Shown one piece after another: positions 1 to 64,000 of a stretch of 64,000 bases of DNA. The stretch is from Elusimicrobium minutum Pei191 (GTDB lineage Bacteria; Elusimicrobiota; Elusimicrobia; Elusimicrobiales; Elusimicrobiaceae): assembly GCF_000020145.1 (NCBI RefSeq), contig NC_010644.1, positions 1,240,001 to 1,304,000 of the forward strand, given 5' to 3'. The position numbers were made by a program, and so were the translations under genes. A model generated the notes under the pieces. It was given only the letters and a program-made list of their open reading frames with translations, did no database searches and was not told the DNA's origin. Numbering within the stretch: position 1 is the first letter of the stretch; the number at the start of each line of letters is the position of its first letter.

Positions 1-1173
1 GCTGTAAGCGTCTGTCATACTTTGCTCAGCAGTAAGAGCATATTTTAAAATTAATGTTTTATTATCCGCTTTAATGGGAAACACATCACTGACTTCCAAT
101 ATACCGTTAGTAATAGTTCCTGTTTTATCAAAGAAAACAAGGTCAGCCTCTTTAAAGGTTTTTAAAGAATTTCTGTTTTGTATTAATATATTGTTGCCGG
201 CTGCGCCTTTCCTTCCGAAATAAGAGCTTAAACTAAAACACAAAGCAAAAGCCGGCGGACACGCAAGCGCAAACAAAAACAAAATAAGACTTAAATAATA
301 TTCTAAATTTGAAAAAGAATTTTTGTAGGCCGCTAACAGGCAAAACACCAAAATCCCAATCAATATTGGAAGGCCTACTGTTTTAGCGTATCTGTCCAAA
401 GGGTTTTTATTAAGACTTTTTTTAAGTTCGCTGTTTTTTAGATTTTTTACTATAGAAAAAATTTCCGATTGGGAAAGAATGCAGCCCGCCTCAATATAAA
501 TATCCTTAAGTTTATTTATAGTGCCACCGTAAACATTTTCCCCTTCACACTTAGCGGCGGGCATAGCGTTGCCCGTGATAATGGTTTCTTCAATTTCGGT
601 TTTACCCTTTACTATAAAGCCGTCGGTAGGAATAACTTCCCCTGATTTTACAAGCAAAATATCGCCCCTTTTTATTTCGGAAGCGAAAATCTTTTTCTCC
701 TCATCATCAACAACCCTGCGCGCGGACTTGGGCAAAACATCTTCAACTTTACCTATAAAAGCCTGGGTGCCCTCACCTTCTTTGGCAAAGCTTGCGTATA
801 CCATATTAATAACGGCAACGTTAAGCACCGTAATAATAAATAAATTATTTACGGCCCCTATTGTTTTTACCGTTAAAAATAAATGCATGCAGCTAAATAA
901 CAGACCTGAAAGTATTGATATTGAGGCAAGGGTATTAAAAGTAAATTTAAATTTCTTAATATCCTCTAAAGCTTTATTAAACAAATGCCCGCCGAAAAGA
1001 AAACACGCCAAAGCAGACAAGATAAAGATACCCAATTTTACGTTTTTAAAGTGAACGGAAAAAATGACAAGAAACATAAATAAAAAAGACAGTCCCGCCC
1101 GTATTTGGTAAGAGCTGGCGGGTAAAAACATTTTTCTTCGTCCTTGTCTGGGCGTGTTATCTTTTTTTAGCAT
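1..1173 (-). CDS. heavy-metal P-type (P1B-like) ATPase, C-terminus cut off by window edge
   Basis: Cation-transporting ATPase of the inner membrane; only the first ~391 residues are in the window and the frame is open to base 1. Visible parts: hydrophobic segments at about 27-60 and 80-125, an actuator-like domain (about 135-225), a membrane pair carrying a CPP motif (305-307, the CPx site of metal pumps), then the phosphorylation motif DKTGT with Asp349. No N-terminal metal-binding HMA domain is seen. Oddity: the actuator loop, normally TGE(S/A), reads TGN at 200-202. The metal is unknown (Cu, Zn or Cd possible). The first ATG (1173) has no ribosome site; a second ATG at 1131 is preceded by AAGGA 9 nt upstream and may be the true start. 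It follows the TPR lipoprotein by 12 nt and probably shares its transcript. Confidence 0.85.
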   Translation of the reverse strand, partial: MLKKDNTPRQGRRKMFLPASSYQIRAGLSFLFMFLVIFSVHFKNVKLGIFILSALACFLFGGHLFNKALEDIKKFKFTFNTLASISILSGLLFSCMHLFLTVKTIGAVNNLFIITVLNVAVINMVYASFAKEGEGTQAFIGKVEDVLPKSARRVVDDEEKKIFASEIKRGDILLVKSGEVIPTDGFIVKGKTEIEETIITGNAMPAAKCEGENVYGGTINKLKDIYIEAGCILSQSEIFSIVKNLKNSELKKSLNKNPLDRYAKTVGLPILIGILVFCLLAAYKNSFSNLEYYLSLILFLFALACPPAFALCFSLSSYFGRKGAAGNNILIQNRNSLKTFKEADLVFFDKTGTITNGILEVSDVFPIKADNKTLILKYALTAEQSMTDAYS

Positions 1174-1185
1174 TGTAAATTATAA

Positions 1186-2181
1186 TTAATAGAATCTGCT
1201 TTCAACGGTTCTGCGTACGCCCTGATCAGAAAGAAGCCTTCTTATTTTCACGTCATATTTTCTGGCGTTGGCGGGATCAAGTTTTTTGGCTATTATATAA
1301 TTAGCCGCGGCGGAAACATTGTCTTCCAAAGCTAAAATATCGCCCATAAGTTCGTAGGTGGGAACAAACCTCGGGTCAAGTTGTTTTGATATCAAAAGTT
1401 CGCTTAAAGCGCCGCCCAGGTCGTGGTTTTTAAAAAACATTTCAGCTAAATAATAACGCGCAACGGCGTTGTTAGGCGCGAGCTCAACAGCCATTTTAAA
1501 ATCATCAAGAGCGTCGGCGTACATATTATTTAATTTTAAAGCGCGCCCTCTTTCAAGATACGCTTTACCGTAAGAAGGTTTTAAATTTATAACCCTGGTC
1601 TGGTCTAAAGCGGCGTTAAGATAGTCACCTATGTCATAATAAAACAACCCTCTGTTATAATAAGCCAGCCAGCCGTCCTTATTTATGTTTATAGCCTTAT
1701 GGAAATCATTATACGCTTTAATGCCTTCGCCCGCGTTATAAAACGCTATGCCCCTGTTTACAAGCGCGTTATAATAATTGGGCCTTGCTCTCAAGGCTTC
1801 GTTAAGATAAATAATAGCGTTATAATACTGGCCTCTGTCAATATAAAAAGCTCCTAAATTATTTAAAATTTTAGCGTCGTTAGGATTAAGTTTTACCGCT
1901 TTTAAATAGTCTTTTTCAGCGTAATCAAGATGCTGCTGCCTGAGTTTTAAATCTTTAAAAGAAATAGCGGCCGCAATTTTTTCATGCACCATGGCGCGGT
2001 TGGAATACGCGGCATAGTTATTAGGATCGGATTTTATTATTTTACCGTAAAGGTTTAAAGCATCATTATACCGGCCGATGTCGGTATAATACAAAGCTTT
2101 CTTAAAGTTAGCGTTATTGCTGCCGCAGCCTATTGTAAAAACACTTAAACATAAAACAGCTAAAATAAACAATTTTTTCAT
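1186..2181 (-). CDS. TPR-repeat lipoprotein
   Basis: Predicted lipoprotein of 331 residues. The signal peptide MKKLFILAVLCLSVFTIGC ends in a lipobox (TIGC), followed by about seven to eight tetratricopeptide repeats (recurring patterns such as NNYAAYSNRA, NDAKILNNLGAFY and PNYYNALVNRGIAFYNAG) that fill most of the chain. TPR proteins are scaffolds for protein-protein contacts; the partner is unknown. The start at 2181 is preferred over a longer in-frame start because it puts the lipoprotein signal at the N-terminus and because its ATG overlaps the lspA stop (ATGA), which indicates translational coupling. Part of the ileS-lspA-lipoprotein-ATPase gene string. Confidence 0.85.
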   Translation of the reverse strand: MKKLFILAVLCLSVFTIGCGSNNANFKKALYYTDIGRYNDALNLYGKIIKSDPNNYAAYSNRAMVHEKIAAAISFKDLKLRQQHLDYAEKDYLKAVKLNPNDAKILNNLGAFYIDRGQYYNAIIYLNEALRARPNYYNALVNRGIAFYNAGEGIKAYNDFHKAININKDGWLAYYNRGLFYYDIGDYLNAALDQTRVINLKPSYGKAYLERGRALKLNNMYADALDDFKMAVELAPNNAVARYYLAEMFFKNHDLGGALSELLISKQLDPRFVPTYELMGDILALEDNVSAAANYIIAKKLDPANARKYDVKIRRLLSDQGVRRTVESRFY

Positions 2182-2675
2182 TTTGCCTCCGTTTCCTTTT
2201 TCCCTGGGAACAACATCGCTGCCGCCAGCAATACAGCTCCTATACAAATAAATGAATCCGCAATATTAAAAACAGGCCACACTCTTAAATCAATAAAATC
2301 AACAACATACCCTAAAAAGATTCTATCATAAAGATTGCCTATCGCACCGCCCAAAATAAAACTAAGACCCAGCCAGCCTAACGGCGGGCGCAGTTTTTCA
2401 ATTTCACGCCAGGAGACTAATAAAAATATTATTACCGCGCACATCATAACCGCTAAAGCGAGATTGGCGTTTTGGAATAAACCGAAAGCCATTCCGGTAT
2501 TTTCAACATATGTAAGATGGAAATATTTAAATATTTTTATACTGCCCAAAGGACGCAATAACTCAAGCGTAAAAACTTTGCTTACGCGGTCCAACCCTGT
2601 AATTATTAATACTATTATTACAGTTTTTTTATTTAAAATAAACCAGTTTTTAAGTTTAAGTAAAATATTAGACAT
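2178..2675 (-). CDS. lspA: prolipoprotein signal peptidase II
   Basis: Inner-membrane aspartyl protease (165 aa) that removes the signal peptide of diacylated prolipoproteins. Four hydrophobic segments are visible. The family signatures are present: VENTGMAFG in the first half, and the two catalytic aspartates in GNLYDR and NIADS near the C-terminus. Length is typical of the family. Its start overlaps the ileS stop by 8 nt and its stop overlaps the start of a lipoprotein gene, so the enzyme is co-translated with one of its likely substrates. The ileS-lspA pairing is common in bacteria. Confidence 0.97.
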   Translation of the reverse strand: MSNILLKLKNWFILNKKTVIIVLIITGLDRVSKVFTLELLRPLGSIKIFKYFHLTYVENTGMAFGLFQNANLALAVMMCAVIIFLLVSWREIEKLRPPLGWLGLSFILGGAIGNLYDRIFLGYVVDFIDLRVWPVFNIADSFICIGAVLLAAAMLFPGKKETEAK

Positions 2676-5496
2676 TTACGTTTACATCCTCATTCACCGT
2701 AATGCCCTCTTTTTCAAGCACGCCCGCGCAGCGAACGCAAACTTCAGCATGTGCGGAATTTTCGCCTATATCTTCTTTCCATTGCCAGCATCTGGGGCAT
2801 TTCGCGCCCGGCGCGTGTTCAATTGTAATTAATATTTCCTCACCGCCTTCATTTTTAATTTCCGCTTTGGAAACAATGGCGATTTCCGGCCAAAGATCTT
2901 TGTTTTCCTCTAAGAAAGCAAGCTCTTCTTTTGAGGTCGTGCTAAATATGACATTAGCTTCAAGCGACGAGCCTATAAGCCCCGCGCTTCTGGCTTCCTC
3001 AAGTTTCTTTAAAACGTTTTCTCTTACCGTTCTTATTTTTGACCATTTTTCCTCAAGCTTCGCGTCATGTTTAAAACTGCTTGATTTAGGAAAGTCGGAA
3101 AGGAAAATACTTTCCTCTAATTTAGCCCCGGCGGGAGTCTTTTTTAATTCCTGCCAGGCTTCTTCCGTGGTGAAAGACAAAACTGGCGCTAAAAGTTTTA
3201 ATAAAACTATTAAAATTTCATATAAAGCGTTTTGGGCGCTGCGCCTTGTTTGGGCGTCCGTGCCTAAAGTATAAAGCCTGTCTTTGGAAGCATCAAGCAT
3301 AAATGACGACAGGTCCAAAATACAAAAATCTATAAGGCCGCGCACTACTTTTCTAAATTCATAGATATCGTAATTTTCAAGAGATTCTTTTATCAAAGTA
3401 TCAAGCTTGCTTAACATATATCTGTCAATTTCCGTCATTTCTTCAGGTTTCATTTTATGAATTTCCGGGTCATAGTCAAACAAACTGCCCATAGCGTAGC
3501 GGAATGTGTTTCTTAACCTTCTGTAACTGTCAACAGGGCCGCTTAAAATTTCATCAGATATTCTTATATCGTCCTGGTAATCGCTTAAGCTTACCCAAAG
3601 GCGTAAAATGTCCGCCCCGTATTTATCAAAAACTTCATGCGGTTCTACGGAGTTGCCTAAAGATTTATGCATGGCGTGCCCGTGCTGGTCAAGCACAAAG
3701 CCGTGTGTTAAAATTTGCCTAAAAGGCGATTTGCCTTCCAATGCAACCGAAGGAATAAGCGAACTTTGGAACCAGCCCCTGTGCTGGTCGGCCCCTTCAA
3801 GGTACATGTCGGCCGGGTATTTTAAACCGCGGTCTTTCAAAACCGCTCTCCAAGAGCAGCCCGAATCCAACCAAACGTCCAAAATATCCTTTTCTTTTAC
3901 GAAATGCGTTCCACCGCATTTTGTGCACTTGTAACCTTCGGGCAATATTTTTTCATTGGGAAAGGTAAACCAAAAATCGCCGCCGTTATCAAGCGCCATT
4001 TGTTTAATATGCGCAAATAATTTAGCGTCAACCTGCGGAGTTTTGCAGTCGTCGCAATAAAATATAGTTGCGGGAGTGCCCCAGAATCTCTGCCTGGTTA
4101 AACACCAGTCGGGCCTCATTTTAACCATGTTGCCTATGCGTGAAACGCCGGCTTTGGGGTAAAAATCAACAGACTCAACCGCTTTTGTAAGTTCACTTCT
4201 CAAATTTTGTCCGTCAATGGAAAGAAACCACTGCTCCGTAGCTCTAAATATAATGGGCTGTTTACAGCGCCAGCAATGCGGGTAGCTGTGATCAATAGTT
4301 TCTTCTTTTATTAAGTTGCCGAGTTCATTTAAACGCTTTATGATTTCCGCATTGGCTTTAAAAATATGCTGCCCGGCAAACTCGCCCGCTTCTTTAGTAA
4401 AAATACCTTTTTCATCAACAGGGCCAAAAACTTCCAAGTTCCAAATTTGTCCGGCTTTGGCGTCATCCTCACCGTGGGCGGGAGCTACGTGTACCAAGCC
4501 TACGCCGGTATCCATAGCAACGAAGTCCGTCCATATAACAGGGTTAAGCCTGTCTAATAAAGGGTGTTTATATTTAAGACCCACTAAATCGTTGCCGCTA
4601 AATTTTTCTTCTTTTGTTATGTCATAACCGCTTTTGTTTTTAAAATTTTCGGCAAGTTTGTCGGCTACTATATAATATTCTCCGGTTTTATTGTCTTTAA
4701 GTAAAACATAGTCTTCATCTTTATTAACGGCGGTAGCTTTATTGGCGGGTATTGTCCACGGCGTGGTGGTCCAAATAACCAAGGAAACATTTGCCTTACC
4801 TTTAAAAGGTTCAGCCAGTTTAAAACGCAGGTAAATTGATTGGGAAACTTTGTCTTTATATTCCGTTTCCGCGTCGGCCAAAGCGGTTTCGCAAGTGGGG
4901 CACCAAAAAATTGTTTTTGTGCCTCTGTAAGCTAAACCCTTTTCTATAAAATCTAAAAATACACCGATTACATTACCTTCATATCTTTTGGCCATGGTGC
5001 TGTAGTAATTTGCCCAGTCTCCCTGAACGCCAAGCCTTTCAAAGCCTTGCATTTGGATATCAACAAATTTATCGGCAAATTCCCTTGCTTTTTTACGAAA
5101 GCCGGGCACGTCTTCTTCCTTAATGCTCTTTTTGTCGATTTTCATTTCCTTCATTAAAGCCTGTTCTATAGGAAGGCCGTGGCAGTCCCAACCGGGAATA
5201 TAAGGCGTTTGAAAGCCTTGCATATGGCGGCTTTTTAAAACCATATCCTTTAAAGTTTTATCCATGGCATGGCCGATATGTATGCGGCCATTGGCGTAAG
5301 GGGGCCCATCGTGAAGCATAAAAACTTCTTTACCGTCGCGCAGTTTTTGCATTTTTTCATAAAGTTTAATAGTTTTCCAAAACTCAACAAATTTTGGTTC
5401 TTTCTGAGCAAGACCCGCCCTCATTGGAAAATCGGTTTTTGGTAATAAGACTGTTTTGGAATATTTGTTGTTGTTTGGTTTTGTATTGTTTGACAT
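2668..5496 (-). CDS. ileS: isoleucyl-tRNA synthetase
   Basis: Charges tRNA-Ile with isoleucine (942 aa, class I synthetase). Seen: the HIGH motif in NGRIHIGHAM (about residue 75), a long inserted editing (CP1) region starting around 190, WCLTRQRFWGTP, and a C-terminal zinc ribbon (CPRC ... CVRC) near 900-920. The KMSKS loop is the variant MHKSLGN at about residue 610. Extra CxxC pairs occur in CPTCETALADAE, CDDCK and CTKCGG. The start is supported by AAAGGAAAG upstream. First gene of the ileS-lspA-lipoprotein cluster, with a -10-like TATAAT at 5531-5536. No T-box leader was recognised. Confidence 0.97.
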   Translation of the reverse strand: MSNNTKPNNNKYSKTVLLPKTDFPMRAGLAQKEPKFVEFWKTIKLYEKMQKLRDGKEVFMLHDGPPYANGRIHIGHAMDKTLKDMVLKSRHMQGFQTPYIPGWDCHGLPIEQALMKEMKIDKKSIKEEDVPGFRKKAREFADKFVDIQMQGFERLGVQGDWANYYSTMAKRYEGNVIGVFLDFIEKGLAYRGTKTIFWCPTCETALADAETEYKDKVSQSIYLRFKLAEPFKGKANVSLVIWTTTPWTIPANKATAVNKDEDYVLLKDNKTGEYYIVADKLAENFKNKSGYDITKEEKFSGNDLVGLKYKHPLLDRLNPVIWTDFVAMDTGVGLVHVAPAHGEDDAKAGQIWNLEVFGPVDEKGIFTKEAGEFAGQHIFKANAEIIKRLNELGNLIKEETIDHSYPHCWRCKQPIIFRATEQWFLSIDGQNLRSELTKAVESVDFYPKAGVSRIGNMVKMRPDWCLTRQRFWGTPATIFYCDDCKTPQVDAKLFAHIKQMALDNGGDFWFTFPNEKILPEGYKCTKCGGTHFVKEKDILDVWLDSGCSWRAVLKDRGLKYPADMYLEGADQHRGWFQSSLIPSVALEGKSPFRQILTHGFVLDQHGHAMHKSLGNSVEPHEVFDKYGADILRLWVSLSDYQDDIRISDEILSGPVDSYRRLRNTFRYAMGSLFDYDPEIHKMKPEEMTEIDRYMLSKLDTLIKESLENYDIYEFRKVVRGLIDFCILDLSSFMLDASKDRLYTLGTDAQTRRSAQNALYEILIVLLKLLAPVLSFTTEEAWQELKKTPAGAKLEESIFLSDFPKSSSFKHDAKLEEKWSKIRTVRENVLKKLEEARSAGLIGSSLEANVIFSTTSKEELAFLEENKDLWPEIAIVSKAEIKNEGGEEILITIEHAPGAKCPRCWQWKEDIGENSAHAEVCVRCAGVLEKEGITVNEDVNVNV

Positions 5497-5758
5497 ACTT
5501 TTAGCTTTCCTTTATGAAAATATATTACATATTATACAAAAAAAGGGCCTTTATATAGATTAAGCGTTTTTCTAGCGTTTTTAGCTTTTCGGCCTTAATA
5601 TGCGGTAAATAAAATAACCCGTTTGCCAAAGATAAAAAAGCGTTTTAACCCGGCTCAAAAATTTTTACATTTTTATACTGCAAAATAGTAAAATATATAC
5701 TTGTTAAAAAATGAAATAAAAATAACATAAAAAAAGAGAGGTTAACCGACTAAAAAAA
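5497..5758. promoter_or_regulatory. divergent intergenic region between ileS and the YfcC-type carrier
   Basis: This AT-rich 262-nt spacer separates two divergently transcribed genes. For ileS, the minus strand has TATAAT at 5536-5531 and an AAAGGAAAG ribosome site near 5505-5515; no convincing -35 box is visible. For the plus-strand gene there is an AGAGG sequence at about 5737-5742, unusually far (~16 nt) from the ATG, and AT-rich -10-like sequences near 5685-5700. No T-box, riboswitch or small ORF was recognised. Confidence 0.35.
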
Positions 5759-7153
5759 ATGGAGAAATTCAAACTTAACACTTATATGCTGGTGTTTGGT
5801 ATTTTAATATTCACAGCAATCCTTTCATGGATAGTTCCCCCCGGCCAATTTGACCGTGTTGAGAAAGGCTCTAAAACATTAACAGTAGCCGGCTCATACA
5901 CAAGAGTTGAACGCAGCGGCCAAGGCTTAACAGATGTGCTGCTCGCGCCGATAAAAGGCTTTCAGGCCTGTTCCGACATTATTATTTTTATTCTTGTAAT
6001 AGGCGCGGTATTTACGATTATCGAACGTACCGGAACTGTTAACGTAATTATTCAAAATATAAGTTATTTTTTCTCGCAAAATCAACATTTAAAACACTTT
6101 TTTATTCCCGTATGCATGTTCGCGTTCTCATTGTGCGGAGCGCTGTTTGGAATGGAAGAGGAAACTATTATCTTTGTACCCATATTTATACCGCTGGCAC
6201 TGTCTTTAGGTTATGACACCATTGTAGGCATGACAGTTCCTTTTTTAGGCGCGTTCGCCGGGTTCTGCTCAGCCTTTGTAAACCCGTTTACAGTTGGTAT
6301 CGCGCAAACAATAGCGGAACTTGATATTTATTCCGGCATGGGATACAGGATTATAGTTTGGTTAATCGCCACAAGCGTGGTAACTTTTTATGTAAGCAGA
6401 TACGGCGCAAAAGTTTTAAAAACGCCTTCGGCCAGTTTTACTTACCATATGGATTTGGAAAAACGCGCCCAGCTTAAAATAGTTAACGATATTGAAGTAG
6501 GCAAACCCAAAATAAGAGGCCGCCACAAAGCCGTAATAATGCTTTTTATAGCCGGTATAACGGCGGTTATCTTCGGCGTTACTTTTTATAAGTGGTATAT
6601 TGATGAAATCGCCGCTTTGTTTTTATTTTTGGGTATTTTATGCGCCATGTTCGGTAAAATGGGCGTGACCGAAACCACAGACGCTATTATAGACGGCATG
6701 AAAAACATGATTTCTGTATGTCTTCTTATAACTTTAGCACGTTCAATAATTATAGTCGCCACGGACGGAAACATTTTAGACACATTCCTCCACTGGATGG
6801 CTTTGGCTATCGGACATCTGCCTAAATATTTAGCCGCGCAGGCAATGTTTATATTCCAAACGATACTTAACTTTTTTATCGCCTCAGGTTCGGGCCAGGC
6901 CGTTCTTACTATGCCTATCATGGCGCCACTTGCCGACTTAGTTGGCATATCAAGGCAAACAGCCGTTTTGGCCTACCAATTCGGCGAAGGCTGGGGCAAC
7001 CCTATTATCCCCACGGCGCCGGTTACGGTAGCGGTGCTTGCAATAGCGGGCATAAGCTGGACAAAATGGTTAAAATGGTTTTGGAAACTTGAAGTTATTC
7101 TCATTATCATGTCCATGATTCTATTAATACCGCCGTTCTTTATAGGCTGGTAA
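5759..7153 (+). CDS. YfcC-family integral membrane carrier (C4-dicarboxylate/amino-acid type)
   Basis: A 464-residue inner-membrane transporter with about 11-12 hydrophobic segments. Overall pattern matches the YfcC/COG1288 family: the N-terminal WIVPPGQFDR motif, an early soluble segment, ALFGMEEETIIFVPIF in the middle, and the paired C-terminal regions ASGSGQAVLTMPIMAPL and FGEGWGNPIIPTAP. Family members are proposed to carry dicarboxylates, arginine/ornithine or other amino acids; the substrate cannot be read from the sequence. Followed by its own terminator hairpin and then by an SSS-type symporter. Confidence 0.85.
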   Translation: MEKFKLNTYMLVFGILIFTAILSWIVPPGQFDRVEKGSKTLTVAGSYTRVERSGQGLTDVLLAPIKGFQACSDIIIFILVIGAVFTIIERTGTVNVIIQNISYFFSQNQHLKHFFIPVCMFAFSLCGALFGMEEETIIFVPIFIPLALSLGYDTIVGMTVPFLGAFAGFCSAFVNPFTVGIAQTIAELDIYSGMGYRIIVWLIATSVVTFYVSRYGAKVLKTPSASFTYHMDLEKRAQLKIVNDIEVGKPKIRGRHKAVIMLFIAGITAVIFGVTFYKWYIDEIAALFLFLGILCAMFGKMGVTETTDAIIDGMKNMISVCLLITLARSIIIVATDGNILDTFLHWMALAIGHLPKYLAAQAMFIFQTILNFFIASGSGQAVLTMPIMAPLADLVGISRQTAVLAYQFGEGWGNPIIPTAPVTVAVLAIAGISWTKWLKWFWKLEVILIIMSMILLIPPFFIGW

Positions 7154-7159
7154 AATTTC

Positions 7160-7192
7160 ATCTGCGGCAGCCCAAACTGCCGCAGATTTTTT
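7160..7192 (+). terminator. rho-independent terminator after the YfcC-type carrier
   Basis: An 11-bp perfect stem (ATCTGCGGCAG / CTGCCGCAGAT) with loop CCCAAA is followed by six T residues. It ends only 7 nt before the next ATG at 7200, so the downstream symporter must be read by partial read-through or from a promoter inside this region. Confidence 0.85.
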
Positions 7193-7199
7193 AAATATT

Positions 7200-8609
7200 A
7201 TGAAATCTTCATTAGTTGTATACGAATATCTTTCAGCCGCGGATTGGTTTGTTTTTATTTTAATACTGGCTCTTACTTTCGGCGCGGCTATTTACGGGCA
7301 CGCCATTAAAGGCAAAAATAAAGGCGGCGTGCTTGAGTATATGCTTATGGGCCGCAAGCTCACGCTACCTATGTTTGTGGCCACGCTTACCGCCACATGG
7401 TACGGCGGCATATTCGGCGTAAATGAAATAACTTTTAATTACGGTATTTTTAACTTTATAACGCAGGGCGTGTTTTGGTATATAGCGTATATTATTTTCG
7501 CGCTGTTTATTGTACGCAAAATATCAAAATATGACTCCGTTACCTTACCCGAACTTACGGGCAAAATGTTCGGCCCCAAGTCAGCCAAAACAGCCGCCGT
7601 GTTTACGTTTTTTTACATTATGCCTATAGCTTACGTTTTAAGCATAGGAATGTTTTTAAATATGGTGCTTGGCATAAGCACTTTGCATGGAATGATATTC
7701 GGAGCTTTGTTTACATGTTTATATTCGGCCTGGGGCGGGTTTAGGGCCGTAGTATTTTCTGAAATTGTACAGTTTGTAGTAATGTGTTCGGCTGTTTTAA
7801 TAGTTGTTTTATTTTCCGTTCACGCTTTTGGAGGAATAAGTTTTTTGCGTGCCGAACTACCCGCAAGCCATTTTTCTTTAACGGGCGGTAACAGCGTTTT
7901 GTCTACCATAATTTGGGGTTTTATAGCTTTAGCTACTTTAGTAGACCCCAGTTTTTACCAACGCTGCTTTGCCGCCAAATCCACGGAAGTAGCGCGTAAA
8001 GGCATTTTAATTTCCACTGTTATTTGGATTTGTTTTGATATCTGCACCACTTTAGGCGCTTTATACGCGCGCGCCGTTATTCCGCAGGGGGAGCCTGCCT
8101 ACGCATACTTTTTTTACGCCGTGCAATTACTCCCGGTCGGTTTAAAAGGCTTTTTTGTGGCCGGCATACTCGCCATAATACTTTCCACATTAGATTCTTT
8201 TATGTTTATCGCCTCAAACACTTTAAGCTATGACTTTTTAAGAAATAAATTTAAAAACGTTGTGCTTACAAACCGCATAGCAATGTTTGCGGTAAGCGCG
8301 CTTTGCATAGCCTTAGCCCTTTTGTTTAAAGGAAGTTTTAAAACAATTTGGCTTACACTTGGGTCATATATGGCGGCATGTCTGCTTATACCAATGTTAT
8401 TTGGTTATGTAAGGCCGGGCAAAATATCGGACAAACTTTTTTGTTTTTCCTCAATAACTTCGGCTTTGTTAATGACGCTTTGGGCCGTCACGGCAAAATA
8501 CCACTTTGAATTAGACGGTTTTTATATAGGTTTATTAACTAGTATAATTATATTGTCGGTATCTTTAATTTACGGAAAACAAAATGCGAAAAGCGTTAAT
8601 AATTTGTAA
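7200..8609 (+). CDS. sodium:solute symporter (SSS family)
   Basis: Secondary transporter of 469 residues with about 13 transmembrane helices, in the SSS fold (family of PutP, PanF and SglT). Typical features seen: LMGRKLTLPMFVATLTATWYGG near the first core helices, LYSAWGGFRAVVFSEIVQF (the conserved G-G-x-x-A-V-x-x-x-D/E-x-x-Q signature), and ILSTLDSFMFIASNTLSYD late in the chain. The substrate is not identifiable. Its 3' end overlaps the thiamine pyrophosphokinase start by 26 nt, so the two are co-transcribed; a thiamine-related substrate is possible but unproven. No Shine-Dalgarno is seen before the ATG. Confidence 0.88.
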   Translation: MKSSLVVYEYLSAADWFVFILILALTFGAAIYGHAIKGKNKGGVLEYMLMGRKLTLPMFVATLTATWYGGIFGVNEITFNYGIFNFITQGVFWYIAYIIFALFIVRKISKYDSVTLPELTGKMFGPKSAKTAAVFTFFYIMPIAYVLSIGMFLNMVLGISTLHGMIFGALFTCLYSAWGGFRAVVFSEIVQFVVMCSAVLIVVLFSVHAFGGISFLRAELPASHFSLTGGNSVLSTIIWGFIALATLVDPSFYQRCFAAKSTEVARKGILISTVIWICFDICTTLGALYARAVIPQGEPAYAYFFYAVQLLPVGLKGFFVAGILAIILSTLDSFMFIASNTLSYDFLRNKFKNVVLTNRIAMFAVSALCIALALLFKGSFKTIWLTLGSYMAACLLIPMLFGYVRPGKISDKLFCFSSITSALLMTLWAVTAKYHFELDGFYIGLLTSIIILSVSLIYGKQNAKSVNNL

Positions 8610-9201
8610 CGGCGAGCCCGAACAAAAAAAGTTTTTAGCCAAAGCATGCAAAGGTAAGTATATACTTTGCGTTGACGGCGGCGCAAACACGGCCGCTAAA
8701 TATAATATAAAGCCCGACGCAATTGTGGGCGATATGGACTCCGTTTCCTCGGCGGCAAAAAAGAAATTCGCCTCCTCCGAGTGGATACAAGTTAACCGCC
8801 AGGATAATACTGATTTTGAGAAAGCTTTAAATTTTATTAAACAAGCCAAAATAAAAGACGTTACTATAATTTCCGCCACAGGTAAAAGGCTGGACTTTAC
8901 ATTAAGCAACCTTTATTCCGCTTTTAAATATTTAAAAGATACAAAAATTGTTTTTGAAAGCGAATTTTTTAAAATAGTGCCTGTAACGGGAGTACGCAAA
9001 TTTAAAACAAGGCCCGGCGTAAGAGTAAGCTTAATACCCGTAGGCATTTGTAAAAAAGTAAACCTTAAAGGTTTAAAATACCCTTTAAAAAATGCTAATT
9101 TAAAAGTAACGGATACTTTAACCCTAAGCAATGAAGCCTTGGCTAAAGAAATTGAAATCAGTTTAGAAAAAGGGAGAATTCTTGTTTACATTGAAAAGTA
9201 A
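8584..9201 (+). CDS. thiN: thiamine diphosphokinase (thiamine pyrophosphokinase)
   Basis: Cytosolic enzyme of 205 residues that transfers pyrophosphate from ATP to thiamine to give thiamine diphosphate. Signatures: LCVDGGANTAAK (about 29-40), the catalytic/metal motif IVGDMDSVS (about 47-55) and RQDNTDFEKAL (about 71-81). The C-terminal half (SLIPVG ... LKGLKYPL) fits the substrate-binding domain. It starts inside the end of the upstream SSS symporter, so the two are translationally linked. No TPP riboswitch (THI box) was recognised upstream. Confidence 0.92.
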   Translation: MRKALIICNGEPEQKKFLAKACKGKYILCVDGGANTAAKYNIKPDAIVGDMDSVSSAAKKKFASSEWIQVNRQDNTDFEKALNFIKQAKIKDVTIISATGKRLDFTLSNLYSAFKYLKDTKIVFESEFFKIVPVTGVRKFKTRPGVRVSLIPVGICKKVNLKGLKYPLKNANLKVTDTLTLSNEALAKEIEISLEKGRILVYIEK

Positions 9202-9214
9202 ACAAAATTAAAAT

Positions 9215-9733
9215 ATGAAACTTATTAAGCTATTACTTTTACTTCTTATATTTGCAGGCGGGGTATATATAGGCAATATTTACCTGCCGCAGAAAGACGC
9301 GTCGGCCGCGTCGGCCATTTCAATGCCTGATTTAAAAACCTTCGGCACCGACATAAACCAATTTACTTTAGAAAAAACGCATGAAACAATTAAAGCGGTT
9401 GAGGCGGCTTTAAACGCCAGCCCCAACGTTGATAAAGAAACCGCAAAAAGCCTGGTCAACTCTTTAGAAACCACCCTTTTATTGCAAGCCTACCAAATAA
9501 GAAAATACAGATACCAGGCGGAAATAGCAAAAAATAACAACGGTTCACCCACAACTTCGGAATATTCAAAAGCGGCGGCGGACTATAACAGCTCCAAAAA
9601 AACTTTGGAAAAATATTTTGAGGACCAAAAGGACGCAAGAGACGCCTCCCAAGCGTCTATCGCCGCCGAAGAAAGCCAAAAAGAGGCGGAGCAAGCAGCA
9701 GCCCCCGCCAACGGAACTACCCAAGGAAAATAA
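9215..9733 (+). CDS. small exported or membrane-anchored protein, function unknown
   Basis: This 172-residue protein begins with a strongly hydrophobic N-terminus (KLIKLLLLLLIFAGGVYIG), either an uncleaved anchor or a signal peptide. The rest is polar and largely helical, rich in Ala, Lys, Gln and Glu. A segment near 75-130 includes a YQIRKYRYQAEIAK patch, and the tail at 140-165 is low-complexity and alanine/glutamate rich. No family was recognised. It lies 13 nt after thiN and probably shares its transcript. Its 3' end overlaps the convergent DUF1634 gene by 17 nt. Confidence 0.7.
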   Translation: MKLIKLLLLLLIFAGGVYIGNIYLPQKDASAASAISMPDLKTFGTDINQFTLEKTHETIKAVEAALNASPNVDKETAKSLVNSLETTLLLQAYQIRKYRYQAEIAKNNNGSPTTSEYSKAAADYNSSKKTLEKYFEDQKDARDASQASIAAEESQKEAEQAAAPANGTTQGK

Positions 9734-9974
9734 ATTCTGTAAAAAGCATTAAAATAAGAGTAAGAGAGATAAGCATAAAACCGTAAAGTTTTGTTTTAGC
9801 AAAACCGTGCACTTCAATAACAAGCCTTAAAGGAGGCAAAGCTAAAAGAATACCTAAAGATATTTTGCCCCAAACGCCGCCTAAAAACACATAAAGCGCC
9901 GCGCTGAGCACCACCAGGCTAAGCCCCGCTAAAAGGACATAATGAATATTCTTTTTTAAAGCCCTGTCTTTCAT
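9717..9974 (-). CDS. DUF1634-like small membrane protein
   Basis: An 85-residue protein with three hydrophobic segments (about 12-32, 35-50 and 62-83). The pattern and its position next to a TauE/SafE permease match DUF1634 proteins, which are usually encoded beside such permeases. Its ATG overlaps the upstream tauE stop (4-nt ATGA-type overlap), indicating coupled translation, so it is probably an accessory of that permease. The 3' end overlaps the convergent exported-protein gene. Confidence 0.75.
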   Translation of the reverse strand: MKDRALKKNIHYVLLAGLSLVVLSAALYVFLGGVWGKISLGILLALPPLRLVIEVHGFAKTKLYGFMLISLTLILMLFTEFIFLG

Positions 9975-10798
9975 AAACTAACCGCCATTTTAAGCGCTAT
10001 GCTCAGCATAAGAAGGCCGAATAAAACCTCAACATAAAAAGCCTTTATTTTAAGAAGCATATTAATACCAAGCCACGCGCCCGCTAAAATACCAAGTATA
10101 ACCATAACGGTAACATCTTCAACTACATAGCCTTTTCTGAAATAAACCAAAGCGCCCGCGCAGGCGGTAAGCCCTAATTTATAAGAGCTTGTGCCGCTTG
10201 CGACTTTAATTGGAAGTTTGCATACGTTTGTCATTAACGGCACATTAATTACGCCACCGCCAACGCCTAAAGTTGAAGATAAAAACCCCGCGAACACTGA
10301 AAGCGGAACGGCCCATTTTAAATTTTTAGCCTGGTAAAAAACAGTTTTGCCTGTGGCTTTATCTCTATAAGAATCCGCAAAAGAGCACTCTTTACTTTCA
10401 TAGTAGGGCTCATTTACCTTTTTTCCTGTTAAAACTTTAAAAGGATTTTTCAACATGTTAAAAGCCATAGCGGCAGCCACTATGGAAAACATAACTTTTA
10501 TAACTCCTATCGGCAAAGCCCCTATAATGTTTGACCCTATTATAGCGCCTAAAATTGAAGGTATTTCTAAAGATTTTGAAATTCTTATATTAATAACGCC
10601 GCTTTGTATTTTTGCCATGGTAGACATCATGGAAGAGGCAACTACAGTGAGTAAAGAACAGGCAACAGCCTGGTGCAGAGGAACTCCAAAACCGAAATGC
10701 AGTATAGGCACTATAAAAATGCCACCCCCTATACCGAACATACTGCCCATAAAACCTATTATAAACCCGACGGGTAAAAGCAACCAAATATGACTCAT
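9971..10798 (-). CDS. TauE/SafE-family sulfite/organic-anion permease
   Basis: An inner-membrane permease of 275 residues with about eight hydrophobic segments arranged as an internal repeat. Characteristic repeats are visible: GFMGSMFGIGGGIFIVPIL near the N-terminus and the matching GFLSSTLGVGGGVINVPLM in the second half. A short cytosolic loop (about 117-155) links the halves. Family members export sulfite, sulfoacetate or related anions; the actual substrate is unknown. It forms a two-gene unit with the DUF1634 gene. Confidence 0.9.
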   Translation of the reverse strand: MSHIWLLLPVGFIIGFMGSMFGIGGGIFIVPILHFGFGVPLHQAVACSLLTVVASSMMSTMAKIQSGVINIRISKSLEIPSILGAIIGSNIIGALPIGVIKVMFSIVAAAMAFNMLKNPFKVLTGKKVNEPYYESKECSFADSYRDKATGKTVFYQAKNLKWAVPLSVFAGFLSSTLGVGGGVINVPLMTNVCKLPIKVASGTSSYKLGLTACAGALVYFRKGYVVEDVTVMVILGILAGAWLGINMLLKIKAFYVEVLFGLLMLSIALKMAVSL

Positions 10799-10924
10799 AT
10801 TTATATGATATCAAATTAAGTATACGGAAAATTTGCTAAAATAGAAAAATAACGCAGTGCTAAAATTTTATTTAAACACTCTTCGCTGTTGCGCAGCGCA
10901 ATTTCACAAAAGGAGTTCCTACTT

Positions 10925-11677
10925 ATGGGCGGACATTCACACTGGGCAGGTATTAAACATAAAAAAGCTCTTTTAGACTCTAAAAGAGGCAAAGTTTTTA
11001 CAAGAATTATAAGAGAAATTACCATAGCGGCCAAAATGGGCGGCGCTGAACTTGAAAATAATCCCCGTCTGAGAAAAGCCGTTGAAGACGCTAAAGCGGC
11101 AAACATGCCAGCGGACAATATCAAACGCGCTATCATGAAAGGCACCGGCCAGCTTGAAGGCGCCACTTACGAAGAAATTACCTATGAAGGTTACGGCCCG
11201 AGCTCAATAGCCGTTATTGTTGACTGTACTACGGACAATAAAAACCGCACATTCTCAGAAATACGCAAAATTTTTACAAGCAGAGGCGGCAGCATCGGCA
11301 CCACGGGCTGCGTTTCTTATATGTTTAAGAAAAAAGGCCTTATCATAATTAATAAAGAAACAATATCTGAAGAAAGCCTGATGGATATTGCTATTGAAGC
11401 CGGAGCGGACGATATTAAATCCGAAAGTGAAGTGCATGAAGTTTTTACCGCGCCGGAAAGTTTAGATATTGTTAAAAAAGCATTAGAAGAAAAAGGCGTG
11501 AAAACAGAATCGGCCACTCTTACAATGATACCCGATACGGAAACGGAAATAACAGATGAAAACGCGGCGCAGTCAATTATGAAAATGATGGACGAACTTG
11601 ACGATCACGACGATACAAAAGCCGTTTACTCAAACTATAATATACCTGATGAAATAATGGAAAAAATTTCCAAATAA
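10925..11677 (+). CDS. yebC: YebC/PmpR-family protein
   Basis: A cytosolic protein of 250 residues. The signature N-terminus MGGHSHWAGIKHKKALLDSK fixes the start at 10925, with AAGGAG about 10 nt upstream; in-frame upstream ATGs are not used. Other family motifs: KRGKVFTRIIREITIAAKMGG, NMPADNIKRAI, and YEGYGPSSIAVIVDC in the middle. The acidic C-terminal tail is usual. Members are described as DNA-binding regulators or, more recently, translation factors that relieve ribosome stalling at proline stretches. Located directly upstream of ruvC, the common yebC-ruvC arrangement in bacteria. Confidence 0.95.
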   Translation: MGGHSHWAGIKHKKALLDSKRGKVFTRIIREITIAAKMGGAELENNPRLRKAVEDAKAANMPADNIKRAIMKGTGQLEGATYEEITYEGYGPSSIAVIVDCTTDNKNRTFSEIRKIFTSRGGSIGTTGCVSYMFKKKGLIIINKETISEESLMDIAIEAGADDIKSESEVHEVFTAPESLDIVKKALEEKGVKTESATLTMIPDTETEITDENAAQSIMKMMDELDDHDDTKAVYSNYNIPDEIMEKISK

Positions 11678-11685
11678 AAAAATAA

Positions 11686-11711
11686 TAACGGCGGTCATAT
11701 GACCGCCGTTA
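11686..11711. repeat. 26-bp perfect palindrome between yebC and ruvC
   Basis: Each half is TAACGGCGGTCAT, joined without a spacer. On the plus strand it is not followed by a T run; on the minus strand it is followed by TTATTATTTTTTT. It lies 9 nt after the yebC stop and 12 nt before the ruvC ATG. It may be a weak terminator or attenuator between the two genes, or a dimeric protein-binding site. Confidence 0.7.
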
Positions 11712-11723
11712 CTTTAAACTCTT

Positions 11724-12293
11724 ATGGATAATAACGCTTTAACAACGGTTTTAGGAATTGATCCCGGTTTGGACAGAACAGGCTGGGCAATCCTTACGCG
11801 CGATAAAAATTCCAATATCCGTTTAACAGCCTGCGGACTTATACACAGCTCCAAAGATTCCGCTTTGCCCGAACGTCTTGAATATATTTTTAATGAAATA
11901 GGCAAACTTGCCGAAGCCTATAAACCTAATCACGTCGCCATGGAAGAAATGTTTTTTTTAAAAAGAGCCATTACCGTAAGCCAAACCATACAGACAAGGG
12001 GCGTTATCTTACTTGCCGCGCATCTTAAAGGGCTTAATATTAATTCCTACAGCCCAAAGAAAGTTAAAAGCGTAATCTGCGGCAGCGGAACAGCGGGAAA
12101 AGCACAGATACAGCGTATGGTGCAGCTTACTTTAAAACTTACCAAAAAGCCTGAGCCTGACGACGTGGCCGACGCTATTGCAATAGGCATATGCCATTTA
12201 AAAACAGCTCCTTTAAAAGAAAAAATTAATTTACAGGCCGAGTTTTTGGCAAAGATAAACGCCGCCAAGCAACAGCAAATTAAAAAGAAATAA
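11724..12293 (+). CDS. ruvC: crossover junction endodeoxyribonuclease RuvC
   Basis: Holliday junction resolvase of 189 residues, part of the RuvABC recombination machinery. The acidic catalytic residues are present in order: Asp in LGIDPGLDRTGWA (about 10-22), Glu in AMEEMF, and the C-terminal DDVADAIAIG motif. Length agrees with the family. It is downstream of yebC with a palindrome between them, and is followed by a strong terminator. ruvA and ruvB are not in the window. Confidence 0.95.
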   Translation: MDNNALTTVLGIDPGLDRTGWAILTRDKNSNIRLTACGLIHSSKDSALPERLEYIFNEIGKLAEAYKPNHVAMEEMFFLKRAITVSQTIQTRGVILLAAHLKGLNINSYSPKKVKSVICGSGTAGKAQIQRMVQLTLKLTKKPEPDDVADAIAIGICHLKTAPLKEKINLQAEFLAKINAAKQQQIKKK

Positions 12294-12327
12294 AAAACCC
12301 GCGTTACCAGCGCGGGTTTTATTTTTT
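12294..12327. terminator. terminator between ruvC and the convergent thioesterase gene
   Basis: The stem AAAACCCGCG / CGCGGGTTTT with loop TTACCAG is followed by ATTTTTT. The A tract on the other side lets it also work for the minus-strand gene that ends at 12338. Confidence 0.85.
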
Positions 12328-12337
12328 AAACTGTTGC

Positions 12338-13069
12338 CTATTGCCAGTTTGAAACCAGCCTGAAAACTTCTTTCCCGTCATCTTCTCTTACAAGTTCGTG
12401 AATATATTCGCTGTTGCCGTTATCATAAACAAAGGATTTTATTTTATTTCCGTCAATACACTCTGACTTAAAATTTATTCTTAAACTTTTAATCGTTTTA
12501 TTTTTAACAACCTCCGCGGGAAGCGTTTCGATAGCCCAGGCTATATAATGTGTGTTATTAACATGCCCGTTGCAGTCAATATCCTCCAAACGAACCAAAA
12601 AGTCTTTTGAAAAAACAGGTTTAGCGTCCTGAGGCGTTTTTAATTTAAAGTTGCCTTCTTCAACCATAAAATCCGGTTTTTCAGTATTTAAATCAAGCAT
12701 ATGCTGAGGAATACGGGTTATTTTACGGGTGTTTAAATTTAATATAAGCCACCAGGAAGAACATTTTAAAATTATTTTTCCATCTTCATCAGTAATAATA
12801 TATTCTCTTCTGCTTATTATTTTTTCAGAAAAGCTGGGCCATGTTTTTACTTTAAGTTTTTTACCCAAAACCGCTTTATTAATAAGCTCAATCTGCATGC
12901 GGCTTAATACCCATGCTACGCCGTGCTCGCCTATTTGTTCCCGCCCAAAGGAAAGATTATTCGCGTCCTGCCCGGCTCCTTCCTGAAGATAATTACAAAG
13001 CATATGAACAGGTATACTGTCGTCAAGAGCCGCTTCGTAATATCTCGGTTTAAATTCTAATTCCGTCAT
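12338..13069 (-). CDS. acyl-ACP thioesterase
   Basis: A cytosolic hot-dog-fold enzyme of 243 residues that releases fatty acids from acyl-carrier protein. The double hot-dog layout is visible: an N-terminal half with FKPRYYEAALDDSIPVHMLCNYLQE and GVAWVLSRMQIEL, and a second half with LVRLEDIDCNGHVNNTHYIAWA, which contains the conserved Asn/His catalytic region of the FatA/FatB family. In anaerobes such enzymes are thought to adjust membrane or free fatty acid pools. The start is 2 nt after the stop of the upstream TPR gene, so it is the last gene of the tsaE-tsaB-rimI-TPR string. Confidence 0.88.
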   Translation of the reverse strand: MTELEFKPRYYEAALDDSIPVHMLCNYLQEGAGQDANNLSFGREQIGEHGVAWVLSRMQIELINKAVLGKKLKVKTWPSFSEKIISRREYIITDEDGKIILKCSSWWLILNLNTRKITRIPQHMLDLNTEKPDFMVEEGNFKLKTPQDAKPVFSKDFLVRLEDIDCNGHVNNTHYIAWAIETLPAEVVKNKTIKSLRINFKSECIDGNKIKSFVYDNGNSEYIHELVREDDGKEVFRLVSNWQ

Positions 13070-13071
13070 AC

Positions 13072-14607
13072 TTATTCCCCCGATTTTTTTTCTGCTTTTT
13101 TTATATACTTATTTAGCTTTTTATCTTCAGCCTTTATAATCCACGGCAAAGCTTCTTTATACCTTCCCAAACGGTACAGAGCAAGCCCCTTATGCCCAGC
13201 TATAACTTTATCGTCCGGCATTTTGGACAAAGCTTTTTCAAAATATTCAAGCGCTTTATCATAATCTTTAGTTTTATAATAATACCATCCCAGTGAATCA
13301 ATGGTTGCATAATCGTCAGGCTTAAGCTGTAGTGATCTGTCAATATGTTTTTTAGCTTCCTTTAGTTTTTTGTTTTGCTCAAGCAACGCGTAGGCTAAAG
13401 AGTTTAGAGCCTCGGAATTAGCGGGATTTTGCCCTACAACTATTCTCATTTGTTTTTCAAGCTCCGCGTTATCGCCCAAAGCGTCTAAAGAAACGCCGTA
13501 CATCATACGCGCTTTTTCATATTGCGGAGTTTGGGACAAAATCTCTTTAAAAATTTTAACAGCTTCCTTATGCTTACCTAAATCTTGCAAAGACACCGCA
13601 TAAAAATAACCTACCTCAACGCTTTTATCGGATACTTTGTAAGCATTATCTAAAATGGATGACGCTTCTTCCGCATTTCCCATTCTCGCCGCGTAAAAAG
13701 AAGCCTGCAAAAGTTTTGAAGCATTGGTTTTGTAATCTCCGGCCGCTTGCAAATATTTTAAAGCGGCAGCATAATTTTTTTCATCCTCCGATATAGCAGC
13801 CATGAACTGGTTGGCCAAAATGCTGGAAGGATCATAAGATAAAATTTTTTCAAAATATTTTCTTGCTTCAGGAATATTTTTTAAAAGAACATGCAGCGTT
13901 CCTATTCTAAGGTAAACATACGTGTCCGCTAAACCCATGTCTTCAAGTTTTTTATATTCTTTAAGCGATTCTTGTAATTTAGACTGCTTTTGGTAAATTT
14001 CAGCCCGGCTTATATAGGCTTCCGCATATCGGGGGTTTGCTTTCGTTGCTTTAAAATACATGGTAAGAGCGTCTTCCGTACGGCCCCTTTTCAAATTAAC
14101 ATTGCCCGCTTCCTGAAAAATAACCGCCGCAAGTTCGGGCACTTTTTCGGCGTATTCTTCCAAAAAGGCCACGGCTCTTTCACTGTCCATACCGTTTAAA
14201 AGCGTAAGATACTGGGCCAAAATAGCCGTATTTTCAGGATCCAAAGCGAGCGCGCTTTCATAATAAGAAAGAGCGTCTTTCAAATGTCCTTTTGACCAGC
14301 TGTAAGCAGCGGAAGCAATTAAAGAGTTTTTATCTTTATATTGGGAAACCTCTTTTGCTATTTCCTCATAGTTATCTTCTTTCCCGGCAGCTATTGCAGT
14401 TTGCAAAATAAGCGTTTTTAGAAACTCGGACTCGGGAAATTCCTTTAAATTTTTCTCAAAATGATCAAGCGCCTTGTCATATTTTTTATCGCTAACATGC
14501 AAAAGGCCTTTTATATAGTCCATATAAAACGTTTTGCCGTAGTCAGGCTCGGCCGCTTGTAGAAAAAACGGCGCGGATAAAATTAAAAAACATAAAAATT
14601 TTTTCAT
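13072..14607 (-). CDS. exported TPR-repeat protein
   Basis: A 511-residue protein with a signal peptide (MKKFLCFLILSAPFFLQA, cleavage near AEP) and a chain of roughly a dozen tetratricopeptide repeats up to a lysine-rich C-terminus (KKAEKKSGE). Repeat examples are DALSYYESALALDPEN and DKALEYFEKALSKMPDD. Probably periplasmic or envelope-associated scaffold; no specific partner can be named. The start codon overlaps the rimI stop by 4 nt (ATGA), showing operon organisation with rimI and tsaB. Confidence 0.85.
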   Translation of the reverse strand: MKKFLCFLILSAPFFLQAAEPDYGKTFYMDYIKGLLHVSDKKYDKALDHFEKNLKEFPESEFLKTLILQTAIAAGKEDNYEEIAKEVSQYKDKNSLIASAAYSWSKGHLKDALSYYESALALDPENTAILAQYLTLLNGMDSERAVAFLEEYAEKVPELAAVIFQEAGNVNLKRGRTEDALTMYFKATKANPRYAEAYISRAEIYQKQSKLQESLKEYKKLEDMGLADTYVYLRIGTLHVLLKNIPEARKYFEKILSYDPSSILANQFMAAISEDEKNYAAALKYLQAAGDYKTNASKLLQASFYAARMGNAEEASSILDNAYKVSDKSVEVGYFYAVSLQDLGKHKEAVKIFKEILSQTPQYEKARMMYGVSLDALGDNAELEKQMRIVVGQNPANSEALNSLAYALLEQNKKLKEAKKHIDRSLQLKPDDYATIDSLGWYYYKTKDYDKALEYFEKALSKMPDDKVIAGHKGLALYRLGRYKEALPWIIKAEDKKLNKYIKKAEKKSGE

Positions 14608-15041
14608 AAATCTGCTTTCATTAACAACGCGTCTTGAACGCCGTTGTAAAACTTTCCCCTTTTTCCTATAACTTTAAAACCAAACTTTTTATATAAATTA
14701 ACGGCGGGCAGGTTGGTTTCATTAACTTCAAGAGTAACCGTTTTTACCCCTAAATTTTTTAAACGGTTAAACATGGCGTCCAAAAGTTTGGAAGCCGCCC
14801 CCTTTTTGGTCTGCACGGGCAAAACGGCAAGGTTTAAAAGTTCGGCCGTGTCAGCCACCGCGCGCACGCTTATAAAACCAATAACCTTACCGTCCTTAAG
14901 CGCGGTTAAAATGTGGGCAAATTTATTTTCAAACTCGGACTTAAAACCTTTTACACCCCAAAGCGCGCCGTACGGCTGTGAAAATTCCACCCCCGCTATT
15001 TCTTTTACCAAAGACAGTTTAGCTTCTGATATTTCTATCAT
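14604..15041 (-). CDS. rimI: ribosomal-protein-alanine N-acetyltransferase-like GNAT protein
   Basis: A GNAT acetyltransferase of 145 residues. Seen: the acetyl-CoA pyrophosphate-binding region LAVLPVQTKKGAASKLLDAM (a degenerate Q/RxxGxG/A), and the typical RimI C-terminal region VTLEVNETNLPAVNLYKKFGF. In RimI this motif precedes a conserved Asn/Tyr pair used in catalysis. Operon order tsaE-tsaB-rimI, with 4-nt overlaps on both sides, supports RimI over an unrelated GNAT enzyme. Confidence 0.88.
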   Translation of the reverse strand: MIEISEAKLSLVKEIAGVEFSQPYGALWGVKGFKSEFENKFAHILTALKDGKVIGFISVRAVADTAELLNLAVLPVQTKKGAASKLLDAMFNRLKNLGVKTVTLEVNETNLPAVNLYKKFGFKVIGKRGKFYNGVQDALLMKADL

Positions 15042-15721
15042 TTTCCCAACTCAAACCGCGCGGGTTTTAGGTATAAAGGTTCTAAAGTGTTCTTTTCAAA
15101 ACCGGTTATTAAAGCCATGTTTATTAAAGAATTTTTATTAACCGAGCAAAGTTTAGCGGACCCTAATGTATATTTAGCACCCGCGAACATTTCATTTAAA
15201 GAAGTTTTTTCCTTGTCAAACCCCGTAACAAAAAGCGGCGCGTTATATGAAGCCATAAAAGCAAACATTTCTTCTTTGTCGAACCAGCGCGGTTCGCTTC
15301 CGTCAAAAATTTGTAAAAAATATTCTTCCCTGAAAGCATGCAACACAACCGCGGCTTTGCCGCCGAGGTTGTTTTTAATCCAGGTTTTAAATTCTTTGGA
15401 ATTTTGTGTTTGCAGGTAGAGCACTTCAAACATTGTGGCGCTGCAGGCTTCCGCGCCAGTTAAACCGCGCAGCATGCCGGCAAGAGTAAGGCCTATTCTT
15501 ATACCCGTAAATCTGCCCGGGCCGCGCACATAAAAAACTTTGGTAACGTCTTTTAAAGAAATGTTTTCCTTAGCTAACGCTTTTTTAATAGCGGGGAATA
15601 AATATTCTTCCTGTTTAACGCCGTTCTTTTTAATGCTTATGGCTTTGTTTTTCCCCTTTTTTAAACATACTAAAAGAGGGGATGACGTTGTGTCCACGGC
15701 TAAAATAATATTTTCTTTCAT
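15038..15721 (-). CDS. tsaB: tRNA N6-threonylcarbamoyladenosine synthesis protein TsaB
   Basis: Pseudo-enzyme partner of TsaD in t6A37 tRNA modification (227 aa). N-terminal ILAVDTTSSPLLVCL and the FYVRGPGRFTGIRIGLTLA motif are characteristic of TsaB within the ASKHA fold. ATG at 15721 follows the tsaE stop by 1 nt; an in-frame TTG at 15730 would overlap tsaE but is less likely. It lies between tsaE and rimI in the usual arrangement. tsaD and tsaC are not in the window. Confidence 0.93.
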   Translation of the reverse strand: MKENIILAVDTTSSPLLVCLKKGKNKAISIKKNGVKQEEYLFPAIKKALAKENISLKDVTKVFYVRGPGRFTGIRIGLTLAGMLRGLTGAEACSATMFEVLYLQTQNSKEFKTWIKNNLGGKAAVVLHAFREEYFLQIFDGSEPRWFDKEEMFAFMASYNAPLFVTGFDKEKTSLNEMFAGAKYTLGSAKLCSVNKNSLINMALITGFEKNTLEPLYLKPARFELGK

Positions 15722-15722
15722 A

Positions 15723-16181
15723 TTAACCAAATACCGTTTTTAAAAAATTTTCTGCTTTAGCGCCGGAGGCAGTAAAAATTATTTCACGCGCGTCGCCTTC
15801 TTTTAAAATGAAATCCGCTTTTATAACCGAGGATTTTATAAGTTTTTCCATAGGCCCCGGCCACTCAACAACTATTATGGCGTTTTCGTCTTCTAACATT
15901 GCTTCAAAACCGAGGTTAAACATTTCGTTTTCCTCAAGCCTGAACAAATCGGCGTGATACATTTTTTTGCCTTTGCCCTTATATTCTTTCATCAAACTAA
16001 AACTGGCGCTTACCGGACTGCCTTTTAAACCGAGCGCCTTTGCCAGCGCTTTAACAAAAACTGTTTTACCCGCGCCGATAGGACCGTATAAAAAAAGTAT
16101 TTCCCCGCCTTTAAGGTTTAAAGCTATTTTTTGCGCCAAACCGCGCGTATCTTGGGGATTATTAGAAGTTATTTTATACAC
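15723..16181 (-). CDS. tsaE: tRNA threonylcarbamoyladenosine biosynthesis ATPase TsaE
   Basis: A small P-loop ATPase (152 aa) that drives turnover of the TsaBD complex. The Walker A sequence GPIGAGKTVFVKALAKALG is at about 34-52. SPVSASFSLMKEY, YHADLFRLEENE and VVEWPGPMEKL correspond to the family's switch and Walker B-like regions. Starts 1 nt after the stop of the upstream glycogen-binding-like gene and leads directly into tsaB. Confidence 0.95.
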   Translation of the reverse strand: MYKITSNNPQDTRGLAQKIALNLKGGEILFLYGPIGAGKTVFVKALAKALGLKGSPVSASFSLMKEYKGKGKKMYHADLFRLEENEMFNLGFEAMLEDENAIIVVEWPGPMEKLIKSSVIKADFILKEGDAREIIFTASGAKAENFLKTVFG

Positions 16182-16182
16182 T

Positions 16183-16659
16183 TTATCTCACCGTTTTTAC
16201 GCAAACTTCCCGGCCTTCGTACTCGATAATATCTTTGTTCAAAGGGTCTAACACTTCTTTACCGTCAACCAAAAACACATACTTATATTCCCCCGCCGCA
16301 AGAGCGACGGAAGTGTCAAAATATCCTTTTTTATAGGGGGTTAAAATAATAGGCGTTTTGCCGAATTCATTAAAATCGGCAAGCAGTCTTACTTCTTTAG
16401 CGTTGGGAGCCGTAATAAAAAATTTTCTGAATTTGATTTCGGTATCAAATGCAAGCGGCTTAGGCGTTTTTTTAGATTTACTTATTTCAACAGGCTTATT
16501 TCTTTGCGTTTTCAGACCGCTGTAATAGTTTTGGACTGCGGACAGAAGCAAAAACAAACAAAAAGAAAGCATAAGTAAAGATAAAACCATGGGTATTATA
16601 TTATCCTTACTTTTTTGATTTTCTTTTTTTTCTTGTTTATTGTTATTAGTTTTCGTCAT
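16183..16659 (-). CDS. membrane-anchored protein with AMPK/CBM48-like glycogen-binding fold
   Basis: A 158-residue protein with a lysine-rich cytosolic start (1-22), one transmembrane helix (about 23-42), a polar linker, and a C-terminal domain (about 72-158). The domain pattern FFITAPNAKEVRLLADFNEF ... GYFDTSVALAAGEYKYVFLVDG resembles the glycogen-binding E-set domain of AMPK beta subunits and CBM48 proteins, including the closing DPLN segment. Orientation places that domain outside the cytoplasm. No enzymatic domain is attached. Its start overlaps the radical SAM gene by 14 nt and it runs into tsaE, so it is in the same operon. Role unknown. Confidence 0.72.
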   Translation of the reverse strand: MTKTNNNKQEKKENQKSKDNIIPMVLSLLMLSFCLFLLLSAVQNYYSGLKTQRNKPVEISKSKKTPKPLAFDTEIKFRKFFITAPNAKEVRLLADFNEFGKTPIILTPYKKGYFDTSVALAAGEYKYVFLVDGKEVLDPLNKDIIEYEGREVCVKTVR

Positions 16660-17293
16660 CTAAAAAACTGCGGACGTAAAATTCCGCTCCAAGCTCCTTT
16701 ACAAAATTACCCATATCTTGGGTATCAACACCAAGGCCTTCAACAGTGCTTACGACAACCTTGTCAAATTTACCGATACAATTTTTAATAAAACCCACAA
16801 CGCTTTCAAAGCCGTCTTCATAGCCTTTTGCGGGACGCACAAGTTTTGCCCATTGTTCGGGTTTATTTGAATTTAAGCTTATATAAATCTGTTTTATTCT
16901 GCCTTGTAAATCGGGCACGATATCACGGCCCCAAATTTTGTTGCCCAGGCCTATGGTATTTAAACGTATTATACTTTTGCCAATTTTACCCTCTTTCATC
17001 TCGGCGTTTAAAATATCGCAAATTTCCGTAAGAACGGGCAGTTTGACGGTAGGTTCGCCATAGCCACAAAAAACAATTTGCTCAACCGAAGCTTTGGCAA
17101 GCTCCCCGTGTATTTTGGCCACAACTTCTTGGGCGGAAGGCTCTTTACCCTCTAAATTAAGGTTATACCCTTCAAAACGCATTTCCCACTTTGATTTTAT
17201 ACAAAAAACACAAAGATTGGGACACCTGTTTGTCAGGTTAATATAAAGTGAGTTTTTAAAACGGTATACTATAGAAATTTCCTTTATCTGCAT
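16646..17293 (-). CDS. radical SAM protein, TatD-associated type
   Basis: A 215-residue radical SAM protein. The iron-sulfur/SAM motif is CPNLCVFC (Cx3Cx2C, residues about 24-31), preceded by SLYINLTNRC. IVFCGYGEPTVKL is the usual GGEP-like SAM-binding strand, and RLNTIGLGN and IYISLNSNKPEQW follow. The short length and this pattern resemble the family annotated as TatD-family-associated radical SAM protein; no tatD gene is adjacent here. Reaction unknown. It is the first gene of the minus-strand string running down to the acyl-ACP thioesterase. Confidence 0.8.
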   Translation of the reverse strand: MQIKEISIVYRFKNSLYINLTNRCPNLCVFCIKSKWEMRFEGYNLNLEGKEPSAQEVVAKIHGELAKASVEQIVFCGYGEPTVKLPVLTEICDILNAEMKEGKIGKSIIRLNTIGLGNKIWGRDIVPDLQGRIKQIYISLNSNKPEQWAKLVRPAKGYEDGFESVVGFIKNCIGKFDKVVVSTVEGLGVDTQDMGNFVKELGAEFYVRSFLDDEN

Positions 17294-17364
17294 AATTTTA
17301 TTATATCTTTTTGTGTAAACTTTTGTTTCGGAAAAAACATTAACAATTTTGTAATATATATTAT

Positions 17365-18849
17365 ATGTTTAAAGACCAGAGGGGCGTTTTCCTTAATATC
17401 ATAAAATGGTTTATACTTTCAACTGCAATAGGCGCAATAGTAGGTGTAGCGGCCGCGGCCTTTTTATTTATTTTAGACCATTCTATAAGCACCACAACCT
17501 CATTTCCGTTTTATTACGTAGGGCTGCCCTTTGTTTTTATATTAACCTCATTTTTATCAAAACGAGTCTTTCCTAAAGATACGGATTTTTCTACAGACGC
17601 GGCAATAAACAAAATTAACGCTTATAAACCTATATCGCTTATCTCCGCGGCAAAAGCTTTTTTCCTGCCTGTTTTAACAATATCTGCGGGCGGATCGGCG
17701 GGTAAAGAAGCCCCTTGTGCGGACGTAGGGGCAGGCCTTGCCTCTTTTTCCGCCCGTTTGCTAAAACTTTCTAATGAAGACCGCAGAAAATTAATGATTT
17801 GCGGCGTGAGCGCCGGCTTTGCGGGAGTATTCGGCGTGCCTATATCGGGCGCGATATTCGGGCTTGAAGTTTTATGGGTAGGTTATATTTTTTATGAGGT
17901 AATGTTCCCGGCGCTGGTAGCCGGGATAACAGCTTACCAGGTTACAAGCGCGCTAGGCGTTACATATATTTACCACCCGATACCGGTTGTGCCTGTCTTT
18001 ACGGAAGGTTTCTTTTTAAAAATACTTTTTGCGGGGTTGTTCTTCGGGCTTATCTCATTATTATTTATAGAAATAATGAAACTTTTTAGAGTTGTTTTCA
18101 GATATATATCTATAAAATTTTCTTTTTTTTGGAAGGCTTTTACCGGCGGAGCTATACTTGTAGCAGTGGGACTGCTTTTATCGCCTGAATTTTTGGGGTT
18201 AGGCATGGAAGAAACTAACGCTATCTTACACGGCAGCGCGGAGCCTTCCTTCGCGTTAGGTTCCCTGTTTAAAATGATTACAACCGCCATTACATTTTCA
18301 GCAGGCGGGGTTGGCGGTATAGTAACACCTATATTTTTTATAGGCTCGCAGGCAGGAGCTGTGTTGGGGGAATTTTTGCAAATTGACCCGGCTACCGTAG
18401 CGGCTTTAGGCGTTGTAGCCGTACTGGCGGGAGCTACAAACGCGCCTTTAGCCTCAAGTATTATGGCTATTGAATTATTCGGCCCGCAAATAGCGCCTTA
18501 CGCCGCAGTTTGCTGTGTTATAAGCTTTTTGGTAACAGGACAAAGAAGCGTATTCGCCAAGCAAAGAGTTTCTTTTGATAAAACAATTTCTGACCCGGAA
18601 CTGGCAGTATCCCACACACACAGAAAAAGAATGCCCGTTAAAAAAGCCAGTTTTTTAAAACTTGCAAAACACTTAATACCACAAGAAGAAAACCAACACA
18701 AATATGTTAAGCGTAAAAAAGAATCTGGCAACTCTTCCGCGGCGGCGGAGAAAACCGGCGAAAAAGAAATTTCTAAAAGCATATTTAAGCATTTAATGCC
18801 AAAGTTTAAAGAACAAGAACAAAATGTTGACAAAGACGAAAAAAAATAA
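17365..18849 (+). CDS. ClC-family chloride channel or transporter
   Basis: An inner-membrane protein of 494 residues with about 10-12 hydrophobic segments. Filter motifs of the ClC family: GSAGKEAPCADVG (about 111-123, equivalent to GREGP with the gating glutamate kept), GVSAGFAGVFGVPISGAIFGLE, and SAGGVGGIVTPIFFIGSQAGA. The last ~90 residues after the membrane part are hydrophilic and lysine-rich with no CBS domain visible. A TAATAT box ends 7 nt before the ATG and there is no Shine-Dalgarno, suggesting a leaderless transcript. Followed by its own terminator. Confidence 0.92.
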   Translation: MFKDQRGVFLNIIKWFILSTAIGAIVGVAAAAFLFILDHSISTTTSFPFYYVGLPFVFILTSFLSKRVFPKDTDFSTDAAINKINAYKPISLISAAKAFFLPVLTISAGGSAGKEAPCADVGAGLASFSARLLKLSNEDRRKLMICGVSAGFAGVFGVPISGAIFGLEVLWVGYIFYEVMFPALVAGITAYQVTSALGVTYIYHPIPVVPVFTEGFFLKILFAGLFFGLISLLFIEIMKLFRVVFRYISIKFSFFWKAFTGGAILVAVGLLLSPEFLGLGMEETNAILHGSAEPSFALGSLFKMITTAITFSAGGVGGIVTPIFFIGSQAGAVLGEFLQIDPATVAALGVVAVLAGATNAPLASSIMAIELFGPQIAPYAAVCCVISFLVTGQRSVFAKQRVSFDKTISDPELAVSHTHRKRMPVKKASFLKLAKHLIPQEENQHKYVKRKKESGNSSAAAEKTGEKEISKSIFKHLMPKFKEQEQNVDKDEKK

Positions 18850-18880
18850 AACTCCCGCTTATATAAACGGGAGTTTTATT
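18848..18880 (+). terminator. terminator of the ClC gene
   Basis: Stem AAAACTCCCG / CGGGAGTTTT with loop CTTATATAAA, followed by ATTTAT. The stem starts within the ClC stop codon. Confidence 0.8.
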
Positions 18881-18884
18881 TATG

Positions 18885-19040
18885 CCAGTACGGGCCCCCT
18901 GCGTAAGCCGGGGAATGTATAGTATCCTGATTTCACAACCCCTCCGCCTTGCTGCTGCGGAGGGGTTGCTGTTTGTTGTTGAGTGAAATCGCGCAATCTT
19001 TGAAACAAAAGAACCCCCGGGCGTAAGCCCTGGGGGTTTA
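18885..19040 (+). repeat. structured multi-hairpin repeat, copy 1
   Basis: Element of about 155 nt found a second time, in the opposite orientation, at 31685-31838. Order of parts: a short hairpin CCCC...GGGG at 18896-18913; an outer inverted repeat GATTTCAC (18929-18936) / GTGAAATC (18983-18990); inside it a 12-bp hairpin CAACCCCTCCGC / GCGGAGGGGTTG (18936-18968); a conserved single-stranded stretch TTTGAAACAAAAGAA; and a closing hairpin AACCCCCGGGC / GCCCTGGGGGTT (19012-19038). It lies between two convergent genes (ClC and pilin). The last hairpin may also serve as a terminator. Confidence 0.8.
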
Positions 19041-19047
19041 TTTATAT

Positions 19048-19521
19048 CTAAAACACATATGCGCCGTTTACCACTTCTCCGCCGTAAGATTTGCATAACC
19101 GCATTCCAATGGCACTGTTTGGAAAAACATTGCATGTGCGGTAATTTTTATCAACAATCCAGTAAAAATAGTAGTCCGTGTTGGAACCTGCGGAGTTCAA
19201 CTTTATAATTCTGATAGCAGGCGGAAGCGTTGCTTGCAAAGTGTCAAGCTGTATTTTGAAATTTTTGCTTTTAGCCAAATCTCCACTTGCAGTATATCCC
19301 GACGGAATTTCAATATCTAAGTTGGAGAAGTCGTTGGTCCATTCCCCGGTTTGTAAATTATAACGCTGTAAAGAATCAACAATATTCTTGCCTAATATAA
19401 GTGCTTCGGAAGCTCGGCTTTTTTCTACCGCGGAGGTGTACTGCGGCAACGCAATAGCGGCCAATATGCCTATAATTAAAACCACCACAAGCAACTCTAT
19501 TAATGTAAACCCTGTTTTCAT
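19048..19521 (-). CDS. type IV prepilin / pseudopilin
   Basis: A 157-residue pilin-like protein. Leader MKTG is followed by the prepilin peptidase site and the hydrophobic stalk FTLIELLVVVLIIGILAAIA, with Glu at mature position 5. The globular domain ends with a cysteine pair (CNVFPNSAIGMRLC), as in pilins with a C-terminal disulfide loop. The start at 19521 is chosen because it gives the canonical four-residue leader and has GGATGAG upstream; a longer in-frame start is unlikely. It stands alone between the structured repeat and the adenosine deaminase gene; assembly genes are elsewhere. Confidence 0.93.
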   Translation of the reverse strand: MKTGFTLIELLVVVLIIGILAAIALPQYTSAVEKSRASEALILGKNIVDSLQRYNLQTGEWTNDFSNLDIEIPSGYTASGDLAKSKNFKIQLDTLQATLPPAIRIIKLNSAGSNTDYYFYWIVDKNYRTCNVFPNSAIGMRLCKSYGGEVVNGAYVF

Positions 19522-19621
19522 AATATTCTCATCCTTTTTTATACTTGGTATCTTTTTATTTAGCGCAATTGCATAAACAAGTTGTAAGATATTAAACAAT
19601 TTTTTATTTACTACTTTACGT

Positions 19622-20830
19622 TTACTTAAAAACCTCTTCTGTGAGTTTATTGTACTTTTTTACGGCGTTTCTTACAAAAGTTCTTTTATCATTATAATTA
19701 CCCGGAAAGAAAGCCCCTTTAAAACCCGCTATTATTATATTTCTAAATTCCTGCTTTGTAAGTTTAAAATTATCTGACAAAAGTTTTAACTCTTTAGAAA
19801 CGGTTGTGTTAGACACAAGCCTGTTATCCGTGCAGATACTTACTGAAAGCCCGCGCTTAATCATTTCTTTTACAGGGTGGTCAGATATAGTTTTAATGGC
19901 CGGGTTAGTTTGCAAATTGCTTGTCAAACAAACCTCAACTCCTATACGCTCACTGGCTATGTAGGTGGATAAATCCTCAACATATTTTTTGCGGTCTTTT
20001 ATGCTTTTGTCTTTAATCATATCAGTGGCAAATAAAAATGTGCCGTGTCCTATACGGTTGGCGTGACAATCCGTAATAGCCTGGAAAATCGATTCCGGCC
20101 CGTAAGCTTCGCCTGCGTGAACTGTTTTTCTTATAAAATGTTTGTGAACAAACTGGTAAGCTTTTTTATGGTCTTCCGCGGGATAACCTTCTTCCTGCCC
20201 GGCAAGATCAAAACCTACAATGGGTAAATGCTCTTCATTAACAAGCCTTACTACTGTTCTGGCCAGTTCCATGGAAGCGGCGGCAAAGGCCTCGTCCTTA
20301 GGCGCGTGTGATAAGGCACTGAGCAAACGCCTGTAATAAGGAGACATGTTTTCATTAAAACTTCTCATTGCGCAGGCTATAATGCCAAAATAAAATTTAA
20401 TATCTTCGCCCGTTTTAACAACTTTGCTGTTATTATGCTCATCAGCCGCTTTTTTTAAACCTTTAGCCACGGAACGGAGCGCTTCCTCGCTTGTCATTTT
20501 AGCAGCCGTATGCAACTGCGGCGCGAAACGCACTTCTATATATCTCACGCCTTCTGCAATATTGTCTTTAGCAAGTTCGTAAGCTATCCGTTCAATATTT
20601 GAACGGCTTTGCATAACAAGAGTTGTATAGTTAAAACCTTTAAGATATTCTACAAGACTGTTATATTTAGGTTTAAAAACTTTTTTTCTAAGGCCGTCTT
20701 CGGTATAATCGGGAAGTTCTATTTTATCTTTTTTAGCTAATTCAATTAATGTGCTTAAACGCATGGAACCGTCTAAATGTACGTGTAAATCCGTTTTGGG
20801 GATTTTGGTTATAAAATCCATATCAGGCAT
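19622..20830 (-). CDS. add: adenosine deaminase
   Basis: A zinc-dependent TIM-barrel purine deaminase of 402 residues converting adenosine to inosine. Zinc and catalytic motifs: DLHVHLDGSMR near the N-terminus, TVHAGEAYGPES, HRIGHGTFL, LTSNLQTN, and SICTDNRLVSNT near residue 350. The last is the CTDNRL variant instead of the TDDP seen in E. coli. Start at 20830 is 1 nt after the cysS stop; a longer in-frame start lies within cysS and is rejected. Specificity for adenosine rather than another aminopurine nucleoside is inferred from overall similarity. Confidence 0.9.
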   Translation of the reverse strand: MPDMDFITKIPKTDLHVHLDGSMRLSTLIELAKKDKIELPDYTEDGLRKKVFKPKYNSLVEYLKGFNYTTLVMQSRSNIERIAYELAKDNIAEGVRYIEVRFAPQLHTAAKMTSEEALRSVAKGLKKAADEHNNSKVVKTGEDIKFYFGIIACAMRSFNENMSPYYRRLLSALSHAPKDEAFAAASMELARTVVRLVNEEHLPIVGFDLAGQEEGYPAEDHKKAYQFVHKHFIRKTVHAGEAYGPESIFQAITDCHANRIGHGTFLFATDMIKDKSIKDRKKYVEDLSTYIASERIGVEVCLTSNLQTNPAIKTISDHPVKEMIKRGLSVSICTDNRLVSNTTVSKELKLLSDNFKLTKQEFRNIIIAGFKGAFFPGNYNDKRTFVRNAVKKYNKLTEEVFK

Positions 20831-20831
20831 A

Positions 20832-22214
20832 TTATTTTGCCTCCAGCTTTTGTCCTTGGGGAGTATCTTTAACAATAAACCCCAGCGTGTTTATTTTATC
20901 ACGCAATTCGTCGGACTTTTTAAAGTCCTTTTCTTTCCTGGCATTAGCGCGTTCGTCTAATAAAGACTGCACTTCGGCAGGAATTTCAACCCCGGCTTCT
21001 TTTTCAACTTTAAATAAATCTAAGGCGAAAACAAATTCGGTATATTTTAAAAATTCTTTTTTTGTTCCATCAGCGGCGTTGCTCTTTAACGTTTCCCATA
21101 TAACGGCTAAACCTTTTGAAGTGTTTAAATCATCTTTTAAAGCGGCAGCAAATTTTGCTTTAAACTCCTCAACCTGCGCCTCGTCGACAACGCCGTCTTT
21201 TAAAGCCTTCGCTCGATCACGCAGTCCTTTTAAACTGGCTTTGGCAAAGTCTAAACTTTCAAAGGTAAACTCCAACTGGGTTCTGTAATGCGCGCCAAGG
21301 CATAAATATCTGTAATCTAAAGGTTTATAACCCTTTTCTTTAAGCGCGTCCAAAGTTAAAAAAGTTCCATCCGATTTAGACATTTTGCCCGCGTGCAAAA
21401 CCAAAAACTCGCCGTGCACCCAGTACCGCACATACTGCTTGCCGGTAGCGGCTTCGCTCTGCGCGATTTCGTTTGTGTGATGTATTGCAACATGGTCTAT
21501 ACCGCCGCAATGTATATCTATGGTTGGGCCTAAATACTTCATTGCCATGGCGGAACATTCAATGTGCCAACCGGGAAAACCTGTTCCCCACGGGCTGTCC
21601 CACTCCATTTGTCTTTTTTTGTCTTTGGGTGAAAATTTCCATAAAGCAAAGTCGCTCGGGTTTCTTTTTTCCGTATTAAATTCCACCCTGGCGCCGCTTT
21701 TTAAACCGCTTATGTGCGAAGCGCCCACCAAGTCATGATAATGGGAAAATTTGGAAGTGTCATAATAAATACCGTCTGAAGTTTTATAAGTAAAACCTTT
21801 TTGTTCAAGAATCGAAACAAGCTCAATCATTTCTTTAATATGCTCGGTAGCTCTTGATATTACGCTGGGGCGGACGCAGTTAAGAGAATCAAAATCCTCA
21901 AAAAACTTTTTTTCGTAAAACTTGGCGATATCCCAGGCTGATTTACCTTCCCTTGCCGCACCGAGCTCCATTTTATCATCCCCGCTGTCACCGTCCGAGG
22001 TAAGGTGCCCGACATCGGTAACATTCATAACATGCTTAACCGGCATCTCCAAACGGAGCGCGCGCACAAGAATATCTTCAAAAATATAAGTCCTTAAATT
22101 GCCGATATGGGCATAATTATAAACAGTGGGGCCGCACGCGTACATGGTGGCGTAATCAACATTTATGGGAACTATTTTTTCTTTTTCTTTGGTTAAACTG
22201 TTATAAAGCTGCAT
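20832..22214 (-). CDS. cysS: cysteinyl-tRNA synthetase
   Basis: Class I synthetase of 460 residues charging tRNA-Cys. Seen: YACGPTVYNYAHIGNLRTY near the N-terminus (zinc cysteine and HIGN version of the HIGH motif), WHIECSAMAMKYLG (second zinc cysteine), and the KMSKS loop in GKMSKSDGTF around 265-275. The C-terminal helical region ends in EKDFKKSDELRDKINTLGF, the usual end of the family. Followed 1 nt later by add. Confidence 0.97.
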   Translation of the reverse strand: MQLYNSLTKEKEKIVPINVDYATMYACGPTVYNYAHIGNLRTYIFEDILVRALRLEMPVKHVMNVTDVGHLTSDGDSGDDKMELGAAREGKSAWDIAKFYEKKFFEDFDSLNCVRPSVISRATEHIKEMIELVSILEQKGFTYKTSDGIYYDTSKFSHYHDLVGASHISGLKSGARVEFNTEKRNPSDFALWKFSPKDKKRQMEWDSPWGTGFPGWHIECSAMAMKYLGPTIDIHCGGIDHVAIHHTNEIAQSEAATGKQYVRYWVHGEFLVLHAGKMSKSDGTFLTLDALKEKGYKPLDYRYLCLGAHYRTQLEFTFESLDFAKASLKGLRDRAKALKDGVVDEAQVEEFKAKFAAALKDDLNTSKGLAVIWETLKSNAADGTKKEFLKYTEFVFALDLFKVEKEAGVEIPAEVQSLLDERANARKEKDFKKSDELRDKINTLGFIVKDTPQGQKLEAK

Positions 22215-22217
22215 ATA

Positions 22218-22727
22218 TTATTCCGCTGATTCTAAAGCTAAAGCATACTCCGTTCTTAAAGACTTAAAAAACAAATCGCAGGTTTTTTGGCCGACGTCGT
22301 TAGCGCTTTCCTGGCTTAAAATACACTGCACTTCTATATCGGATAACGGATTAATAGCCCCCGCCGGAGACATTGAAAACGTAAACCCCTGCGGGTTAAA
22401 AGCTCTTTTAGATTCTAAATACGCTTTGTCTAAACTGGCCTGGAATAAGCCCATCTCTTTAGAGCTTGCCCTTCTGCCAAGCGTAATTTTTTTGCTTGCC
22501 ACAATAACAACGGCGTCGCCGTATATATTGCGGGAGCTTAAACTACTTTGGCCTACAAAATCACCGTCTTCAGATTCTTCAACAGCGTTAAACTCGCCCT
22601 CATAATTAATACTTTCGTATTCGGAATAATCAATGGACGGCTTTCTTTTTATGTCAGTCCTGTTAGGAGTACAAGCAAAAATAAACATGCCAAGCGTTAA
22701 AATCACAAACAATTTTTTATAATTCAT
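22218..22727 (-). CDS. lipoprotein of unknown function
   Basis: A 169-residue protein with a lipoprotein signal (MNYKKLFVILTLGMFIFAC, lipobox FAC). The mature part begins with a polar, charged stretch and contains VVIVASKKITLGRRASSKEMG and an AINPLSDIEVQCILSQESANDV region; two further cysteines near the end could form a disulfide. No family was recognised. The start at 22727 is the one that exposes the lipobox. It sits 8 nt after ispDF and 3 nt before cysS, so it is embedded in a housekeeping operon. Confidence 0.75.
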   Translation of the reverse strand: MNYKKLFVILTLGMFIFACTPNRTDIKRKPSIDYSEYESINYEGEFNAVEESEDGDFVGQSSLSSRNIYGDAVVIVASKKITLGRRASSKEMGLFQASLDKAYLESKRAFNPQGFTFSMSPAGAINPLSDIEVQCILSQESANDVGQKTCDLFFKSLRTEYALALESAE

Positions 22728-22735
22728 ACTTAAGT

Positions 22736-23884
22736 CTACCTCTCTGTTTTTACTGTTACAACACACTGGCACATAGCAGCGTTACCCGCGCCGATGTCGC
22801 CAAGTTTTTCATGGCTTTTGGATTTAAAGCTGATACTGTCAACCCCCATATTAAAAACTTTGCCAAGGCTTTCACGTATAGCCTGATAATGCGGTTTCAT
22901 TTTCGGTTCTTCCGTTATTATAACCGCGTCTATGTGAACGATTCTGGCGTTTTTTTCTTTTAATATTTCTATAACTTTTTTAGCTATATCAACACTGGAA
23001 ATGCCTTCTATTTTAGCATCGGTAGGCGGGTAATAAACACCAATTTCGCCGGCGCAAACCGCGCCCAAAGCCGCGTCGCACACAGCATGCAAAACAACGT
23101 CGCCGTCGCTGTGGCCCAAAAAGCCTTTTGTATGCGGTATTTCCAAACCGCCTATAAAAAGTTTACGCCCCTCAACAAGCCTGTGCAGATCAAAGCCAAT
23201 GCCTGTTCTGTAAATTGTTTCTTTATCTTCTTTAACTAAAGCTTCTGCCATAATTAAATCTTCCGGAGTTGTTATTTTAATATTTTTATAGTCGGACTCG
23301 ACAATATTTACTTTAACGCCCGTTTTTTCAACAAGCTGGGATTCATCCGTAGCGTTTAACTCTTTGCCGTATTTTTCTAAAGCGTTTTTTAAAACATCCG
23401 CCCTGTAGCTTTGCGGGGTTTGGGCGGCGTATAAAACTCCGCGGTCCAAGGTTTTACACACAACGCCGTTTGAACATTCTTTAATAGTGTCTTTAACGGG
23501 CACAGCTAAAACGCTGGCGCCTTTATCATAGGCTGTTTTAAGCGCTAAATCAACTTTTTCCGGGTTTACAAGCGGCCTGGCGCCGTCATGCACGGAAATG
23601 ACATCCGCGTTTTTATCAACCGCTTCAACACCGCTTATTACGGAACCTAATCTTGTCGCACCGGGCGCAACGGTTTTAATTTCGGGAAATATTTTTTTAA
23701 TTTCCGCCGCCGTTTCCGGCGCGGAAACAACAATAATTTCCGTAATATTTTTTACTTTTTTAAAAGCCTCAACCGTTCTTGCAAGCGCGGGTTTGCCGGC
23801 AATATCAAGCATCTGTTTAGGACGCCCCATTCTGGTGCCGCTGCCCCCCGCAACTATAATAGCCGAAACCTTAAAATCGTTCAT
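22736..23884 (-). CDS. ispDF: bifunctional IspD/IspF (MEP cytidylyltransferase / MECDP synthase)
   Basis: A fused enzyme of 382 residues catalysing two non-consecutive steps of the methylerythritol phosphate isoprenoid pathway. IspD domain (about 1-225): IIVAGGSGTRMGRPKQ nucleotide-binding start, SVHDGARPLV and AAQTPQSYR. IspF domain (about 228-382): GIGFDLHRLVEGRKLFIGG (zinc-binding Asp-x-His), GFLGHSDGDVVLHA and FKSKSHEKLGDIG. Its order in the string PIN-TRAM, ispDF, lipoprotein, cysS resembles the common yacL-ispD-ispF-cysS arrangement. Confidence 0.96.
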   Translation of the reverse strand: MNDFKVSAIIVAGGSGTRMGRPKQMLDIAGKPALARTVEAFKKVKNITEIIVVSAPETAAEIKKIFPEIKTVAPGATRLGSVISGVEAVDKNADVISVHDGARPLVNPEKVDLALKTAYDKGASVLAVPVKDTIKECSNGVVCKTLDRGVLYAAQTPQSYRADVLKNALEKYGKELNATDESQLVEKTGVKVNIVESDYKNIKITTPEDLIMAEALVKEDKETIYRTGIGFDLHRLVEGRKLFIGGLEIPHTKGFLGHSDGDVVLHAVCDAALGAVCAGEIGVYYPPTDAKIEGISSVDIAKKVIEILKEKNARIVHIDAVIITEEPKMKPHYQAIRESLGKVFNMGVDSISFKSKSHEKLGDIGAGNAAMCQCVVTVKTER

Positions 23885-23886
23885 AC

Positions 23887-24834
23887 TTATTTTACTTTTG
23901 CAAATATCATTCTTCCGGCCGAGGTTTGAAGTATAGAATAAACGGAAACTTCCACGCGTTTACCGACATGCTTTCTTCCTTCCTCAACAACAACCATGGT
24001 ACCGTCGTCAAGATAGCCGACGCCCTGGTCTTTTTCTTTACCGTCTTTCATAATAAATAAAGACATAGTTTCGCCCGGCAAAACAACCGGTTTAAGAGCC
24101 GTGGCCAAGTCGCTTATGTTTAAAACAACAACGTCATAAATAGCGCCCATTTTATTTACGTTAAAATCTAAAGTAACAACTTCCGCCTTTAAACCTTGTG
24201 CCAGTTTAATGATTCTTTCCGCTTCAGTATCGGCGTCAACAGCTTTATTTGTTATTCTTACAGGAACCTCTGTCTGTTCCTGAAGTCTGGCTACCACGTC
24301 AAGCCCGCGCCTTCCTTTGGCGCGTTCCAAAGCGTCTTTTGAGTTTGCCAAATTATCTAAATAATCAAGTACGAATTTAGGAAAAACCAAAACGCCTGAT
24401 AAAAAACCCGTGTCAACCAAATCAACAACACGTCCGTCGATAAAGGCTGTTATGTCAATAACTTTTAAATGTTTGCCTATTTTGTTTAAACCTTCTAAAT
24501 CGCGTGATTTTATTACGCTTACGATAGCGCCTATAGAAACCAATGCCACCTGAACCCACATTTCATACTTATCCCAATAATAGGTAAAATCAGGAATATT
24601 CATTCTAAAAACGCAGTGGTCAAAAAAAGCGTAAACAAAATAACCCATTATACCACCGAATAAAAATATCATTATCTTTATAAGACGTAATTTTTTAAAG
24701 ACAACTTCTACAAAAATTAAAATAACCGCGCATGCGAGGCCGGCAAGCAAACCGACTTTATCATTTTGTATAAAATTATAAGTTAAAAAAGGGAAAGCAA
24801 CTAAAGCAGACAGCCTGAAAAGCCAAAGAGACAT
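23887..24834 (-). CDS. PIN and TRAM domain membrane protein (YacL family)
   Basis: A 315-residue protein with four hydrophobic N-terminal segments (about 5-110), then a PIN nuclease-like domain starting at VIDITAFIDGRVVDL (about 125), with acidic residues typical of PIN active sites (IDGR, DTEAERI, VTLDFNVNK), and a C-terminal TRAM domain (about 255-315; GETMSLFIMKDGKEKDQGVGYLDDG). The family is thought to act on RNA at the membrane, but its function is unproven. It precedes ispDF by 2 nt. Confidence 0.9.
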   Translation of the reverse strand: MSLWLFRLSALVAFPFLTYNFIQNDKVGLLAGLACAVILIFVEVVFKKLRLIKIMIFLFGGIMGYFVYAFFDHCVFRMNIPDFTYYWDKYEMWVQVALVSIGAIVSVIKSRDLEGLNKIGKHLKVIDITAFIDGRVVDLVDTGFLSGVLVFPKFVLDYLDNLANSKDALERAKGRRGLDVVARLQEQTEVPVRITNKAVDADTEAERIIKLAQGLKAEVVTLDFNVNKMGAIYDVVVLNISDLATALKPVVLPGETMSLFIMKDGKEKDQGVGYLDDGTMVVVEEGRKHVGKRVEVSVYSILQTSAGRMIFAKVK

Positions 24835-25042
24835 ATATCCTCCGTAAGATATTTATATAAATATATATACATATTAGCAAAAATATAAACGTTATGAGAA
24901 ATATTTGTTTATAAAACAACAAAAAACAGCCGTTAAACCTGTTGGGGTTCAGATTATACGCACTTTTTCCGCCAAAACCCATTTTAGCTTTTGATAAAGA
25001 AAAACGCCCCGCAAACAAATATTCACGCTATATATTTTTTTA

Positions 25043-25073
25043 CAAAAAAAAGCCCGCCTTTTAAAGGCGGGCT
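25043..25073 (-). terminator. terminator of pnp
   Basis: On the minus strand: stem GCCCGCCTTT / AAAGGCGGGC with a tight loop, followed by eight T residues. It lies 19 nt after the pnp stop. The remaining ~200 nt up to the PIN-TRAM gene holds no gene that can be supported. Confidence 0.88.
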
Positions 25074-25091
25074 TAAGTGCAAAGCTAAAAA

Positions 25092-27188
25092 TTAAAGCAA
25101 TACTTTGCGTGACAAGCGGACTTTGCCGTTGTTGTCAATTTCCACAACTTTAACTTCAACAATATCGCCCATTTTAAGGACATCTTCAACCTTATTAATG
25201 CGTTTTTTGTCGATTTCAGAGATGTGGAGCAAGCCGTCTTTACCGGGAATAAGCTCAACAAAAGCGCCAAAAGGCTGTATTGAAACTACTTTGCCTTTGT
25301 AGATTTTGTTAAGTTCAACTTCCGCGGTTAAAAGTTCGATTTCGGCCTTAGCCATGGCAAGTTTATCACCGTTGACCGCGGCTATCTGCACAACGCCGTC
25401 GTCATTAATATCAATTTTTGTATCCGTTGTCTCGGTAATTCTTTTGATATTTTTACCGCCGGGGCCTATTAAGGCGCCTATTTTATCTTGAGGAATCCTC
25501 ATTGTATAAATGACGGGAGCGAATTTGGAAACGTCTTTCCTGGGTTCAGGTAACACGCTGTCCATATGGTCCATAATATGCATTCTGCCTTTTGTGGCCT
25601 GCGCTACGGCTTCTTTTAATATTTCTATAGAAATACCGCCCGCTAATTTAACGTCCATCTGGAAAGCGGTTATACCGTTGCGTGAACCGGTAAGCTTAAA
25701 GTCCATATCTCCGAGGTGGTCTTCAAGGCCCATAATATCGGAAAGAACCGCGTATTTATCGCCTTCTTTAATAAGACCCATGGCAATGCCCGAGCACGCG
25801 GCTTTCATGGGAACGCCTGCGTCAAATAAGGATAAAGAACCGCCGCAAACGCTTGCCATTGAGCTTGAACCGTTTGATTCCATAATGTCGGATACAACCC
25901 TTATTGTGTAAGGAAATTTATCCGCGTCCGGAATTAAAGGTAAAAGTGCTCTTCTCGCAAGTTCGCCGTGGCCGATTTCACGTCTGCCGGGGGCTCTGTC
26001 AGGTTTACATTCGCCAGTGGAAAAACCGGGGAAGTTATAGTGAAGCATAAATGTTTCATCATAGCTTTCTTCTAAGCTTTCAACAAGCTGGGCGTCGCCC
26101 GATGTGCCTAATGTGGTAACCACTAAGCCCTGTGTCTGGCCTCTTGTAAATAAAGCCGAACCGTGCGCTCTGGGAAGTAAACCGGTGATGCTGTTAAGCT
26201 GTCTGATTTCGTCGGTCTTTCTGCCATCGACGCGAACACCTTTTTCAAGCACGAGTTTGCGGGATTCTTCATAAGAAAGATTTTCCATCGTAATACCCGC
26301 GAAGGTGGAAGCGTTATCGCCGTGGGCTTCTTTAATTTCTTCCGCGAAAGCGGCTTTAAGCTCGGCTATTTTAACGTCTCTTGTCTGCTTGTCGTAAAAA
26401 GCGTTTAAAATATTTGCGACTTCAGCTCTGTATTTATTGTTACCCAAATCAACTACATCCTGGGGAACAGTTTCCGCCTGGAAGCTGAATTTCTCTTTAC
26501 CGGCTTTTTCTTTAAGTTCAAGCTGCGCTTTGCATAAAATATCAATAGCGGGTTTGGCTGTTTCTAAAGCTTTAATAACGTCTTCTTCGGAAACTTCTTT
26601 AGCGCCGCCTTCAACCATAAGCATGCCTTCTAAAGAACCTGATATGATAAGGTCCATATCACATGATTTTTGTTCTTCTAAGGTAGGGTTGACGATAAAA
26701 TTGCCGTTAAGTCTGCCGATTCTTACCGCGGCAACAGGCGTTGTGAACGGAATAGAAGAGATAATCAAAGCCGTTGACGATGCCATTACGGCAAGAACTT
26801 CTGTATCATAAACACCATCGGCCGATAATACCATAGCGGTAACATTTGTTTCGCAGGTATAGCCTGAAGGGAACAAAGGTCTTAAAGAACGGTCAATGAT
26901 GCGGCTTGCCAAGGTTTCTTTTTTGCTGGCTCTTGATTCTCTTTTGAAAAAACCGCCGGGGATTTTACCCGCGGCGTATGTTCTTTCTTTATAATTAACG
27001 GTTAAAGGAACAAAGTCGGAAATTCCGGGTTTTTGCACTTTATCTGAAACTGCTGTGGCAAGCACCATTGTATCACCCATGCGGGCTATTACGCTGCCGT
27101 CTGCCTGTTTTGCTACCCAGCCCGTTTCCAGTGATAGAGTTTTATCTCCCACTATGACGTCTTGGGTTGTTTTATTTATATTAGACAT
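25092..27188 (-). CDS. pnp: polyribonucleotide nucleotidyltransferase (PNPase)
   Basis: A 3'-to-5' phosphorolytic exoribonuclease of 698 residues. Domains in order: first RNase PH-like domain (about 10-220), linking helical domain, second RNase PH-like domain (about 310-545, with FTRGQTQGLVVTTLGT and the catalytic region LEDHLGDMDFKLTGS), KH domain (GALIGPGGKNIKRITETT, about 560-620), and S1 domain (YKGKVVSIQPFGAFVELIPGKDGLLHISE, about 625-695). Length is typical. It is 6 nt downstream of rpsO, the classical rpsO-pnp operon. Confidence 0.98.
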   Translation of the reverse strand: MSNINKTTQDVIVGDKTLSLETGWVAKQADGSVIARMGDTMVLATAVSDKVQKPGISDFVPLTVNYKERTYAAGKIPGGFFKRESRASKKETLASRIIDRSLRPLFPSGYTCETNVTAMVLSADGVYDTEVLAVMASSTALIISSIPFTTPVAAVRIGRLNGNFIVNPTLEEQKSCDMDLIISGSLEGMLMVEGGAKEVSEEDVIKALETAKPAIDILCKAQLELKEKAGKEKFSFQAETVPQDVVDLGNNKYRAEVANILNAFYDKQTRDVKIAELKAAFAEEIKEAHGDNASTFAGITMENLSYEESRKLVLEKGVRVDGRKTDEIRQLNSITGLLPRAHGSALFTRGQTQGLVVTTLGTSGDAQLVESLEESYDETFMLHYNFPGFSTGECKPDRAPGRREIGHGELARRALLPLIPDADKFPYTIRVVSDIMESNGSSSMASVCGGSLSLFDAGVPMKAACSGIAMGLIKEGDKYAVLSDIMGLEDHLGDMDFKLTGSRNGITAFQMDVKLAGGISIEILKEAVAQATKGRMHIMDHMDSVLPEPRKDVSKFAPVIYTMRIPQDKIGALIGPGGKNIKRITETTDTKIDINDDGVVQIAAVNGDKLAMAKAEIELLTAEVELNKIYKGKVVSIQPFGAFVELIPGKDGLLHISEIDKKRINKVEDVLKMGDIVEVKVVEIDNNGKVRLSRKVLL

Positions 27189-27194
27189 TATTTA

Positions 27195-27464
27195 TTATTT
27201 CCTTAAGTTAAGTTCTTTTGTAACTTGGGTATATTTGGCGAAATCTTTTTTCTTCAAATAAGAAAGAAGTCTTTTTCTTTGGCCTACTAATTTGGTAAGA
27301 CCTCTTTCCCCGGCAAAGTCTTTCGGGTTTGCTTTGAGGTGTCCGGAAAGATATTTGATTCTTTCTGTAATGAGCGCTACTTGTACGGCCGGGCTGCCGG
27401 TGTCTGCGGCTGAAGCCTGGAATTTGCCCATAATTTCTTTTCTGTCATTTACTGATAATACCAT
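27195..27464 (-). CDS. rpsO: ribosomal protein S15
   Basis: Small-subunit protein of 89 residues that binds the 16S rRNA central domain. It carries the conserved TGSPAVQVALITERI and GLTKLVGQRKRLLSYLKKKD segments, the second being the H-x-x-D/S-x-x-S-R-R-x-L equivalent. Preceded by a long structured leader; in many bacteria S15 represses its own translation by binding such a leader. Followed by pnp after 6 nt. Confidence 0.98.
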   Translation of the reverse strand: MVLSVNDRKEIMGKFQASAADTGSPAVQVALITERIKYLSGHLKANPKDFAGERGLTKLVGQRKRLLSYLKKKDFAKYTQVTKELNLRK

Positions 27465-27595
27465 TGTTTTTCACTCTTAGGTTGACGACTGGTAGACCGA
27501 GTTTTCCCCGCTTACTTCATACTCCCAAACGGAAAACCAAGCCTAAGTCCAACCTTCTCCTTTTTTAATCTTTTATTTACTGCTTCCATATTATA
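27465..27595 (-). promoter_or_regulatory. rpsO-pnp promoter and structured leader (candidate S15 autoregulatory element)
   Basis: A -10 box TATAAT lies at 27595-27590 on the minus strand, giving a leader of about 115 nt. The leader folds into one long imperfect hairpin: GGTTG (27554-27550) with CAACC (27484-27480), GACT with AGTC, TAGGC with GTCTA, and GGTTTTCC with GGAAAACT around a ~22-nt apical loop. A competing pairing, CTTAGG (27547-27542) with CCTAAG (27481-27476), uses part of the CAACC strand and would sit next to the ribosome-binding region. This is the arrangement expected of a translational switch, but it is unlike the S15 leaders I can recall in detail. Confidence 0.55.
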
Positions 27596-27599
27596 CAAA

Positions 27600-28139
27600 T
27601 TATTTATTGGCCTTAGCGGCGGACTTCATTGCCTTTCGCTTTAAACTTCCGGCATCTTTTGTTTTTTTCTCCTTCAGGTTTTCCCAGGGCGTTTTTGTGT
27701 TTTTACCGGCCAAAATATCATCTACTTCTTTTGAAATAAGTTCTTTTTTATTTTTTTCCTGCTCATTAAGAGCTTCTGCCCACGATTTAAGCTTTTCCTG
27801 CTGCCTTTCTATTTGCAGGCGCTGGGCTTTTATTTTTTTATCGTGCTGCGCGGACATAAACTTATTAAGCTCGGCCTTAACAGCGGGTTTTTCTTTAGCA
27901 GAGGCGGTTTTATATTTTTCTTTTAAAGTTTCTATTTCTTTTTCCGCCTTATCTTTTTCTTTTCTGGATTGGGAAAAAGCGCCCATGTCAAAAGCGTCCG
28001 TAGGCGTTTTAATATCTTTGCCTGCTTCTTTGCAGGTTGTACAGTTTTCGGTTTTAGATTCTTCACAAACGCCGTCGCATGCGCAAAAAACAGGCAAAGC
28101 TAAAAACGTAAAAATAAAAACAGTTAAAAGTTTTTTCAT
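27600..28139 (-). CDS. exported coiled-coil protein of unknown function
   Basis: A 179-residue protein with a signal peptide (MKKLLTVFIFTFLALPVFCA). The mature start is cysteine-rich (CDGVCEESKTENCTTCKEA), followed by a long charged helical region (about 60-140, Lys/Glu/Gln rich, heptad-like) likely to form a coiled coil, and a basic tail. The cysteine after FCA could be lipidated, but the lipobox is poor. No family recognised. Starts 1 nt after the ComB-QueC stop, so it is probably the last gene of the rlmN-lipoprotein-queC string. Confidence 0.75.
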   Translation of the reverse strand: MKKLLTVFIFTFLALPVFCACDGVCEESKTENCTTCKEAGKDIKTPTDAFDMGAFSQSRKEKDKAEKEIETLKEKYKTASAKEKPAVKAELNKFMSAQHDKKIKAQRLQIERQQEKLKSWAEALNEQEKNKKELISKEVDDILAGKNTKTPWENLKEKKTKDAGSLKRKAMKSAAKANK

Positions 28140-28140
28140 A

Positions 28141-29595
28141 TTAATACTCCTCTCTTTCACCGGCGTCTTCAAAACCTTTGCGCCTTAATTTGCAAGATTC
28201 GCAAACTCCGCAAGGTTTTTCACCGCCGTTATAACAGGTCCAAGTCTGTTCCAAAGGAGCGCCAAGTTTGCGCCCCAATTTTACTATTTCGGCTTTATTA
28301 AGCTTTATAATAGGGGTTAAAATTTCAAATTTTTTACCAAGCCTGGTCCCCACTCTTACAGCTTCCGAAAGCGGTTTATAAAACTGCGGCGTACAGTCGG
28401 GATAGCCGGAATAATCAACCGCGTTAGGGCCTAAAACAACAGCTTCCGCACCGATACTGTCCGCCCATGAAGCGCCTAAAGAAACAAAAATCAAATTACG
28501 AGCCGGAACATATGTGGAAGGAATGCTTTTGCCTATTTGCTCCATAGGTGTAGCGGGTATTTCCGCGCCGCCTACCAAAGAAGTGGCCTCAGCAAGCCAA
28601 GGCAAATTAATTTCAATATGCTTGTGAGTAACGCCCGCCTGTTTGGCAAGACGTTGGGCTACCTCAATTTCCTTTAAATGTTTTTGCCCGTAAGCAACAC
28701 TTAAAGCATAACATTCATAACCTTCTTTTAACGCCCAATATAAGCAAACTGTTGAATCCAACCCGCCTGAAAAAAGAACAACGGCTTTCTTTTTAGAAGT
28801 TTTATTTTCTTCAACTTTAGCCGGTATTTCCCGTCTTTGAGTTATAGAAGGCATAACGGAAGAATCTATATTATTATTTACTGCTTTCATTCCCGATTCT
28901 TCTTCCCTTTTTAAAACTTTTTCTTTATTAAAAGGAGTACAGACAACCCCGTAACCGCCCATAATCTTTATAATCGGTATAACGGGAATGGAATTAACCG
29001 TAAGACAAAGCGCGGCGTCTTTAACAGCGGTTTTAGGGCCGTTTTTAATAAAATCCTCATACCTCGCGGTATTTTTTATTGTTTGGATATCCTGCTCGGT
29101 ATTTCCAAGGCCGGAAAACATTTGCATATAACTTTCCGCGCAGACGGCGTCCTCAATATCGCTGGAATGCCCGAACAGATTGGAAGGAACTATCAGAAGA
29201 TCTTCTTTTAAAGATTTTAAATAACTTGAAAGCGTGTAAATATTGCAATAACCGCCCATAAAAATTTCTTTAGCGTTTTCCAAAGACATAACCGCGGGAG
29301 TTCCAGCCGTAGTAACTATAGCACCCGGTTTTTTAGGGTTGCTTTTGCCTGCTAAAAAAGGCGAGTTGTCTTCTTTATTTACCCCTTCAATAATAAGTTC
29401 CGAAAAAAGTTCAACTTCGCTTCGCGTGTTTTTATAATGGGCCGCCAAATCTTTATCCCCGTAAACTCTTATATCCTCTTTCCCCCTGTTTACAAGAGCG
29501 CAAACGGTTGTGGAACTTCTTAAAACGTCTATAACAAGCGCGTTGCCTTCCCAATTTTCGCAGTCAAAAACTGAATTCGCGACTACAATATTCAT
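28141..29595 (-). CDS. queC: ComB (2-phosphosulfolactate phosphatase)-like domain fused to QueC (7-cyano-7-deazaguanine synthase)
   Basis: A single 484-residue reading frame with two enzyme domains. Residues about 1-225 look like the ComB family (NALVIDVLRSSTTVCALVNRG, GAIVTTAGTPAVMS, IVPSNLFGHSSDIEDAVCAE). After a polar linker (about 226-267), residues 268-484 are QueC: PP-loop LFSGGLDSTVCLYWAL, YGQKHLKEIEVA, and zinc cysteines C454, C462, C465 and C468. QueC makes preQ0 for queuosine. What the ComB part does here is unknown; coenzyme M or sulfolactate metabolism is not otherwise visible. Start overlaps the preceding lipoprotein gene by ATGA. Confidence 0.88.
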   Translation of the reverse strand: MNIVVANSVFDCENWEGNALVIDVLRSSTTVCALVNRGKEDIRVYGDKDLAAHYKNTRSEVELFSELIIEGVNKEDNSPFLAGKSNPKKPGAIVTTAGTPAVMSLENAKEIFMGGYCNIYTLSSYLKSLKEDLLIVPSNLFGHSSDIEDAVCAESYMQMFSGLGNTEQDIQTIKNTARYEDFIKNGPKTAVKDAALCLTVNSIPVIPIIKIMGGYGVVCTPFNKEKVLKREEESGMKAVNNNIDSSVMPSITQRREIPAKVEENKTSKKKAVVLFSGGLDSTVCLYWALKEGYECYALSVAYGQKHLKEIEVAQRLAKQAGVTHKHIEINLPWLAEATSLVGGAEIPATPMEQIGKSIPSTYVPARNLIFVSLGASWADSIGAEAVVLGPNAVDYSGYPDCTPQFYKPLSEAVRVGTRLGKKFEILTPIIKLNKAEIVKLGRKLGAPLEQTWTCYNGGEKPCGVCESCKLRRKGFEDAGEREEY

Positions 29596-30029
29596 TCTTG
29601 CAACACTCCCATAATTTTATATTCATCAATAGCTTGTTTATCCTGCTCGCTTAAATTATCAACATATTTAATGGCGTACCCCACAAGCACAACAGTTCCC
29701 TTTCCTTCTTCGGGCGACTGGCCTATATAAATCCCGTCGGCCCCTTTGTGCGCCGCATATTTTGTTAATGTGTGAAGAGCGTCTTTTAAATCATCTCTTT
29801 TTTGCACAACGCCTTTTATTCTGGCTACCCCAAGGTTTCCGTAAGGACGTTTAATTTCACTTTGGTCGGCGTAAATATCTATTTTGCCTTTATTAGGTTC
29901 AAACATAGGGCCTATTTGTATCCAGTCTGGCTCGCTTACAAAAATACCCATGCATCCCATTATAAAAAGAATAAGTATTAAAGTTATAATTTTCTTTAAA
30001 ACCAAAACGGAAATTAAAAATTTTTTCAT
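29592..30029 (-). CDS. small lipoprotein, function unknown
   Basis: A 145-residue protein. The N-terminus (MKKFLISVLVLKKIITLILI...) ends in a lipobox FIMGC around residue 26. The mature domain contains YGNLGVARIKGVVQKRDDLKDA and AAHKGADGIYIGQSP, reminiscent of small envelope proteins with a heavy-metal-binding/YbjQ-like or DUF4156-like fold, but I cannot assign it. Start at 30029 follows the rlmN stop by 1 nt; a longer start inside rlmN is rejected because it hides the signal peptide. Confidence 0.72.
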   Translation of the reverse strand: MKKFLISVLVLKKIITLILILFIMGCMGIFVSEPDWIQIGPMFEPNKGKIDIYADQSEIKRPYGNLGVARIKGVVQKRDDLKDALHTLTKYAAHKGADGIYIGQSPEEGKGTVVLVGYAIKYVDNLSEQDKQAIDEYKIMGVLQE

Positions 30030-30030
30030 T

Positions 30031-31062
30031 TTATTTCTCCTTACTTTCCTTAACCGCAAGCTGGCCGCAGGCGGCAAGAATGTCATTACCTAAACTTTTG
30101 CGTATTGTTACGCTTATGTGAAGGCCCTGCAATCCTTTGGCAAAAAGTTTAACCTGTTTTTCGGAAGTGGTTTTCCCCTTGCCCATATTACAGGCTATTA
30201 AATTAACGTGCAAAAGATAATTATCTTTTACGCCGCTTATCCATTTACCGAGCAGCCTGATATGTTCGGGCCTGTCATTAACGCCCTCAACTACCGTGTA
30301 TTCTATAAAAACCTGCCTGCCGGTCATGGCAATATATTCCGTTAAAGCTTTTTGAAGCGTTTCTAAATTAAACTTGCGGTTTAAAGGAACGATTTTATTT
30401 CTTTCATCATCATCCGCGCTGTGAAGCGAAAGCGCCAAATTAACCTGCGGCAAATCAACCGCCAGGTTGTGAAATTTATCCGCCACGCCGGAGGTGGAAA
30501 TTGAAATATGCCTCATGCCTATGCCAAGCCTGTCGGGGTTGGATATTTCTTTTACGGCTTTAACAGTGTTTAGATAGTTAAAAAGCGGCTCTCCCATGCC
30601 CATAAAAACAACATTGTTAATACGCTGGGCAAGTTTTTCCTGCTTAATATAACTTAACCAAAATAAAACCTGGTCAGAGATTTCCTCGTCCGTTAAATCA
30701 CGCTTAAATCTCATTTTACCGGTGGAGCAAAAACTGCATCCCACCGGACAGCCTACCTGCGTGGAAACGCACACTGTCCAAACATCACCCATGCGCATAA
30801 GCACGGTTTCTATTTTAAGGCCATCTTCTAATTTTAACAAGGCTTTTGCCGTGCGGTCTTTATCGGAAAATTGCATTTTTGCCGCGGTAAAAGAAAGAAT
30901 ATTAAAATTATCTTTTAATTTATTTTTTAAATCTGCGGGGAGAGCTACGGCCTTGTTCCAATCGGTAATACCGTTTTTGTAAACAGCGTCTTTAACCTGC
31001 GCTATACGATAAGCGGGAAATCCATTCTCTTTTATAAAGTCTTTTATCTTTTCAAAATTCAT
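30031..31062 (-). CDS. rlmN: 23S rRNA (adenine-2503-C2)-methyltransferase RlmN
   Basis: A radical SAM methyltransferase of 343 residues acting on A2503 of 23S rRNA and on tRNA A37. Signatures: CPVGCSFCSTGKMRFKRDLT (Cx3Cx2C), VVFMGMGEPLFNY, ISTSGVADKF, LALSLHSADDDERNKIVPLNR, and near the C-terminus VTIRKSLGNDILAACGQL, which holds the catalytic methyl-accepting cysteine region. Length is normal. TAAAAT lies 6 nt upstream of the ATG with no Shine-Dalgarno. Confidence 0.97.
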   Translation of the reverse strand: MNFEKIKDFIKENGFPAYRIAQVKDAVYKNGITDWNKAVALPADLKNKLKDNFNILSFTAAKMQFSDKDRTAKALLKLEDGLKIETVLMRMGDVWTVCVSTQVGCPVGCSFCSTGKMRFKRDLTDEEISDQVLFWLSYIKQEKLAQRINNVVFMGMGEPLFNYLNTVKAVKEISNPDRLGIGMRHISISTSGVADKFHNLAVDLPQVNLALSLHSADDDERNKIVPLNRKFNLETLQKALTEYIAMTGRQVFIEYTVVEGVNDRPEHIRLLGKWISGVKDNYLLHVNLIACNMGKGKTTSEKQVKLFAKGLQGLHISVTIRKSLGNDILAACGQLAVKESKEK

Positions 31063-31094
31063 AGTTATATTTTAGCATTTTGTATAATGGTAAT
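31063..31094. promoter_or_regulatory. compact divergent promoter pair, rlmN and rnhA
   Basis: Only 32 nt separate two divergent start codons. Plus strand: TATAAT at 31083-31088, 6 nt before the rnhA ATG. Minus strand: TAAAAT at 31074-31069, 6 nt before the rlmN ATG. Transcription would start at or next to each ATG, so both mRNAs appear leaderless; the -35 regions must lie in the opposite gene's 5' end. Confidence 0.5.
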
Positions 31095-31679
31095 ATGAAA
31101 GTTATTATCAATGTTGACGGAGGCTCGCGCGGCAACCCCGGGCCGGGAGCCAGCGCTTACGTTATAAAAGACGCCAAGGGTAAAATTATTGCGCAGGAAG
31201 GCGTTTTTTTAGGTATTTGCACAAATAACGAGGCTGAGTTTAAAGCGCTTCTTTTCGCTTTTGGCGCGGCGGCTAAACTAAAAGCCACACATATACAAAT
31301 TTACGCCGATTCACAATTGCTTGTTAAACAATTTTTAGGCGAATATAAAATTAAAAGCCCAAATCTGGTGCCTATAATGGAAGAAATACGTAAAAAGGCA
31401 AAGCCGTTTTCCTCCGTGCAGATAGCGCATGTACCCCGTGAGAAAAATAAAGAAGCCGACAAGCTTGCCAATATAGCTATGGATAAAGCCACAAAACCTG
31501 TTATCCAAAAAATGAAAGCTGACGCTGAAAATTTTTACAAAACCCAAAATAAAGAAAAAATTATTAACCACTTAAGCGCAAAAACCGAGGAGGAAGAAAA
31601 GCCGCTCTCCCCCGCGTCCGCAAAAAATAAAACTTCAAAAACAAAGAAAGCAGAACCTGAACAATTAGAATTGTTTTAA
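31095..31679 (+). CDS. rnhA: ribonuclease HI-type protein
   Basis: A 194-residue RNase H-fold protein cleaving RNA in RNA-DNA hybrids. The four acidic active-site positions are visible: Asp in NVDGGSRGNPGPGA, Glu in NNEAEFKALL, Asp in YADSQLLVKQF, and Asp in KEADKLANIAMD. The RNase H domain ends at about residue 135; the remaining ~60 residues are a Lys/Glu-rich tail ending in EQLELF, which resembles a clamp-binding (QLxLF) motif. Start at 31095 is preferred over an upstream ATG at 31080 because the conserved KVIINVDGG begins there. Confidence 0.93.
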   Translation: MKVIINVDGGSRGNPGPGASAYVIKDAKGKIIAQEGVFLGICTNNEAEFKALLFAFGAAAKLKATHIQIYADSQLLVKQFLGEYKIKSPNLVPIMEEIRKKAKPFSSVQIAHVPREKNKEADKLANIAMDKATKPVIQKMKADAENFYKTQNKEKIINHLSAKTEEEEKPLSPASAKNKTSKTKKAEPEQLELF

Positions 31680-31684
31680 TCTTG

Positions 31685-31838
31685 GCAAAAGAAACCCCGG
31701 GTTTAAGCCCGAGGTTTCTTTTGTTTCAAAGCTTCACTTTGCGATTTCACTCAACAGCAACACCTCCGCAGCAACAAGGCGGAGGTGTTGTGAAATCAAT
31801 ATATTATCCATACCCCGGTTTAAGCAGGGGAAACTTCG
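31685..31838 (-). repeat. structured multi-hairpin repeat, copy 2
   Basis: Same element as at 18885-19040, inverted. Read on the minus strand: CCCC...GGGG hairpin (31830-31813), outer repeat GATTTCAC / GTGAAATC (31797-31743), inner 12-bp hairpin CAACACCTCCGC / GCGGAGGTGTTG (31790-31758), the conserved TTTGAAACAAAAGAA, and closing hairpin AAACCTCGGG / CCCGGGGTTT (31717-31692). Relative to copy 1, the inner stem has a C-to-A change paired with a G-to-T change at the opposite position, so pairing is kept. It sits between the convergent rnhA and dCMP deaminase genes. Confidence 0.8.
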
Positions 31839-31846
31839 TACTCTCA

Positions 31847-31883
31847 TAAAAAAATCCCGCGTTTTAAAACGCGGGATTTTTTT
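31847..31883. terminator. bidirectional terminator after the dCMP deaminase gene
   Basis: Palindromic stem ATCCCGCG / CGCGGGAT with central TTTTAAAA, flanked by an A run (31847-31853) and a T run (31877-31883), so it can stop transcription from either side. Confidence 0.88.
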
Positions 31884-31903
31884 AAAACAAAAACATTAAA
31901 CTT

Positions 31904-32410
31904 TTAAGCTATTTCTTCCGCCGTAAGCTGGCGACATTCTATACCGCTTTTGGCAAGAAACACGTTTCCTTCTTGGGACCTGTCATAGAGGTCTAAAAAA
32001 TAAACTCTTTCAATGCCGGCGCTTACAATAACTTTTGCGCAGTTTATGCACGGTGAAAGCGTTACGTAAACAGTAGCGCCCGCTGTGGAGATTCCGTTTT
32101 TAGCCGCAAACAAAATAGCGTTTTGTTCGGCGTGCAATTCATTATCCATAGACCACTGCCCATGCACTTTAAAGAAGTCCGGGCTTTTTAGAAATTCTTC
32201 CAAAGTCGCATATTGGGAGGAAAATTCTTTCTTATAAATTTCGGCAAAGTTATCGTCACAATGGCACTGCCCCGAAGGCACGCCGTTGTAACCTATACTT
32301 ATAACTCTGTTATCTTTAACAAGCACCGCGCCTACCTGAAGGCGGCAGCAGGTGCTTTGGGCGGCAATAAGTTTTGCCATTTCAATAAATAATTTATGTT
32401 TATTTTTCAT
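31904..32410 (-). CDS. dCMP deaminase (cytidine/deoxycytidylate deaminase family)
   Basis: A zinc-dependent deaminase of 168 residues, dCMP to dUMP in pyrimidine nucleotide synthesis. Zinc motif HAEQNAILFAAKNG and SPCINCAKVIVSAGI; the N-terminal KLIAAQSTCCRLQVGAVLVKDNRVISIGYNG and CHCDDNF segments are typical of dCMP deaminase/ComEB proteins. The start at 32410 forms a TAATG junction with the end of the creD-like gene; an upstream in-frame ATG inside that gene is rejected. Confidence 0.93.
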   Translation of the reverse strand: MKNKHKLFIEMAKLIAAQSTCCRLQVGAVLVKDNRVISIGYNGVPSGQCHCDDNFAEIYKKEFSSQYATLEEFLKSPDFFKVHGQWSMDNELHAEQNAILFAAKNGISTAGATVYVTLSPCINCAKVIVSAGIERVYFLDLYDRSQEGNVFLAKSGIECRQLTAEEIA

Positions 32411-33819
32411 TATTCGTACCAATTAATATTTCTGGTTGTATACATAACCGCCCCAAGGCCCAGGAATAATCCCAAAGAACCTAAAAGGAGCGACAAATCC
32501 TGCAGCTGCAAAAGAACATACAGATACATGTAAAGCACAGCTATTATACCAGCGGGAATCCAAAAATATTTGGTGCCCTGTTTTTTAATAACTCCGTAGC
32601 GCGCGTAAGCGCCTACCATTAAAACCACCGCGGCCGATGCAATCATATAAGACCAGCCGAAAGGAATAAATTCCGATATTGAAACCAAAAGCAGATAGAA
32701 TACCGCCATAGCCAATCCGACTAAAACATATTGGAAAGGATGTATGGGCATTTTACCTGCTATTTCAAAAACAAAGCAGGCTAAAAATGTTAAAGATAAA
32801 AACAAAATACCGTACTTAACCGAGCGCAGCCCGTTGCGGTAATTATCCACGGGCATGGAAAGTTTTACGCCGAATATTGAAGGCGTAATATCCAAACTTT
32901 CAAACATTTGCGCAATACCGCTCGCTAGGTAAGAAATATTCCATTCGGCCGAAAACCCGTCCGAGCTTATTGTTTTTGAGTCAGGCAAAAAACTGTTAAA
33001 AAATAAAGGGTCTTTCCAGGATGATTTAACTATAAATTTATTTTCTTTTGCCGCCGGAACAAAATTAATTGTGTTTGAACCTCTTAAAGCGAATTTAACC
33101 TCAAAATCCGAGGAGGTGTTTGAATAATTTACGGCAGAACCTATCGCTTTTAATTGATTGCCCGGCCGATTTCCGTAACTGCCGTATTCTTTATAATGCC
33201 CCCGCATTGAATCTTCGGTCTTAGTTAAAACCGCAATGTCTTTGTAGTCCTCATCATTACCTAAAGCGGAACTGAAAAGAACGGCGTTACTGCCCGTATA
33301 AGGGGCAAAATCAAGTTTTCTGTTATTAAAACTGCCTTCAGGCAGTTTGGCAACGCCTTTTAAATCAGCAACTTCAATAGTCATCTGTGTTTTGGATAAA
33401 TCAACAGTCCTGCCTTCGGTATCATCCATTTTGCCAAAAGCGCCTTTAAGCGTTACTTCAGCCGTGTAAACCGGTAATTTGAAAATGCCTATATATCTTA
33501 TTTGCGGAATAATGTTTACGTCCGCCTCTAATTTAGACGGTGAAATTTTGTAAATGCCATACCTTTTAACGTCTTTTACTTTGCCATCTTTATCTTTTTC
33601 CTGATATATATAGGAATAAGGAACATTTAAAAAAGGCGCCGCTATAAGCTGATCTTTCCCCCAGGACCCCGAGATTGTTTTAAAAGCGTCGTTTTTATAA
33701 TTGCTTCTTTCCTTTACCACGCCTTTAACAAAAGAAAGCGGAATTAACATTAAAAGCAAAAGCACGCCTATAACGCCCGCTTTTAATATTATTTTAAAAT
33801 TAAATTTTTTTTCACTCAT
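32410..33819 (-). CDS. creD: CreD-family inner-membrane protein
   Basis: A 469-residue membrane protein. One N-terminal helix (about 11-29), a large extracytoplasmic domain (about 30-325) with GIYKISPSKLEADVNI, LKGVAKLPEGSF and FSAEWNISYLASGI, then five to six closely spaced C-terminal helices with the typical IHPFQYVLVGLAMAVFYLLLVSISEFIPF region. CreD in enterobacteria belongs to the CreBC envelope-stress regulon; its biochemical role is unclear. No creBC kinase/regulator pair is adjacent here. Confidence 0.93.
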   Translation of the reverse strand: MSEKKFNFKIILKAGVIGVLLLLMLIPLSFVKGVVKERSNYKNDAFKTISGSWGKDQLIAAPFLNVPYSYIYQEKDKDGKVKDVKRYGIYKISPSKLEADVNIIPQIRYIGIFKLPVYTAEVTLKGAFGKMDDTEGRTVDLSKTQMTIEVADLKGVAKLPEGSFNNRKLDFAPYTGSNAVLFSSALGNDEDYKDIAVLTKTEDSMRGHYKEYGSYGNRPGNQLKAIGSAVNYSNTSSDFEVKFALRGSNTINFVPAAKENKFIVKSSWKDPLFFNSFLPDSKTISSDGFSAEWNISYLASGIAQMFESLDITPSIFGVKLSMPVDNYRNGLRSVKYGILFLSLTFLACFVFEIAGKMPIHPFQYVLVGLAMAVFYLLLVSISEFIPFGWSYMIASAAVVLMVGAYARYGVIKKQGTKYFWIPAGIIAVLYMYLYVLLQLQDLSLLLGSLGLFLGLGAVMYTTRNINWYE

Positions 33820-33828
33820 ACCTGCTCC

Positions 33829-34158
33829 TTATTTTTTGAATATAAAATAGGCCGCCAAAACCAAAAAGCAAAACCTAATATATGGTTTCAGGCGAATTGT
33901 TCTTTAGAATACACAGCGCAAGCCCCTATAAAAACGGTAAGGGTAATTATTTTCTGCATTGTTTTTAACTGCGTTACCGTAAAGTATTTTGCCCTTATTC
34001 TGTTAACGGGCGCCTGAAAGCAATATTCTACAAAAGCTATAAGCCAGTTTAAAAGTATAACGAGTTATAAGGCTTTATATTTAAATTTTAGGTGCCCGGC
34101 ACCGGGCCACTGTTATAAAAGAATTGGAAATAGCAAATAAAACTATTGTTCCTAACAT
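33829..34158 (-). pseudogene. degraded DUF486 (DMT-superfamily) membrane protein gene
   Basis: The 430-nt gap between creD and tolC contains a full-length but broken gene. On the minus strand an ATG at 34158 begins MLGTIVLFAISNSFITVA. After one extra base near 34098 the frame continues GHLKFKYKAL, then an in-frame TAA (34067-34065), LVILLNWLIAFVEYCFQAP, VNRIRAKYFTVTQLKTMQKI, ITLTVFIGACAVYSKEQFA, an in-frame TGA (33890-33888), NHILGFAF, another frame change near 33860, then AAYFIFKK and stop at 33829. The reconstructed order and ~110-codon length match DUF486 proteins (AWYGHLKF, EYCLQVPANRI, LKTIQEVITL). At least four lesions make it non-functional. Confidence 0.85.
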
Positions 34159-34252
34159 GTTTTGCAATAAAATAAAAAAAATTTGCGTTGTATTAAAGTA
34201 AGATATATTTATCCCACCAAAACATTATACTTAAATTGGTAAAATATTATAT

Positions 34253-35536
34253 ATGAGCAATTTTAAAAAAATTATATTTATGGTTTTTATTTTCGTTCCC
34301 GCCTCTTACATACTGGCGGCAACGCCTACTGATGAGGTTAAGATACCAGTCTATACTTTGGACTACTGCATCCAAAGAGCGTTAGACAACAACCCTTCGT
34401 TAGGCGCCGCGTCAAGCAATTTAATAGGCGCGAAAGCAAGGGTTTGGCAGTCGGGCGCCGTATTCTGGCCGCAAATAAGCGCAAACGGTTCCTGGAGCAG
34501 GAGCAGAACAGAAGTTATGGATGATATTTTTAGTTATTCAAACAAATCTTCAGCCGGATTAAGCGCTAGCATGAACATATTTTCTTTCGGTAAAAATTAT
34601 TTAACTTTCCGCGCGCAGCAATTAAATTACACAAGCGCCGGTTTTGACTACCAAACAACTTTAAACCAAATGGTTTTCGATGTAACAGAAGCTTACTATA
34701 ACCTTGTTTATGCTATTATAAGCGTTGATGTTTTTAAAACTTCCGTGCAGCGTTTTGAACAACAGCTGGCTCAGGCGCAAAGTTTTTTTAACGTAGGCAT
34801 AAGGCCTAAAATAGACGTTACAAACGCTGAGGTTAATTTAAACAACGCTAAACTTAATCTGATAAGAGCGCAAAACTCGGTAAGAACGGCTTATGCTGTA
34901 TTAAACAATTTAATGGGCCTGCAAAAAGTTGAGTTTTACGATGTTGATAAAGATTTAACTTTTGAAAAATATTTTATCAGCCCGGAAGACGCTCTTTCAA
35001 ACGCTTATAAAAACAGGCCGGACTTAGCTTCCGCTGTCGCTAAAACGGATAGCGCAAAAGCTACTTTAAACGCTGCCAGGGCGGAATATTTTCCCGACAT
35101 TAACGCCACCGCTTCATACGGGGCAAGCGGCGCAAACAGCCTTTCTACGGAAAACGGCTCGGTCGGGATAAATGCAAGCTGGGCTTTATTTACAGGTTTA
35201 AAAACCACTAAAAAAGCTCAGGAGGCCAAAGCGTCTTACTCCACAAGCGTTTATAACCAGGAATCCGTAAGACAGCAAATTATAAAAGAACTTACACAAG
35301 CTTACGCTAATTTAACGCAATCGGAAGAAGCTATTCCCGTAGCCGGATTAAACGTTGAAAAAGCCAGAGAAAACCTTGCTCTTGCAAACGGCCGTTATAA
35401 AGTCGGCGTCGGCAACAGCATTGAAGTAAAAGACGCGGAATACTCTTTTAGCGAAGCAGAACTCAGCTACGCGCAGGCTTTAACCGAATACAGAATAGCT
35501 AAAGCAAATATTTTAAAATCCATGGGAATGAGATAA
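34253..35536 (+). CDS. TolC-family outer-membrane efflux protein
   Basis: A 427-residue outer-membrane channel component. Signal peptide of about 22 residues (ending ASYILA), then LDYCIQRALDNNPSL (the start of the first OEP repeat), long amphipathic helices, and the second repeat with ARAEYFPDINATASYG and ALFTGLKTTKKAQEAKASY. It ends soon after LTEYRIAKANILKSMG, as in the family. TAAAAT lies 7 nt before the ATG and there is no Shine-Dalgarno. First gene of a tripartite efflux operon with the next three genes. Confidence 0.93.
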   Translation: MSNFKKIIFMVFIFVPASYILAATPTDEVKIPVYTLDYCIQRALDNNPSLGAASSNLIGAKARVWQSGAVFWPQISANGSWSRSRTEVMDDIFSYSNKSSAGLSASMNIFSFGKNYLTFRAQQLNYTSAGFDYQTTLNQMVFDVTEAYYNLVYAIISVDVFKTSVQRFEQQLAQAQSFFNVGIRPKIDVTNAEVNLNNAKLNLIRAQNSVRTAYAVLNNLMGLQKVEFYDVDKDLTFEKYFISPEDALSNAYKNRPDLASAVAKTDSAKATLNAARAEYFPDINATASYGASGANSLSTENGSVGINASWALFTGLKTTKKAQEAKASYSTSVYNQESVRQQIIKELTQAYANLTQSEEAIPVAGLNVEKARENLALANGRYKVGVGNSIEVKDAEYSFSEAELSYAQALTEYRIAKANILKSMGMR

Positions 35537-35537
35537 T

Positions 35538-36710
35538 ATGACAAAACAAACAAAAGAAGGAAAAATAAAATCTTTATTTAATTGGTTTAAAAAATTAAGC
35601 CTTTTAAAAAAATCCTTAATCTTACTGCCTTTAATAATAGTAATTATCTTTTTAATTACCAGGGGTGGGGATAAAATTTTTTACGAAACCGAACCGGTTA
35701 GAATAGGCTCTATACGAGAAGTGGTCGAAGCCAGCGGCACAATTAACCCCGTTTCACAAACCGAAGTCGGTACGCAGGTTTCCGGCACAATATATAAACT
35801 GTATGTTGATTTTAACTCTCCCGTAAAAAGGGGGCAGCTTCTTGCCGAAATCGACCCGGCCACTTTAAGGCAGCAGGTTCTGCAGCAAGAAGCCTCCCTC
35901 ATGAAAGCGCAGAGCGAGCTTACAAACTCACAGCGCACATATGAAAGATACCAGCAGCTTTACGCGCAGAATTTTGTCTCTAAAAGCGAACTTGACCAGG
36001 CCGAAACAACCTATCTTACAAACCAGGCAAACACTATTCAGGCTAAGGCCAGTTTGGCAAAAGCTAAAACGGATTTGGACTATACAAGGATTACATCGCC
36101 TGTTGACGGTATCGTAATTTCCCGAGCGGTTGATTTGGGGCAAACAGTAGCAGCCAGTTTTAATACGCCCACGCTTTTTTTGGTAGCGCAGGATTTAACA
36201 AAAATGCAAATAGAAGTTCCCGTAAGCGAAGCCGATATCATTAAAGTACAGGAGGGACAAAACGTTACGTTTACGATTGACGGATATCCTTCGGTAACTT
36301 TTAAAGGAGTTGTAAACCAGGTGCGCTTATCTCCGGAGACAGTACAGGGCATGGTTGCTTACACCGTTATTATTATGGTTGACAACCCCGAACTGAAGCT
36401 AAAACCCGGCATGACCGCGAACGTTACTATTATTACACAGGAAAAAGACGATGCTAAACTTGTGCCTAACGCGGCCTTAAGGTTTACGCCTAAATCCTCC
36501 ACCGAAAAATACAGATCGCAGGGAATATGGGTTTTAACAAAACAAGGTCCTGAAAGAATTGACATAAAAACAGGTATTATGGACGATAAGAATACTGAAA
36601 TTATTTCAGACCAAATCAATGTGGGCGACGAAGTTATTATAGCCGAAACGACTAACGCTAAACAAAAGAAAAGTCTTTTCGCCGGACCGCAAAGACAAAG
36701 AAGAAGATAA
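35538..36710 (+). CDS. MacA-like periplasmic adaptor (membrane fusion protein)
   Basis: A 390-residue adaptor with one N-terminal membrane helix (about 23-42). Seen: barrel-sandwich (lipoyl) half motif GTINPVSQTEVGTQVSGTIY, alpha-helical hairpin (about 105-170), second lipoyl half ITSPVDGIVISRAVDLGQTV, and beta-barrel and membrane-proximal domains (KLKPGMTANVTIITQ). It links the inner-membrane MacB-type transporter to the TolC-type channel. The gap to tolC is 1 nt; the next gene follows by 22 nt. Confidence 0.93.
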   Translation: MTKQTKEGKIKSLFNWFKKLSLLKKSLILLPLIIVIIFLITRGGDKIFYETEPVRIGSIREVVEASGTINPVSQTEVGTQVSGTIYKLYVDFNSPVKRGQLLAEIDPATLRQQVLQQEASLMKAQSELTNSQRTYERYQQLYAQNFVSKSELDQAETTYLTNQANTIQAKASLAKAKTDLDYTRITSPVDGIVISRAVDLGQTVAASFNTPTLFLVAQDLTKMQIEVPVSEADIIKVQEGQNVTFTIDGYPSVTFKGVVNQVRLSPETVQGMVAYTVIIMVDNPELKLKPGMTANVTIITQEKDDAKLVPNAALRFTPKSSTEKYRSQGIWVLTKQGPERIDIKTGIMDDKNTEIISDQINVGDEVIIAETTNAKQKKSLFAGPQRQRRR

Positions 36711-36732
36711 AAAAATAAGGGGTTTTATCTAA

Positions 36733-37440
36733 ATGAGTCTTATTAAATTTAAAAATTTAACCAAAGTTTACACGCTTGGCGAAATACAGGTGCACGCTTT
36801 AAACGATGTGTCTTTAACCATAGAATCAGGCGAGTTCGTAGCCATTATGGGCCCCAGCGGCAGCGGCAAAAGCACGTGTATGAATATTTTGGGATGCTTG
36901 GACAAACCTACAAGCGGCAGTTATAACCTTGACGGCATTGATATAGTATCTAAATCACTGCCTGATTTAGCCGCAATAAGAAACCAAAAAATCGGGTTCG
37001 TTTTCCAGGGGTTTAATCTTCTTTCCAGAACAACAGCTCTTGAAAATGTTGAATTGCCTATGATTTATAATAAAATCCCCCCCGCGCAAATGCGAGAACG
37101 GGCCATGCAGGCGCTTGTAAAAGTAGGTCTCGCAAACCGTGCTGACCATGTACCCAGCCAACTTTCGGGAGGACAGCAGCAGCGTGTAGCCATAGCAAGA
37201 GCTTTGGTTAACGACGCTCCCATAATATTTGCTGATGAGCCTACAGGCAACCTGGATACCAAAACCAGCCATGAGGTTATGACCCTTTTCAGCCAACTAA
37301 ACAGCGAGTTTAAAAAAACAGTTATCGTAATAACCCATGAAAACGATATCGCCGCCTACGCAAAAAGAGTAGTACGTTTTTTAGACGGCAAAATTGTTGA
37401 AGACCATGTTCAAACTCCCAGAACTCCGGAGGGCATATAA
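36733..37440 (+). CDS. ABC transporter ATP-binding protein (MacB/LolD type)
   Basis: A 235-residue ATPase. Walker [13 protein letters not shown] (about 39-50), Q-loop VFQGFNLL, signature [15 protein letters not shown], Walker [13 protein letters not shown], and switch histidine in VITHEND. The DEPTGNLD pattern is that of the MacB/LolD/FtsE group (type VII ABC systems). Here the ATPase and permease are separate proteins, unlike E. coli MacB. Confidence 0.96.
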
Positions 37441-37441
37441 T

Positions 37442-38680
37442 ATGGTTAATTTTATTACCACTTACACTGTTGCGCGTATAGCGATAAAAGCCATTTGGGC
37501 TAATAAAATGCGTTCCGCCTTAACCAGCTTAGGTATAATTATAGGCGTGGGCGCGGTTATCGCTATGACGGCAATAGGCGCGGGCGCCAGTAAAGATATT
37601 TCTGACAGAGTGGCTAAAATGGGATCTAACACCATTAACCTTCAGGCGGGCGCTGCTTCCGGCGGCGGGTTTAGCTTTTCAAGCCAGGCTAAATATTTAA
37701 CTACGGATGATGTCGCCGCCATAAAAAGGGAAATACGTACAATCGATGAAGTTTACGCAACAATAACACAAAGCAAAAACGTAACCAGCGCCAACACCGG
37801 CACCATGGCAAGGGTTATGGGAACCACCAACGAAATTTTTAACGTTCAACCGTGGTACATAGCGGAAGGAAGGAAATTTACGGAAGCCGAAATTAACGGC
37901 GCCGCTACCGTTTGTATTTTAGGAAGCGAAACTTCTAAAGAACTTTTTGCCGATATGAACCCCGTCGAACAGCCCATTCGCCTTGACGGACAAATGTATA
38001 AAGTTGTCGGTTTAATGAAAGAAGTGGGCGAAGGCTCCTGGGGTTTTGACCCCGATAACGGCATTATCGTGCCGCTTTCAACAATGCAGACGAAATTGGG
38101 CGCGGCGGCAAACAGGCCCAAATATGTGCAAACTATTACCATTAAAGCCAAATCTTATGATTTAATTTCAGATACCGAGGATGAAGTCAAAAAGCTTATG
38201 CGCCAGCGCCATAAGCTTTTACCCCGACAGGAAGACGACTTTTACATAAGAAACCTTGCCCAAATGTTAAACACAATGAAAGGTATGGCCACAACAATGA
38301 GCCTGTTGTTAGGCGCGATAGCGTCAATATCTCTTTTAGTAGGCGGCATAGGCATTATGAATATTATGCTTGTGTCCGTAACCGAACGCACAAGGGAAAT
38401 AGGTATCCGTATGGCTATAGGTGCGAGCCTTTGGGATATAAGGCTTCAGTTTTTAATGGAAGCTATGATACTTTCAATTTTAGGCGGTATTATAGGCATA
38501 ACGCTGGGGCTTTCAATAGCTTTCGGACTGGAACATTTTGCCAATATGGTTATTGAGATAACATTATCCTCAGTGCTGCTTTCTTTCTTTGTGTCGGCGG
38601 CTATAGGTATTTCATTCGGGTTCTACCCCGCTTACAAAGCAAGCAAACTCAACCCTATTGACGCTTTAAGATACGAATAA
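37442..38680 (+). CDS. MacB-like ABC transporter permease
   Basis: A 412-residue permease: N-terminal helix (GIIIGVGAVIAMTAIGAGA region), a large periplasmic MacB core domain (about 60-285), then three C-terminal helices in an FtsX-like domain (LLGAIASISLLVGGIGIMNIMLVSVTERTREIGIRMAIGA). Start ATG at 37442 is 1 nt after the ATPase stop; an in-frame ATG further upstream lies inside the ATPase gene. With the TolC-type and MacA-type proteins it forms a complete tripartite pump for drugs, peptides or lipids. Confidence 0.94.
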   Translation: MVNFITTYTVARIAIKAIWANKMRSALTSLGIIIGVGAVIAMTAIGAGASKDISDRVAKMGSNTINLQAGAASGGGFSFSSQAKYLTTDDVAAIKREIRTIDEVYATITQSKNVTSANTGTMARVMGTTNEIFNVQPWYIAEGRKFTEAEINGAATVCILGSETSKELFADMNPVEQPIRLDGQMYKVVGLMKEVGEGSWGFDPDNGIIVPLSTMQTKLGAAANRPKYVQTITIKAKSYDLISDTEDEVKKLMRQRHKLLPRQEDDFYIRNLAQMLNTMKGMATTMSLLLGAIASISLLVGGIGIMNIMLVSVTERTREIGIRMAIGASLWDIRLQFLMEAMILSILGGIIGITLGLSIAFGLEHFANMVIEITLSSVLLSFFVSAAIGISFGFYPAYKASKLNPIDALRYE

Positions 38681-38685
38681 ATTTA

Positions 38686-38758
38686 AAATATAAAAGGCAG
38701 GTACGCGGCGCGAAAAGGATTACATCCTTAACAACGCCTAATACCTGCCTTTATATTT
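38686..38758 (+). other. long three-tier hairpin between macB and secG
   Basis: The outer stem of 17 bp, with one bulged A, pairs AAATATAAAAGGCAGGTA (38686-38703) with TACCTGCCTTTATATTT (38742-38758). Inside it GGCG (38707-38710) pairs CGCC (38735-38738), and at the top AAGGAT pairs ATCCTT around TAC. It begins 6 nt after the macB stop. There is no T run as in a standard terminator, so it could be an RNA-processing or stabilising structure or a small non-coding element. Confidence 0.6.
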
Positions 38759-38820
38759 AAACGCGCAAAAGCGGATTTAAGCTTTAAACTTCCTTTAAGT
38801 AAAGTCGCCCCAAAACTTAG

Positions 38821-38857
38821 TATAATATATTAAACCAATTAACTGAGGTCTTAAAAA
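38821..38857 (+). promoter_or_regulatory. secG -10 box and ribosome-binding site
   Basis: TATAAT at 38821-38826, with GAGGT about 9 nt before the ATG at 38858. No clear -35 box is visible. Confidence 0.45.
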
Positions 38858-39160
38858 ATGTATACATTAATATTAGTAATTCACTTTTTAGCGTGTATTT
38901 TGTTAATTTTATCAGTACTTATGCAAAGCGGTAAAGGTTCGGCCGCGGGCATTTTTGGAGGAGGCGGAGGCTCGGACGCTTTGTTCGCAGGGCCTACGGC
39001 TTTTAACTTTTTAAACAGATTTACGGCAGTAGTGGCGATAACACTTTTCTGCACCTCAATAACGCTTACAGTGCTAACCGCTAAACGCGGAGCAAGCTCG
39101 GTTGTTGACAATGTAAAAGTACCCGTTACTCAAACCCAGCCCGTTAACAACAATAAATAA
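38858..39160 (+). CDS. secG: protein translocase subunit SecG
   Basis: A 100-residue inner-membrane subunit of the SecYEG channel. Two hydrophobic helices (about 3-22 and 51-72) separated by the conserved LSVLMQSGKGSAAGIFGGGG and AFNFLNRFTAVVA segments, then a polar tail. Monocistronic: own promoter upstream and a terminator immediately downstream. Confidence 0.95.
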   Translation: MYTLILVIHFLACILLILSVLMQSGKGSAAGIFGGGGGSDALFAGPTAFNFLNRFTAVVAITLFCTSITLTVLTAKRGASSVVDNVKVPVTQTQPVNNNK

Positions 39161-39164
39161 TTTT

Positions 39165-39200
39165 ACTCCCCTGTTATAAAACGGCAGGGGCTTTTTTATT
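39165..39200 (+). terminator. secG terminator
   Basis: CCCCTG (39168-39173) pairs with CAGGGG (39185-39190) around an AT-rich loop, followed by CTTTTTT. Confidence 0.8.
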
Positions 39201-39245
39201 TGCAGCATTTTCCGTATTAATTTAAATTCTTTAAAAGAGGATTTT

Positions 39246-39620
39246 ATGGACACAAAACTTCTTACGCAGGTTACATCTTGGCTTAAAGAAACAGATATTG
39301 TCGAATTTGTTTATCATAAAGACGGTAATAACATTGAAATAAAAACAAAAGAAGCTTCGGTAACGGGCACAAATTTTGAATGTAGTTTATTTTCGGTTGC
39401 TTCACCCGCTGTCGGGTTTTATTACCGCGCGGCCAAAGGTAAAACAAACCCTTTAAAAGAAGGGCAAAAAATAGCCGAAGGCGATTTTTTGGGTATTGTT
39501 GAAACCTCCGCAAAAAAAATCGAAGTTAAAGCTCCCGTCGAAGGCAAGTTAAGAATCATTTCAATAGAAGATTCAAAACCCGTAGAATTCGGACAGCCTT
39601 TATTTTTTATCGAACCGTAG
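39246..39620 (+). CDS. accB: AccB-like biotin carboxyl carrier protein with altered biotinylation motif
   Basis: A 124-residue protein organised like acetyl-CoA carboxylase BCCP: an N-terminal helical/linker part (1-45), the SPAVGFYYRAAKGKTNPLKEGQKIAEGDFLGIVE stretch of the biotinyl domain (split here as residues 53-86), and the closing KPVEFGQPLFFIEP. Oddity: the sequence after IVE, normally AMK(M/L)M with the biotinylated lysine, reads TSAKKI (87-92), so the conserved Met-Lys-Met is missing although lysines are close by. Directly followed by accC (13 nt), which supports the assignment. AAAAGAGGA precedes the start. Confidence 0.88.
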   Translation: MDTKLLTQVTSWLKETDIVEFVYHKDGNNIEIKTKEASVTGTNFECSLFSVASPAVGFYYRAAKGKTNPLKEGQKIAEGDFLGIVETSAKKIEVKAPVEGKLRIISIEDSKPVEFGQPLFFIEP

Positions 39621-39633
39621 GAGCCAGCCATAA

Positions 39634-41001
39634 ATGACCACAGAAAAATTTAATAAAGTTCTTATCGCTAACCGCGGTGAAATCGCTGTACGCATCTGCC
39701 GCACGTTAAAAGAAATGGGCATTAAATCCGTTGCTGTTTACTCGGAAGCGGACAGGGACTCAATGCATGTAAGAGCGGCGGACGAAGCCGTCTGCATAGG
39801 CCCCGCCTCCTCAAAAGAAAGCTATTTAAATATTGACGCCATTGTAAGCGCGGCTAAAATAACAAATACGGACGCTATTCACCCGGGTTACGGATTTCTG
39901 TCGGAAAATCCTAAATTTTCAAAAGCGGTTACAAAAGCGGGCATAGTCTTTATAGGCCCCACGCCGGAAGCTATTGAAGCTTTAGGCGTAAAAAGCGCTG
40001 CGCGCGAAATTGCGATTAAAGCGGGCGTACCCGTTATTCCCGGTTCAGACGGTATTGTCGGCAAAAATTATAAGGAAATAGCAAAAAAAATAGGCTTTCC
40101 AATAATGATTAAAGCCACAATGGGCGGCGGCGGCAAAGGTATGCGCGCCGTTATGAAAGAAGAAGATTTAGATAAAATGATGCAAATGGCGCAAAACGAA
40201 GCCCGCGCCGCTTTTGGCGACGACAGAGTTTATTTTGAAAAACTTGTTTTAGCGCCAAGACATATTGAGGTGCAGGTGGCGGCCGACGCGCACGGAAATG
40301 TTTTGTCTTTTACTGAACGCGACTGCAGCATGCAAAGAAGACATCAAAAATTGGTTGAGGAATCTCCCTCGCCTTTCGTTACCCCCGAGGTAAGAAAAAA
40401 GCTTACGCAGGCCGCGTCCAAAATGATTAAAGCCTGTCAATATACGGGCGTAGGCACTGTTGAATTTTTGATGGACCAAAATAAAGATTTTTATTTTATG
40501 GAAGTTAACACAAGACTTCAGGTAGAACACCCCGTAACCGAAATGGTTTGCGGTTACGATCTTGTTAAAATGCAAATTGATATCGCACAGGGTAAAAAAC
40601 TTCAAATAACACCCGAACAGGCTTTGCAAATTACCTGCCACGCCATAGAACACCGCATAAACGCCGAAGATTGTGAAAACAATTTTGCCCCTAACCCGGG
40701 TTTAATTACGGAATGGATTCCCGCCGGAGGCTTAGGTGTAAGAGTGGACACGCATATGTACACAAATTACACCATACCCAGCTATTATGACAGCTTAATC
40801 GCCAAGCTCATTGTTTGGGCTCCTTCACGCGAAAGAGCTATCTCAAGAGCCAAGCGCGCTTTATCGGAATTTCACATCGGCGGTATTAAAACAACCATCC
40901 CGGTGCATAATAAAATTTTAAATAATAAGGATTTCGCATCAGGTAATATGGACACGGGCCTTTTGGAAAGGATATTTAAAGAAGATGAAAGCAAAAAATA
41001 A
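39634..41001 (+). CDS. accC: acetyl-CoA carboxylase biotin carboxylase subunit
   Basis: An ATP-grasp enzyme of 455 residues that carboxylates biotin on BCCP, the first half-reaction of malonyl-CoA synthesis. Seen: LIANRGEIAVRICRTLKEMGI at the start, HPGYGFLSEN, the glycine-rich ATP loop MGGGGKGMR, ERDCSMQRRHQKLVEE, FYFMEVNTRLQVEHPVTE, and HRINAEDCENNFAPNPG. Length and motifs are complete. Its 3' end overlaps the next gene by 17 nt. accA and accD are not in this window. Confidence 0.96.
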   Translation: MTTEKFNKVLIANRGEIAVRICRTLKEMGIKSVAVYSEADRDSMHVRAADEAVCIGPASSKESYLNIDAIVSAAKITNTDAIHPGYGFLSENPKFSKAVTKAGIVFIGPTPEAIEALGVKSAAREIAIKAGVPVIPGSDGIVGKNYKEIAKKIGFPIMIKATMGGGGKGMRAVMKEEDLDKMMQMAQNEARAAFGDDRVYFEKLVLAPRHIEVQVAADAHGNVLSFTERDCSMQRRHQKLVEESPSPFVTPEVRKKLTQAASKMIKACQYTGVGTVEFLMDQNKDFYFMEVNTRLQVEHPVTEMVCGYDLVKMQIDIAQGKKLQITPEQALQITCHAIEHRINAEDCENNFAPNPGLITEWIPAGGLGVRVDTHMYTNYTIPSYYDSLIAKLIVWAPSRERAISRAKRALSEFHIGGIKTTIPVHNKILNNKDFASGNMDTGLLERIFKEDESKK

Positions 41002-41449
41002 AATATTTACAAAACCCGCATTAGAAAAATTTATCGCAAAAAACAGAAAAGCGGGTAAAAAAATTGTTTTTACCAACGGCTGTTTTGATATTTTGCACGC
41101 CGGGCACGTAAGTGTTTTGGAATTTTCAAAAAGCAAAGGCGACGTGCTTGTTTTAGGCCTTAACACGGACGCTTCTGTAAAACGCCTTAAAGGGCCGTCG
41201 CGCCCTATAAACAAACAAGCCGACAGAGCGCTTGTGACAGCGGGTTTAGAGTCTGTTGACGCTGTGGCTTTTTTTAATGAAGACACTCCTTTAAATTTAA
41301 TTAAACTTGTAAAACCCGACGTGCTTGTAAAAGGCGGCGATTATAAAGCGCAAGATATTGTGGGCAGGGAATACGCTAAAAAAGTCGTTAGGTTTCCGCT
41401 TCTTAAAGGGCGTTCAACCACAAATACAATTTGTAAGATTAATAAGTAA
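40985..41449 (+). CDS. RfaE2/HldE-C-type adenylyltransferase (ADP-heptose synthesis)
   Basis: A 154-residue nucleotidyltransferase. VFTNGCFDILHAGHVSVLEF carries the HxGH motif of the cytidylyltransferase superfamily. LGLNTDASVKRLKGPSRPI and VLVKGGDYKAQDIVGREYAKK match the separate heptose-1-phosphate adenylyltransferase (RfaE domain II). The last segment, LLKGRSTTNTICKI, is the ...GRSTT signature of that family. It starts inside the end of accC. The role would be making ADP-heptose for LPS, but the kinase domain (RfaE1) is not in this window. Confidence 0.88.
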   Translation: MKAKNKIFTKPALEKFIAKNRKAGKKIVFTNGCFDILHAGHVSVLEFSKSKGDVLVLGLNTDASVKRLKGPSRPINKQADRALVTAGLESVDAVAFFNEDTPLNLIKLVKPDVLVKGGDYKAQDIVGREYAKKVVRFPLLKGRSTTNTICKINK

Positions 41450-41475
41450 TATTCATTGTAAGGTGAAAGAAAAAT

Positions 41476-42666
41476 ATGGCTGATATTTTGGAAAAATGCA
41501 GAAATTGGAAAGACGCAAAAATGGCTATGAGAATGGGAATTTACGGTTATTTCCAGCCTATAGAATCCGCACAGGCCCCCGAGGTCATGTTGAACGGTAA
41601 AAGATTTATTATGGCGGGATCAAATAATTATCTCGGTTTGGCAAACGACCCGGAAATGAAAAAAGCCGCCAAAGAAGCTGTGGAAAAATTTGGCACGGGC
41701 TGCGCGGGATCGCGACTGCTTAACGGCAACACAATTTATCATGACCGGCTTGAAGAGCAAATCGCAAGATTTAAAAGAAAAGAAGCCGCTCTTATTTTTG
41801 CCGCCGGCTACCAAATGAATTTGGGCGTTGTAAGCGCTTTACTTAAAAAAGGCGATTACGCTATAGTAGACAAACTTGACCACGCCAGCATTTTAGACGG
41901 CGTAAAACTTTCCGAAGGCGAAATGGTAAGGTTTAAGCATAATGATATGGCCGACTTGGAAAGAGTTTTGGCCAAAATCCCCGAAGAAGCGGGCAAGTTG
42001 ATTGTTGTTGACGGCGTTTTTAGCATGGAAGGCGATATATGTCCCTTACCCGAAATTGTAAAATTAGCTAATAAATACGGCGCAAAAATTATTGTTGACG
42101 ACGCACACGCCACCGGCATTTTAGGCAAAACCGGCAGAGGCACCTGCGAACATTTTGGTTTGGAAAACGGGGAAGTTGACCTCGTTGTCGGCACCTGTTC
42201 AAAAACTTTCGGCACCGTAGGCGGCTTTGTAGCGGGCGACGCTGACATCATACACTATTTACGCCATAACGCGCGCAGCCAAATATTCTCTGCCGCCTTG
42301 CCGCCCGTATGCGTGGCGTCAATTTCCAAAGCTTTAGATTTAATTGAAAATGATACCTCCCGCAGGGACAGCCTTTTCGCTAAAACGGAAAAACTTAAAA
42401 AAGGTTTATCCGAGCTGGGTTTTAATCTTGGCGAAAGCGAAACCCCTATTTTACCCGTTATTATAGGCAGTAATGAAAACTGCTTTAAAATGTGGAAAGC
42501 ATTAAATGAAATGGGTATATTTGTTAATCCTGTGGTAAGTCCGGCCGTTCCTCCAGGAAGGGCGCTTATAAGAGTTACTCTTATGGCTACTCATACAGAC
42601 GAACAAGTAGATAAAATTATAGCTTCGTTCGCTGCGGCGGGCAAAGCGTTAGGCCTTATAAAATAA
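41476..42666 (+). CDS. alpha-oxoamine synthase, serine palmitoyltransferase-like
   Basis: A PLP enzyme of 396 residues that condenses an amino acid with an acyl-CoA or acyl-ACP. Motifs: GSNNYLGLANDPEMKKAA, GTGCAGSRLLNGNTIYHDRLEE, VDKLDHASILDG, VVDGVFSMEGDICPL, VDDAHATGILG, and the PLP-lysine site GTCSKTFGTVGGF. The N-terminal GIYGYFQPIESAQAPEVML and the C-terminal GIFVNPVVSPAVPPG ... AAGKALGLI segments resemble bacterial serine palmitoyltransferases more than BioF or Kbl. The next gene, a ceramide-synthase-like protein, supports this. No biotin operon genes are adjacent. Confidence 0.85.
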   Translation: MADILEKCRNWKDAKMAMRMGIYGYFQPIESAQAPEVMLNGKRFIMAGSNNYLGLANDPEMKKAAKEAVEKFGTGCAGSRLLNGNTIYHDRLEEQIARFKRKEAALIFAAGYQMNLGVVSALLKKGDYAIVDKLDHASILDGVKLSEGEMVRFKHNDMADLERVLAKIPEEAGKLIVVDGVFSMEGDICPLPEIVKLANKYGAKIIVDDAHATGILGKTGRGTCEHFGLENGEVDLVVGTCSKTFGTVGGFVAGDADIIHYLRHNARSQIFSAALPPVCVASISKALDLIENDTSRRDSLFAKTEKLKKGLSELGFNLGESETPILPVIIGSNENCFKMWKALNEMGIFVNPVVSPAVPPGRALIRVTLMATHTDEQVDKIIASFAAAGKALGLIK

Positions 42667-42680
42667 AAATATTTAAATAA

Positions 42681-42711
42681 AAAACCTCCCGTTAAACGGG
42701 AGGTTTTTTTA
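42681..42711 (+). terminator. terminator after the SPT-like gene
   Basis: AAAACCTCCCG (42681-42691) pairs with CGGGAGGTTTT, followed by a run of T residues. The ceramide-synthase-like gene downstream therefore needs its own promoter. Confidence 0.88.
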
Positions 42712-42759
42712 TTTTGATACTAGCGAAATCCTAAGTAAAACTAAAAATTGTTTTTATTA

Positions 42760-42772
42760 TATAATTAAATAT
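42760..42772 (+). promoter_or_regulatory. -10 box of the ceramide-synthase-like gene, probably leaderless
   Basis: TATAAT at 42760-42765 lies 7 nt before the ATG and no Shine-Dalgarno is present, so transcription would start at about the A of the start codon. No clear -35 box. Confidence 0.5.
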
Positions 42773-43885
42773 ATGAGCATACAAATAGTTAAAGTCGGCA
42801 AAAAAAATCTTAAACATTTTATTAATTTCCAATACGATTTATATAAAAATGATAAATTTTGGATAGGCGAACTTAAAATGGACGCTAAGCACGCCCTAAC
42901 CTCTGACCCTTTTTGGAAACACGCCCACAAACAGCTTTTTTTAGCTTATAAGGATGGCAAAATCGCCGGCCGTATTGCCGCTATAATTAACCACACCCAC
43001 ATTGAATACTGGGGCGAAAGAACGGGCATGTTCGGATTTTTTGAATGTATTGACGACAAACAGGTAAGCAAAGCTTTATTTAACGCCGCCAAAGAATGGC
43101 TTAGGGAAAAAGGCATGTCCGTTATAAAAGGTCCGTTTAACCCTTCTACCAACCATACCTGCGGCATGCTTGTAAACGGTTTTGATGAAGACCCTTTTAT
43201 AATGATGCCCTATAATTTTTCTTATTACCCGGAACTTATGGAAGCTGAAGGTTTTGTAAAAGCAAAAGACCTTTTGGCCTTTGAAAGAGTAGCGGCGGAT
43301 AAGTTTACCCCGCGTTTTGAAAAAATAGTTGCAAGAGCTTTAAGAAGTAAAGACATAAAACTGCGCAGAATAAATTTAAAAAACCTTAACGCCGAAATTA
43401 TGACTGTGCGCCACATTTATAACGCGGCCTGGGCCCAAAACTGGGGTTTTTTGCCTATAAGCGAAGCTGAAATACTTAACACCGCCAAACAGTTAAAAAT
43501 GATTGCGGACGCTAAAATAACCTGCGTAGCAGAAATTAACGGCGTTCCCGTAGGCTTTTACATAGCAATACCTAACATGAACCATATGTTAAAGATTTTA
43601 AAAGGCACTATTTTAAACCCTTTTAAACTTATTAAAGGTTTAATTGCCTGGAAAAAAATAAAAGACGTCCGTTTAATTATGCTTGGGGTGCTGCCCGAAT
43701 ACAGGCACAGAGGCGTTGAACTTATACTTATAAAAGACATTGTTGAACACGGTGTTGACGTAGGTTACGGTAAAGCTGAGTTAAGCTGGATGCTTGAAGA
43801 TAACAAAGACATAATAAATGTTGTTACGGAAACAGGCTGCAGAAAATCAGACAGAGTTTACAGAATATACCAAAGCCCTATTTAA
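42773..43885 (+). CDS. YghO/bacterial ceramide synthase (bCerS)-like GNAT-fold protein
   Basis: A 370-residue cytosolic protein. N-terminal half: FQYDLYKNDKFWIGELKMD, AYKDGKIAGRIAAIINH, MFGFFECIDDKQ and KGPFNPSTNHTCGMLVNGFD followed by PFIMMPYNFSYYPELMEAEGF. C-terminal half contains a GNAT-like acyl-CoA fold with LIMLGVLPEYRHRGVE. This pattern belongs to the YghO family, which includes the Caulobacter ceramide synthase that N-acylates the sphingoid base. Placement right after an SPT-like gene makes a role in ceramide synthesis attractive, though activity is not proven by sequence. The end overlaps the convergent gene by 8 nt. Confidence 0.8.
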   Translation: MSIQIVKVGKKNLKHFINFQYDLYKNDKFWIGELKMDAKHALTSDPFWKHAHKQLFLAYKDGKIAGRIAAIINHTHIEYWGERTGMFGFFECIDDKQVSKALFNAAKEWLREKGMSVIKGPFNPSTNHTCGMLVNGFDEDPFIMMPYNFSYYPELMEAEGFVKAKDLLAFERVAADKFTPRFEKIVARALRSKDIKLRRINLKNLNAEIMTVRHIYNAAWAQNWGFLPISEAEILNTAKQLKMIADAKITCVAEINGVPVGFYIAIPNMNHMLKILKGTILNPFKLIKGLIAWKKIKDVRLIMLGVLPEYRHRGVELILIKDIVEHGVDVGYGKAELSWMLEDNKDIINVVTETGCRKSDRVYRIYQSPI

Positions 43886-44654
43886 TAAACGGGCACAAAT
43901 CAATCACCCAAACCCCTATAGCCCCAACAACTAAAACCGCCAACATATAGAACCAAACCGTCGGTTTAGTGGCTAGCACATACTTCCTTAAATGAATATC
44001 AAGTTTAGCAAATGATTTACTGTCCATGGAAGACGCGTTGCGCACCATTTCAGGATAGAGCGTTTGCGCGTAATACTGCAAATCTTCAGGAGTGTTTTTA
44101 CTTTCAACACCTTCCGGGAACGCGAAAAGCATTTTCTTCCCCAGTGACTCCACTATCAGGCGGTCGCTTGCGGCAAGCTGCTTTTTCATATCAGCGTCAA
44201 AAAACTCGGGCGCTAATACCTTATCAGGGAAAGTTATATAATATTTACCGTCTATTTCCGAGTCATGCGTAAGAATCGTGTTTTTAGGCCTGTAAATATT
44301 AAATTTTAATTTAGGCCTTATAAGGAAAACGGGTAAAGGCTGCTTATTTTGCACTACAATTATATTAAAAGCCCATTTATTGTTAGTTTCCCCGCCTTCA
44401 AACCTGCCGCCGTAATAGGTTACGCCGTCAAGCTCCAGCACATAATTCTTTTTAAGTTCTGTTTTAACGTTTCGATAACGGTCAAAAAGGAAAAACGCCG
44501 GGGTGGATTTTTGCAAAAAGCCTTCCGGATGGTCGCTTGTTTCGGGAATACGCACATTTTGCGTGTGCAAGCGGCTCAGCCGGCCCTTAGCAAAAAAATC
44601 TATGGCCGCCAAAGATAGAAGAATAAGTACCAAAATAAAAATTATAGTAGTCAT
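43878..44654 (-). CDS. membrane protein of unknown function
   Basis: A 258-residue protein with hydrophobic helices at both ends (about 3-22 and 233-252) and a large domain between them. Patterns include VLELDGVTYYGGRFEGGETNNKWAF, FLIRPKLKFNIYRPKN and SDRLIVESLGKKMLFAFPEG. The terminal helices would hold the middle domain on one side of the membrane, possibly the cytoplasm. No family recognised. It is alone on its strand, converging on the ceramide-synthase-like gene. Confidence 0.7.
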   Translation of the reverse strand: MTTIIFILVLILLSLAAIDFFAKGRLSRLHTQNVRIPETSDHPEGFLQKSTPAFFLFDRYRNVKTELKKNYVLELDGVTYYGGRFEGGETNNKWAFNIIVVQNKQPLPVFLIRPKLKFNIYRPKNTILTHDSEIDGKYYITFPDKVLAPEFFDADMKKQLAASDRLIVESLGKKMLFAFPEGVESKNTPEDLQYYAQTLYPEMVRNASSMDSKSFAKLDIHLRKYVLATKPTVWFYMLAVLVVGAIGVWVIDLCPFIK

Positions 44655-44710
44655 AGCTTTACCTATATATAATTTATAGCATATATAAAAGCACCCCGCA
44701 AACCCGTAAA

Positions 44711-44742
44711 TAAAAAAAGAGACGTTTTTTAAACGCCTCTTT
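44711..44742 (-). terminator. terminator of nrdG
   Basis: On the minus strand AAAGAGGCGTTT pairs with AAACGTCTCTTT (one G-U pair, valid only in the minus-strand RNA), followed by a T run. It lies 33 nt after the nrdG stop. Confidence 0.82.
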
Positions 44743-44774
44743 TAAGGTTAAAACTAAGTTTACACTTAGCAAAT

Positions 44775-45392
44775 TTACTTCTGTACTTTTAAAATATCTT
44801 TTTCTCCGTTTAAAGGAATGCATTCCTGTAAAGTAAAATGTTTTTCATCTGGTACATTTTTAATTATTTCTTTAATGTCAATTTCTGTTAAAATGGATTT
44901 ATCGTAAGTTGTTCTAAACTCATAATCAATGCCGCTTGCAACAATTAAAGCCATACTTTTTGAAATATCTTCAATATTTACCGCTACGCCCGCAGCCTCA
45001 TTATACTTAGAAAAAGGAGCTTTAATGTCCATAGCTATTGAATCAATAAGCCCTTTTTTAAGTATCTTTTCAATCATGTCGGGCATGGTGCCGTTTGTAT
45101 CAAGTTTAACTTTATAGCCCAAAGCTTTAATTTTAGCTAAAAATTCAGGCAAATCAGCGTGCACGGCAGGTTCCCCACCTGTTACCACAACGCCGTCAAG
45201 GGCACCCTTTCTTTTTTCAAGAAAAGCAAAAACCTCGTCCTCGTTATAAGGTTCAAGCAGCATATTGGGATAAACCAGCTCCGGATTATGGCAGTAAGGG
45301 CAGCGCATGTTGCAGCCCTGCATAAAAATAACCGCCGAAACAAGCCCGGGATAATCAACCAAAGATGTTTTAATAAGTCCGCCGATTTTCAT
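44775..45392 (-). CDS. nrdG: anaerobic ribonucleotide reductase activating protein
   Basis: A radical SAM activase of 205 residues that installs the glycyl radical on the class III reductase. Motifs: LVDYPGLVSAVIFMQGCNMR, CPYCHNPELV completing the Cx3Cx2C cluster, VVTGGEPAVHADLPEFL, and VKLDTNGT. Located downstream of nrdD and of the separate glycyl-radical mini-gene, as expected for an nrdD-nrdG unit. Confidence 0.95.
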   Translation of the reverse strand: MKIGGLIKTSLVDYPGLVSAVIFMQGCNMRCPYCHNPELVYPNMLLEPYNEDEVFAFLEKRKGALDGVVVTGGEPAVHADLPEFLAKIKALGYKVKLDTNGTMPDMIEKILKKGLIDSIAMDIKAPFSKYNEAAGVAVNIEDISKSMALIVASGIDYEFRTTYDKSILTEIDIKEIIKNVPDEKHFTLQECIPLNGEKDILKVQK

Positions 45393-45516
45393 TTTATCCT
45401 CTTACCGCGTGTTGGAGCGGCGTTAATCATGGGAATAAATCCCAACTGTACAAAAGCGCTTACTTTGTTAGCGTTAAGGTAGAAAAATACACGTCCGCAG
45501 TGAAATGTCTAACTAC

Positions 45517-45537
45517 CCCGCCCCCAAGAAGGGCGGG
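45517..45537 (-). other. GC-rich hairpin between the glycyl-radical mini-gene and nrdG
   Basis: CCCGCCC pairs with GGGCGGG just after the mini-gene stop at 45550. No T run follows in the transcription direction, so it may protect the 3' end or attenuate transcription into nrdG rather than stop it. Confidence 0.5.
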
Positions 45538-45549
45538 TAATATGAAAAA

Positions 45550-45738
45550 TTATTTTGAAACGCTCATGAATTTGCGCATGCCAAATTCTTCTCTTTTGCC
45601 ATCGTTCCAATTAGATGTCGGGCGCAAATAGCCGCAAACTCTTGAATAAACCTCACATTTTGAGCCTTTTACTTCCGCTTTAAGTGCGTTAAGTTCTTTA
45701 AGTTCCTGCACTAAATTTGTTCTTTCTTGTGTTGTCAT
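45550..45738 (-). CDS. separate glycyl-radical domain of class III ribonucleotide reductase
   Basis: A 62-residue protein. Residues 1-25 form a charged helical stretch (ERTNLVQELKELNALKAEV). Residues 27-55 read KCEVYSRVCGYLRPTSNW followed by NDGKREEF, the exact C-terminal signature of NrdD with the radical glycine at Gly36 in RVCGYLRP. The large nrdD gene upstream lacks this region, so this protein probably supplies it in trans. A G-rich ribosome-binding sequence (GGGGG) lies about 11 nt before the ATG, and TATA-rich sequence in the 176-nt gap could be a promoter. Confidence 0.9.
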   Translation of the reverse strand: MTTQERTNLVQELKELNALKAEVKGSKCEVYSRVCGYLRPTSNWNDGKREEFGMRKFMSVSK

Positions 45739-45914
45739 ATAATTAAGACCCCCGTCTTTGAAATCAGGCTCTAAAATACCGTGGTTTAAAACCTGTTATA
45801 ATTCTATACTTTTTTCCTAAAATAAACAACCTTAATTTTGGGTTATTGTTTTCCGGTTAAAAGTAACGCTTAAAAACCGGATTTTAAGCGCGGTTTTACA
45901 TCTAAGCTTGGGCC

Positions 45915-47987
45915 TTATGAGGCGCTGCCGGGTGAAAACAACTGCTCCTCAATAGCTTTAATTCTGCGTTCAATATCCTCAATGGCCTGTTCTTTGCACT
46001 TAGGACATTCTTTGTGTTCCCCTTCCAAATAACCGCATTTGGGGCACACGCTAAACGTGGGCGTAATTGAAAAATAAGGCAGTTGGTAATTTTCACACAC
46101 TTTTTTAATAAACTTTTTAAGGGCTTCAATATTTTTAACCTTTTCACCCATATAAATATGGACTACCGTGCCGCCCGTATATTTGGCCTGCATTGAATCT
46201 TGCAAGTCCAGTATTTCAAAAATATCGTCGCTGTAGTTAACCGGCAGCTGGCTTGAATTGGTGTAAAAAGGCGCTTTACCCTCTTTATAATGGGCTTCAT
46301 TAGCCGTAATAATGTCGGGGAACTGCTCTTTATCAATTTTAGCCAAACGGTATGAGGTGCCTTCCGCGGGCGTGGCCTCAAGGTTATAGTTATTATCTGT
46401 TTCTTTTTGGTAGGAAATAAGGCGCTCTCTCATAAAATCAAGCACTTTTTCGCCAAACGCGCGGCCTTTTTCCGTACCCAAATCAACGCCTAAAAGGTTT
46501 AACGCGGCTTCATTTAAGCCGACTAAGCCTATTGTTGAAAAATGGTTTTTCCAATACTGGTTAAAACGTTCTTTTACGGTTCTTAAATAAAATCTCATAT
46601 AAGGATATAAATTGCCCTCGGTAAAACGTTCAATTATTTTACGTTTAATTTCCAAGCTGTCTTTGGCTATATCCATAAGGCCGGCTAAATTTTTAAAGAA
46701 TTCCTCTTCCGTTTTAGATACATAACCCAAACGGGGCATGTTAATTGTAACCACGCCTATTGAACCCGTAAGCGGAGCGGAGCCGAATAAGCCGCCGCCT
46801 CTTTTAATAAGTTCCCTGTTATCAATTCTTAAACGGCAGCACATGGAGCGTGCATCTTCCGGGCTCATGTCGGAATTAATAAAATTAGCGAAATACGGAA
46901 TACCGTACTTAGCGGTAATTTCCCACAAAGGAATAAGCTCGGAATTATTCCAGTCAAAATCCTTGGTTATGTTGTATGTAGGAATAGGAAAGGTAAAAAC
47001 ACGACCTTTAGCGTCGCCCTGAAGCATAATTTCAAGAAAAGCTTTGTTAAGCAAGTCCATTTCTTTTTGGAATTCACCATACGTTTTATCCTGCAACTGT
47101 CCGCCTATAATTACAGGCTGGTTTTTAAAATAAGAAGGAACGTTAAGGTCCATTGTTAAATTAGTAAACGGAGTTTGGAACCCCACGCGGGTAGGAACGT
47201 TAACGTTAAACAAAAATTCCTGCAAAGCCTGTTTAATTTCCGTATAAGAAAGCTTATCGTAATAGATAAAAGGCGCTAAAAGCGTGTCAAAGTTGGAAAA
47301 TGCCTGTGCGCCGGCGCTTTCACCCTGCAAAGTGTAAAAAAAGTTTACAATTTGGCCTAAAGCCGTGCGAAAATGTTTTGCCGGGCGTGATTCCGCCTTT
47401 CCGCTTACACCTTTAAAACCGCTGGTAAGAAGGTCCTGCAAGTCCCAGCCCACGCAATAAGCTCCCAAAAGGCCAAGGTCATGCAAGTGAACCGCGCCTG
47501 TCTGGTGCGCGCGTCTTATATTTTCGGGGTAAATTTTATTAAGCCAGTAAACCTTGCTGATTTCTGAGGAAATATAGTTGTTTAACCCTTGTAAAGAGTA
47601 ACTCATATTGCTGTTCTCATTTACCTGCCAGTCCATCTTTTTAAGGTATTGCTCAACCAAATCAACGTTAAATTTTGAATGTATTTCCCTTATTTTGGAA
47701 TGCTGTTCCCTGTAAATAATGTAAGATTTTGCGGTTTTGTGGTAGTTGGAAGTTAAAAGAACGTCTTCAACGATATCTTGTATATTTTCAACCGTGGGTA
47801 CGCTGTCCGAATAAAGTTGCTGAATTATGTTAATAACTCTTATTGTAAGTTTGGAAGCGACATCTTCGCCAAATTCGCCTGTAACCTGGCCGGCTTTTGA
47901 AATAGCTTTTGTTATTTTAGCGGCGTCAAATTTTTGTTTGGTTCCGTCTCTCTTTACAATATTTTTTATGATTTCTGACTTTGGCAT
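45915..47987 (-). CDS. nrdD: anaerobic ribonucleoside-triphosphate reductase catalytic subunit lacking its glycyl-radical end
   Basis: A 690-residue class III reductase reducing NTPs to dNTPs without oxygen. ATP-cone at the N-terminus (NIVKRDGTKQKFDAAKITKA, about 9-100); core motifs AYCVGWDLQDLL, LQGESAGAQAFSNFDT, NVPTRVGFQTPFTN and YNLEATPAEGTSYRLAK; C-terminal zinc ribbon CPKC ... CPKC at about 650-670. It then ends with a helix (AIEDIERRIKAIEEQLFSPG) where the family normally has RVxGYxRP and the radical glycine. That segment is encoded separately 176 nt downstream. AGGAAG precedes the start. Confidence 0.95.
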   Translation of the reverse strand: MPKSEIIKNIVKRDGTKQKFDAAKITKAISKAGQVTGEFGEDVASKLTIRVINIIQQLYSDSVPTVENIQDIVEDVLLTSNYHKTAKSYIIYREQHSKIREIHSKFNVDLVEQYLKKMDWQVNENSNMSYSLQGLNNYISSEISKVYWLNKIYPENIRRAHQTGAVHLHDLGLLGAYCVGWDLQDLLTSGFKGVSGKAESRPAKHFRTALGQIVNFFYTLQGESAGAQAFSNFDTLLAPFIYYDKLSYTEIKQALQEFLFNVNVPTRVGFQTPFTNLTMDLNVPSYFKNQPVIIGGQLQDKTYGEFQKEMDLLNKAFLEIMLQGDAKGRVFTFPIPTYNITKDFDWNNSELIPLWEITAKYGIPYFANFINSDMSPEDARSMCCRLRIDNRELIKRGGGLFGSAPLTGSIGVVTINMPRLGYVSKTEEEFFKNLAGLMDIAKDSLEIKRKIIERFTEGNLYPYMRFYLRTVKERFNQYWKNHFSTIGLVGLNEAALNLLGVDLGTEKGRAFGEKVLDFMRERLISYQKETDNNYNLEATPAEGTSYRLAKIDKEQFPDIITANEAHYKEGKAPFYTNSSQLPVNYSDDIFEILDLQDSMQAKYTGGTVVHIYMGEKVKNIEALKKFIKKVCENYQLPYFSITPTFSVCPKCGYLEGEHKECPKCKEQAIEDIERRIKAIEEQLFSPGSAS

Positions 47988-48368
47988 AGGGCTGCTTCCT
48001 CTTCTGTATTATAAACTAAATCCGTTTTTGGCGCTTATAAAAACGCCTCTAAAAACAAAACCCGCTAAAATTTAAAAGCTGTGTCAGTAAGTCTGCACAC
48101 TTTTAAAGTTTTTAACCCTGTTAAAACTTTTATTGTATTGAATTTATTGTAGTTGCTGTTTAAATTTTGACAAATATGGCTATAAATTGCAAATCCCCTA
48201 TACAATTTAACTCTATAAACACGGTTATTTTTAAAAATACCGTCTAAAGCCCCCAAAAACAGCCCTTTTTATATTTTAGCATTTTATTTACCTTTAAAAA
48301 CCAGTTGACTGGCCCGTGTTAAACTTGTTTAATATAGAAAATAAACATTTTATTTACCGGGGGTTTTT
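47988..48368. promoter_or_regulatory. divergent 381-nt intergenic region, nrdD and small membrane protein gene
   Basis: No gene is supported here. Toward the plus-strand gene there is TTGACT (48305-48310), a 17-nt spacer and TTTAAT (48328-48333), then GGGGG as ribosome site near 48358-48363. Toward nrdD only the AGGAAG ribosome site is clear. I looked for paired NrdR boxes and did not find convincing ones. Short open frames in this region lack ribosome sites and family resemblance. Confidence 0.4.
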
Positions 48369-48623
48369 ATGTTGGTTTACCAAATTTGCGCAGGAATTCT
48401 TACCGCAGCGCTTGTTATTTTGATAATTTTTGCCATTCGCTTTCTTATCCAGGCCAAAGAAACCGCTACAGCGGTTGAACTGCTTGTTTTAAACGCCAAT
48501 GAACAAGTTGAAAGAACCAGCAAAACATTTGAATTGCTTGAAAATATAGCATGCACTTTAAACAGCACCTGGGGCAGAATTTTCGGCGCGGCGATTGCGC
48601 TTTCCAAATTAAAAAGAAAATAA
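48369..48623 (+). CDS. small membrane-anchored protein (DUF948-like)
   Basis: An 84-residue protein with one N-terminal transmembrane helix (about 6-27, ILTAALVILIIFAIRFLI) and a helical cytosolic or periplasmic part with ETATAVELLVLNANEQVERTSKTFELLENI, then a short basic end. Size and layout resemble DUF948 proteins, whose role is unknown. Preceded by a good promoter-like sequence; ends at a bidirectional terminator. Confidence 0.68.
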   Translation: MLVYQICAGILTAALVILIIFAIRFLIQAKETATAVELLVLNANEQVERTSKTFELLENIACTLNSTWGRIFGAAIALSKLKRK

Positions 48624-48633
48624 ATATATCATA

Positions 48634-48664
48634 AAAAAGCCCCGCTTTAAAGCGGGGCTTTTTT
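48634..48664. terminator. bidirectional terminator between convergent genes
   Basis: Palindromic stem AAGCCCCGCTTT / AAAGCGGGGCTT flanked by an A run on the left and a T run on the right, serving both the plus-strand small membrane gene and the minus-strand aminopeptidase. Confidence 0.9.
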
Positions 48665-49862
48665 AATATTTAAACATTCCTTTCTCGTATATAGTAACCG
48701 TTTTACCGTTTTTTACTTTTGCTTTAACAATTTTATCTTCCGTATTTATAATATCCCAATGAAGCGATGAGTCATTAAACCCAAGCGCTTTCTTTTTAGC
48801 TTTTGTAAGTTTTTTAACGTCACCGCTAAAGCTGTCGGCAAAGCTGGCGCCTAAAGCTATGTGGCTGTTGCCGTTTTTGCCGCCAAAGTTTTCGTCAAAC
48901 AAAGTATCCGCCATAAAGCGGTCGATTTTAGAAAAACGTTTATCCGTTAAAGAAAATTCGCCTATTTGAGCGGCGCCCGGGTCCATAGCTATCATTTTTT
49001 TAAGGTAATCGTCCCCTTTTGAAGCTTTTGCCTTAATTACGCGCCCTTTTTTAAACTCCACTTTTATATTTTCTATTATCTGCCCGCTTCTAAAAGATTT
49101 CATATCTGCGAAATATACTCCTTCCGTTCCCCTCCAATCGGGCGAGGTAAAAATTTCAAAAGAAGGCATATTGCAACCGCGCGCTGATAAAAATTTGCGC
49201 TGTTCACCCAAGAGAACATTTAAATCCATGCTTTTAGACTGCATATTAATAGTGTCTATTTTTAAAGACTCAAGCCACTTAGTTACCTCTTCCATTTGTT
49301 TATAAATTTTTTCCCATGTTTTTAAGGGGTTGGCATCCGTAAGGTAACAGGCTTTTTTTATTTGATTTGTATATTCTTTTAAACTAAGCCCCGCTTTTTT
49401 GGCAAGCGCTTGGGTAGGATAGGTGGAAAGCGTCCACCCGAAGGAACCTTCCGCCTCGCGTTTATCTAAAATTTCTTTAGCGGGCTTTCTTGCCAACGCT
49501 GTTAAAGACATTTTTTTAGGATCAACGTCTTTTAAGTGATCCAAACTGGCCGGCGCGCGCAGAGCAATAAGTCCGTTTATGCCTTTTTGCATCTCAAGCT
49601 GCCATTTTGGCATGAATTTAAGTTGGCTATCGTCAGAAATTTGGTAGAAATCCTTTGTTATGTTTTCGGAACTGAGTACCTGCATAACAGGGTTAAGCCT
49701 TTCGGCAAGTAAAATTCTGTTAATTTCCTCGGCCAGCGGGGCGGATGCTATATCATAACGGACAAGAACTGAGTCATACTTTTTAAATTGCGCCGTCCTT
49801 GCTTTTTTTAGCGACCATACCATGATCTCTGCGTATTTCTTCAATTCATTTTTATTAAACAT
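48663..49862 (-). CDS. M29-family aminopeptidase (AmpS/thermophilic aminopeptidase type)
   Basis: A cytosolic metallopeptidase of 399 residues. Family pattern: an N-terminal Rossmann-like half, MPSFEIFTSPDWRGTEGVYF, PGAAQIGEFSL (metal-binding Glu), DTLFDENFGGKNGNSHIALG (Glu and His), and a C-terminal SSLHWDIIN segment (His and Asp). These are the metal and catalytic positions of M29 peptidases. Specificity not predictable. Single gene, ending at the bidirectional terminator. Confidence 0.88.
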   Translation of the reverse strand: MFNKNELKKYAEIMVWSLKKARTAQFKKYDSVLVRYDIASAPLAEEINRILLAERLNPVMQVLSSENITKDFYQISDDSQLKFMPKWQLEMQKGINGLIALRAPASLDHLKDVDPKKMSLTALARKPAKEILDKREAEGSFGWTLSTYPTQALAKKAGLSLKEYTNQIKKACYLTDANPLKTWEKIYKQMEEVTKWLESLKIDTINMQSKSMDLNVLLGEQRKFLSARGCNMPSFEIFTSPDWRGTEGVYFADMKSFRSGQIIENIKVEFKKGRVIKAKASKGDDYLKKMIAMDPGAAQIGEFSLTDKRFSKIDRFMADTLFDENFGGKNGNSHIALGASFADSFSGDVKKLTKAKKKALGFNDSSLHWDIINTEDKIVKAKVKNGKTVTIYEKGMFKY

Positions 49863-49941
49863 GTCTGACTCCTCTTTTTATAAAAATTCTTATTATATAA
49901 TGATATAATAAATCAAGACTTTTATACACGAATGGTACCTT

Positions 49942-50697
49942 ATGAAAAGAATTTTATTTGTTTTGTTTATAATTACTGCGATAGCGGCAAAAGCGGATTT
50001 TTTTCCAAACCCCGCCATTGATTTTACTTTTAAATTTAACACGCAAAAACCTTTAGAAATAGTGCCGGAAAAATCGGACCTTATACTTTGTGACGATTAC
50101 CTTTGCCAGGAAGGCAAACCTTTAGGTGCTTACGGCATACAAAAACTTTATTGCAGCAAGACAGAATGCCGCGCTCTGCTTTATGACTTTGCTTCTTACG
50201 GCAAACTGTCGATTACTTTTTCAGACGGAAAAACAAGACAAAGCGGCGTTTTCAAAGGGCAGGAGCAAATTCTTTCCGATTTTATTGTTGAAGTAAACCA
50301 CGACAGCCTTAACGTAACTTTTTTAGAAGCCGCAAACAGCAGCCCCGAGCTTTTAAGGGCGGATACCATATTCTCAATGGCGGTAACTCTGATTATTGAA
50401 ATACTGGCCGCGCTTGCATTTATAAAAGTAATGAAAAAACCCGTAAAAATAGTATGGGCCGTTTTAATAGCCAATTTAATTTCAATACCTCTCGCGTGGT
50501 TTTGGCTGCCAATTTTTATACCGGAATCCTATATGGTCTGGGTTATAGCGCTTATATTTGAAATATCTGTTGTATATATTTTAAACAGGAAAAAAATATT
50601 ATTGCACGACGCTGTTATGGTAGGGCTTGTAACAAAAATAGCCAGTTACAGTTTAGGGATGGCGCTGGCATTTATATTAGCGCCTTTTCTTGTTTGA
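49942..50697 (+). CDS. exported membrane protein of unknown function
   Basis: A 251-residue protein with a signal peptide (MKRILFVLFIITAIAAKA), a soluble domain of ~110 residues containing four cysteines (LCDDYLC, LYCSKTEC) that could form two disulfides, followed by about four membrane helices (about 140-250). Topology predicts an extracytoplasmic domain tethered to a compact membrane domain. No family recognised. Single gene with a terminator just downstream. Confidence 0.72.
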   Translation: MKRILFVLFIITAIAAKADFFPNPAIDFTFKFNTQKPLEIVPEKSDLILCDDYLCQEGKPLGAYGIQKLYCSKTECRALLYDFASYGKLSITFSDGKTRQSGVFKGQEQILSDFIVEVNHDSLNVTFLEAANSSPELLRADTIFSMAVTLIIEILAALAFIKVMKKPVKIVWAVLIANLISIPLAWFWLPIFIPESYMVWVIALIFEISVVYILNRKKILLHDAVMVGLVTKIASYSLGMALAFILAPFLV

Positions 50698-50734
50698 CAC
50701 AAAAGCCCGTTCAATTAATATAATTTGTTTACAA

Positions 50735-50765
50735 AAAAAGCCCCCTGTAAAGGGGGCTTTTTTTA
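50735..50765. terminator. bidirectional terminator
   Basis: AAAGCCCCCT / AGGGGGCTTT stem with a short loop, flanked by A and T runs, between the unknown membrane protein gene and the end of the Tad locus. Confidence 0.88.
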
Positions 50766-50776
50766 TTAATAATTTA

Positions 50777-51331
50777 TTATTTCCTTTTGTTAACAGGCAG
50801 TTGGAATTGCACGGGGCGGCCTCTTGTAGGAACGAATTTTTTTACTTCCATCTGCCCGCCGGATTCGCATAAATAATTATATCCCCGCAAACAATTGTCC
50901 CTTATAGCTTGGTCCCTACAAACAACCTGCTTGTCATATTTACATAAAATAGCTATCTGCGCGGGTTGTGTGTTTACGGTAATTTTTACCTCGTTCCAAA
51001 CCTGCGTTCTTTCAATATTAACTTTTACGCTTCTAAGGCTCATAAAATCTTTCATCGCGCGGTTGTTAAAGCCTATATAGTCCTCAACCTTTTTTTGTAT
51101 GTCTTTTAAAAGGAAACTATTGTCCCAGCCCGTAGCGTAATCAATGTTTGAATGAGATTCAAGCTGCCAGCGTTTGGCTGCGTAGGCCGAAGCTATTTCC
51201 ATTTTTTGCACAAGCACCAAAAGCGCAAAAATTTTAGCCATAAAAACAATAAAAATTAAAAACAGCGGAAATAATAAAACAACTTCCGTGGTTGCCTGCC
51301 CCCGTCTGTTAAAGATATTTGCTAATCTCAT
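50777..51331 (-). CDS. TadE-like pseudopilin
   Basis: A 184-residue protein. The N-terminus NRRGQATTEVVLLFPLFLIF is the TadE/Flp type: a basic residue and Gly before the cleavage site, then Glu at about position 5 and a hydrophobic stretch. The C-terminal part has cysteines (CKYDKQVVCRDQAIRDNCLRGYNYLC) that may form disulfides. Start at 51331 overlaps the upstream TadG-like gene stop (ATGA). Last gene of the Tad locus in this window. Confidence 0.85.
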   Translation of the reverse strand: MRLANIFNRRGQATTEVVLLFPLFLIFIVFMAKIFALLVLVQKMEIASAYAAKRWQLESHSNIDYATGWDNSFLLKDIQKKVEDYIGFNNRAMKDFMSLRSVKVNIERTQVWNEVKITVNTQPAQIAILCKYDKQVVCRDQAIRDNCLRGYNYLCESGGQMEVKKFVPTRGRPVQFQLPVNKRK

Positions 51332-52437
51332 GGCGTCATCCTCAACTGGTATTTCGGCGTGGATCTGGGCCAAACGCAGTTATTGCTGCCGGCGGGGCAC
51401 TGTAAATAAACCTTAACGTGCACACGCGGTTTATATCTTTTTAAATCAACGTTGAAATAGTTTGCCGGCGGCGTAAAAGACTGTTCGACATCAATCCCGC
51501 TTCTTAATTTTCTAAGCACGCGCCTTGAAGAGCTGTCCAAGTAACCGAATTGGAAAAGAGAATCTCTTCCCTCCCCCGCTATTGTTGACGCTTTAATAAC
51601 AACAGGGTTAGGCTCCTTACCGCCATGGTAAGTAGTTTGCCCTGCAATGTGAAGATAGGCATGGTTTAGTTTTAAATTTTTTATGGTAAAAGGCAAAATT
51701 TTAACGCCAACGTCCTGAAAAGCGCGCGCGCCTTCTTTGCCGCATTCTGATTCTTTGCATGTTCCGGTATTTAAATAATAGGATTTTTTAAAAAACATGC
51801 CATCCTTGCTTATTTTATCGTAAATTTTACCCTGGTTTTCAAAAGTATCGCCTAAAATACCGTAAACAATACTGTAAAGATACAAGTTTTCAATAAGTAA
51901 ATCCATACCTACGAAATATTTGTCCGATATTTCAGGGTCCGTAAGCACAACTTCAGAATCTCCTGCAGGAACGGGGTCTTCTTTTTCCCAGTCCGTTCTT
52001 GTACCCTCCGCGTAACGGAGGTTCCATTCCTGGTCGGAATCTTTAGGCTGGTATGCGTCCGCATTATTTTTATCGGCCGCGCCGGGAAAAGCGCCCGCCC
52101 TGTAGAACCAGTCATACACGGTAAGGTCTTCCCCTCCGCCGCGATGTATATCCGCTTTAATAGGCGTACTCATATTCTCTCTAAAAATTCTGTAAGGAAA
52201 AGCGGCGTTAATATAAGAAGTGGCGTTTAAATAAGTTACCGCCGGTTGTAATTCCACAAAGGCGGCGGAATCTAAAGCGAACTGCTGCCTTATTTTTTCC
52301 CTTGATAGTTTGGCAGTTTCAAAAATAAGATAAATAACAAGCAGCACAATAGGCACAAGCAAAACAGCGGGCAGCACAAACTGCGCCCGTTTATTAAAAA
52401 CCGTTTTGCGCACCGCCGCGCTTATTAAACTAACCAA
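51328..52437 (-). CDS. TadG-like Flp pilus assembly protein
   Basis: A 369-residue protein with one N-terminal membrane helix (about 22-42; AQFVLPAVLLVPIVLLVIYL) preceded by a basic NKRAQ segment, as in TadE/TadG-type minor pilins, and a large extracytoplasmic domain. Start is TTG at 52437 with a perfect AGGAGG 5 nt upstream, inside the coding end of the Flp-like gene. Two cysteines (TCKESEC) and a CPAGSNNCVWP motif suggest disulfides. Exact role in the pilus is inferred from position. Confidence 0.78.
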   Translation of the reverse strand: MVSLISAAVRKTVFNKRAQFVLPAVLLVPIVLLVIYLIFETAKLSREKIRQQFALDSAAFVELQPAVTYLNATSYINAAFPYRIFRENMSTPIKADIHRGGGEDLTVYDWFYRAGAFPGAADKNNADAYQPKDSDQEWNLRYAEGTRTDWEKEDPVPAGDSEVVLTDPEISDKYFVGMDLLIENLYLYSIVYGILGDTFENQGKIYDKISKDGMFFKKSYYLNTGTCKESECGKEGARAFQDVGVKILPFTIKNLKLNHAYLHIAGQTTYHGGKEPNPVVIKASTIAGEGRDSLFQFGYLDSSSRRVLRKLRSGIDVEQSFTPPANYFNVDLKRYKPRVHVKVYLQCPAGSNNCVWPRSTPKYQLRMTP

Positions 52438-52603
52438 GTATGCCTCCTACCAGGAAAAAAAACATGCCCGCAAGTTTTTCATGGAATAAGGTAAAAAAAG
52501 TTAATATTAAAGTAACAATAGTGCCCATCATGAGCATGAACTCTACCGTGTTCTGCCCTTTGTTTCCGGACACCGCTTTAATAAACTTTTTAATACTTGC
52601 CAT
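52430..52603 (-). CDS. small Flp/TadE-like pilin
   Basis: A 57-residue reading frame: MASIKKFIKAVSGNKGQNTV then EFMLMMGTIVTLILTFFTLF. The GNKG/QNTVEF junction matches a class IVb prepilin cleavage site with Glu at mature position 5 and a hydrophobic stalk. It sits between the NarL-type regulator and the TadG-like gene, and its 3' end overlaps that gene's TTG start by 8 nt and contains its AGGAGG. The size and motif fit the Flp major pilin or a pseudopilin. Confidence 0.82.
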   Translation of the reverse strand: MASIKKFIKAVSGNKGQNTVEFMLMMGTIVTLILTFFTLFHEKLAGMFFFLVGGILG

Positions 52604-52612
52604 AAACATCCG

Positions 52613-53290
52613 TTATAAAATCCTGCTGTCTTCCGAGGATATTAAACCTTTTTCTATAGCCTTAACAACAGCTTCCGTTCTGCTACCCACGCCAAGTTTG
52701 TGAAACGCGCTGTTTAAGTGATTTTTAATTGTTTTAACACTGCAACTAAGTTCCGTCGCAAGTTCTTTATTGCTAAGCCCTTTGCCTAAAAGGCTGATAA
52801 CTTTAATTTCCGTCCTTGTAAGAAGCGCCTGGGACGGAGTGCCGTTGTCTCCCATCTTACGCAGACCGTGAAGAAGTTTACCCATAAGCTGCTGCGGAAT
52901 CATAAGTCCTTCGCTTGTAAATGTTTTAATGGAATTTAAAAGCTCCGATGCGGGTAACATTTTAGATAAATATCCGTTGGCCCCGGCCTGAATAGCCTCA
53001 ATAACATGGGCTTCATCCTCAAAACTTGATAACATAAGCACATTTATAGCGGGATTATCTTCCCTTATTTTACGAGTGGCGCTTATACCGTCAAGTTTAG
53101 GCAGTTTGATATCCATTAAAATCACGTCGGGTTTAAGTTTTTTGGCTAAAGCGACAGCCTCTTCCCCGTCCGACCCTTCGCCTACAACTTCTAACCATTT
53201 TTCGCCGGTAAGAACGTCCTTAATGCCTTCCCTGAAAAGTGTTTGGTCGTCAACAATAACCACTCTTATTTTTTTCTTTTTCTCTGCCAT
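52613..53290 (-). CDS. NarL/FixJ-type response regulator
   Basis: A 225-residue two-component regulator. Receiver domain 8-125 with acidic pair DD14-15, phosphorylation Asp60 (VILMDIKLPKLDG) and Lys in SKMLPASE; LuxR-type helix-turn-helix at about 158-222 (LTRTEIKVISLLGKGLSNKE, VKTIKNHLNSAFHKLGV). Likely the DNA-binding output of the adjacent kinase genes, controlling pilus genes. It precedes the Flp-like gene by only 9 nt. Confidence 0.93.
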   Translation of the reverse strand: MAEKKKKIRVVIVDDQTLFREGIKDVLTGEKWLEVVGEGSDGEEAVALAKKLKPDVILMDIKLPKLDGISATRKIREDNPAINVLMLSSFEDEAHVIEAIQAGANGYLSKMLPASELLNSIKTFTSEGLMIPQQLMGKLLHGLRKMGDNGTPSQALLTRTEIKVISLLGKGLSNKELATELSCSVKTIKNHLNSAFHKLGVGSRTEAVVKAIEKGLISSEDSRIL

Positions 53291-53312
53291 TTTTAAACTC
53301 CGTATTTATAGT

Positions 53313-54440
53313 TTAATTGTTTATAAGCGGCAAGGTAAAACTAAACGCAGTGCCTTTACCGCGACCTTCGCTTTCAGCCCAAATCTTCCCGCCGTGGTTA
53401 ATAACAATATCTTTTGATATCGATAAACCAAGCCCCAACCTGCCCACTTTTCCCTTCTCTCCGATTTGGGAAAAACTGTCAAACAATTTGGGAGCGTCCG
53501 CAGGGTCTATACCGTCTCCAGTATCTCTAATTGATACTTTAGCATTTTTTGAGTCAACTTTACTTACAATTACCTCTATCAATCCGTTATCTTGGCTATG
53601 CCTTAAAGCGTTTTCCAAGATATTGGATATTACCTGTTTAATCCTTTTTTCATCTGCCAAAACCATCATGTCTCCGGAAGTGTCAAAAACAACGTTTACT
53701 CCGCGCGAAACCATGGCTTTTTCCTTAAATACAGCAACCATGTTTCTTATAACGGAGCTTAACTCCATATTTTTTTTATCTATTCTTAACTTGCCTTTTT
53801 CTATTGCCGCCCAGTCAACCAAATCTCTTATAAGATGTTCAATCTGGTCTATACTTTCACGCATGTACCCGGCTTTTTTTTCCTGGTCTTCATCTAACAC
53901 AAGCTTCTTTTTAAGCATGTCAAAACTCATTTTTAAAGTCATTAAGGAATTAGACAAGTCATGCGAAACTATTGAGAAAAATTTTGATTTTATGTTATCA
54001 AGCTTCTTCAAATCCTCATTACTTTTTTTAAGCTGTTCTAAAAGTTCTTTGTTGCTTTGCTCAAGATGAAAAATTTCCAAAGCTCTTTTAATAGTTCTTT
54101 TTAAATAAGTAAAATCAACGGGTTTAATTAAAAAATCATACACGCTTTCCTGCATGGCGCCTATCATAGCGTTAAGAGAGGCATGCGCGGTAACCATAAG
54201 AATCTGCGTCTCGGTATTAAAGCTTCTTATTTGTTTAATAATATCAAGCCCCGTCATATCAGGCAGGTTATAGTCCATAATTATAATATTAAAAAATTCG
54301 CTTGAAACTATGTCCATACACTCTTTGCCGCTGGCGGCCTGGTATACGTAATAGCCCTCCATTTCCAAAAGGTCGGCAAGTGTTTCTCTTAAATTATTAT
54401 CGTCGTCAACTACCAATATTTTTATTTGAGTTTCTTCCAT
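53313..54440 (-). CDS. hybrid receiver-histidine kinase
   Basis: A 375-residue cytosolic protein. N-terminal receiver (about 6-122, Asp56 in IIIMDYNLPDMTG), a coiled-coil linker (about 125-150), a dimerisation/phospho-acceptor region with His160 in FSIVSHDLSNSLMTLKM, and an ATPase domain (about 245-373; NILENALRHS, DTGDGIDP, GLGLSISKDI). Receiver-first kinases often take phosphate from an upstream kinase, so it probably links the membrane kinase encoded just upstream (1-nt overlap) to the NarL-type regulator downstream. Confidence 0.92.
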   Translation of the reverse strand: MEETQIKILVVDDDNNLRETLADLLEMEGYYVYQAASGKECMDIVSSEFFNIIIMDYNLPDMTGLDIIKQIRSFNTETQILMVTAHASLNAMIGAMQESVYDFLIKPVDFTYLKRTIKRALEIFHLEQSNKELLEQLKKSNEDLKKLDNIKSKFFSIVSHDLSNSLMTLKMSFDMLKKKLVLDEDQEKKAGYMRESIDQIEHLIRDLVDWAAIEKGKLRIDKKNMELSSVIRNMVAVFKEKAMVSRGVNVVFDTSGDMMVLADEKRIKQVISNILENALRHSQDNGLIEVIVSKVDSKNAKVSIRDTGDGIDPADAPKLFDSFSQIGEKGKVGRLGLGLSISKDIVINHGGKIWAESEGRGKGTAFSFTLPLINN

Positions 54441-56260
54441 TACTCTGCCCTCTTTAAATATATTTTAAATTTAGTGCCCTGGTCAGGCTCGCTTTCAACA
54501 AACATTTTACCTTTGTTGTTTGATACCGCTTTTTTTACCACGGCTAAACCAAGCCCGGTGCCACGCGCCTTGGTAGTGAAAAACGGCGTAAATATTCTAA
54601 GCAAAGTATCTTCCCCCATACCTGTGCCCTCGTCGCACACATATAAACAAACAACTTTTTTGCCTGCTTTCGTTCCTATATTTAATGTGCCGCCGTCAGG
54701 CATAACATCAAATGCGTTAGTTATTAGGTTACGCACGGCCTGTTTAATTTCCTCAGAATCTATGTTAACGGCAGGGTGAGTTTCATCATAATTCTGAACA
54801 ATTCTTATACCTTGCGGCAATGGATGGGTAGTAACGATATCTTTTAAATATGAGTTCAAATCCACGCGTGTAATATTTTGTTTGCGGTCTCTGGCGTAGC
54901 CTAAAACCTCTTCAACAATTCTGTTGGCCTGCCTTACTTCGCTGTCTATAATATCAAACTGTCTTTTAAGTTTGGGGTTTTCCTCCCCTACAATAGCGCG
55001 TATAAGATGCGTTGAATTGCTTATAACAGCAAGCGGGTTTCTTATCTCATGACTGATAATAGACGCCATTTCCCCTATAGCGGCAAGCCTTTCTTTTTTA
55101 ACTAAAGCGTCAGTCGCTTTGCCAAGCTGCTTGGTGCGTTCTTCAACTTTTTTCTCTAAAATAGCGTTTGTGTCCGCCAGTTCTTTTTCCGCTTTGGCAA
55201 CTTCCTCGCGTTGTTTTTTAAGACTTTCCGCCATGCTTACGAAAGCCCGTCCCAAATCACCCACTTCATTAGAGGGCATATTTTCAAGCTTAGGAAGATA
55301 ATCAAAATTACCTTTGCCTAAAAGAGTAGCTGATTCCTGTAAAATTTTAACAGGTTCTATAATAGGCTTTATGGCTATTTTACTTAAAAGCACTATTAAA
55401 ATAATTACGGCAACCGCCATTATAAAAATTACACCCAAAGCGTGGGAATCTTTTAAAATAATAGCCGTCCAGCTTTTGGAACTTTGCTGAACATACACTA
55501 TCCAGCCCGTGGCGCTTATTATACTTGTTGTAACAAGATATCTTCTTCCGTCCGAGAATTTTATCTCACTGTTTCTTTTTCCGGGTGAAGAAGCCATAAT
55601 CCTTTTAACATCTTCGCTTACAGGGCCGGAAGAAGTTACGATATTTCCGTCAGTGGTAAAAATAGCGTAAAAAACTCCGTCTACAAAATATTCCGCAATG
55701 CCTTCTACCATCTCCGTAATATTAAACCTGGCTATCAGCGCGCCCTTTGACTTACCGTTATACACATAAGGCACGGCAATCAACATAGTGTCCTTGTTAT
55801 CTTCACGGGTAATAACACCCACGTAGTCTTCTTTTTTATTAAGGGTTAAGTATCTTATCGCGTTAAATTCACCATTGCGGGTAAAAGCTAAGTTAACATC
55901 GCCCACTTCTTCTTTTATATTTCCGTTAACATCCATAAACGCAGCTGCGACAGCGTCCTCATTCATTGAAATAAGAAGAGATAAGTCCATTTTATTTATG
56001 CCGGAATGTTCGGAAAAGGTATCATGTATTGATATAAAAGAACGCAAAAATCCCCTTTTTCTTCCCAGATACCCACGCACATTACTTTCTATGGTCACGT
56101 TCATTATGCTTTGTTTTTCCAAAAGCTCCGCTTTAATCATACGTGAATCCATTTCAACCATATAAACGCCAAGCATTATTACAGGCAGCAAAGCGGCAAG
56201 CATAAGCACCTTTACAATAGCCCAAAATAATGTTTTTGATTTACCTTTATACATAACCAT
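54440..56260 (-). CDS. membrane sensor histidine kinase with periplasmic Cache-type domain
   Basis: A 606-residue kinase: helix about 12-34, periplasmic sensor region 35-270 (double Cache-like, DAVAAAFMDVNGNIKEEVG and VFYAIFTTDGNIVTSSG), helix about 275-295, HAMP (about 296-350), coiled coil, HisKA with His404 in IISHEIRNPLAVISNS, and a HATPase domain (NLITNAFDVMPDG, DEGTGMGEDT, GTGLGLAVVKKA). A second ATG at codon 3 is an alternative start. It overlaps the receiver-kinase gene by 1 nt. Confidence 0.93.
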   Translation of the reverse strand: MVMYKGKSKTLFWAIVKVLMLAALLPVIMLGVYMVEMDSRMIKAELLEKQSIMNVTIESNVRGYLGRKRGFLRSFISIHDTFSEHSGINKMDLSLLISMNEDAVAAAFMDVNGNIKEEVGDVNLAFTRNGEFNAIRYLTLNKKEDYVGVITREDNKDTMLIAVPYVYNGKSKGALIARFNITEMVEGIAEYFVDGVFYAIFTTDGNIVTSSGPVSEDVKRIMASSPGKRNSEIKFSDGRRYLVTTSIISATGWIVYVQQSSKSWTAIILKDSHALGVIFIMAVAVIILIVLLSKIAIKPIIEPVKILQESATLLGKGNFDYLPKLENMPSNEVGDLGRAFVSMAESLKKQREEVAKAEKELADTNAILEKKVEERTKQLGKATDALVKKERLAAIGEMASIISHEIRNPLAVISNSTHLIRAIVGEENPKLKRQFDIIDSEVRQANRIVEEVLGYARDRKQNITRVDLNSYLKDIVTTHPLPQGIRIVQNYDETHPAVNIDSEEIKQAVRNLITNAFDVMPDGGTLNIGTKAGKKVVCLYVCDEGTGMGEDTLLRIFTPFFTTKARGTGLGLAVVKKAVSNNKGKMFVESEPDQGTKFKIYLKRAE

Positions 56261-56282
56261 CCGTAAAACTTATAAAAATCTA

Positions 56283-56306
56283 AAAAGGGAGCCGCAGCCC
56301 CCTTTT
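56283..56306 (-). terminator. possible terminator between the thioredoxin-fold lipoprotein gene and the kinase gene
   Basis: On the minus strand AAAAGGGGGC and GCTCCCTTTT form a hairpin with loop TGCG, with further T residues downstream. It divides the Tad locus into an upstream pilus-assembly part and a downstream regulatory/pilin part. Confidence 0.6.
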
Positions 56307-56346
56307 CTAAAATACTTAAGGTTTAAAACCGCTTAGATTTAAACCG

Positions 56347-57309
56347 CTATTGGCAGCTTCCGCCTTGGGGAACCGCAGCAGCGCCTGCGCTAGCAATTTG
56401 CGGGTTCATAAATTCCAACCCTTTAATTTCAGCTATACCGCCAAAGTCAAGCAATGTTCGTCCTTCCCATAAAAATGTGGGGGAACCGCTTACACCTACT
56501 TCCTGTGCGTATTTAGCATCTTTTTTAAGAAGTTCAACGCCCATTTTCCAATTAGCATCAATTGATGTTACGGGGATTCCCGCTTTTTTAAGAGCTTCGT
56601 CCCAACGGCTGGAAGTATAATCTTTATTTCTTATTTCAAGATATTTCCAAAACTTTGAAGGATATTTTGCATGTATAATTAACTGCCTTACGTTTTCTTC
56701 CCATTCAGCGGTTCCGTGCAGACTTCTAAAGTTACCGTCGCCCATGTCTGTAACGATATATCTTAATTTTACTTTTATATCTTTGGGGAATTTGCCGGCG
56801 TTTTTTGCTTCAATAATTTTATTTTCAGCCATAGCGCCGTAAGGGCATTGTGACATTACAAAAACTTCAAGAAGGTTTTTTTGTAAAGGCCTGTTAATAA
56901 AAACGCCTTGTCTTGTTTGTTTTTCAAAAACAATATAGTCGCCGTGCGTTTTAATATAGCCCGCGTCAATATGTTGTTTAAAAACTTTTTCTGTTTCAGG
57001 GGTCTTTTTAACTAAGTAAAGAGGCAAAAAATCAAAATCTAAACCGGCGTAGTCAAGACTTTCTTTTGCTATCGCGTAATCAACAACCGTAACGTTTGCC
57101 GGAGCGCCCGCAAAAGCCTGTAAACCCTGTGTAAGAGCTAAATCCTGCATACCCGCTTTTTCAACAGAGGTTTGAATTACAATCATATCAAAAGGTTGAA
57201 CTTCGGCCTCTTGAGTTTGGGGCTGAGCCGCCGCATTTTCTTTTACATTGTTTTTAGCGCAAGCGCCAAAAACAAGAATTACCGCTAACAATAAAGCTAT
57301 TTTTTTCAT
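56347..57309 (-). CDS. thioredoxin-fold (DsbA-like) lipoprotein
   Basis: A 320-residue lipoprotein (lipobox FGAC, Cys17). A first domain (about 38-130) is followed by a DsbA/thioredoxin-type domain (about 145-305) with active-site segment VMSQCPYGAMAE and cis-Pro loop GVSGSPTFLWEG. Oddity: the motif is C-P-Y-G with a single cysteine (Cys155) where oxidoreductases have CxxC. Another cysteine lies at the extreme C-terminus (GGSCQ, Cys319). It may act as a monothiol enzyme or a chaperone for disulfide-bearing pilins in this locus. Confidence 0.82.
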   Translation of the reverse strand: MKKIALLLAVILVFGACAKNNVKENAAAQPQTQEAEVQPFDMIVIQTSVEKAGMQDLALTQGLQAFAGAPANVTVVDYAIAKESLDYAGLDFDFLPLYLVKKTPETEKVFKQHIDAGYIKTHGDYIVFEKQTRQGVFINRPLQKNLLEVFVMSQCPYGAMAENKIIEAKNAGKFPKDIKVKLRYIVTDMGDGNFRSLHGTAEWEENVRQLIIHAKYPSKFWKYLEIRNKDYTSSRWDEALKKAGIPVTSIDANWKMGVELLKKDAKYAQEVGVSGSPTFLWEGRTLLDFGGIAEIKGLEFMNPQIASAGAAAVPQGGSCQ

Positions 57310-57320
57310 ATTTACCCTTT

Positions 57321-57590
57321 TTATTTATCCTCTAAATCAAGTTTTATGCCTTTTAGGCCGATAGCGCATAATAAATTATAAACAAAGGCACCTATTAATG
57401 TGCAGACAAGTACTATTAAAGTGTTAACAATGGCCCTGAAAAGAGAGGAAACCAATGCGTTTACAAAAGAATCACCTGTAGGCGCGAACATATCCAAAAA
57501 ACTTCCTATCAGCATTATTGAAAATACAGCTACGGGCAATGCTGAAAAAAGAAGCGACATAATACTTATTTTCTTTATTTCTATTCTCAT
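57321..57590 (-). CDS. small two-helix membrane protein
   Basis: An 89-residue protein with two hydrophobic segments (about 11-32 and 48-75) and a short loop between them. It resembles in outline the DUF3566-type membrane proteins, but no firm family assignment is possible. Located between the HAMP receptor gene and the thioredoxin-fold lipoprotein gene, 11 nt from the latter. Confidence 0.65.
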   Translation of the reverse strand: MRIEIKKISIMSLLFSALPVAVFSIMLIGSFLDMFAPTGDSFVNALVSSLFRAIVNTLIVLVCTLIGAFVYNLLCAIGLKGIKLDLEDK

Positions 57591-57650
57591 GTTTATCTCC
57601 TAAATGGCATGTAGCATTTATATATGATACAAATTTTAATAATTAAATTA

Positions 57651-58757
57651 TTACTTTTCCGGCTCTAAAACAATCATCGTTCTAGGGTTTTCTTCCAAAA
57701 CGGGCAGCTGCACGGCCCTGATGCTGAATTTGTTACTTCCTACAGCTGTTTCGCCCCTGTATACTTTGCCCGGTTCATCCATAGCTTTGCCGATTACTTC
57801 TATTATCTGGCTTTGCTGCCCGTCAAAAATATCTAACAAGTGTAAAGGCCCGTCTTTTTTAACTTCAATCTCAAAATTAGCGAACATAATGTTATTATCT
57901 TCGTCAACAACCAAAGCTCTTGAACCTTTTGTTATAGAAACAGCCAAAAGAGCTTTCCACCAAAGCTGTTCCATTTCTTCTTTTTTCCTGGACTGCGCTT
58001 CTATACCGCTAAATTCTTTTTTAACGCGTTTTAAAAATTCATTAACAGCTACGGCAACATCGCCTATCTCATCATTGCGTTCTTTAAAGTGAATCCTAAG
58101 TTCTTTTAAAGACACTGTTTCAATACTTGATACAAGACTATTTAACGGATTAATAATTTTAAGATAAATAAATACCGTTAAAATAAAGCCCATAAGCGCC
58201 ATAATTATAAACGCGCTGTAACCGTATTTTATAGTAGCGTCGTTAATAAGACGTTTTGCGCTTTCTCTTGAAACCTGGATATTAACAACGCCTATAATTT
58301 CATCCTGCGCGGAACGCAAAGGAAAAGCCATATCATAGTAGTTGCCGTTGCCGTACATTATTACCCTGGGCCGGCCCGTATTAAAAGACTGGGCCACCGC
58401 ATTGGTAAAAAAAACGTCTTCAGCACGGGCATCGTCATAAGATTTTCCCAAATACTGGTTTACCTTATGCCATCTTATGGAGGCGTCTCTGTTTAAATAA
58501 ATAATGCTTTGTATGCGGTCATCCGCTTTAAGCCATGACGTTAAAAGAAAAAGTTCGCTAGGGTCAACCATAGGTTTATTTGACGCAAGCCCTTGCGCCA
58601 AAGTAGGTTTACGGGTTACAACCTGCTCGGCCACTTCCTGCTGAAGTTTGTGGTCAAAAACAAACTTAAACATGTTAAAGAAGAAAAAACCTCCTATAAC
58701 AATTACATAAATAGCTGTTGCCGCGTAACAGACAAACCATTTTAACCCAAGTCGCAT
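57651..58757 (-). CDS. Cache-HAMP-PAS-like receptor without kinase domain
   Basis: A 368-residue membrane protein: helix about 10-32, an extracytoplasmic sensor region (about 35-170) with IQSIIYLNRDASIRWHKVNQ and DMAFPLRSAQDEIIGVVNIQ typical of single Cache domains, helix about 180-200, HAMP (about 200-250), then a PAS-like segment starting at ALVVDEDNNIMFANFEIEV (about 280) to the end. No histidine kinase, GGDEF or methyl-accepting domain follows. It likely signals to another protein of the locus. Overlaps the upstream TPR gene by 1 nt. Confidence 0.78.
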   Translation of the reverse strand: MRLGLKWFVCYAATAIYVIVIGGFFFFNMFKFVFDHKLQQEVAEQVVTRKPTLAQGLASNKPMVDPSELFLLTSWLKADDRIQSIIYLNRDASIRWHKVNQYLGKSYDDARAEDVFFTNAVAQSFNTGRPRVIMYGNGNYYDMAFPLRSAQDEIIGVVNIQVSRESAKRLINDATIKYGYSAFIIMALMGFILTVFIYLKIINPLNSLVSSIETVSLKELRIHFKERNDEIGDVAVAVNEFLKRVKKEFSGIEAQSRKKEEMEQLWWKALLAVSITKGSRALVVDEDNNIMFANFEIEVKKDGPLHLLDIFDGQQSQIIEVIGKAMDEPGKVYRGETAVGSNKFSIRAVQLPVLEENPRTMIVLEPEK

Positions 58758-60070
58758 TACCTTACCTCCAGCATCTCTTGCACTCTTCTAAGACCTTGTT
58801 CCGCGTCTGCGTTGCCCGGATCTAACTGTTTAGCCGTGTTCCATTCTTTACGGGCGGTTTCATAATCTTCATCGTTAAAGGCTTTTACGCCTCTGCCGTA
58901 GGCTTCCTGAGAAAGGCGCCTGTTCTCTTCCGAAACTCTTGTAGTCTCAACAGTAGGCAGCTGGGCGTTGAAATTGGGTTCGTCAAAAACAGGATCCTGT
59001 GCAAAAGGATCTTCCTGCTCAACCGTAGGAATTTCCGGCTTTGTAACGCTGCCGCTAATGGGTTTAGTGGTTTTTTTGGCGGTAGAGGCGGTTTTAGCGT
59101 TTCTAGCTTTTTTAATGGCCGCGTCCAAGGTGTTAGCGTCATATCCCCATTTTTTGGCTTCGTTCCAGTTAGCTATTGCGCTGTCATACTTGCCAGATTT
59201 ATAAAATTTGTTGGCCGAATTAACATACCCTTGGGCAATTTCCGTCCTAAGCTGGTCCGAAAATTTTTGGGCTTTAGGCTCAGCGGGCTGTATTTTAAGA
59301 GCGCGCTGAAAAGCATTAAAAGAAGACACAAGCTTACCAGCTGAATAGTATTCAGCGCCTTCTTTCATAGCGGCGGTAAGTTTTTTGTCTTTTAATTCTT
59401 TTTCAACTTTTACAATTCTGGAAACCAATGAAGGATCCTCTTTTCTTATTAAAAGCGCGCTGTACCATTGGTCCAAAGCTTTTTCAAAATCGCCTTTCGC
59501 GTAGGCCGCGTCGCCCCTTCTTTCATGTTCCTGGGCTATTTCTTTACTGATTTTTCTTTGCCAATTTTTGGCGTTACCGTTATTGGGTTGGATGGCTAAA
59601 ATTTCGTCAAATTTTCTGTTTGCTTCAACAAGTCTGCCGTTCGCGTGAAGTCTTTCGGCTTCGGCCGTTTTGGCAGCTATAATCTCAGACTCGGAAAGAG
59701 TGCCAAAAGTACCCATACGGTGCGCCTGTTCGGCTAAAGTGCGAGCATTTTTAAATTCCGGGTCAACCGCTAAAATAGCCATAGCCAAATCATGCGCGCG
59801 CTGGTAATCGCCTCTTCTGTAAAAGAAAAAAGCGTTTTCATACACTATGCCTAAGGTAAAGTTTTCAATTCTTTGCTTTTCAAGCTGAATTGTGGACATA
59901 TACTGTTTTCTGTCTTCGGTTTTATTCATTGTGCCCAAAGAAAACCTGGTGAGGTCAAGAATCATGCCCTTTTCCTTACCTCTTGTTCTTGTCCTGTCTT
60001 GCGAGTGGACTGCCCCGGCCAAAAAACATACCGTTAATATAACAAGAAAATATCTTATGCTCTTATTCAT
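58757..60070 (-). CDS. exported TPR-repeat protein of the Tad locus
   Basis: A 437-residue protein with signal peptide (MNKSIRYFLVILTVCFLAGA, cleavage near VHS). Many TPR-like units (AFFFYRRGDYQRAHDLAMAI, GDFEKALDQWYSALLIR, GKYDSAIANWNEAKKWGYD, EDYETARKEWNTAKQLDPGN) are interrupted by a low-complexity Thr/Pro/Lys segment (about 315-375). Position after tadC matches TadD-like TPR lipoproteins of Tad systems, but no lipobox is clear. Confidence 0.8.
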   Translation of the reverse strand: MNKSIRYFLVILTVCFLAGAVHSQDRTRTRGKEKGMILDLTRFSLGTMNKTEDRKQYMSTIQLEKQRIENFTLGIVYENAFFFYRRGDYQRAHDLAMAILAVDPEFKNARTLAEQAHRMGTFGTLSESEIIAAKTAEAERLHANGRLVEANRKFDEILAIQPNNGNAKNWQRKISKEIAQEHERRGDAAYAKGDFEKALDQWYSALLIRKEDPSLVSRIVKVEKELKDKKLTAAMKEGAEYYSAGKLVSSFNAFQRALKIQPAEPKAQKFSDQLRTEIAQGYVNSANKFYKSGKYDSAIANWNEAKKWGYDANTLDAAIKKARNAKTASTAKKTTKPISGSVTKPEIPTVEQEDPFAQDPVFDEPNFNAQLPTVETTRVSEENRRLSQEAYGRGVKAFNDEDYETARKEWNTAKQLDPGNADAEQGLRRVQEMLEVR

Positions 60071-60090
60071 AGAAAACCTCTTTGAAATAA

Positions 60091-60981
60091 TTAAAAACCA
60101 ACACCGCCGCTTGAAATAATATCTTTAAGCATAGGCGCTAAAATTAAAATAAAAACCGTGGGGAAAATAAATAAAAATAAAGGCACTAACATCTTTGTGC
60201 TTGCCTGCGCGGCAAGTTTTTCCGCCTTATTCATACGCCTGAAACGTAAGTCTATGGAAAAGTTTCTAAGCAAGTCAACCAAGCTTGTGCCTAACTCGTC
60301 TGACTGAATAATAAGCCCGACAAAAGAGCGTATTTCCTGCACGCCCGTTCTGTTCGCAAGCCTTTCAAGCGCTTCCCTTCTTGAATAACCGAGTTTAACT
60401 TCGTTTAACATTTTATCAAGTTCTTCTTCTAAAACCGTTTTCTCTTTGGCTATTCTTATAATTCTGTCAAACGCAGTCATATAATCCAAGCCGGATTCAA
60501 TAATAAGAGCGGCTAAGTCAACAGTGGTCGAAAAATTGCCAAGCATATCACGCTGGCGTTTTTGTATTTTACTGTTAACTAACGCTGTCGGGATATAAAA
60601 ACCCAAGGGTATAAAAATTACAAATAAAAAATTTTTTAAAACAAGTAAAACCAATATCGGTAATAATATTGCCCAAAGTATTTTTTGGTAAAGTATCGTT
60701 ACAGGCTGCGGAGTGGCGGGACTGCCAAGTAAAAGATGCTGCTCCTCTAAAGGTTTTTCCAATTTAAAAGCTTCTAAAATATAAAGGCATAATTTGCCCC
60801 ACATTGTATCTTGCTTGATAGAAGAAAAACTTGATGTGGCTTTCATTCTTTTAGCTTCAATATCTGAAACGCTGAGCGGAGCATCTTCCGGGGCAAAAAG
60901 CCTCATAACAAGCATAAACACCGCAAAGGAGCCTGCGCCTAACGATATCATAAGTCCGACTTCTTTCATTTGGTCAAACAT
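60091..60981 (-). CDS. tadC: TadC-like pilus assembly membrane protein
   Basis: A 296-residue protein of the GspF/TadC (T2SSF) family. Helix near 12-28, paired helices about 103-130, cytosolic T2SF domain (about 145-250; FSTTVDLAALIIESGLDYMTAFDRI, LERLANRTGVQEIRSFVGLI, SDELGTSLVDLLRNF), and a final helix (LFLFIFPTVFILILAPML). With TadB it forms the inner-membrane platform for Flp pilus assembly. Starts 3 nt after tadB. Confidence 0.92.
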   Translation of the reverse strand: MFDQMKEVGLMISLGAGSFAVFMLVMRLFAPEDAPLSVSDIEAKRMKATSSFSSIKQDTMWGKLCLYILEAFKLEKPLEEQHLLLGSPATPQPVTILYQKILWAILLPILVLLVLKNFLFVIFIPLGFYIPTALVNSKIQKRQRDMLGNFSTTVDLAALIIESGLDYMTAFDRIIRIAKEKTVLEEELDKMLNEVKLGYSRREALERLANRTGVQEIRSFVGLIIQSDELGTSLVDLLRNFSIDLRFRRMNKAEKLAAQASTKMLVPLFLFIFPTVFILILAPMLKDIISSGGVGF

Positions 60982-60984
60982 AGG

Positions 60985-62592
60985 CTATACCTTTATTTCC
61001 CCTAATTTACTTACCATTTTCATACCCATAAGTATCCAGAAAATACAGAAGAAAAGCACTATCAAACCTATACCGCTTGTATAAAAGTTTATCATAGCGT
61101 CAGGCCTGAACAAGAACATAACGCTTATCATAAGCCAAGGCATAATACCCACAACAATAGATTGTATTCTTTGCTGCGCGGTCATAGCCTGCAGTTTCTC
61201 CTCAAGTTTGCTTTCTTCCCTTATAGTTTCGACTATACGTTCAAAAATTTTAGTCAGATTACCGCCTACCTGCCTTTGTAAAACAATAGCTTTTATCATG
61301 TAAGATAAAAGACGGTTTTCCACACGGTCTTCCATCATTTCGAGGGCCTGCTCGAAAGAGGAACCCAGCTGGTAGTTTTTAATAACAAGCCCAAATTCGT
61401 CCGCTATAGGCGGTTTCATATCTTTTGAAACCATTTCAAAAGCCTGCACTATATCCATACCCGCTTTTAGAGAGTTAGAAAGCAAAATAAGAGAGTCCAT
61501 CAACTGGTTGTTTATCTTGGTACCGCGCCTTCTTTTTAAATTTTTTAAAACAGTGCCGGGCATGCCTTTACTTACTTTGGCACCCAAACCTAAAATAAGC
61601 AAAAACACTATAACGCCGGTAAAACCGCCTACGGCGTAACCGAACAAAGCTCCGAAAACGGCAAATATAAGAACTGTAGTGCCGACTATATGTTTAACGT
61701 TAATGGCTATAAACTGCCTGTTAAAGTCCTCGGCCCAGTCGTTGGAGCGTTTAATAAAATTCTCAAAAGAGTTGTTAATGCGCTGTTCCATTGAAACCAC
61801 ATAAAACAACACTGACACAAAAACCAAAATGGTGCTTAATCCTATTAAAAACCAACCAAAGAGATTACGCCCCATAAGGCCGGCATAATCTTTCGGATCC
61901 GGCGCCAAAGGAATCGGCGTTGAAAAAAACTGTGAGTAAAAATTGTTTGTAAGTATGCCTATGGCGTCGGCCGCTTTTCTAAATTTGTCTTCACGTAAAT
62001 TTGAAGGCCCGCTAAAAGATTCTATAACGCTGTCAAACTCGCTGTTAATAAGTTCCAGCGTAGGTATTAGAGAACGGCCCCTTCCGCTGAAACTGTCTTT
62101 CATTGAATAAACTTTTCCGCCCAATTTAACAGGTGTGTTTAGCCTGTCTAAAGAAATAAGAAAATTAGCTTTAATAGTAATAAAATCAGAAGTAAGTTTA
62201 TCTTGCGTTACTGTGGACTGTGTATCAAAAAGTTCTTCTGTCCTTGTAAGAAACTCATAAATATTGGCAAGAGATGTCCTCCACACGTCGGACTCGGTAA
62301 GAGTAACCTTGTCTTTTTCATTATAAACAACAGCGCGCTGGTCCATTAACGGAAGTTCTTCTATAAGCCATTTGGGAATTTTTATGGGAGCTTTTTCGCT
62401 GCCGCCGCATTTTTCCGGCAAAATAAAAGATTTGCTTTCAACCGGAACTTTGGAGTCTAACATTTGGTAAATAATATAAATTCTTTCACGGGCGCATGTA
62501 ATAAGACGTTTTTCTTCCGCGCTAAAAGGCTCCGCAAAAGAAAACGCTGTAATCGACGCCAAAACAAAAGTAAATATTATTTTTCTTATCAT
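60985..62592 (-). CDS. tadB: TadB-like pilus assembly protein with extra N-terminal domain
   Basis: A 535-residue protein, much longer than usual TadB (about 300). N-terminal signal-like helix (IIFTFVLASITAFSFA), then a ~200-residue extracytoplasmic helical domain, a helix at about 235-265, a pair of helices (about 300-340), the cytosolic T2SF domain (about 360-475; LMDSLILLSNSLKAGMDIVQAFEMVS, FEQALEMMEDRVENRLLSYM, RQVGGNLTKIFERIVETIR), and C-terminal helices. It lies between cpaF and tadC. Confidence 0.9.
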   Translation of the reverse strand: MIRKIIFTFVLASITAFSFAEPFSAEEKRLITCARERIYIIYQMLDSKVPVESKSFILPEKCGGSEKAPIKIPKWLIEELPLMDQRAVVYNEKDKVTLTESDVWRTSLANIYEFLTRTEELFDTQSTVTQDKLTSDFITIKANFLISLDRLNTPVKLGGKVYSMKDSFSGRGRSLIPTLELINSEFDSVIESFSGPSNLREDKFRKAADAIGILTNNFYSQFFSTPIPLAPDPKDYAGLMGRNLFGWFLIGLSTILVFVSVLFYVVSMEQRINNSFENFIKRSNDWAEDFNRQFIAINVKHIVGTTVLIFAVFGALFGYAVGGFTGVIVFLLILGLGAKVSKGMPGTVLKNLKRRRGTKINNQLMDSLILLSNSLKAGMDIVQAFEMVSKDMKPPIADEFGLVIKNYQLGSSFEQALEMMEDRVENRLLSYMIKAIVLQRQVGGNLTKIFERIVETIREESKLEEKLQAMTAQQRIQSIVVGIMPWLMISVMFLFRPDAMINFYTSGIGLIVLFFCIFWILMGMKMVSKLGEIKV

Positions 62593-62594
62593 GT

Positions 62595-64000
62595 TCAGTT
62601 AACCTTTGGCGGCGCGGGAGTATTAGGCGCGGCAAAAACACTCTCGTCAATATTAATGCCTTTTGATTTAAAATCATCATAAAAAGACGGTTTGTTACCG
62701 GTAGCGGCAAAATGACCTTGCACCTTACCTGTTTCTTCATCAATACTTGTTTGTCTGTATCTGAATAAATCGTTGGTGTGAATAATCCCGTCTTTTTGCC
62801 CCAGGATTTCCGTAATATAAGTAACTTTTCTCGACCCGTCCGAAAATCTTGAAAGCTGGACTATCATATTAACCGCCGATGACACCATTTCCCTAATAGC
62901 CCAAATAGGCAAATCGGCGCTGCCCATCATACACATGGCTTCCAAACGAGTAAGACCGTCTTTAGGGTTATTGGCGTGGATTGTGGCCAAAGAACCGTCG
63001 TGGCCGGTGTTCATAGCCTGCAACATATCCAACGCTTCTTTGCCGCGGCACTCGCCTACTACAATACGGTCAGGTCTCATACGCAGACAGTTTTTAACCA
63101 AATCCTGAATAGTAATTTCACCTTTTCCTTCAATGTTGGCCGGCCTGCTTTCCAAGGAAATCCAGTGTACCTGCTGCAAGCGTAATTCAGCGGTATCTTC
63201 CACGGTAATAATACGTTCGTCCGAAGGAATATAAGTGGAAAGAGCGTTTAAAAATGTGGTTTTACCGGTACCGGTACCGCCGGAAATAATAATATTTTTC
63301 CTGATTTTTACACACTCTTTTAAAAAGTCCATACACTCGCGGCTGATGGTGCCAAATCTGTAATAATCTTCCGGGCCAAAAGGTTTTTGCGAGAATCTTC
63401 TTATAGTAAGCGAAGGGCCCGAAACCGCCAATGGAGCTATAATTGCGTTAACACGCGACCCGTCTTTTAAACGCGCGTCAACTAAGGGCACAGATTCGTC
63501 TATACGTCTTCCCAACGGGGCAACAATTCTTTTAATAACCTGCACAACCTGGTCATTATTTCTGAATCTGTATTTTGTTAAAGTTAATTTACCCTTTTGT
63601 TCAATAAAAATCTTATCAAAAGAGTTAACCATAATTTCTGTAACGCTAGGGTCTCTCATCAAACCTTCTAAAGGCCCTAAACCCAAAATTTCATCTAAAA
63701 GTTCCGTGGCGAACCTTACGCGCTGCTCCCTTGAAAATTGCAAATTAGGCTGCTTTTGCAAAATTTCCTCAATAATTTCCCCCACTCTTTTTCTGGTTTG
63801 CTCGCTGTTAGACTCATCGCTTATAACAATTCTTTCAAGTTCCAAAGCTTTAATAACTTCTTTATGCACTCTTTGTTTAAGCTCATCCCAAAAAGACATT
63901 CTGGCTTCTTCTTCCGCAGTAGCCTCATGGTTAAATTTGGGAACCGCGCCGCCGCCCCCCGCGCCGCCGCCTACAAGAGCCGTCCATATCTCTCTGGAAG
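62595..64000 (-). CDS. cpaF: CpaF/TadA secretion ATPase, 5' end beyond window
   Basis: Hexameric ATPase powering Tad/Flp pilus assembly. Motifs: [26 protein letters not shown] in the N-terminal domain, Walker [17 protein letters not shown], Asp-box-like [52 protein letters not shown] (given here as two adjoining parts: [17 protein letters not shown] and [16 protein letters not shown]), and a C-terminal end in PAPPKVN. The frame is open from the ATG at 63899 to the window edge, encoding a glycine-rich stretch ([14 protein letters not shown]), so either the protein starts outside the window or the ATG at 63899 is used. Confidence 0.93.

What the first reader, a model, noticed from the sequence alone, without database searches (positions are those of the whole stretch)
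18885..19040. Roughly 150-nt multi-hairpin element present twice in the window (copy 1)
Three hairpins, an outer inverted repeat (GATTTCAC/GTGAAATC) and a conserved single-stranded stretch are shared with 31685-31838. Each copy lies between convergent genes and ends in terminator-like hairpins. This does not look like a simple terminator: the internal architecture is conserved over the whole length. It could be a MITE/REPIN-like mobile element, an intergenic structured RNA or a transcript 3'-end module.
Basis: seen in the sequence. Interest (0 to 1): 0.6.

Follow-up and report, generated by a model that had tools for sequence, protein, structure and literature searches.

The report
Miniature IS200 elements nesting behind terminators
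The repeated 160-base hairpin element is a transposase-less cut-down relative of IS200 jumping DNA that settles just behind the stop signals at the ends of genes, where it probably does little harm.

Summary
Their left and right ends are homologous to those of IS200-type (Y1/HUH transposase) insertion sequences in the same bacterial family. They are therefore non-autonomous IS200 derivatives, of the PATE class. In one relative, elements with such ends are recent: its 18 left flanks were found in a close relation; two sites are filled in both, four join base-for-base to a right flank as empty sites, without target duplication.

The new point is where they land: directly 3' of a gene's intrinsic terminator, in one orientation. 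A strong hairpin precedes 22 of 29 own copies against 36 of 715 control sites, and 17 of 18 junctions in that relative. Escherichia coli IS200C does the same at 11 of 11 distinct sampled sites, against 7 of 200 controls. No IS200 transposase was found in the own genome and the copies form a star-like tree, so they look like relics of an old burst. Targeting versus selection is unsettled.

The parts
18884..19041 (+). non-autonomous IS200-type element, copy 1
   Evidence: boundaries by homology to IS200 ends
18851..18883 (+). intrinsic terminator of the upstream ORF (hairpin 18851-18874, T-rich tail ending in TTAT) = inferred target site; not part of the element
18895..18913 (+). left-end (LE) hairpin
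   Evidence: homologous to IS200 LE; fold
18929..18936 (+). 5' arm of the internal 'bridging' stem (GATTTCAC)
18937..18967 (+). central GC-rich hairpin
   Evidence: tip inverted in 7 of 29 copies
18968..18982 (+). conserved unpaired T/G-rich stretch
   Evidence: similar stretch in copies of other genera (by eye)
18983..18990 (+). 3' arm of the bridging stem (GTGAAATC)
19012..19041 (+). right-end (RE) hairpin with T-rich 3' tail
   Evidence: homologous to IS200 RE
31688..31845 (-). non-autonomous IS200-type element, copy 2
31846..31877 (-). intrinsic terminator of the neighbouring minus-strand ORF (hairpin 31854-31877, tail ending in TTAT 31849-31846) = inferred target site
31813..31830 (-). 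LE hairpin of copy 2
31743..31797 (-). bridging stem (arms 31743-31750 and 31790-31797) enclosing the central hairpin 31759-31789
31693..31716 (-). RE hairpin of copy 2; also reads as terminator-like on the + strand, behind the ORF ending at 31679
17365..18849 (+). ORF 494 aa (ClC-type channel, recalled, not searched) reading towards copy 1
19048..19599 (-). ORF 183 aa (pilin-like, recalled, not searched) converging on copy 1
31080..31679 (+). ORF 199 aa (RNase H-like, recalled, not searched) converging on copy 2
31904..32422 (-). ORF 172 aa (deaminase-like, recalled, not searched against a family library) reading towards copy 2

Best explanation
The element is a non-autonomous, IS200-type mobile element (PATE class): an IS200 left end and right end, each with a subterminal hairpin, around a short structured core instead of a transposase gene. 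It was spread by an IS200 TnpA (Y1/HUH) supplied in trans, as single-stranded DNA, and inserted 3' of a T-rich site ending in TTAT or similar, on the strand on which an intrinsic terminator hairpin lies just upstream. No such transposase is found in the own genome now, so the 31 copies are probably relics of an old burst. Because the right-end hairpin is itself terminator-like on the opposite strand in about half the copies, insertion into the shared terminator of two convergent genes tends to leave each gene a terminator. Shown: copy number, homology of ends to IS200, terminator association, empty sites without duplication for the related element. Inferred: mobilisation in trans, the single-stranded route (from the family), the neutrality of insertion, and a mechanism in which the terminator hairpin plus T-tract stands in for the element's own right end (hairpin plus AGTTTYAT, similar spacing) in the strand exchange.
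For: 31 full-length copies. Left and right ends shared with IS200 elements carrying tnpA; the tnpA of L139 is an open 143-aa frame scoring 111.5 bits to NF033573 (cut-off 55) and matching solved structures that include ISHp608 transposase. 38 of 90 family genomes, own included, match the IS200 element. Relative G029: 18 of 18 left flanks placed in relative G072 (one, L170, only at 74% identity and perhaps a paralogue); 4 join base-for-base to a G029 right flank as empty sites, 4 more match a right flank only from base 4-45, 2 are filled in both, 8 have no right flank among the 15 held. Terminator association: hairpin score >=25 at 22 of 29 own junctions against 36 of 715 intergenic TTAT and 22 of 192 TTTTAT controls (Fisher 6e-21 and 1e-12); >=20 at 28 of 30 left junctions in relatives, 18 of them from G029. 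Right-end spacing 8 nt, target spacing 5-10 with mode 7-8 in relatives. 24 of 29 copies between convergent ORFs. Independent support: E. coli IS200C, 11 of 11 distinct sampled sites against 7 of 200 controls, and an MG1655 empty site without duplication. No IS200 transposase found in own genome. Star-like tree.
Against: No empty site was obtained for an own-genome copy: neither same-genus genome has a copy at the threshold used, G001 differs in gene order at copy 2 and G002 gave no match to the neighbouring gene. In own copies both ends read TTTTAT-like, so absence of a target duplication is inferred from relatives. The interior of the G029 and G072 elements is not assembled and neither genome has a Y1 hit; they are called IS200 because their ends, including the 3' end of tnpA, are 99% identical to L103. 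4 of 29 own junctions score under 14 and 7 of 29 under 25; of two extra copies one has no terminator, though another hairpin precedes it. One of 18 G029 insertions lies in a coding frame. Own-copy spacing is looser (4-13, one 19) and unoccupied terminators show similar spacing (4-15), so spacing does not prove hairpin recognition. Selection against other sites could produce part of the bias. The one-protein search of the own genome had no positive control in that call, though the Pfam search did.
Confidence: 0.86

Rival explanations
1. REPIN-like element moved by the genome's own RAYT-like Y1 protein.
For: One Y1 gene exists, RAYT-like (NF047646 71.1 bits, below cut-off 80); RAYTs and IS200 transposases are related (recalled).
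Against: No copy lies beside the gene; the ends match elements whose transposase hits the IS200 model, and the REP-transposase model only at 21.9 bits. G029, with many identical insertions, has no Y1 hit at all, but its element interiors are not assembled.
Confidence: 0.06
2. A family of structured non-coding RNAs or 3'-end processing modules under selection for RNA function.
For: Strong folding; same architecture with different stem sequences in other genera; G-T exceeds A-C in four of five helices; shuffles rarely reach the observed pairing (7 of 500) or double-sided changes (9 of 500).
Against: No Rfam match in the window; the excess over shuffles is small (84.8% against 83.6% paired); star-like, decaying copies; hairpins are also required by the IS200 mechanism.
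Confidence: 0.05
3. Mobile element as described, but the terminator association is produced by selection alone: IS200 inserts at any T-rich site and only post-terminator insertions survive.
For: Convergent intergenic space is a safe place; an insertion in a coding frame exists (L170).
Against: Among intergenic TTTTAT sites only 22 of 192 have such a hairpin, yet 22 of 29 copies do; insertions in G029 are as biased (17 of 18); E. coli IS200C 11 of 11. None of this excludes strong selection.
Confidence: 0.25
4. Orphan guide-RNA element of a TnpB (omega-RNA) system.
For: IS605-type ends; structured core next to the right end.
Against: No TnpB in the genome (the model rings in 8 of 14 control genomes); the related element found whole has room for tnpA only (551 bases).
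Confidence: 0.02

Closest known systems
PATE (palindrome-associated transposable element), Haloquadratum walsbyi (PMC3119063, passages read)
   Same: No terminal inverted repeats, near-terminal palindromes like those of IS605-type transposons, too short for a transposase, terminal-only versions of about 50 bp.
   Different: Here bacterial, related to tnpA-only IS200, found behind terminators, with a conserved internal stem and core.
IS200/IS605 family, IS200 group (E. coli IS200C as annotated; family features from PMC7290912 passages)
   Same: Subterminal hairpins, insertion 3' of a short sequence, no duplication; same terminator association found here.
   Different: No transposase gene in the element itself.
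Group IIC introns (PMC7161350 passages, with Robart 2007 seen only in its reference list)
   Same: Insert after intrinsic terminators, using a stem-loop.
   Different: RNA retroelements with reverse transcriptase; none found in this genome. Resemblance is of target choice only.
REP/REPIN with RAYT (recalled; REP background in PMC1525189 passages)
   Same: Dispersed intergenic hairpins, Y1-type transposase.
   Different: Longer, different architecture, not next to the RAYT-like gene.

Membership tests
PATE | near-terminal palindromes related to IS605-type transposons | tested here: met
PATE | no terminal inverted repeats | tested here: met
   alignment: the inverted repeat is internal, about 45 nt from the left end
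PATE | too short to encode a transposase | tested here: met
   153-171 nt per aligned copy, TTAT included
PATE | no target duplication | tested here: inconclusive
   met for the related element at four exact empty sites; own copies have TTTTAT-like letters at both ends and no empty site
IS200/IS605 (related autonomous element) | Y1/HUH TnpA of the IS200 type | tested here: met
   L139 111.5 bits to NF033573
IS200/IS605 (related autonomous element) | insertion 3' of a short site without duplication | tested here: met
   four exact empty sites, for elements whose interior is not assembled
IS200/IS605 (window element) | carries tnpA | tested here: not met
   therefore not filed as an IS
classical MITE | terminal inverted repeats with target duplication | tested here: not met
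   no terminal repeats; duplication absent in the related element
REPIN/RAYT | element copies flank the RAYT gene | tested here: not met
structured RNA family | match to a curated family | tested here: not met
structured RNA family | discrete transcript | not testable with these tools
   no RNA-seq

The most novel reading that the evidence does not exclude
IS200-group transposases across bacterial phyla choose targets by structure: an intrinsic terminator (hairpin plus T-tract) is used as a stand-in for the transposon's own right end, so insertion is steered to gene ends and is nearly silent because the element brings a replacement terminator. An internal stem bridging the two ends, kept with matching changes in several autonomous copies and rebuilt in the miniature ones, holds the single-stranded ends together.
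Probability: 0.4. Interest if true: 0.75.

Novelty: new variant of a known kind. Interest (0 to 1): 0.58.

Why it matters
It explains a dispersed repeat as a miniature IS200 and shows a landing pattern, directly behind intrinsic terminators, that also holds in a relative and at the sampled sites of E. coli IS200C. If targeting rather than selection causes it, an HUH transposase reads a hairpin in its target, a DNA counterpart to group IIC introns, and there is a testable reason why IS200 is a mild passenger.

Tried and rejected
Rfam and tRNA/tmRNA in the window: nothing. Group II intron: no reverse transcriptase found in the genome. TnpB guide RNA: no TnpB. RNAalifold on the 29 copies found only 6 pairs, so I named the structure by hand; its covariation is weak. 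Tree of copies: unresolved; 7 changes for 7 inverted tips means no grouping can be claimed. An empty site for copy 2 in G001: gene order differs. A first alignment of relatives' copies held a wrong stretch for one row (A2) and was replaced (A3). Part of the script printed nothing for L103 because of a wrong index; two searches gave the answer. ORF neighbours were unreliable and were replaced. In one search the script did not find the left end of L242 and L243; I read these two by eye. Literature searches for IS200 or IS605 with terminators and for insertion sequences with terminators, listings seen, showed no paper on IS200 targeting terminators; PMC9208149 (passages) reports IS200 over-represented between convergent genes. 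Subscription papers and ISfinder were not searched.

Full report
What is there. The two window copies are members of a dispersed family. A 186-base query finds 29 copies in the 1,643,562-base genome (34 matches, five of them short inverse matches inside copies already listed); a covariance model built from those 29 finds 31 full-length copies. Mean pairwise identity of the 29 aligned copies is 71% (54-83%, 406 pairs). They form a star-like, unresolved tree with median end branch 0.14, as expected of one old burst followed by independent decay. The two same-genus genomes have none at the threshold used; 41 of 90 family genomes, own included, have some model match at E <= 0.01, most of them weak.

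Anatomy. Consensus order: TTAT | short A/G-rich leader | left-end hairpin with a GTAA loop | GATTTCAC | GC-rich hairpin | T/G-rich unpaired stretch | GTGAAATC | small hairpin (CAAAGC/GCTTTG) | A-rich stretch | right-end hairpin CCCCGGGCGTGAGCCCGGGG | AGTTTTAT. Both copies fold far better than shuffles. Within the genome, pairs are kept mainly by descent: 84.8% of cells paired against 83.6% in shuffles (7 of 500 as high), 29 double-sided cells against 19.9 (9 of 500 as high), nine of the 29 at one pair. The hairpin before TTAT differs from copy to copy and lies at the end of the upstream gene.

Identity. A genome-collection scan with the right-end pattern gave 41 loci; 31 carry titles with an Elusimicrobia-type name and the other 10 belong to one 'uncultured bacterium' assembly, CASFXV. 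L103, from a Candidatus Avelusimicrobium assembly, carries a whole 551-base element: terminator, TTTTTAT, left end, Y1 transposase gene (frame broken; 93 aa of its C-terminal part open), right end. By eye, its left end shares GCGTAAGCC, GGGATGG and GTATCC, and its right end AAAGAAACCCCGGGCGTRAGCCCGGGGAGTTTYAT, with the window elements. With this element as query, 38 of 90 genomes of the family match, own included. L139 carries an open 143-aa tnpA that scores 111.5 bits to the IS200 equivalog model and matches solved structures including ISHp608 transposase. So the window elements are non-autonomous IS200 derivatives. The own genome's single Y1 gene is RAYT-like, not IS200, and an IS200 TnpA query finds nothing there (without a positive control in that call).

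Miniature copies in other genera have the same plan with other stem sequences (for example stems CCCGCCGC/GCGGCGGG and CCCGCTACTA/TAGTAGTGGG in place of GATTTCAC/GTGAAATC). The left ends of some are almost letter for letter those of IS200 copies in other genomes: L208 and L142, L212 and the G029 type (by eye). In autonomous copies the corresponding stem joins the left-end side to the 3' end of tnpA, with different but matching letters: 13 pairs in L139 and L147, 17 in L142, 9 in L103, 7 in L140; L149 and L144 gave no clear counterpart (7 copies tried). Matches of 8-9 pairs elsewhere occur in the same scan, so the short ones prove little. This 'bridging stem' is a by-product observation; part of its 3' arm is constrained by coding.

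Mobility and target. In relative G029 these ends lie at contig ends; 15 right ends are 100% identical over 71-76 bases. The interiors are not assembled and G029 and G072 have no Y1 hit; the ends, including the 3' end of tnpA, are 99% identical to L103. The 18 left flanks examined all have a match in relative G072, L170's only at 74%. Two sites are filled in both. In four, the G072 sequence runs from the terminator's TTTAT straight into base 1 of a G029 right flank (L084/L057, L079/L060, L082/L062, L167/L055); four more match a right flank from base 4-45; eight had no right flank among the 15 held. One of these eight, L170, lies in an open frame of 452 aa that abuts the junction. So the element inserts after TTTAT, carries AGTTTCAT as its right end, and makes no duplication at the four exact sites.

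Terminator association. A scoring of hairpins 3-13 nt before the junction gives >=14 at 25 of 29 own copies and >=25 at 22 of 29, against 36 of 715 intergenic TTAT and 22 of 192 TTTTAT sites in the same genome. At the looser >=14 the controls are 112 of 715 and 53 of 192. Controls used the window plus 26 fetched stretches (a few hundred bases overlap), excluding ORFs of 80 aa or more and 30 nt around elements. Of the two extra copies, one has a terminator (score 36); the other (score 6) sits behind a different hairpin with a T-rich tail. In relatives, 30 distinct left junctions of one left-end type (duplicates and those with under 45 nt upstream dropped) give 28 at >=20 and 23 at >=25; 18 of the 30 are from G029, 17 of these at >=20. 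Seven autonomous copies read by eye: six behind a terminator, L147 uncertain. A second IS200 lineage, six of six loci whose upstream was printed, also sits behind terminators (by eye). In E. coli I took 12 of the 40 listed IS200C hits (3388 records matched), chosen among the full-length rows before seeing flanks, though names of overlapping genes were listed; 11 distinct sites, all with score >=20, against 7 of 200 intergenic TTG sites in 45 kb of MG1655. At htpX/yebQ, MG1655 has the empty site, TTTTTTT directly followed by ATGCCC. Four plasmid hits of 40 listed: two score 18 and 25, one has a terminator by eye, one unclear.

How it may work. IS200/IS605 transposases bind subterminal hairpins and insert 3' of a short sequence without duplication (PMC7290912 passages). 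Here the right end is hairpin-AGTTTYAT, and the target is hairpin-TTTTTAT, with the last G/C of the hairpin 5-10 nt from the junction in relatives (mode 7-8; right end 8), 4-13 and once 19 in own copies. Exchange of equivalent hairpin-T-tract units would give exactly the products seen. This is inference; unoccupied terminators have similar spacing (4-15). After insertion between convergent genes (24 of 29 copies), the upstream gene keeps its terminator and the opposite gene meets the right-end hairpin followed by a T-rich stretch; 15 of 29 copies meet a simple terminator rule there. Group IIC introns use the same kind of site (PMC7161350 passages).

Novelty. The element fits PATEs (PMC3119063 passages), apart from the duplication test that could not be done on own copies. 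The terminator association of IS200 was not found in the held library, though an excess of IS200 between convergent genes is in print (PMC9208149 passages). Confidence was lowered by 0.01 after checking, because the G029 element interiors are unseen.

Noticed in passing
A1 columns 73-89; for example L028:1988-2158, L032:1975-2143: The tip of the central hairpin is inverted in 7 of 29 own copies, exactly the reverse complement of copy 1's tip in 2, which suggests hairpin flipping or template switching.
   Followed up: partly
L139, L142, L147 against L103: A long-range stem between the left-end side and the 3' end of tnpA in several autonomous IS200 copies, with matching changes between copies.
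   Followed up: partly
L039:1486-1530, L097, L109, L148, L161, L162: Solo single-hairpin elements of about 45 bp that look like a fused left and right end, five of six behind a hairpin scoring 20 or more.
   Followed up: no
L126-L130, L134: A second IS200 lineage in the family also sits behind terminators (by eye).
   Followed up: partly
L240-L255: E. coli IS200C copies, and most of four plasmid IS200 copies, sit behind terminators.
   Followed up: partly
G000:C1:650497-650826 (L041): Single RAYT-like Y1 gene with no element copy beside it.
   Followed up: partly
L014:1985-2146 (-): This copy has a second left-end-like hairpin upstream instead of a terminator.
   Followed up: no
L140, L103, L144: Decayed IS200 transposases: altered HUH motif, broken frame, and truncation by another sequence.
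   Followed up: no

What the first reader, a model, noticed from the sequence alone, without database searches (positions are those of the whole stretch)
27465..27595. rpsO-pnp leader with two mutually exclusive foldings
The ~115-nt leader forms a long imperfect hairpin closed by GGTTG/CAACC. A competing pairing CTTAGG/CCTAAG shares bases with the closing strand and lies beside the ribosome-binding region. S15 autoregulates in several phyla through structurally unrelated leaders, so a new architecture here would be plausible and informative.
Basis: partly seen in the sequence, partly recalled or inferred. Interest (0 to 1): 0.6.

Follow-up and report, generated by a model that had tools for sequence, protein, structure and literature searches.

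The report
Hairpin switch before ribosomal protein S15
The messenger RNA for ribosomal protein S15 in this gut-bacterium family carries a conserved hairpin, wedged between the ribosome's docking sequence and the start codon, that very probably lets S15 shut off its own production by a design not matched by any catalogued RNA family.

Summary
The hairpin is real; the second fold is not a conserved feature. The leader of rpsO-pnp (- strand, 27560 to 27465; Elusimicrobiaceae, genome size as Elusimicrobium minutum) forms one long irregular hairpin. A covariance model finds it in 78 of 90 family genomes, in every genome of three genera where rpsO is present (77 of 77), and in 0 of 250 other phylum genomes searched. 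In 64 distinct leaders 93.5% of pair cells are kept and 14 of 22 pairs show changes on both sides.

The invariant heart is CUYGG facing CUYGG: two back-to-back GU/GC motifs, the known S15 recognition element, with U opposite C at the centre in 64 of 64. Unnoticed before: the Shine-Dalgarno GGAG lies 5' of the hairpin, the AUG 3' of it. Linear distance varies from 77 to 104 nt, looped-out spacing only from 12 to 16 nt. Best reading: an S15 autorepression operator inserted inside a split ribosome-binding site.

CTTAGG/CCTAAG is complete in 1 of 30 leaders and 9.7 kcal/mol worse. No Rfam match. S15 binding is inferred, not shown.

The parts
27590..27595 (-). -10 box TATAAT of the probable rpsO promoter; start of transcript expected about 27583-27585
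   Evidence: TANAAT 35-47 nt upstream of GGAG in 30 of 30 leaders listed; transcript start is inferred
27557..27560 (-). Shine-Dalgarno GGAG, 5' of the hairpin
   Evidence: GGAG in 64 of 64 distinct leaders; duplex with the anti-SD mean -7.49 kcal/mol against -1.96 for the 19 nt next to AUG
27479..27555 (-). conserved operator hairpin (whole)
27550..27555 (-). closing helix P1, 5' strand AGGUUG
   Evidence: covarying
27479..27484 (-). closing helix P1, 3' strand CAACCU
   Evidence: covarying
27546..27549 (-). helix P2, 5' strand GACU
   Evidence: one invariant C-G pair, 64 of 64
27487..27490 (-). helix P2, 3' strand AGUC
27537..27541 (-). core motif 1, CUUGG: half of the two back-to-back GU/GC motifs
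   Evidence: CUYGG in 64 of 64 distinct leaders
27497..27501 (-). core motif 2, CUCGG: pairs with motif 1, leaving a U opposite C centre
   Evidence: 64 of 64 distinct leaders; U opposite C in 19, C opposite U in 45
27531..27536 (-). helix P3, 5' strand UUUUCC
   Evidence: covarying
27502..27507 (-). helix P3, 3' strand GGAAAA
   Evidence: covarying
27465..27478 (-). 14-nt A-rich single strand between hairpin and AUG, without a proper Shine-Dalgarno sequence
   Evidence: 11-15 nt in 64 distinct leaders, 14 in 52; AAGTGT in 48 of 64
27195..27464 (-). rpsO, ribosomal protein S15, 89 aa
   Evidence: PF00312, E 1.3e-31
25092..27188 (-). pnp, polynucleotide phosphorylase, same operon
   Evidence: Pfam; pnp 3-12 nt after rpsO in 73 of 73 readable loci

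Best explanation
The leader is an S15 operator placed inside a split ribosome-binding site. Steps shown by comparison: (1) the mRNA folds into one irregular hairpin; (2) GGAG ends one nucleotide before the hairpin and the AUG begins 11-15 nt after it, so the fold brings a distant Shine-Dalgarno sequence to a near-constant distance from the start codon; (3) the hairpin holds an invariant core of two inverted GU/GC motifs.
For: Covariation. Specific to rpsO: one match per genome apart from G174, which has two rpsO copies; 77 of 77 searched matches end on an ATG, and S15 follows at full length in 73, the other 4 being cut by a contig end or a broken frame. Presence tracks rpsO: in genera g1-g3 77 of 77 genomes with rpsO have it. 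Core: G.U, C-G, U.G, G.U, G-C invariant in 64 of 64 while neighbouring pairs covary, as expected of a protein site. The own 16S keeps the GG/CU pairing in h22. Papers: the GU/GC motif is an S15 contact in 16S H22 and in mRNA leaders (PMC4684408, passages) and is crucial for mRNA recognition in E. coli and mycobacteria (PMC10931766, passages). Split site: anti-SD duplex -7.49 kcal/mol for upstream GGAG, -1.96 next to AUG (64 leaders), against -6.67 next to AUG in 16 relatives without the hairpin; linear distance 77-104 nt, looped-out spacing 15 nt in 52 of 64 and 12-16 in all. GGAG more than half unpaired in 47 of 64, AUG in 64 of 64, core paired in 60 of 64. S15 keeps the residues that I recall as H41 and D48 (alignment).
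Against: No binding or expression data exist here. [quoted passage not shown] S15 of this family has an altered loop 2 (NPKDFAGERGL; position recalled as S51 is G), and relatives without the hairpin share it, so protein and RNA did not change together. Fifteen nt plus the helix is longer than the usual spacing of a Shine-Dalgarno sequence, so GGAG may be a standby site. In 17 of 64 leaders GGAG is predicted mostly paired. Spacings come from an alignment fitted to the structure. Most sequences come from metagenome assemblies.
Confidence: 0.72

Rival explanations
1. S15 operator by simple occlusion: the upstream GGAG is not used for initiation with the hairpin looped out; ribosomes stand by on GGAG and slide or melt through, and S15 only stabilises the hairpin as a roadblock.
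For: Looped-out spacing of 15 nt plus helix is long; AAGUGU near the AUG is kept in 48 of 64 and could be a weak docking site.
Against: The AUG-proximal stretch pairs with the anti-SD at only -1.96 kcal/mol on average; a standby site would not need a spacing to the helix of exactly 1 nt in 64 of 64.
Confidence: 0.18
2. The hairpin is a landing or cleavage site for a nuclease (RNase III) or for PNPase, which controls stability of the rpsO-pnp message, as the leader upstream of pnp does in E. coli (recalled).
For: pnp follows rpsO in 73 of 73 readable loci, so rpsO and pnp cannot be told apart by context.
Against: RNase III sites need no invariant wobble-rich core (recalled); the element sits exactly between Shine-Dalgarno sequence and AUG of rpsO, not of pnp; the core is the known S15 motif.
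Confidence: 0.06
3. Two-state switch between GGTTG/CAACC and CTTAGG/CCTAAG.
For: The six complementary letters exist in this sequence.
Against: 1 of 30 leaders, covariation below shuffles; 9.7 kcal/mol worse.
Confidence: 0.01
4. A short leader peptide translated from GGAG (TTG start) controls rpsO.
For: A TTG lies 3-12 nt after GGAG in 41 of 64 leaders.
Against: No start codon there in 23 of 64; the 12 frames printed differ in sequence and stop position; the pattern of change is that of paired RNA.
Confidence: 0.03

Closest known systems
E. coli and mycobacterial rpsO leaders (pseudoknot operators; Rfam S15, RF00114, for E. coli; accession recalled)
   Same: In the rpsO 5' leader; a U-G/C-G (GU/GC) motif is the S15 determinant (PMC10931766 passages).
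   Different: No pseudoknot found (apical loop to tail complements 11 of 64, 7.2 expected); two inverted GU/GC motifs in one hairpin; no Rfam hit.
Thermus and Geobacillus rpsO leaders (three-way junction mimics)
   Same: Structured rpsO leader that represses initiation; Gk-mRNA also has a GU/GC motif (PMC4684408 passages).
   Different: Single unbranched hairpin.
Alphaproteobacterial rpsO leader (two hairpins, ribosome-binding site in H2; PMC4137082, parts 1-2 of section 3 read)
   Same: Putative GU/GC motif in the conserved part (PMC4684408 passages).
   Different: Here the Shine-Dalgarno sequence is outside the helix, 5' of it, and the AUG is 3' of it.
E. coli thrS operator (split ribosome-binding site; PMC3936740 passages)
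   Same: A hairpin interrupts a two-part ribosome-binding site and the ribosome can accommodate it folded; the thrS hairpin ends at -14, here 14 nt before AUG in 52 of 64.
   Different: In thrS the upstream part is a single-stranded stretch and the Shine-Dalgarno sequence is next to the AUG (recalled); here the Shine-Dalgarno sequence itself is the upstream part. Different regulator, no homology claimed.

Membership tests
S15-responsive rpsO leader (functional class) | lies in the 5' leader of rpsO | tested here: met
   77 of 77 matches end on an ATG; full S15 follows in 73, 4 are cut or frame-broken
S15-responsive rpsO leader (functional class) | conserved RNA structure supported by covariation | tested here: met
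S15-responsive rpsO leader (functional class) | mimic of the 16S GU/GC motif and/or of the three-way junction | tested here: met
   GU/GC pairing invariant in 64 of 64; no three-way junction
S15-responsive rpsO leader (functional class) | binds S15 specifically | not testable with these tools
   needs filter binding or footprinting
S15-responsive rpsO leader (functional class) | S15 lowers expression of the leader's reporter | not testable with these tools
   needs a reporter assay
E. coli-type S15 leader (Rfam RF00114) | match to the covariance model | tested here: not met
   no match at gathering score nor at E up to 10
E. coli/mycobacterial pseudoknot class | pseudoknot between hairpin loop and downstream strand | tested here: inconclusive
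   5-mer complements in 11 of 64, 7.2 expected from shuffled tails; only contiguous Watson-Crick 5-mers tested
Thermus/Geobacillus three-way junction class | branched three-helix junction | tested here: not met
   consensus has 22 pairs and no branch
Split ribosome-binding site (thrS-like) | two parts of the ribosome-binding site lie on either side of a hairpin at fixed spacing | tested here: met
   by sequence and alignment only
Split ribosome-binding site (thrS-like) | 30S initiates with the hairpin folded | not testable with these tools
   needs toeprinting or cryo-EM

The most novel reading that the evidence does not exclude
A single unbranched hairpin with two mirror-image GU/GC motifs was inserted between the Shine-Dalgarno sequence and the AUG of rpsO in the ancestor of three Elusimicrobiaceae genera. 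Folding of the operator became a requirement for initiation, because it alone brings GGAG to the AUG, and S15 turns that same bridge into the off switch; the near-symmetric core might take two S15 molecules, or one in either orientation.
Probability: 0.42. Interest if true: 0.75.

Novelty: new variant of a known kind. Interest (0 to 1): 0.6.

Why it matters
S15 leaders are the standard case of unrelated RNAs evolving to bind one protein. This would add a further phylum, Elusimicrobiota, to those described in the papers seen here, with a very compact rRNA mimic (one hairpin, two GU/GC motifs), and a traceable birth: sister genera and the sister family read here keep an ordinary Shine-Dalgarno sequence next to the AUG, while the three derived genera have it split by the operator. 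It also offers a clean test of whether a folded hairpin can bridge a ribosome-binding site.

Tried and rejected
Rejected: the CTTAGG/CCTAAG alternative. A short leader peptide. A GGAG/CUCC local alternative: CTCC lies between GGAG and motif 1 in 38 of 64 leaders, so it is not general. A pseudoknot between apical loop and tail. Co-change of S15 loop 2 with the RNA: the altered loop is also in two genera that lack the hairpin. Literature searches for Elusimicrobi with rpsO (1 paper, on mRNA decay), with structured RNA or ribosomal protein leader and with autogenous showed no listing of this element; only open-licence full texts were searched.

Rows dropped: A1 has 30 of 39 sequences (38 fetched family loci plus the window): L035 has no upstream DNA, L062, L063 and L065 (genera g4-g6) lack the element, and 5 were duplicates. 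One search used 77 of the 79 matches (G150:C97 and G174:C12 were not fetched).

Wider absence was scored with strict filters and could miss weak forms; one family genome found (G189) was lost there.

Full report
Where it is. The window is part of a single 1,643,562-base contig. That size equals Elusimicrobium minutum Pei191 from recall; the nearest relatives found by S15 bear titles such as Elusimicrobium, Ca. Avelusimicrobium and Elusimicrobiaceae. rpsO (27464-27195, -) is followed by pnp (27188-25092, -); S15 and PNPase are confirmed by Pfam. The leader is read on the - strand.

The observation. The hairpin closed by GGUUG/CAACC is the best fold with closing-pair probabilities near 1. Its energy is only moderately better than shuffles (z -2.26 for the leader alone; -0.83 with flanks). 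The competing CTTAGG/CCTAAG helix is in the letters but costs 9.7 kcal/mol.

Relatives. rpsO was found in 142 of 149 phylum genomes; 60 regions were taken. Leaders of genera g1-g3 of the same family align, and RNAalifold gives one unbranched hairpin of 22 pairs, 13 with changes on both sides. On this unfitted alignment 92.7% of cells pair and the covariation score is 0.434, against 0.195 shuffled and at most 0.145 slid.

Distribution. A covariance model (R1) matches 78 of 90 family genomes. In genera g1-g3, 77 genomes have rpsO and all 77 have the element; one further match (G140) lies in a genome without a detected rpsO, close to a contig end, where only 16 residues of a reading frame follow the leader. 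Genera g4, g5 and g6 have rpsO and no match (0 of 3). Outside the family 0 of 250 phylum genomes match (77 of 340, all in the family), with strict filters. Every matching genome has one match, apart from one (G174) with two rpsO copies. All 77 matches examined end on an ATG, with S15 at full length behind it in 73, and pnp follows in 73 of 73 readable loci.

The core. In 64 distinct leaders the pairs G.U, C-G, U.G, G.U and G-C are invariant. They are made by CUYGG facing CUYGG, with a pyrimidine mismatch at the centre that is U opposite C in 19 and C opposite U in 45, never U-U or C-C. Read from either strand this is 5'-GG facing 5'-CU, the GU/GC motif of S15. The own 16S has GGAAAUC facing GAUUUCU in h22 (numbering recalled). 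Published passages name this motif as the S15 contact in H22 and in several mRNA leaders (PMC4684408; PMC10931766; PMC5100602). Around the invariant core the helices covary, which is the pattern of a protein-binding site held in a variable stem.

The split ribosome-binding site. GGAG is present at the 5' edge in 64 of 64 distinct leaders, always one nucleotide before the first pair. The 19 nt before the AUG pair with the anti-SD at -1.96 kcal/mol on average, the upstream GGAG at -7.49, while 16 relatives without the hairpin (g4-g6 and family f2) have -6.67 next to the AUG. The linear distance from GGAG to AUG is 77-104 nt and the hairpin 62-89 nt, but the looped-out spacing is 15 nt in 52 of 64 and 12-16 nt in all (alignment fitted to the structure). 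Predicted accessibility: GGAG mostly open in 47 of 64, core formed in 60 of 64, AUG open in 64 of 64. So the operator looks inserted between Shine-Dalgarno sequence and AUG. A published precedent for a hairpin inside a split site is thrS (PMC3936740, passages).

Mechanism. Shown by comparison: structure, core, placement, distribution. Inferred: initiation with the hairpin looped out; S15 binding to the core; repression of rpsO and pnp. A standby role for GGAG is the main rival, because 15 nt is long.

Against. No binding data; no three-way junction; altered loop 2 in S15, shared with relatives that lack the hairpin; two energy-based results are weak (z-score; 17 of 64 leaders with GGAG mostly paired).

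Known or new. No Rfam family matches the window at gathering score; the region 27300-27800 gave two chance-level hits outside the leader at E up to 10; 8 relatives gave only an RNase P RNA and a tRNA, both in one locus. Papers seen describe leaders in E. coli, Thermus, Geobacillus, Alphaproteobacteria, Actinobacteria and Chlamydia (PMC4137082, section 3 parts 1-2). Searches for Elusimicrobi with rpsO, structured RNA or autogenous listed nothing on this element. I file it as a new variant of a known kind.

Noticed in passing
28141-29595 (-): One reading frame joins a 2-phosphosulfolactate phosphatase (ComB-like, PF04029, residues 16-174) to QueC (PF06508, residues 270-478): an unusual fusion with queuosine biosynthesis.
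   Followed up: partly
L057:437-782: In one relative the RNase P RNA gene lies about 80 bases upstream of the rpsO leader, on the same strand.
   Followed up: no
just downstream of the -10 box, e.g. L039, L056, L066: A small stem near the probable transcript start (such as GTACTCTAGTAC) recurs in genus g3, with different letters in g2; possibly a 5' stabiliser.
   Followed up: no
rpsO, 27195-27464 (-): S15 loop 2 reads NPKDFAGERGL in most of this family instead of the E. coli-like KKDHHSRRGL (E. coli copy recalled), in genomes with and without the leader.
   Followed up: partly
hairpin upper part, genera g1 and g2: The 3' side above P3 keeps AAGCGGGG (three g1 leaders) or a CGCGG-like stretch (g2 leaders); many g3 leaders have a GATAA-like stretch instead. 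It may be the second S15 contact.
   Followed up: no
G019 (98% complete, 7 contigs) and G063 (95%): Two nearly complete relatives show neither rpsO nor the leader: an assembly gap at this locus, or real loss.
   Followed up: no
27600-28139 (-): A lysine-rich 179-aa protein with a signal-peptide-like start and no Pfam match lies directly upstream of the leader.
   Followed up: no

What the first reader, a model, noticed from the sequence alone, without database searches (positions are those of the whole stretch)
28141..29595. Fusion of a ComB-like phosphatase domain to QueC
One uninterrupted frame holds a ComB (2-phosphosulfolactate phosphatase) domain, a ~40-residue polar linker and a complete QueC domain with SGGLDS and four zinc cysteines. 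ComB acts in coenzyme M/sulfolactate metabolism and has no known link to queuosine. The fusion suggests the ComB fold has another role, perhaps dephosphorylating a precursor or intermediate connected to preQ0.
Basis: partly seen in the sequence, partly recalled or inferred. Interest (0 to 1): 0.6.

Follow-up and report, generated by a model that had tools for sequence, protein, structure and literature searches.

The report
Phosphatase-like domain fused to queuosine enzyme
A tRNA-modification enzyme (QueC) in a gut bacterium carries an extra phosphatase-like domain (ComB fold) that began as the neighbouring gene and was then joined to it, a link conserved across a bacterial order that points to an undescribed, helpful but non-essential partner of the queuosine pathway.

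Summary
Window 28141-29595 (-) is one 484-aa frame: a ComB-family domain (Pfam 2-ph_phosp; fold Z about 25 to solved ComB structures), a disordered linker of about 50 residues, and a complete canonical QueC. The architecture is conserved. Of 199 genomes sampled in the phylum, 42 have a ComB-family gene, all in one order: fused to queC in 24, immediately upstream in 16, 7 kb away in 1, unlinked in 1. Relatives with short, Met-free linkers show that separate translation is not the general explanation. ComA is absent from 81/81 genomes of the order, so phosphosulfolactate is very unlikely to be the substrate. The domain keeps the family's conserved core (D23, R26, E66, NSP, N118, ED149) but changes several loops and fails the ComB equivalog cut-off. 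It is not needed for preQ0: many relatives keep queC and the rest of the pathway without it, and in one fused clade the core erodes and ComB was lost repeatedly. Best reading: an accessory, non-obligatory phosphatase-like partner of QueC, formed by fusion of a coupled gene pair; substrate unknown. No paper found describes it. It is a new domain architecture of two known families, of moderate interest.

The parts
28141..29595 (-). Fusion gene, 484 aa: ComB-like domain, linker, QueC
   Evidence: ORF and domain matches; homologous fusions
28942..29595 (-). ComB-like domain, residues 1-218
   Evidence: Pfam PF04029; fold Z 24-26 to 2z0j, 1vr0, 2yyv
28792..28941 (-). Disordered linker, residues 219-268, with two Met (M236 and one in VMPSI)
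   Evidence: pLDDT mostly below 50 at 228-265; composition and length vary between relatives
28141..28791 (-). QueC domain, residues 269-484 and stop codon
   Evidence: PF06508 and TIGR00364; motifs of the QueC signature
28753..28770 (-). SGGLDS ATP-binding loop, residues 276-281
   Evidence: Sequence
28192..28236 (-). Zinc site C454-x7-C462-xx-C465-xx-C468
   Evidence: Sequence
29592..30029 (-). Conserved small lipoprotein-like gene immediately upstream; its TGA overlaps the fusion's ATG (ATGA)
   Evidence: Cluster c1 upstream of queC in 28 loci, with or without ComB; sequence
30031..31062 (-). rlmN-like gene (cluster c2), first gene of the run in this family
   Evidence: Sequence; gene order in relatives
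27600..28139 (-). Small exported-protein-like gene (cluster c15) starting 1-2 nt after the fusion's stop
   Evidence: Sequence; cluster c15 downstream in relatives

Best explanation
A two-domain protein made by fusion of two adjacent, translationally coupled genes. The C-terminal domain is an ordinary preQ0 synthase (QueC). The N-terminal domain is a divergent ComB-family domain, presumably a Mg-dependent phosphatase, that works as an accessory enzyme beside QueC on a small phosphorylated compound other than phosphosulfolactate (for example clean-up of a by-product, or of phosphorylated pterin or 7-deazaguanine compounds). It is useful under some conditions but is not a step of preQ0 synthesis. 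Shown by sequence: the fusion, its conservation, its likely origin from a neighbouring gene, the retained conserved residues, the absence of ComA, the dispensability. Inferred: catalytic activity, and that its substrate has to do with the queuosine pathway.
For: 24 fused and 16 adjacent of 42 genomes with the family. The comB-queC pair is kept while the flanks differ between families f1 and f2; several separate pairs overlap by 4 to about 29 nt (coordinates). Residues invariant in 19 ComB proteins of other phyla (D23, R26, E66, NSP, N118, E148, D149, D193) are kept here and in the unfused proteins where aligned. dN/dS of comB 0.03-0.19, so it is under purifying selection. ComA absent from 81/81 genomes of the order. 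QueC half canonical.
Against: No activity data. Adjacency can be inherited without function. In most of genus g3 (15 of 19 fused proteins) conserved-core positions are changed, and ComB was lost several times while queC stayed. Several loops of ordinary ComB are changed. 'Core' is defined by conservation only; ligand contacts could not be mapped.
Confidence: 0.45

Rival explanations
1. The ComB-like domain is a non-catalytic module that stabilises, places or regulates QueC, or senses a metabolite.
For: Core positions are altered in 15 of 19 fused g3 proteins, yet dN/dS stays below 0.2. Fused g3 proteins carry long linkers with a recurring helix-like motif.
Against: Core intact in this genome, its congeners, a g3 subclade and the unfused proteins.
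Confidence: 0.25
2. Linkage without functional link: comB is an independent housekeeping phosphatase that happened to sit upstream of queC, and read-through fusion was neutral.
For: comB and queC often overlap, so fusion needs only a small mutation. Losses leave queC intact. In other phyla ComB sits between gcvT and ftsK, not beside queC. One genome has comB unlinked and one has it 7 kb away.
Against: The pair outlives rearrangement of both flanks, and fused forms persist through a genus and a half.
Confidence: 0.2
3. One reading: the domain removes a phosphate from a precursor or intermediate on the path to preQ0, as a needed step.
For: Fusion and operon with queC, and in f2 also queE.
Against: The known pathway has no such step. 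QueD-type PTPS, QueF, TGT, QueA and mostly QueH are present regardless of ComB, and 27 of 71 QueC proteins compared have no ComB.
Confidence: 0.06
4. The two domains are translated separately from an internal start near M236.
For: M236 lies in the linker of this genome's protein with purine-rich sequence upstream.
Against: Fused relatives with short linkers lack any Met there.
Confidence: 0.03
5. A true ComB acting in coenzyme M or sulfolactate synthesis.
For: Family name only.
Against: ComA absent from 81/81 genomes while both expected controls were found. The domain scores 33 bits against the 175-bit cut-off of the ComB equivalog model.
Confidence: 0.01

Closest known systems
QueC, 7-cyano-7-deazaguanine synthase (TIGR00364; cluster 1 of PMC13329287)
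   Same: Whole QueC domain, all catalytic motifs, score over the equivalog cut-off.
   Different: Carries an N-terminal ComB-like domain; first zinc spacing is 7 instead of 8 residues.
ComB family PF04029 (2-phosphosulfolactate phosphatase; structures 1vr0, 2yyv, 2z0j)
   Same: Fold (Z 24-26) and conserved core residues.
   Different: Loops around GER, TNG, CAG and the HG motif are changed; well below equivalog cut-offs; no ComA; fused or next to queC.
QatC (QatABCD defence) and Cap9 (CBASS)
   Same: QueC-fold proteins with a dedicated protein partner; matched by structure (9y02, 9nto).
   Different: Here the QueC domain is the ordinary biosynthetic type in a housekeeping gene run; no defence gene was seen beside it.

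Membership tests
QueC (preQ0 synthase) | Score over the curated equivalog cut-off (TIGR00364) | tested here: met
   216 bits against 150.3
QueC (preQ0 synthase) | SGGxDS, YxQxHxxE, VPxRN, YPDC, Tyr after first zinc Cys | tested here: met
   SGGLDS, YGQKHLKE, VPARN, YPDC, C454-Y455 (motif list from PMC13329287)
QueC (preQ0 synthase) | Zinc motif C(x)8CxxCxxC | tested here: inconclusive
   Four Cys present, but the first spacing is 7; the same in all 20 relatives aligned
QueC (preQ0 synthase) | Converts CDG to preQ0 | not testable with these tools
   Needs an enzyme or complementation assay
ComB fold family PF04029 | Score over Pfam's gathering cut-off | tested here: met
   67.4 bits against 26.4
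ComB fold family PF04029 | ComB fold | tested here: met
   Z 26.2, 25.1 and 23.7 to 2z0j, 1vr0, 2yyv over 205-210 residues
ComB fold family PF04029 | Residues invariant across the family | tested here: inconclusive
   D23, R26, E66, N77-S78-P79, N118, E148-D149, D193 kept; G65, N97, C137 and G139 positions changed
ComB, 2-phosphosulfolactate phosphatase (the enzyme) | Score over equivalog cut-offs (TIGR00298, PRK00886 models) | tested here: not met
   33 bits against 175 for TIGR00298; best 38 bits against 330
ComB, 2-phosphosulfolactate phosphatase (the enzyme) | Phosphosulfolactate synthase (ComA) in the genome | tested here: not met
   0 of 81 genomes of the order; controls B. subtilis and M. 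jannaschii positive
ComB, 2-phosphosulfolactate phosphatase (the enzyme) | Hydrolysis of 2-phosphosulfolactate | not testable with these tools
   Needs an enzyme assay

The most novel reading that the evidence does not exclude
The ComB-like domain is a new auxiliary enzyme or regulator of 7-deazaguanine synthesis or salvage in Elusimicrobiales, coupled to QueC first by operon and then by fusion, and the first ComB-family protein with a role in tRNA modification.
Probability: 0.35. Interest if true: 0.65.

Novelty: new variant of a known kind. Interest (0 to 1): 0.47.

Why it matters
Fusion and stable adjacency are circumstantial evidence of a shared role. ComB-family proteins also occur in bacteria far from coenzyme M users, with no assigned role that I found. 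An order-wide comB-queC pair with a cultivated member gives a concrete place to find what this fold does outside coenzyme M synthesis. The order also shows a gene pair passing through coupling, fusion, decay and loss.

Tried and rejected
Coenzyme M route: rejected, no ComA. Replacement of a missing pathway enzyme: rejected, no queuosine gene tested is missing in line with ComB presence. Internal start as a general explanation: rejected. Riboswitch near the operon: none at gathering score. Promoters or terminators between the domains: no convincing signal; promoter-like matches were fewer than in shuffles. ComB beside queC in other phyla: none in 19 loci from Ignavibacteria, Gemmatimonadota, Zixibacteria, Calditrichaeota and others, but that scan used two peptide patterns and is not exhaustive. 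Literature: no held paper contains both ComB's full name and QueC; the 2026 QueC survey PMC13329287 mentions no phosphatase, sulfolactate or Elusimicrobia. The ComB structure paper (doi 10.1002/prot.20978) is not held, so metal and substrate contacts could not be mapped. A broad 16-sequence ComB alignment had no stretch conserved enough for a collection scan.

Full report
What is there. The window is G000:C1:1240001-1304000 of a single-contig genome of 1,643,562 bases. From memory that length is that of Elusimicrobium minutum Pei191; named relatives found by the collection scan are Elusimicrobium and other Elusimicrobiales genomes. The ORF 28141-29595 (-) encodes 484 aa without a stop. Pfam finds 2-ph_phosp at residues 16-174 (E 1.3e-18) and QueC at 270-478 (E 3.9e-73). 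AlphaFold2 with 20 homologues gives a ComB domain with pLDDT mostly above 90, a linker mostly below 50 at 228-265, and a QueC domain. The ComB domain aligns to 2z0j, 1vr0 and 2yyv at Z 24-26, the QueC domain to 3bl5 at Z 21.

The QueC half is canonical. It passes TIGR00364 and holds the motifs of the published 2026 signature: SGGxDS, YxQxHxxE, VPxRN, YPDC and the Tyr after the first zinc Cys (PMC13329287; sequence). Only the first zinc spacing is 7 instead of 8. Other pathway genes are in the genome: folE, queE and queD in one run at about 690-692 kb (folE named from its sequence), queF, TGT and queA side by side, queH.

The fusion is conserved and its origin is visible. In 199 sampled genomes of the phylum PF04029 occurs in 42, all in the window's order. 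In 24 it is in one frame with QueC, in 16 it is a separate gene immediately upstream on the same strand, in one (G176) it is 7.3 kb away, and in one (G133) it is unlinked. In family f2 the usual order is small lipoprotein - comB - queC - queE, and several comB and queC genes overlap by 4 to about 29 nt. In the window's family the order is rlmN - small lipoprotein - comB.queC. The flanks differ and the core stays. A QueC tree puts the fused proteins in the E. minutum genus and in genus g3, with several losses of ComB in and around g3. Whether the fusion arose once or twice is not settled.

One translation product. Conservation is clear. Congener L093 (25-residue linker), L121 (about 7 residues) and three g3 proteins (158-209 residues) have no Met in the linker; non-ATG starts were not excluded. 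In the window itself M236 could still be an extra start.

What the ComB half can be. ComA is absent from all 81 genomes of the order searched, while both controls expected to have it were found, so phosphosulfolactate is very unlikely. Compared with 19 ComB proteins of other phyla, the Elusimicrobiales proteins keep D23, R26, E66, N77-S78-P79, N118, E148-D149 and D193 but change the loops around GER, TNG, CAG and HG. These residues are 'core' by conservation only. The unfused proteins (where aligned), the E. minutum genus and one g3 subclade have this core intact. In the larger g3 clade 15 of 19 fused proteins have changes at core positions, some conservative (E66D, N77D) and some not (R26C or G, E66P, E148K); the counts depend on the alignment. 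dN/dS of comB is 0.08-0.14 in unfused pairs, close to queC, and 0.11-0.19 against 0.03-0.04 for queC in most g3 pairs. The domain is therefore maintained, but in g3 under weaker constraint than its partner.

Not needed for queuosine. Of the 71 QueC proteins compared, 27 have no ComB. PTPS/QueD is found in 60/60 genomes of the family, QueF in 60/60, TGT in 56/60, QueA in 59/60 and QueH in 50/60, without a pattern that follows ComB.

Interpretation. Fusion and stable adjacency support a shared role; dispensability argues against a pathway step. I favour an accessory phosphatase-like partner of QueC (0.45) over a non-catalytic module (0.25), no functional link (0.2), a needed pathway step (0.06), separate translation (0.03) and coenzyme M (0.01). 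The substrate remains open; no computation here can name it.

Novelty. No held paper contains both ComB's full name and QueC, and the 2026 QueC survey does not mention such a fusion. Subscription literature and annotation databases were not searched. It is a new domain architecture of two known families.

Noticed in passing
Linkers of fused proteins in genus g3, e.g. L094, L096-L104, L155, L161: Long (about 120-350 aa) low-complexity linkers often hold a recurring helix-like motif (such as GFFSDIVRSVKEEK) followed about 35-40 residues later by DPxDxLL. Possibly a docking or membrane-contact element; absent in the window's own short linker.
   Followed up: partly
L128-L146 (ComB loci of other phyla): In Ignavibacteria, Gemmatimonadota, Zixibacteria, Calditrichaeota and relatives the ComB gene often lies directly after gcvT and, in many, before an ftsK-like gene. 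No link to queC there; the gcvT link is itself unexplained.
   Followed up: no
window 29592-30029 (-): Small lipoprotein-like gene directly upstream of queC in 28 loci, with or without ComB; no Pfam match. Its link to queC is broader than ComB's.
   Followed up: partly
L074:7459-7821 (genome about 839.5 kb): Second PTPS-family gene next to a folK-like gene, with Glu where QueD has its catalytic Cys by eye, as in PTPS-III of folate synthesis.
   Followed up: no
L079:7622-8293 (G133): The one ComB-family gene of the phylum sample not linked to queC; it keeps most core residues and may mark an older or transferred form.
   Followed up: no
window 22736-23884 (-): One frame that reads by eye as an IspD-IspF fusion, a known architecture.
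   Followed up: no
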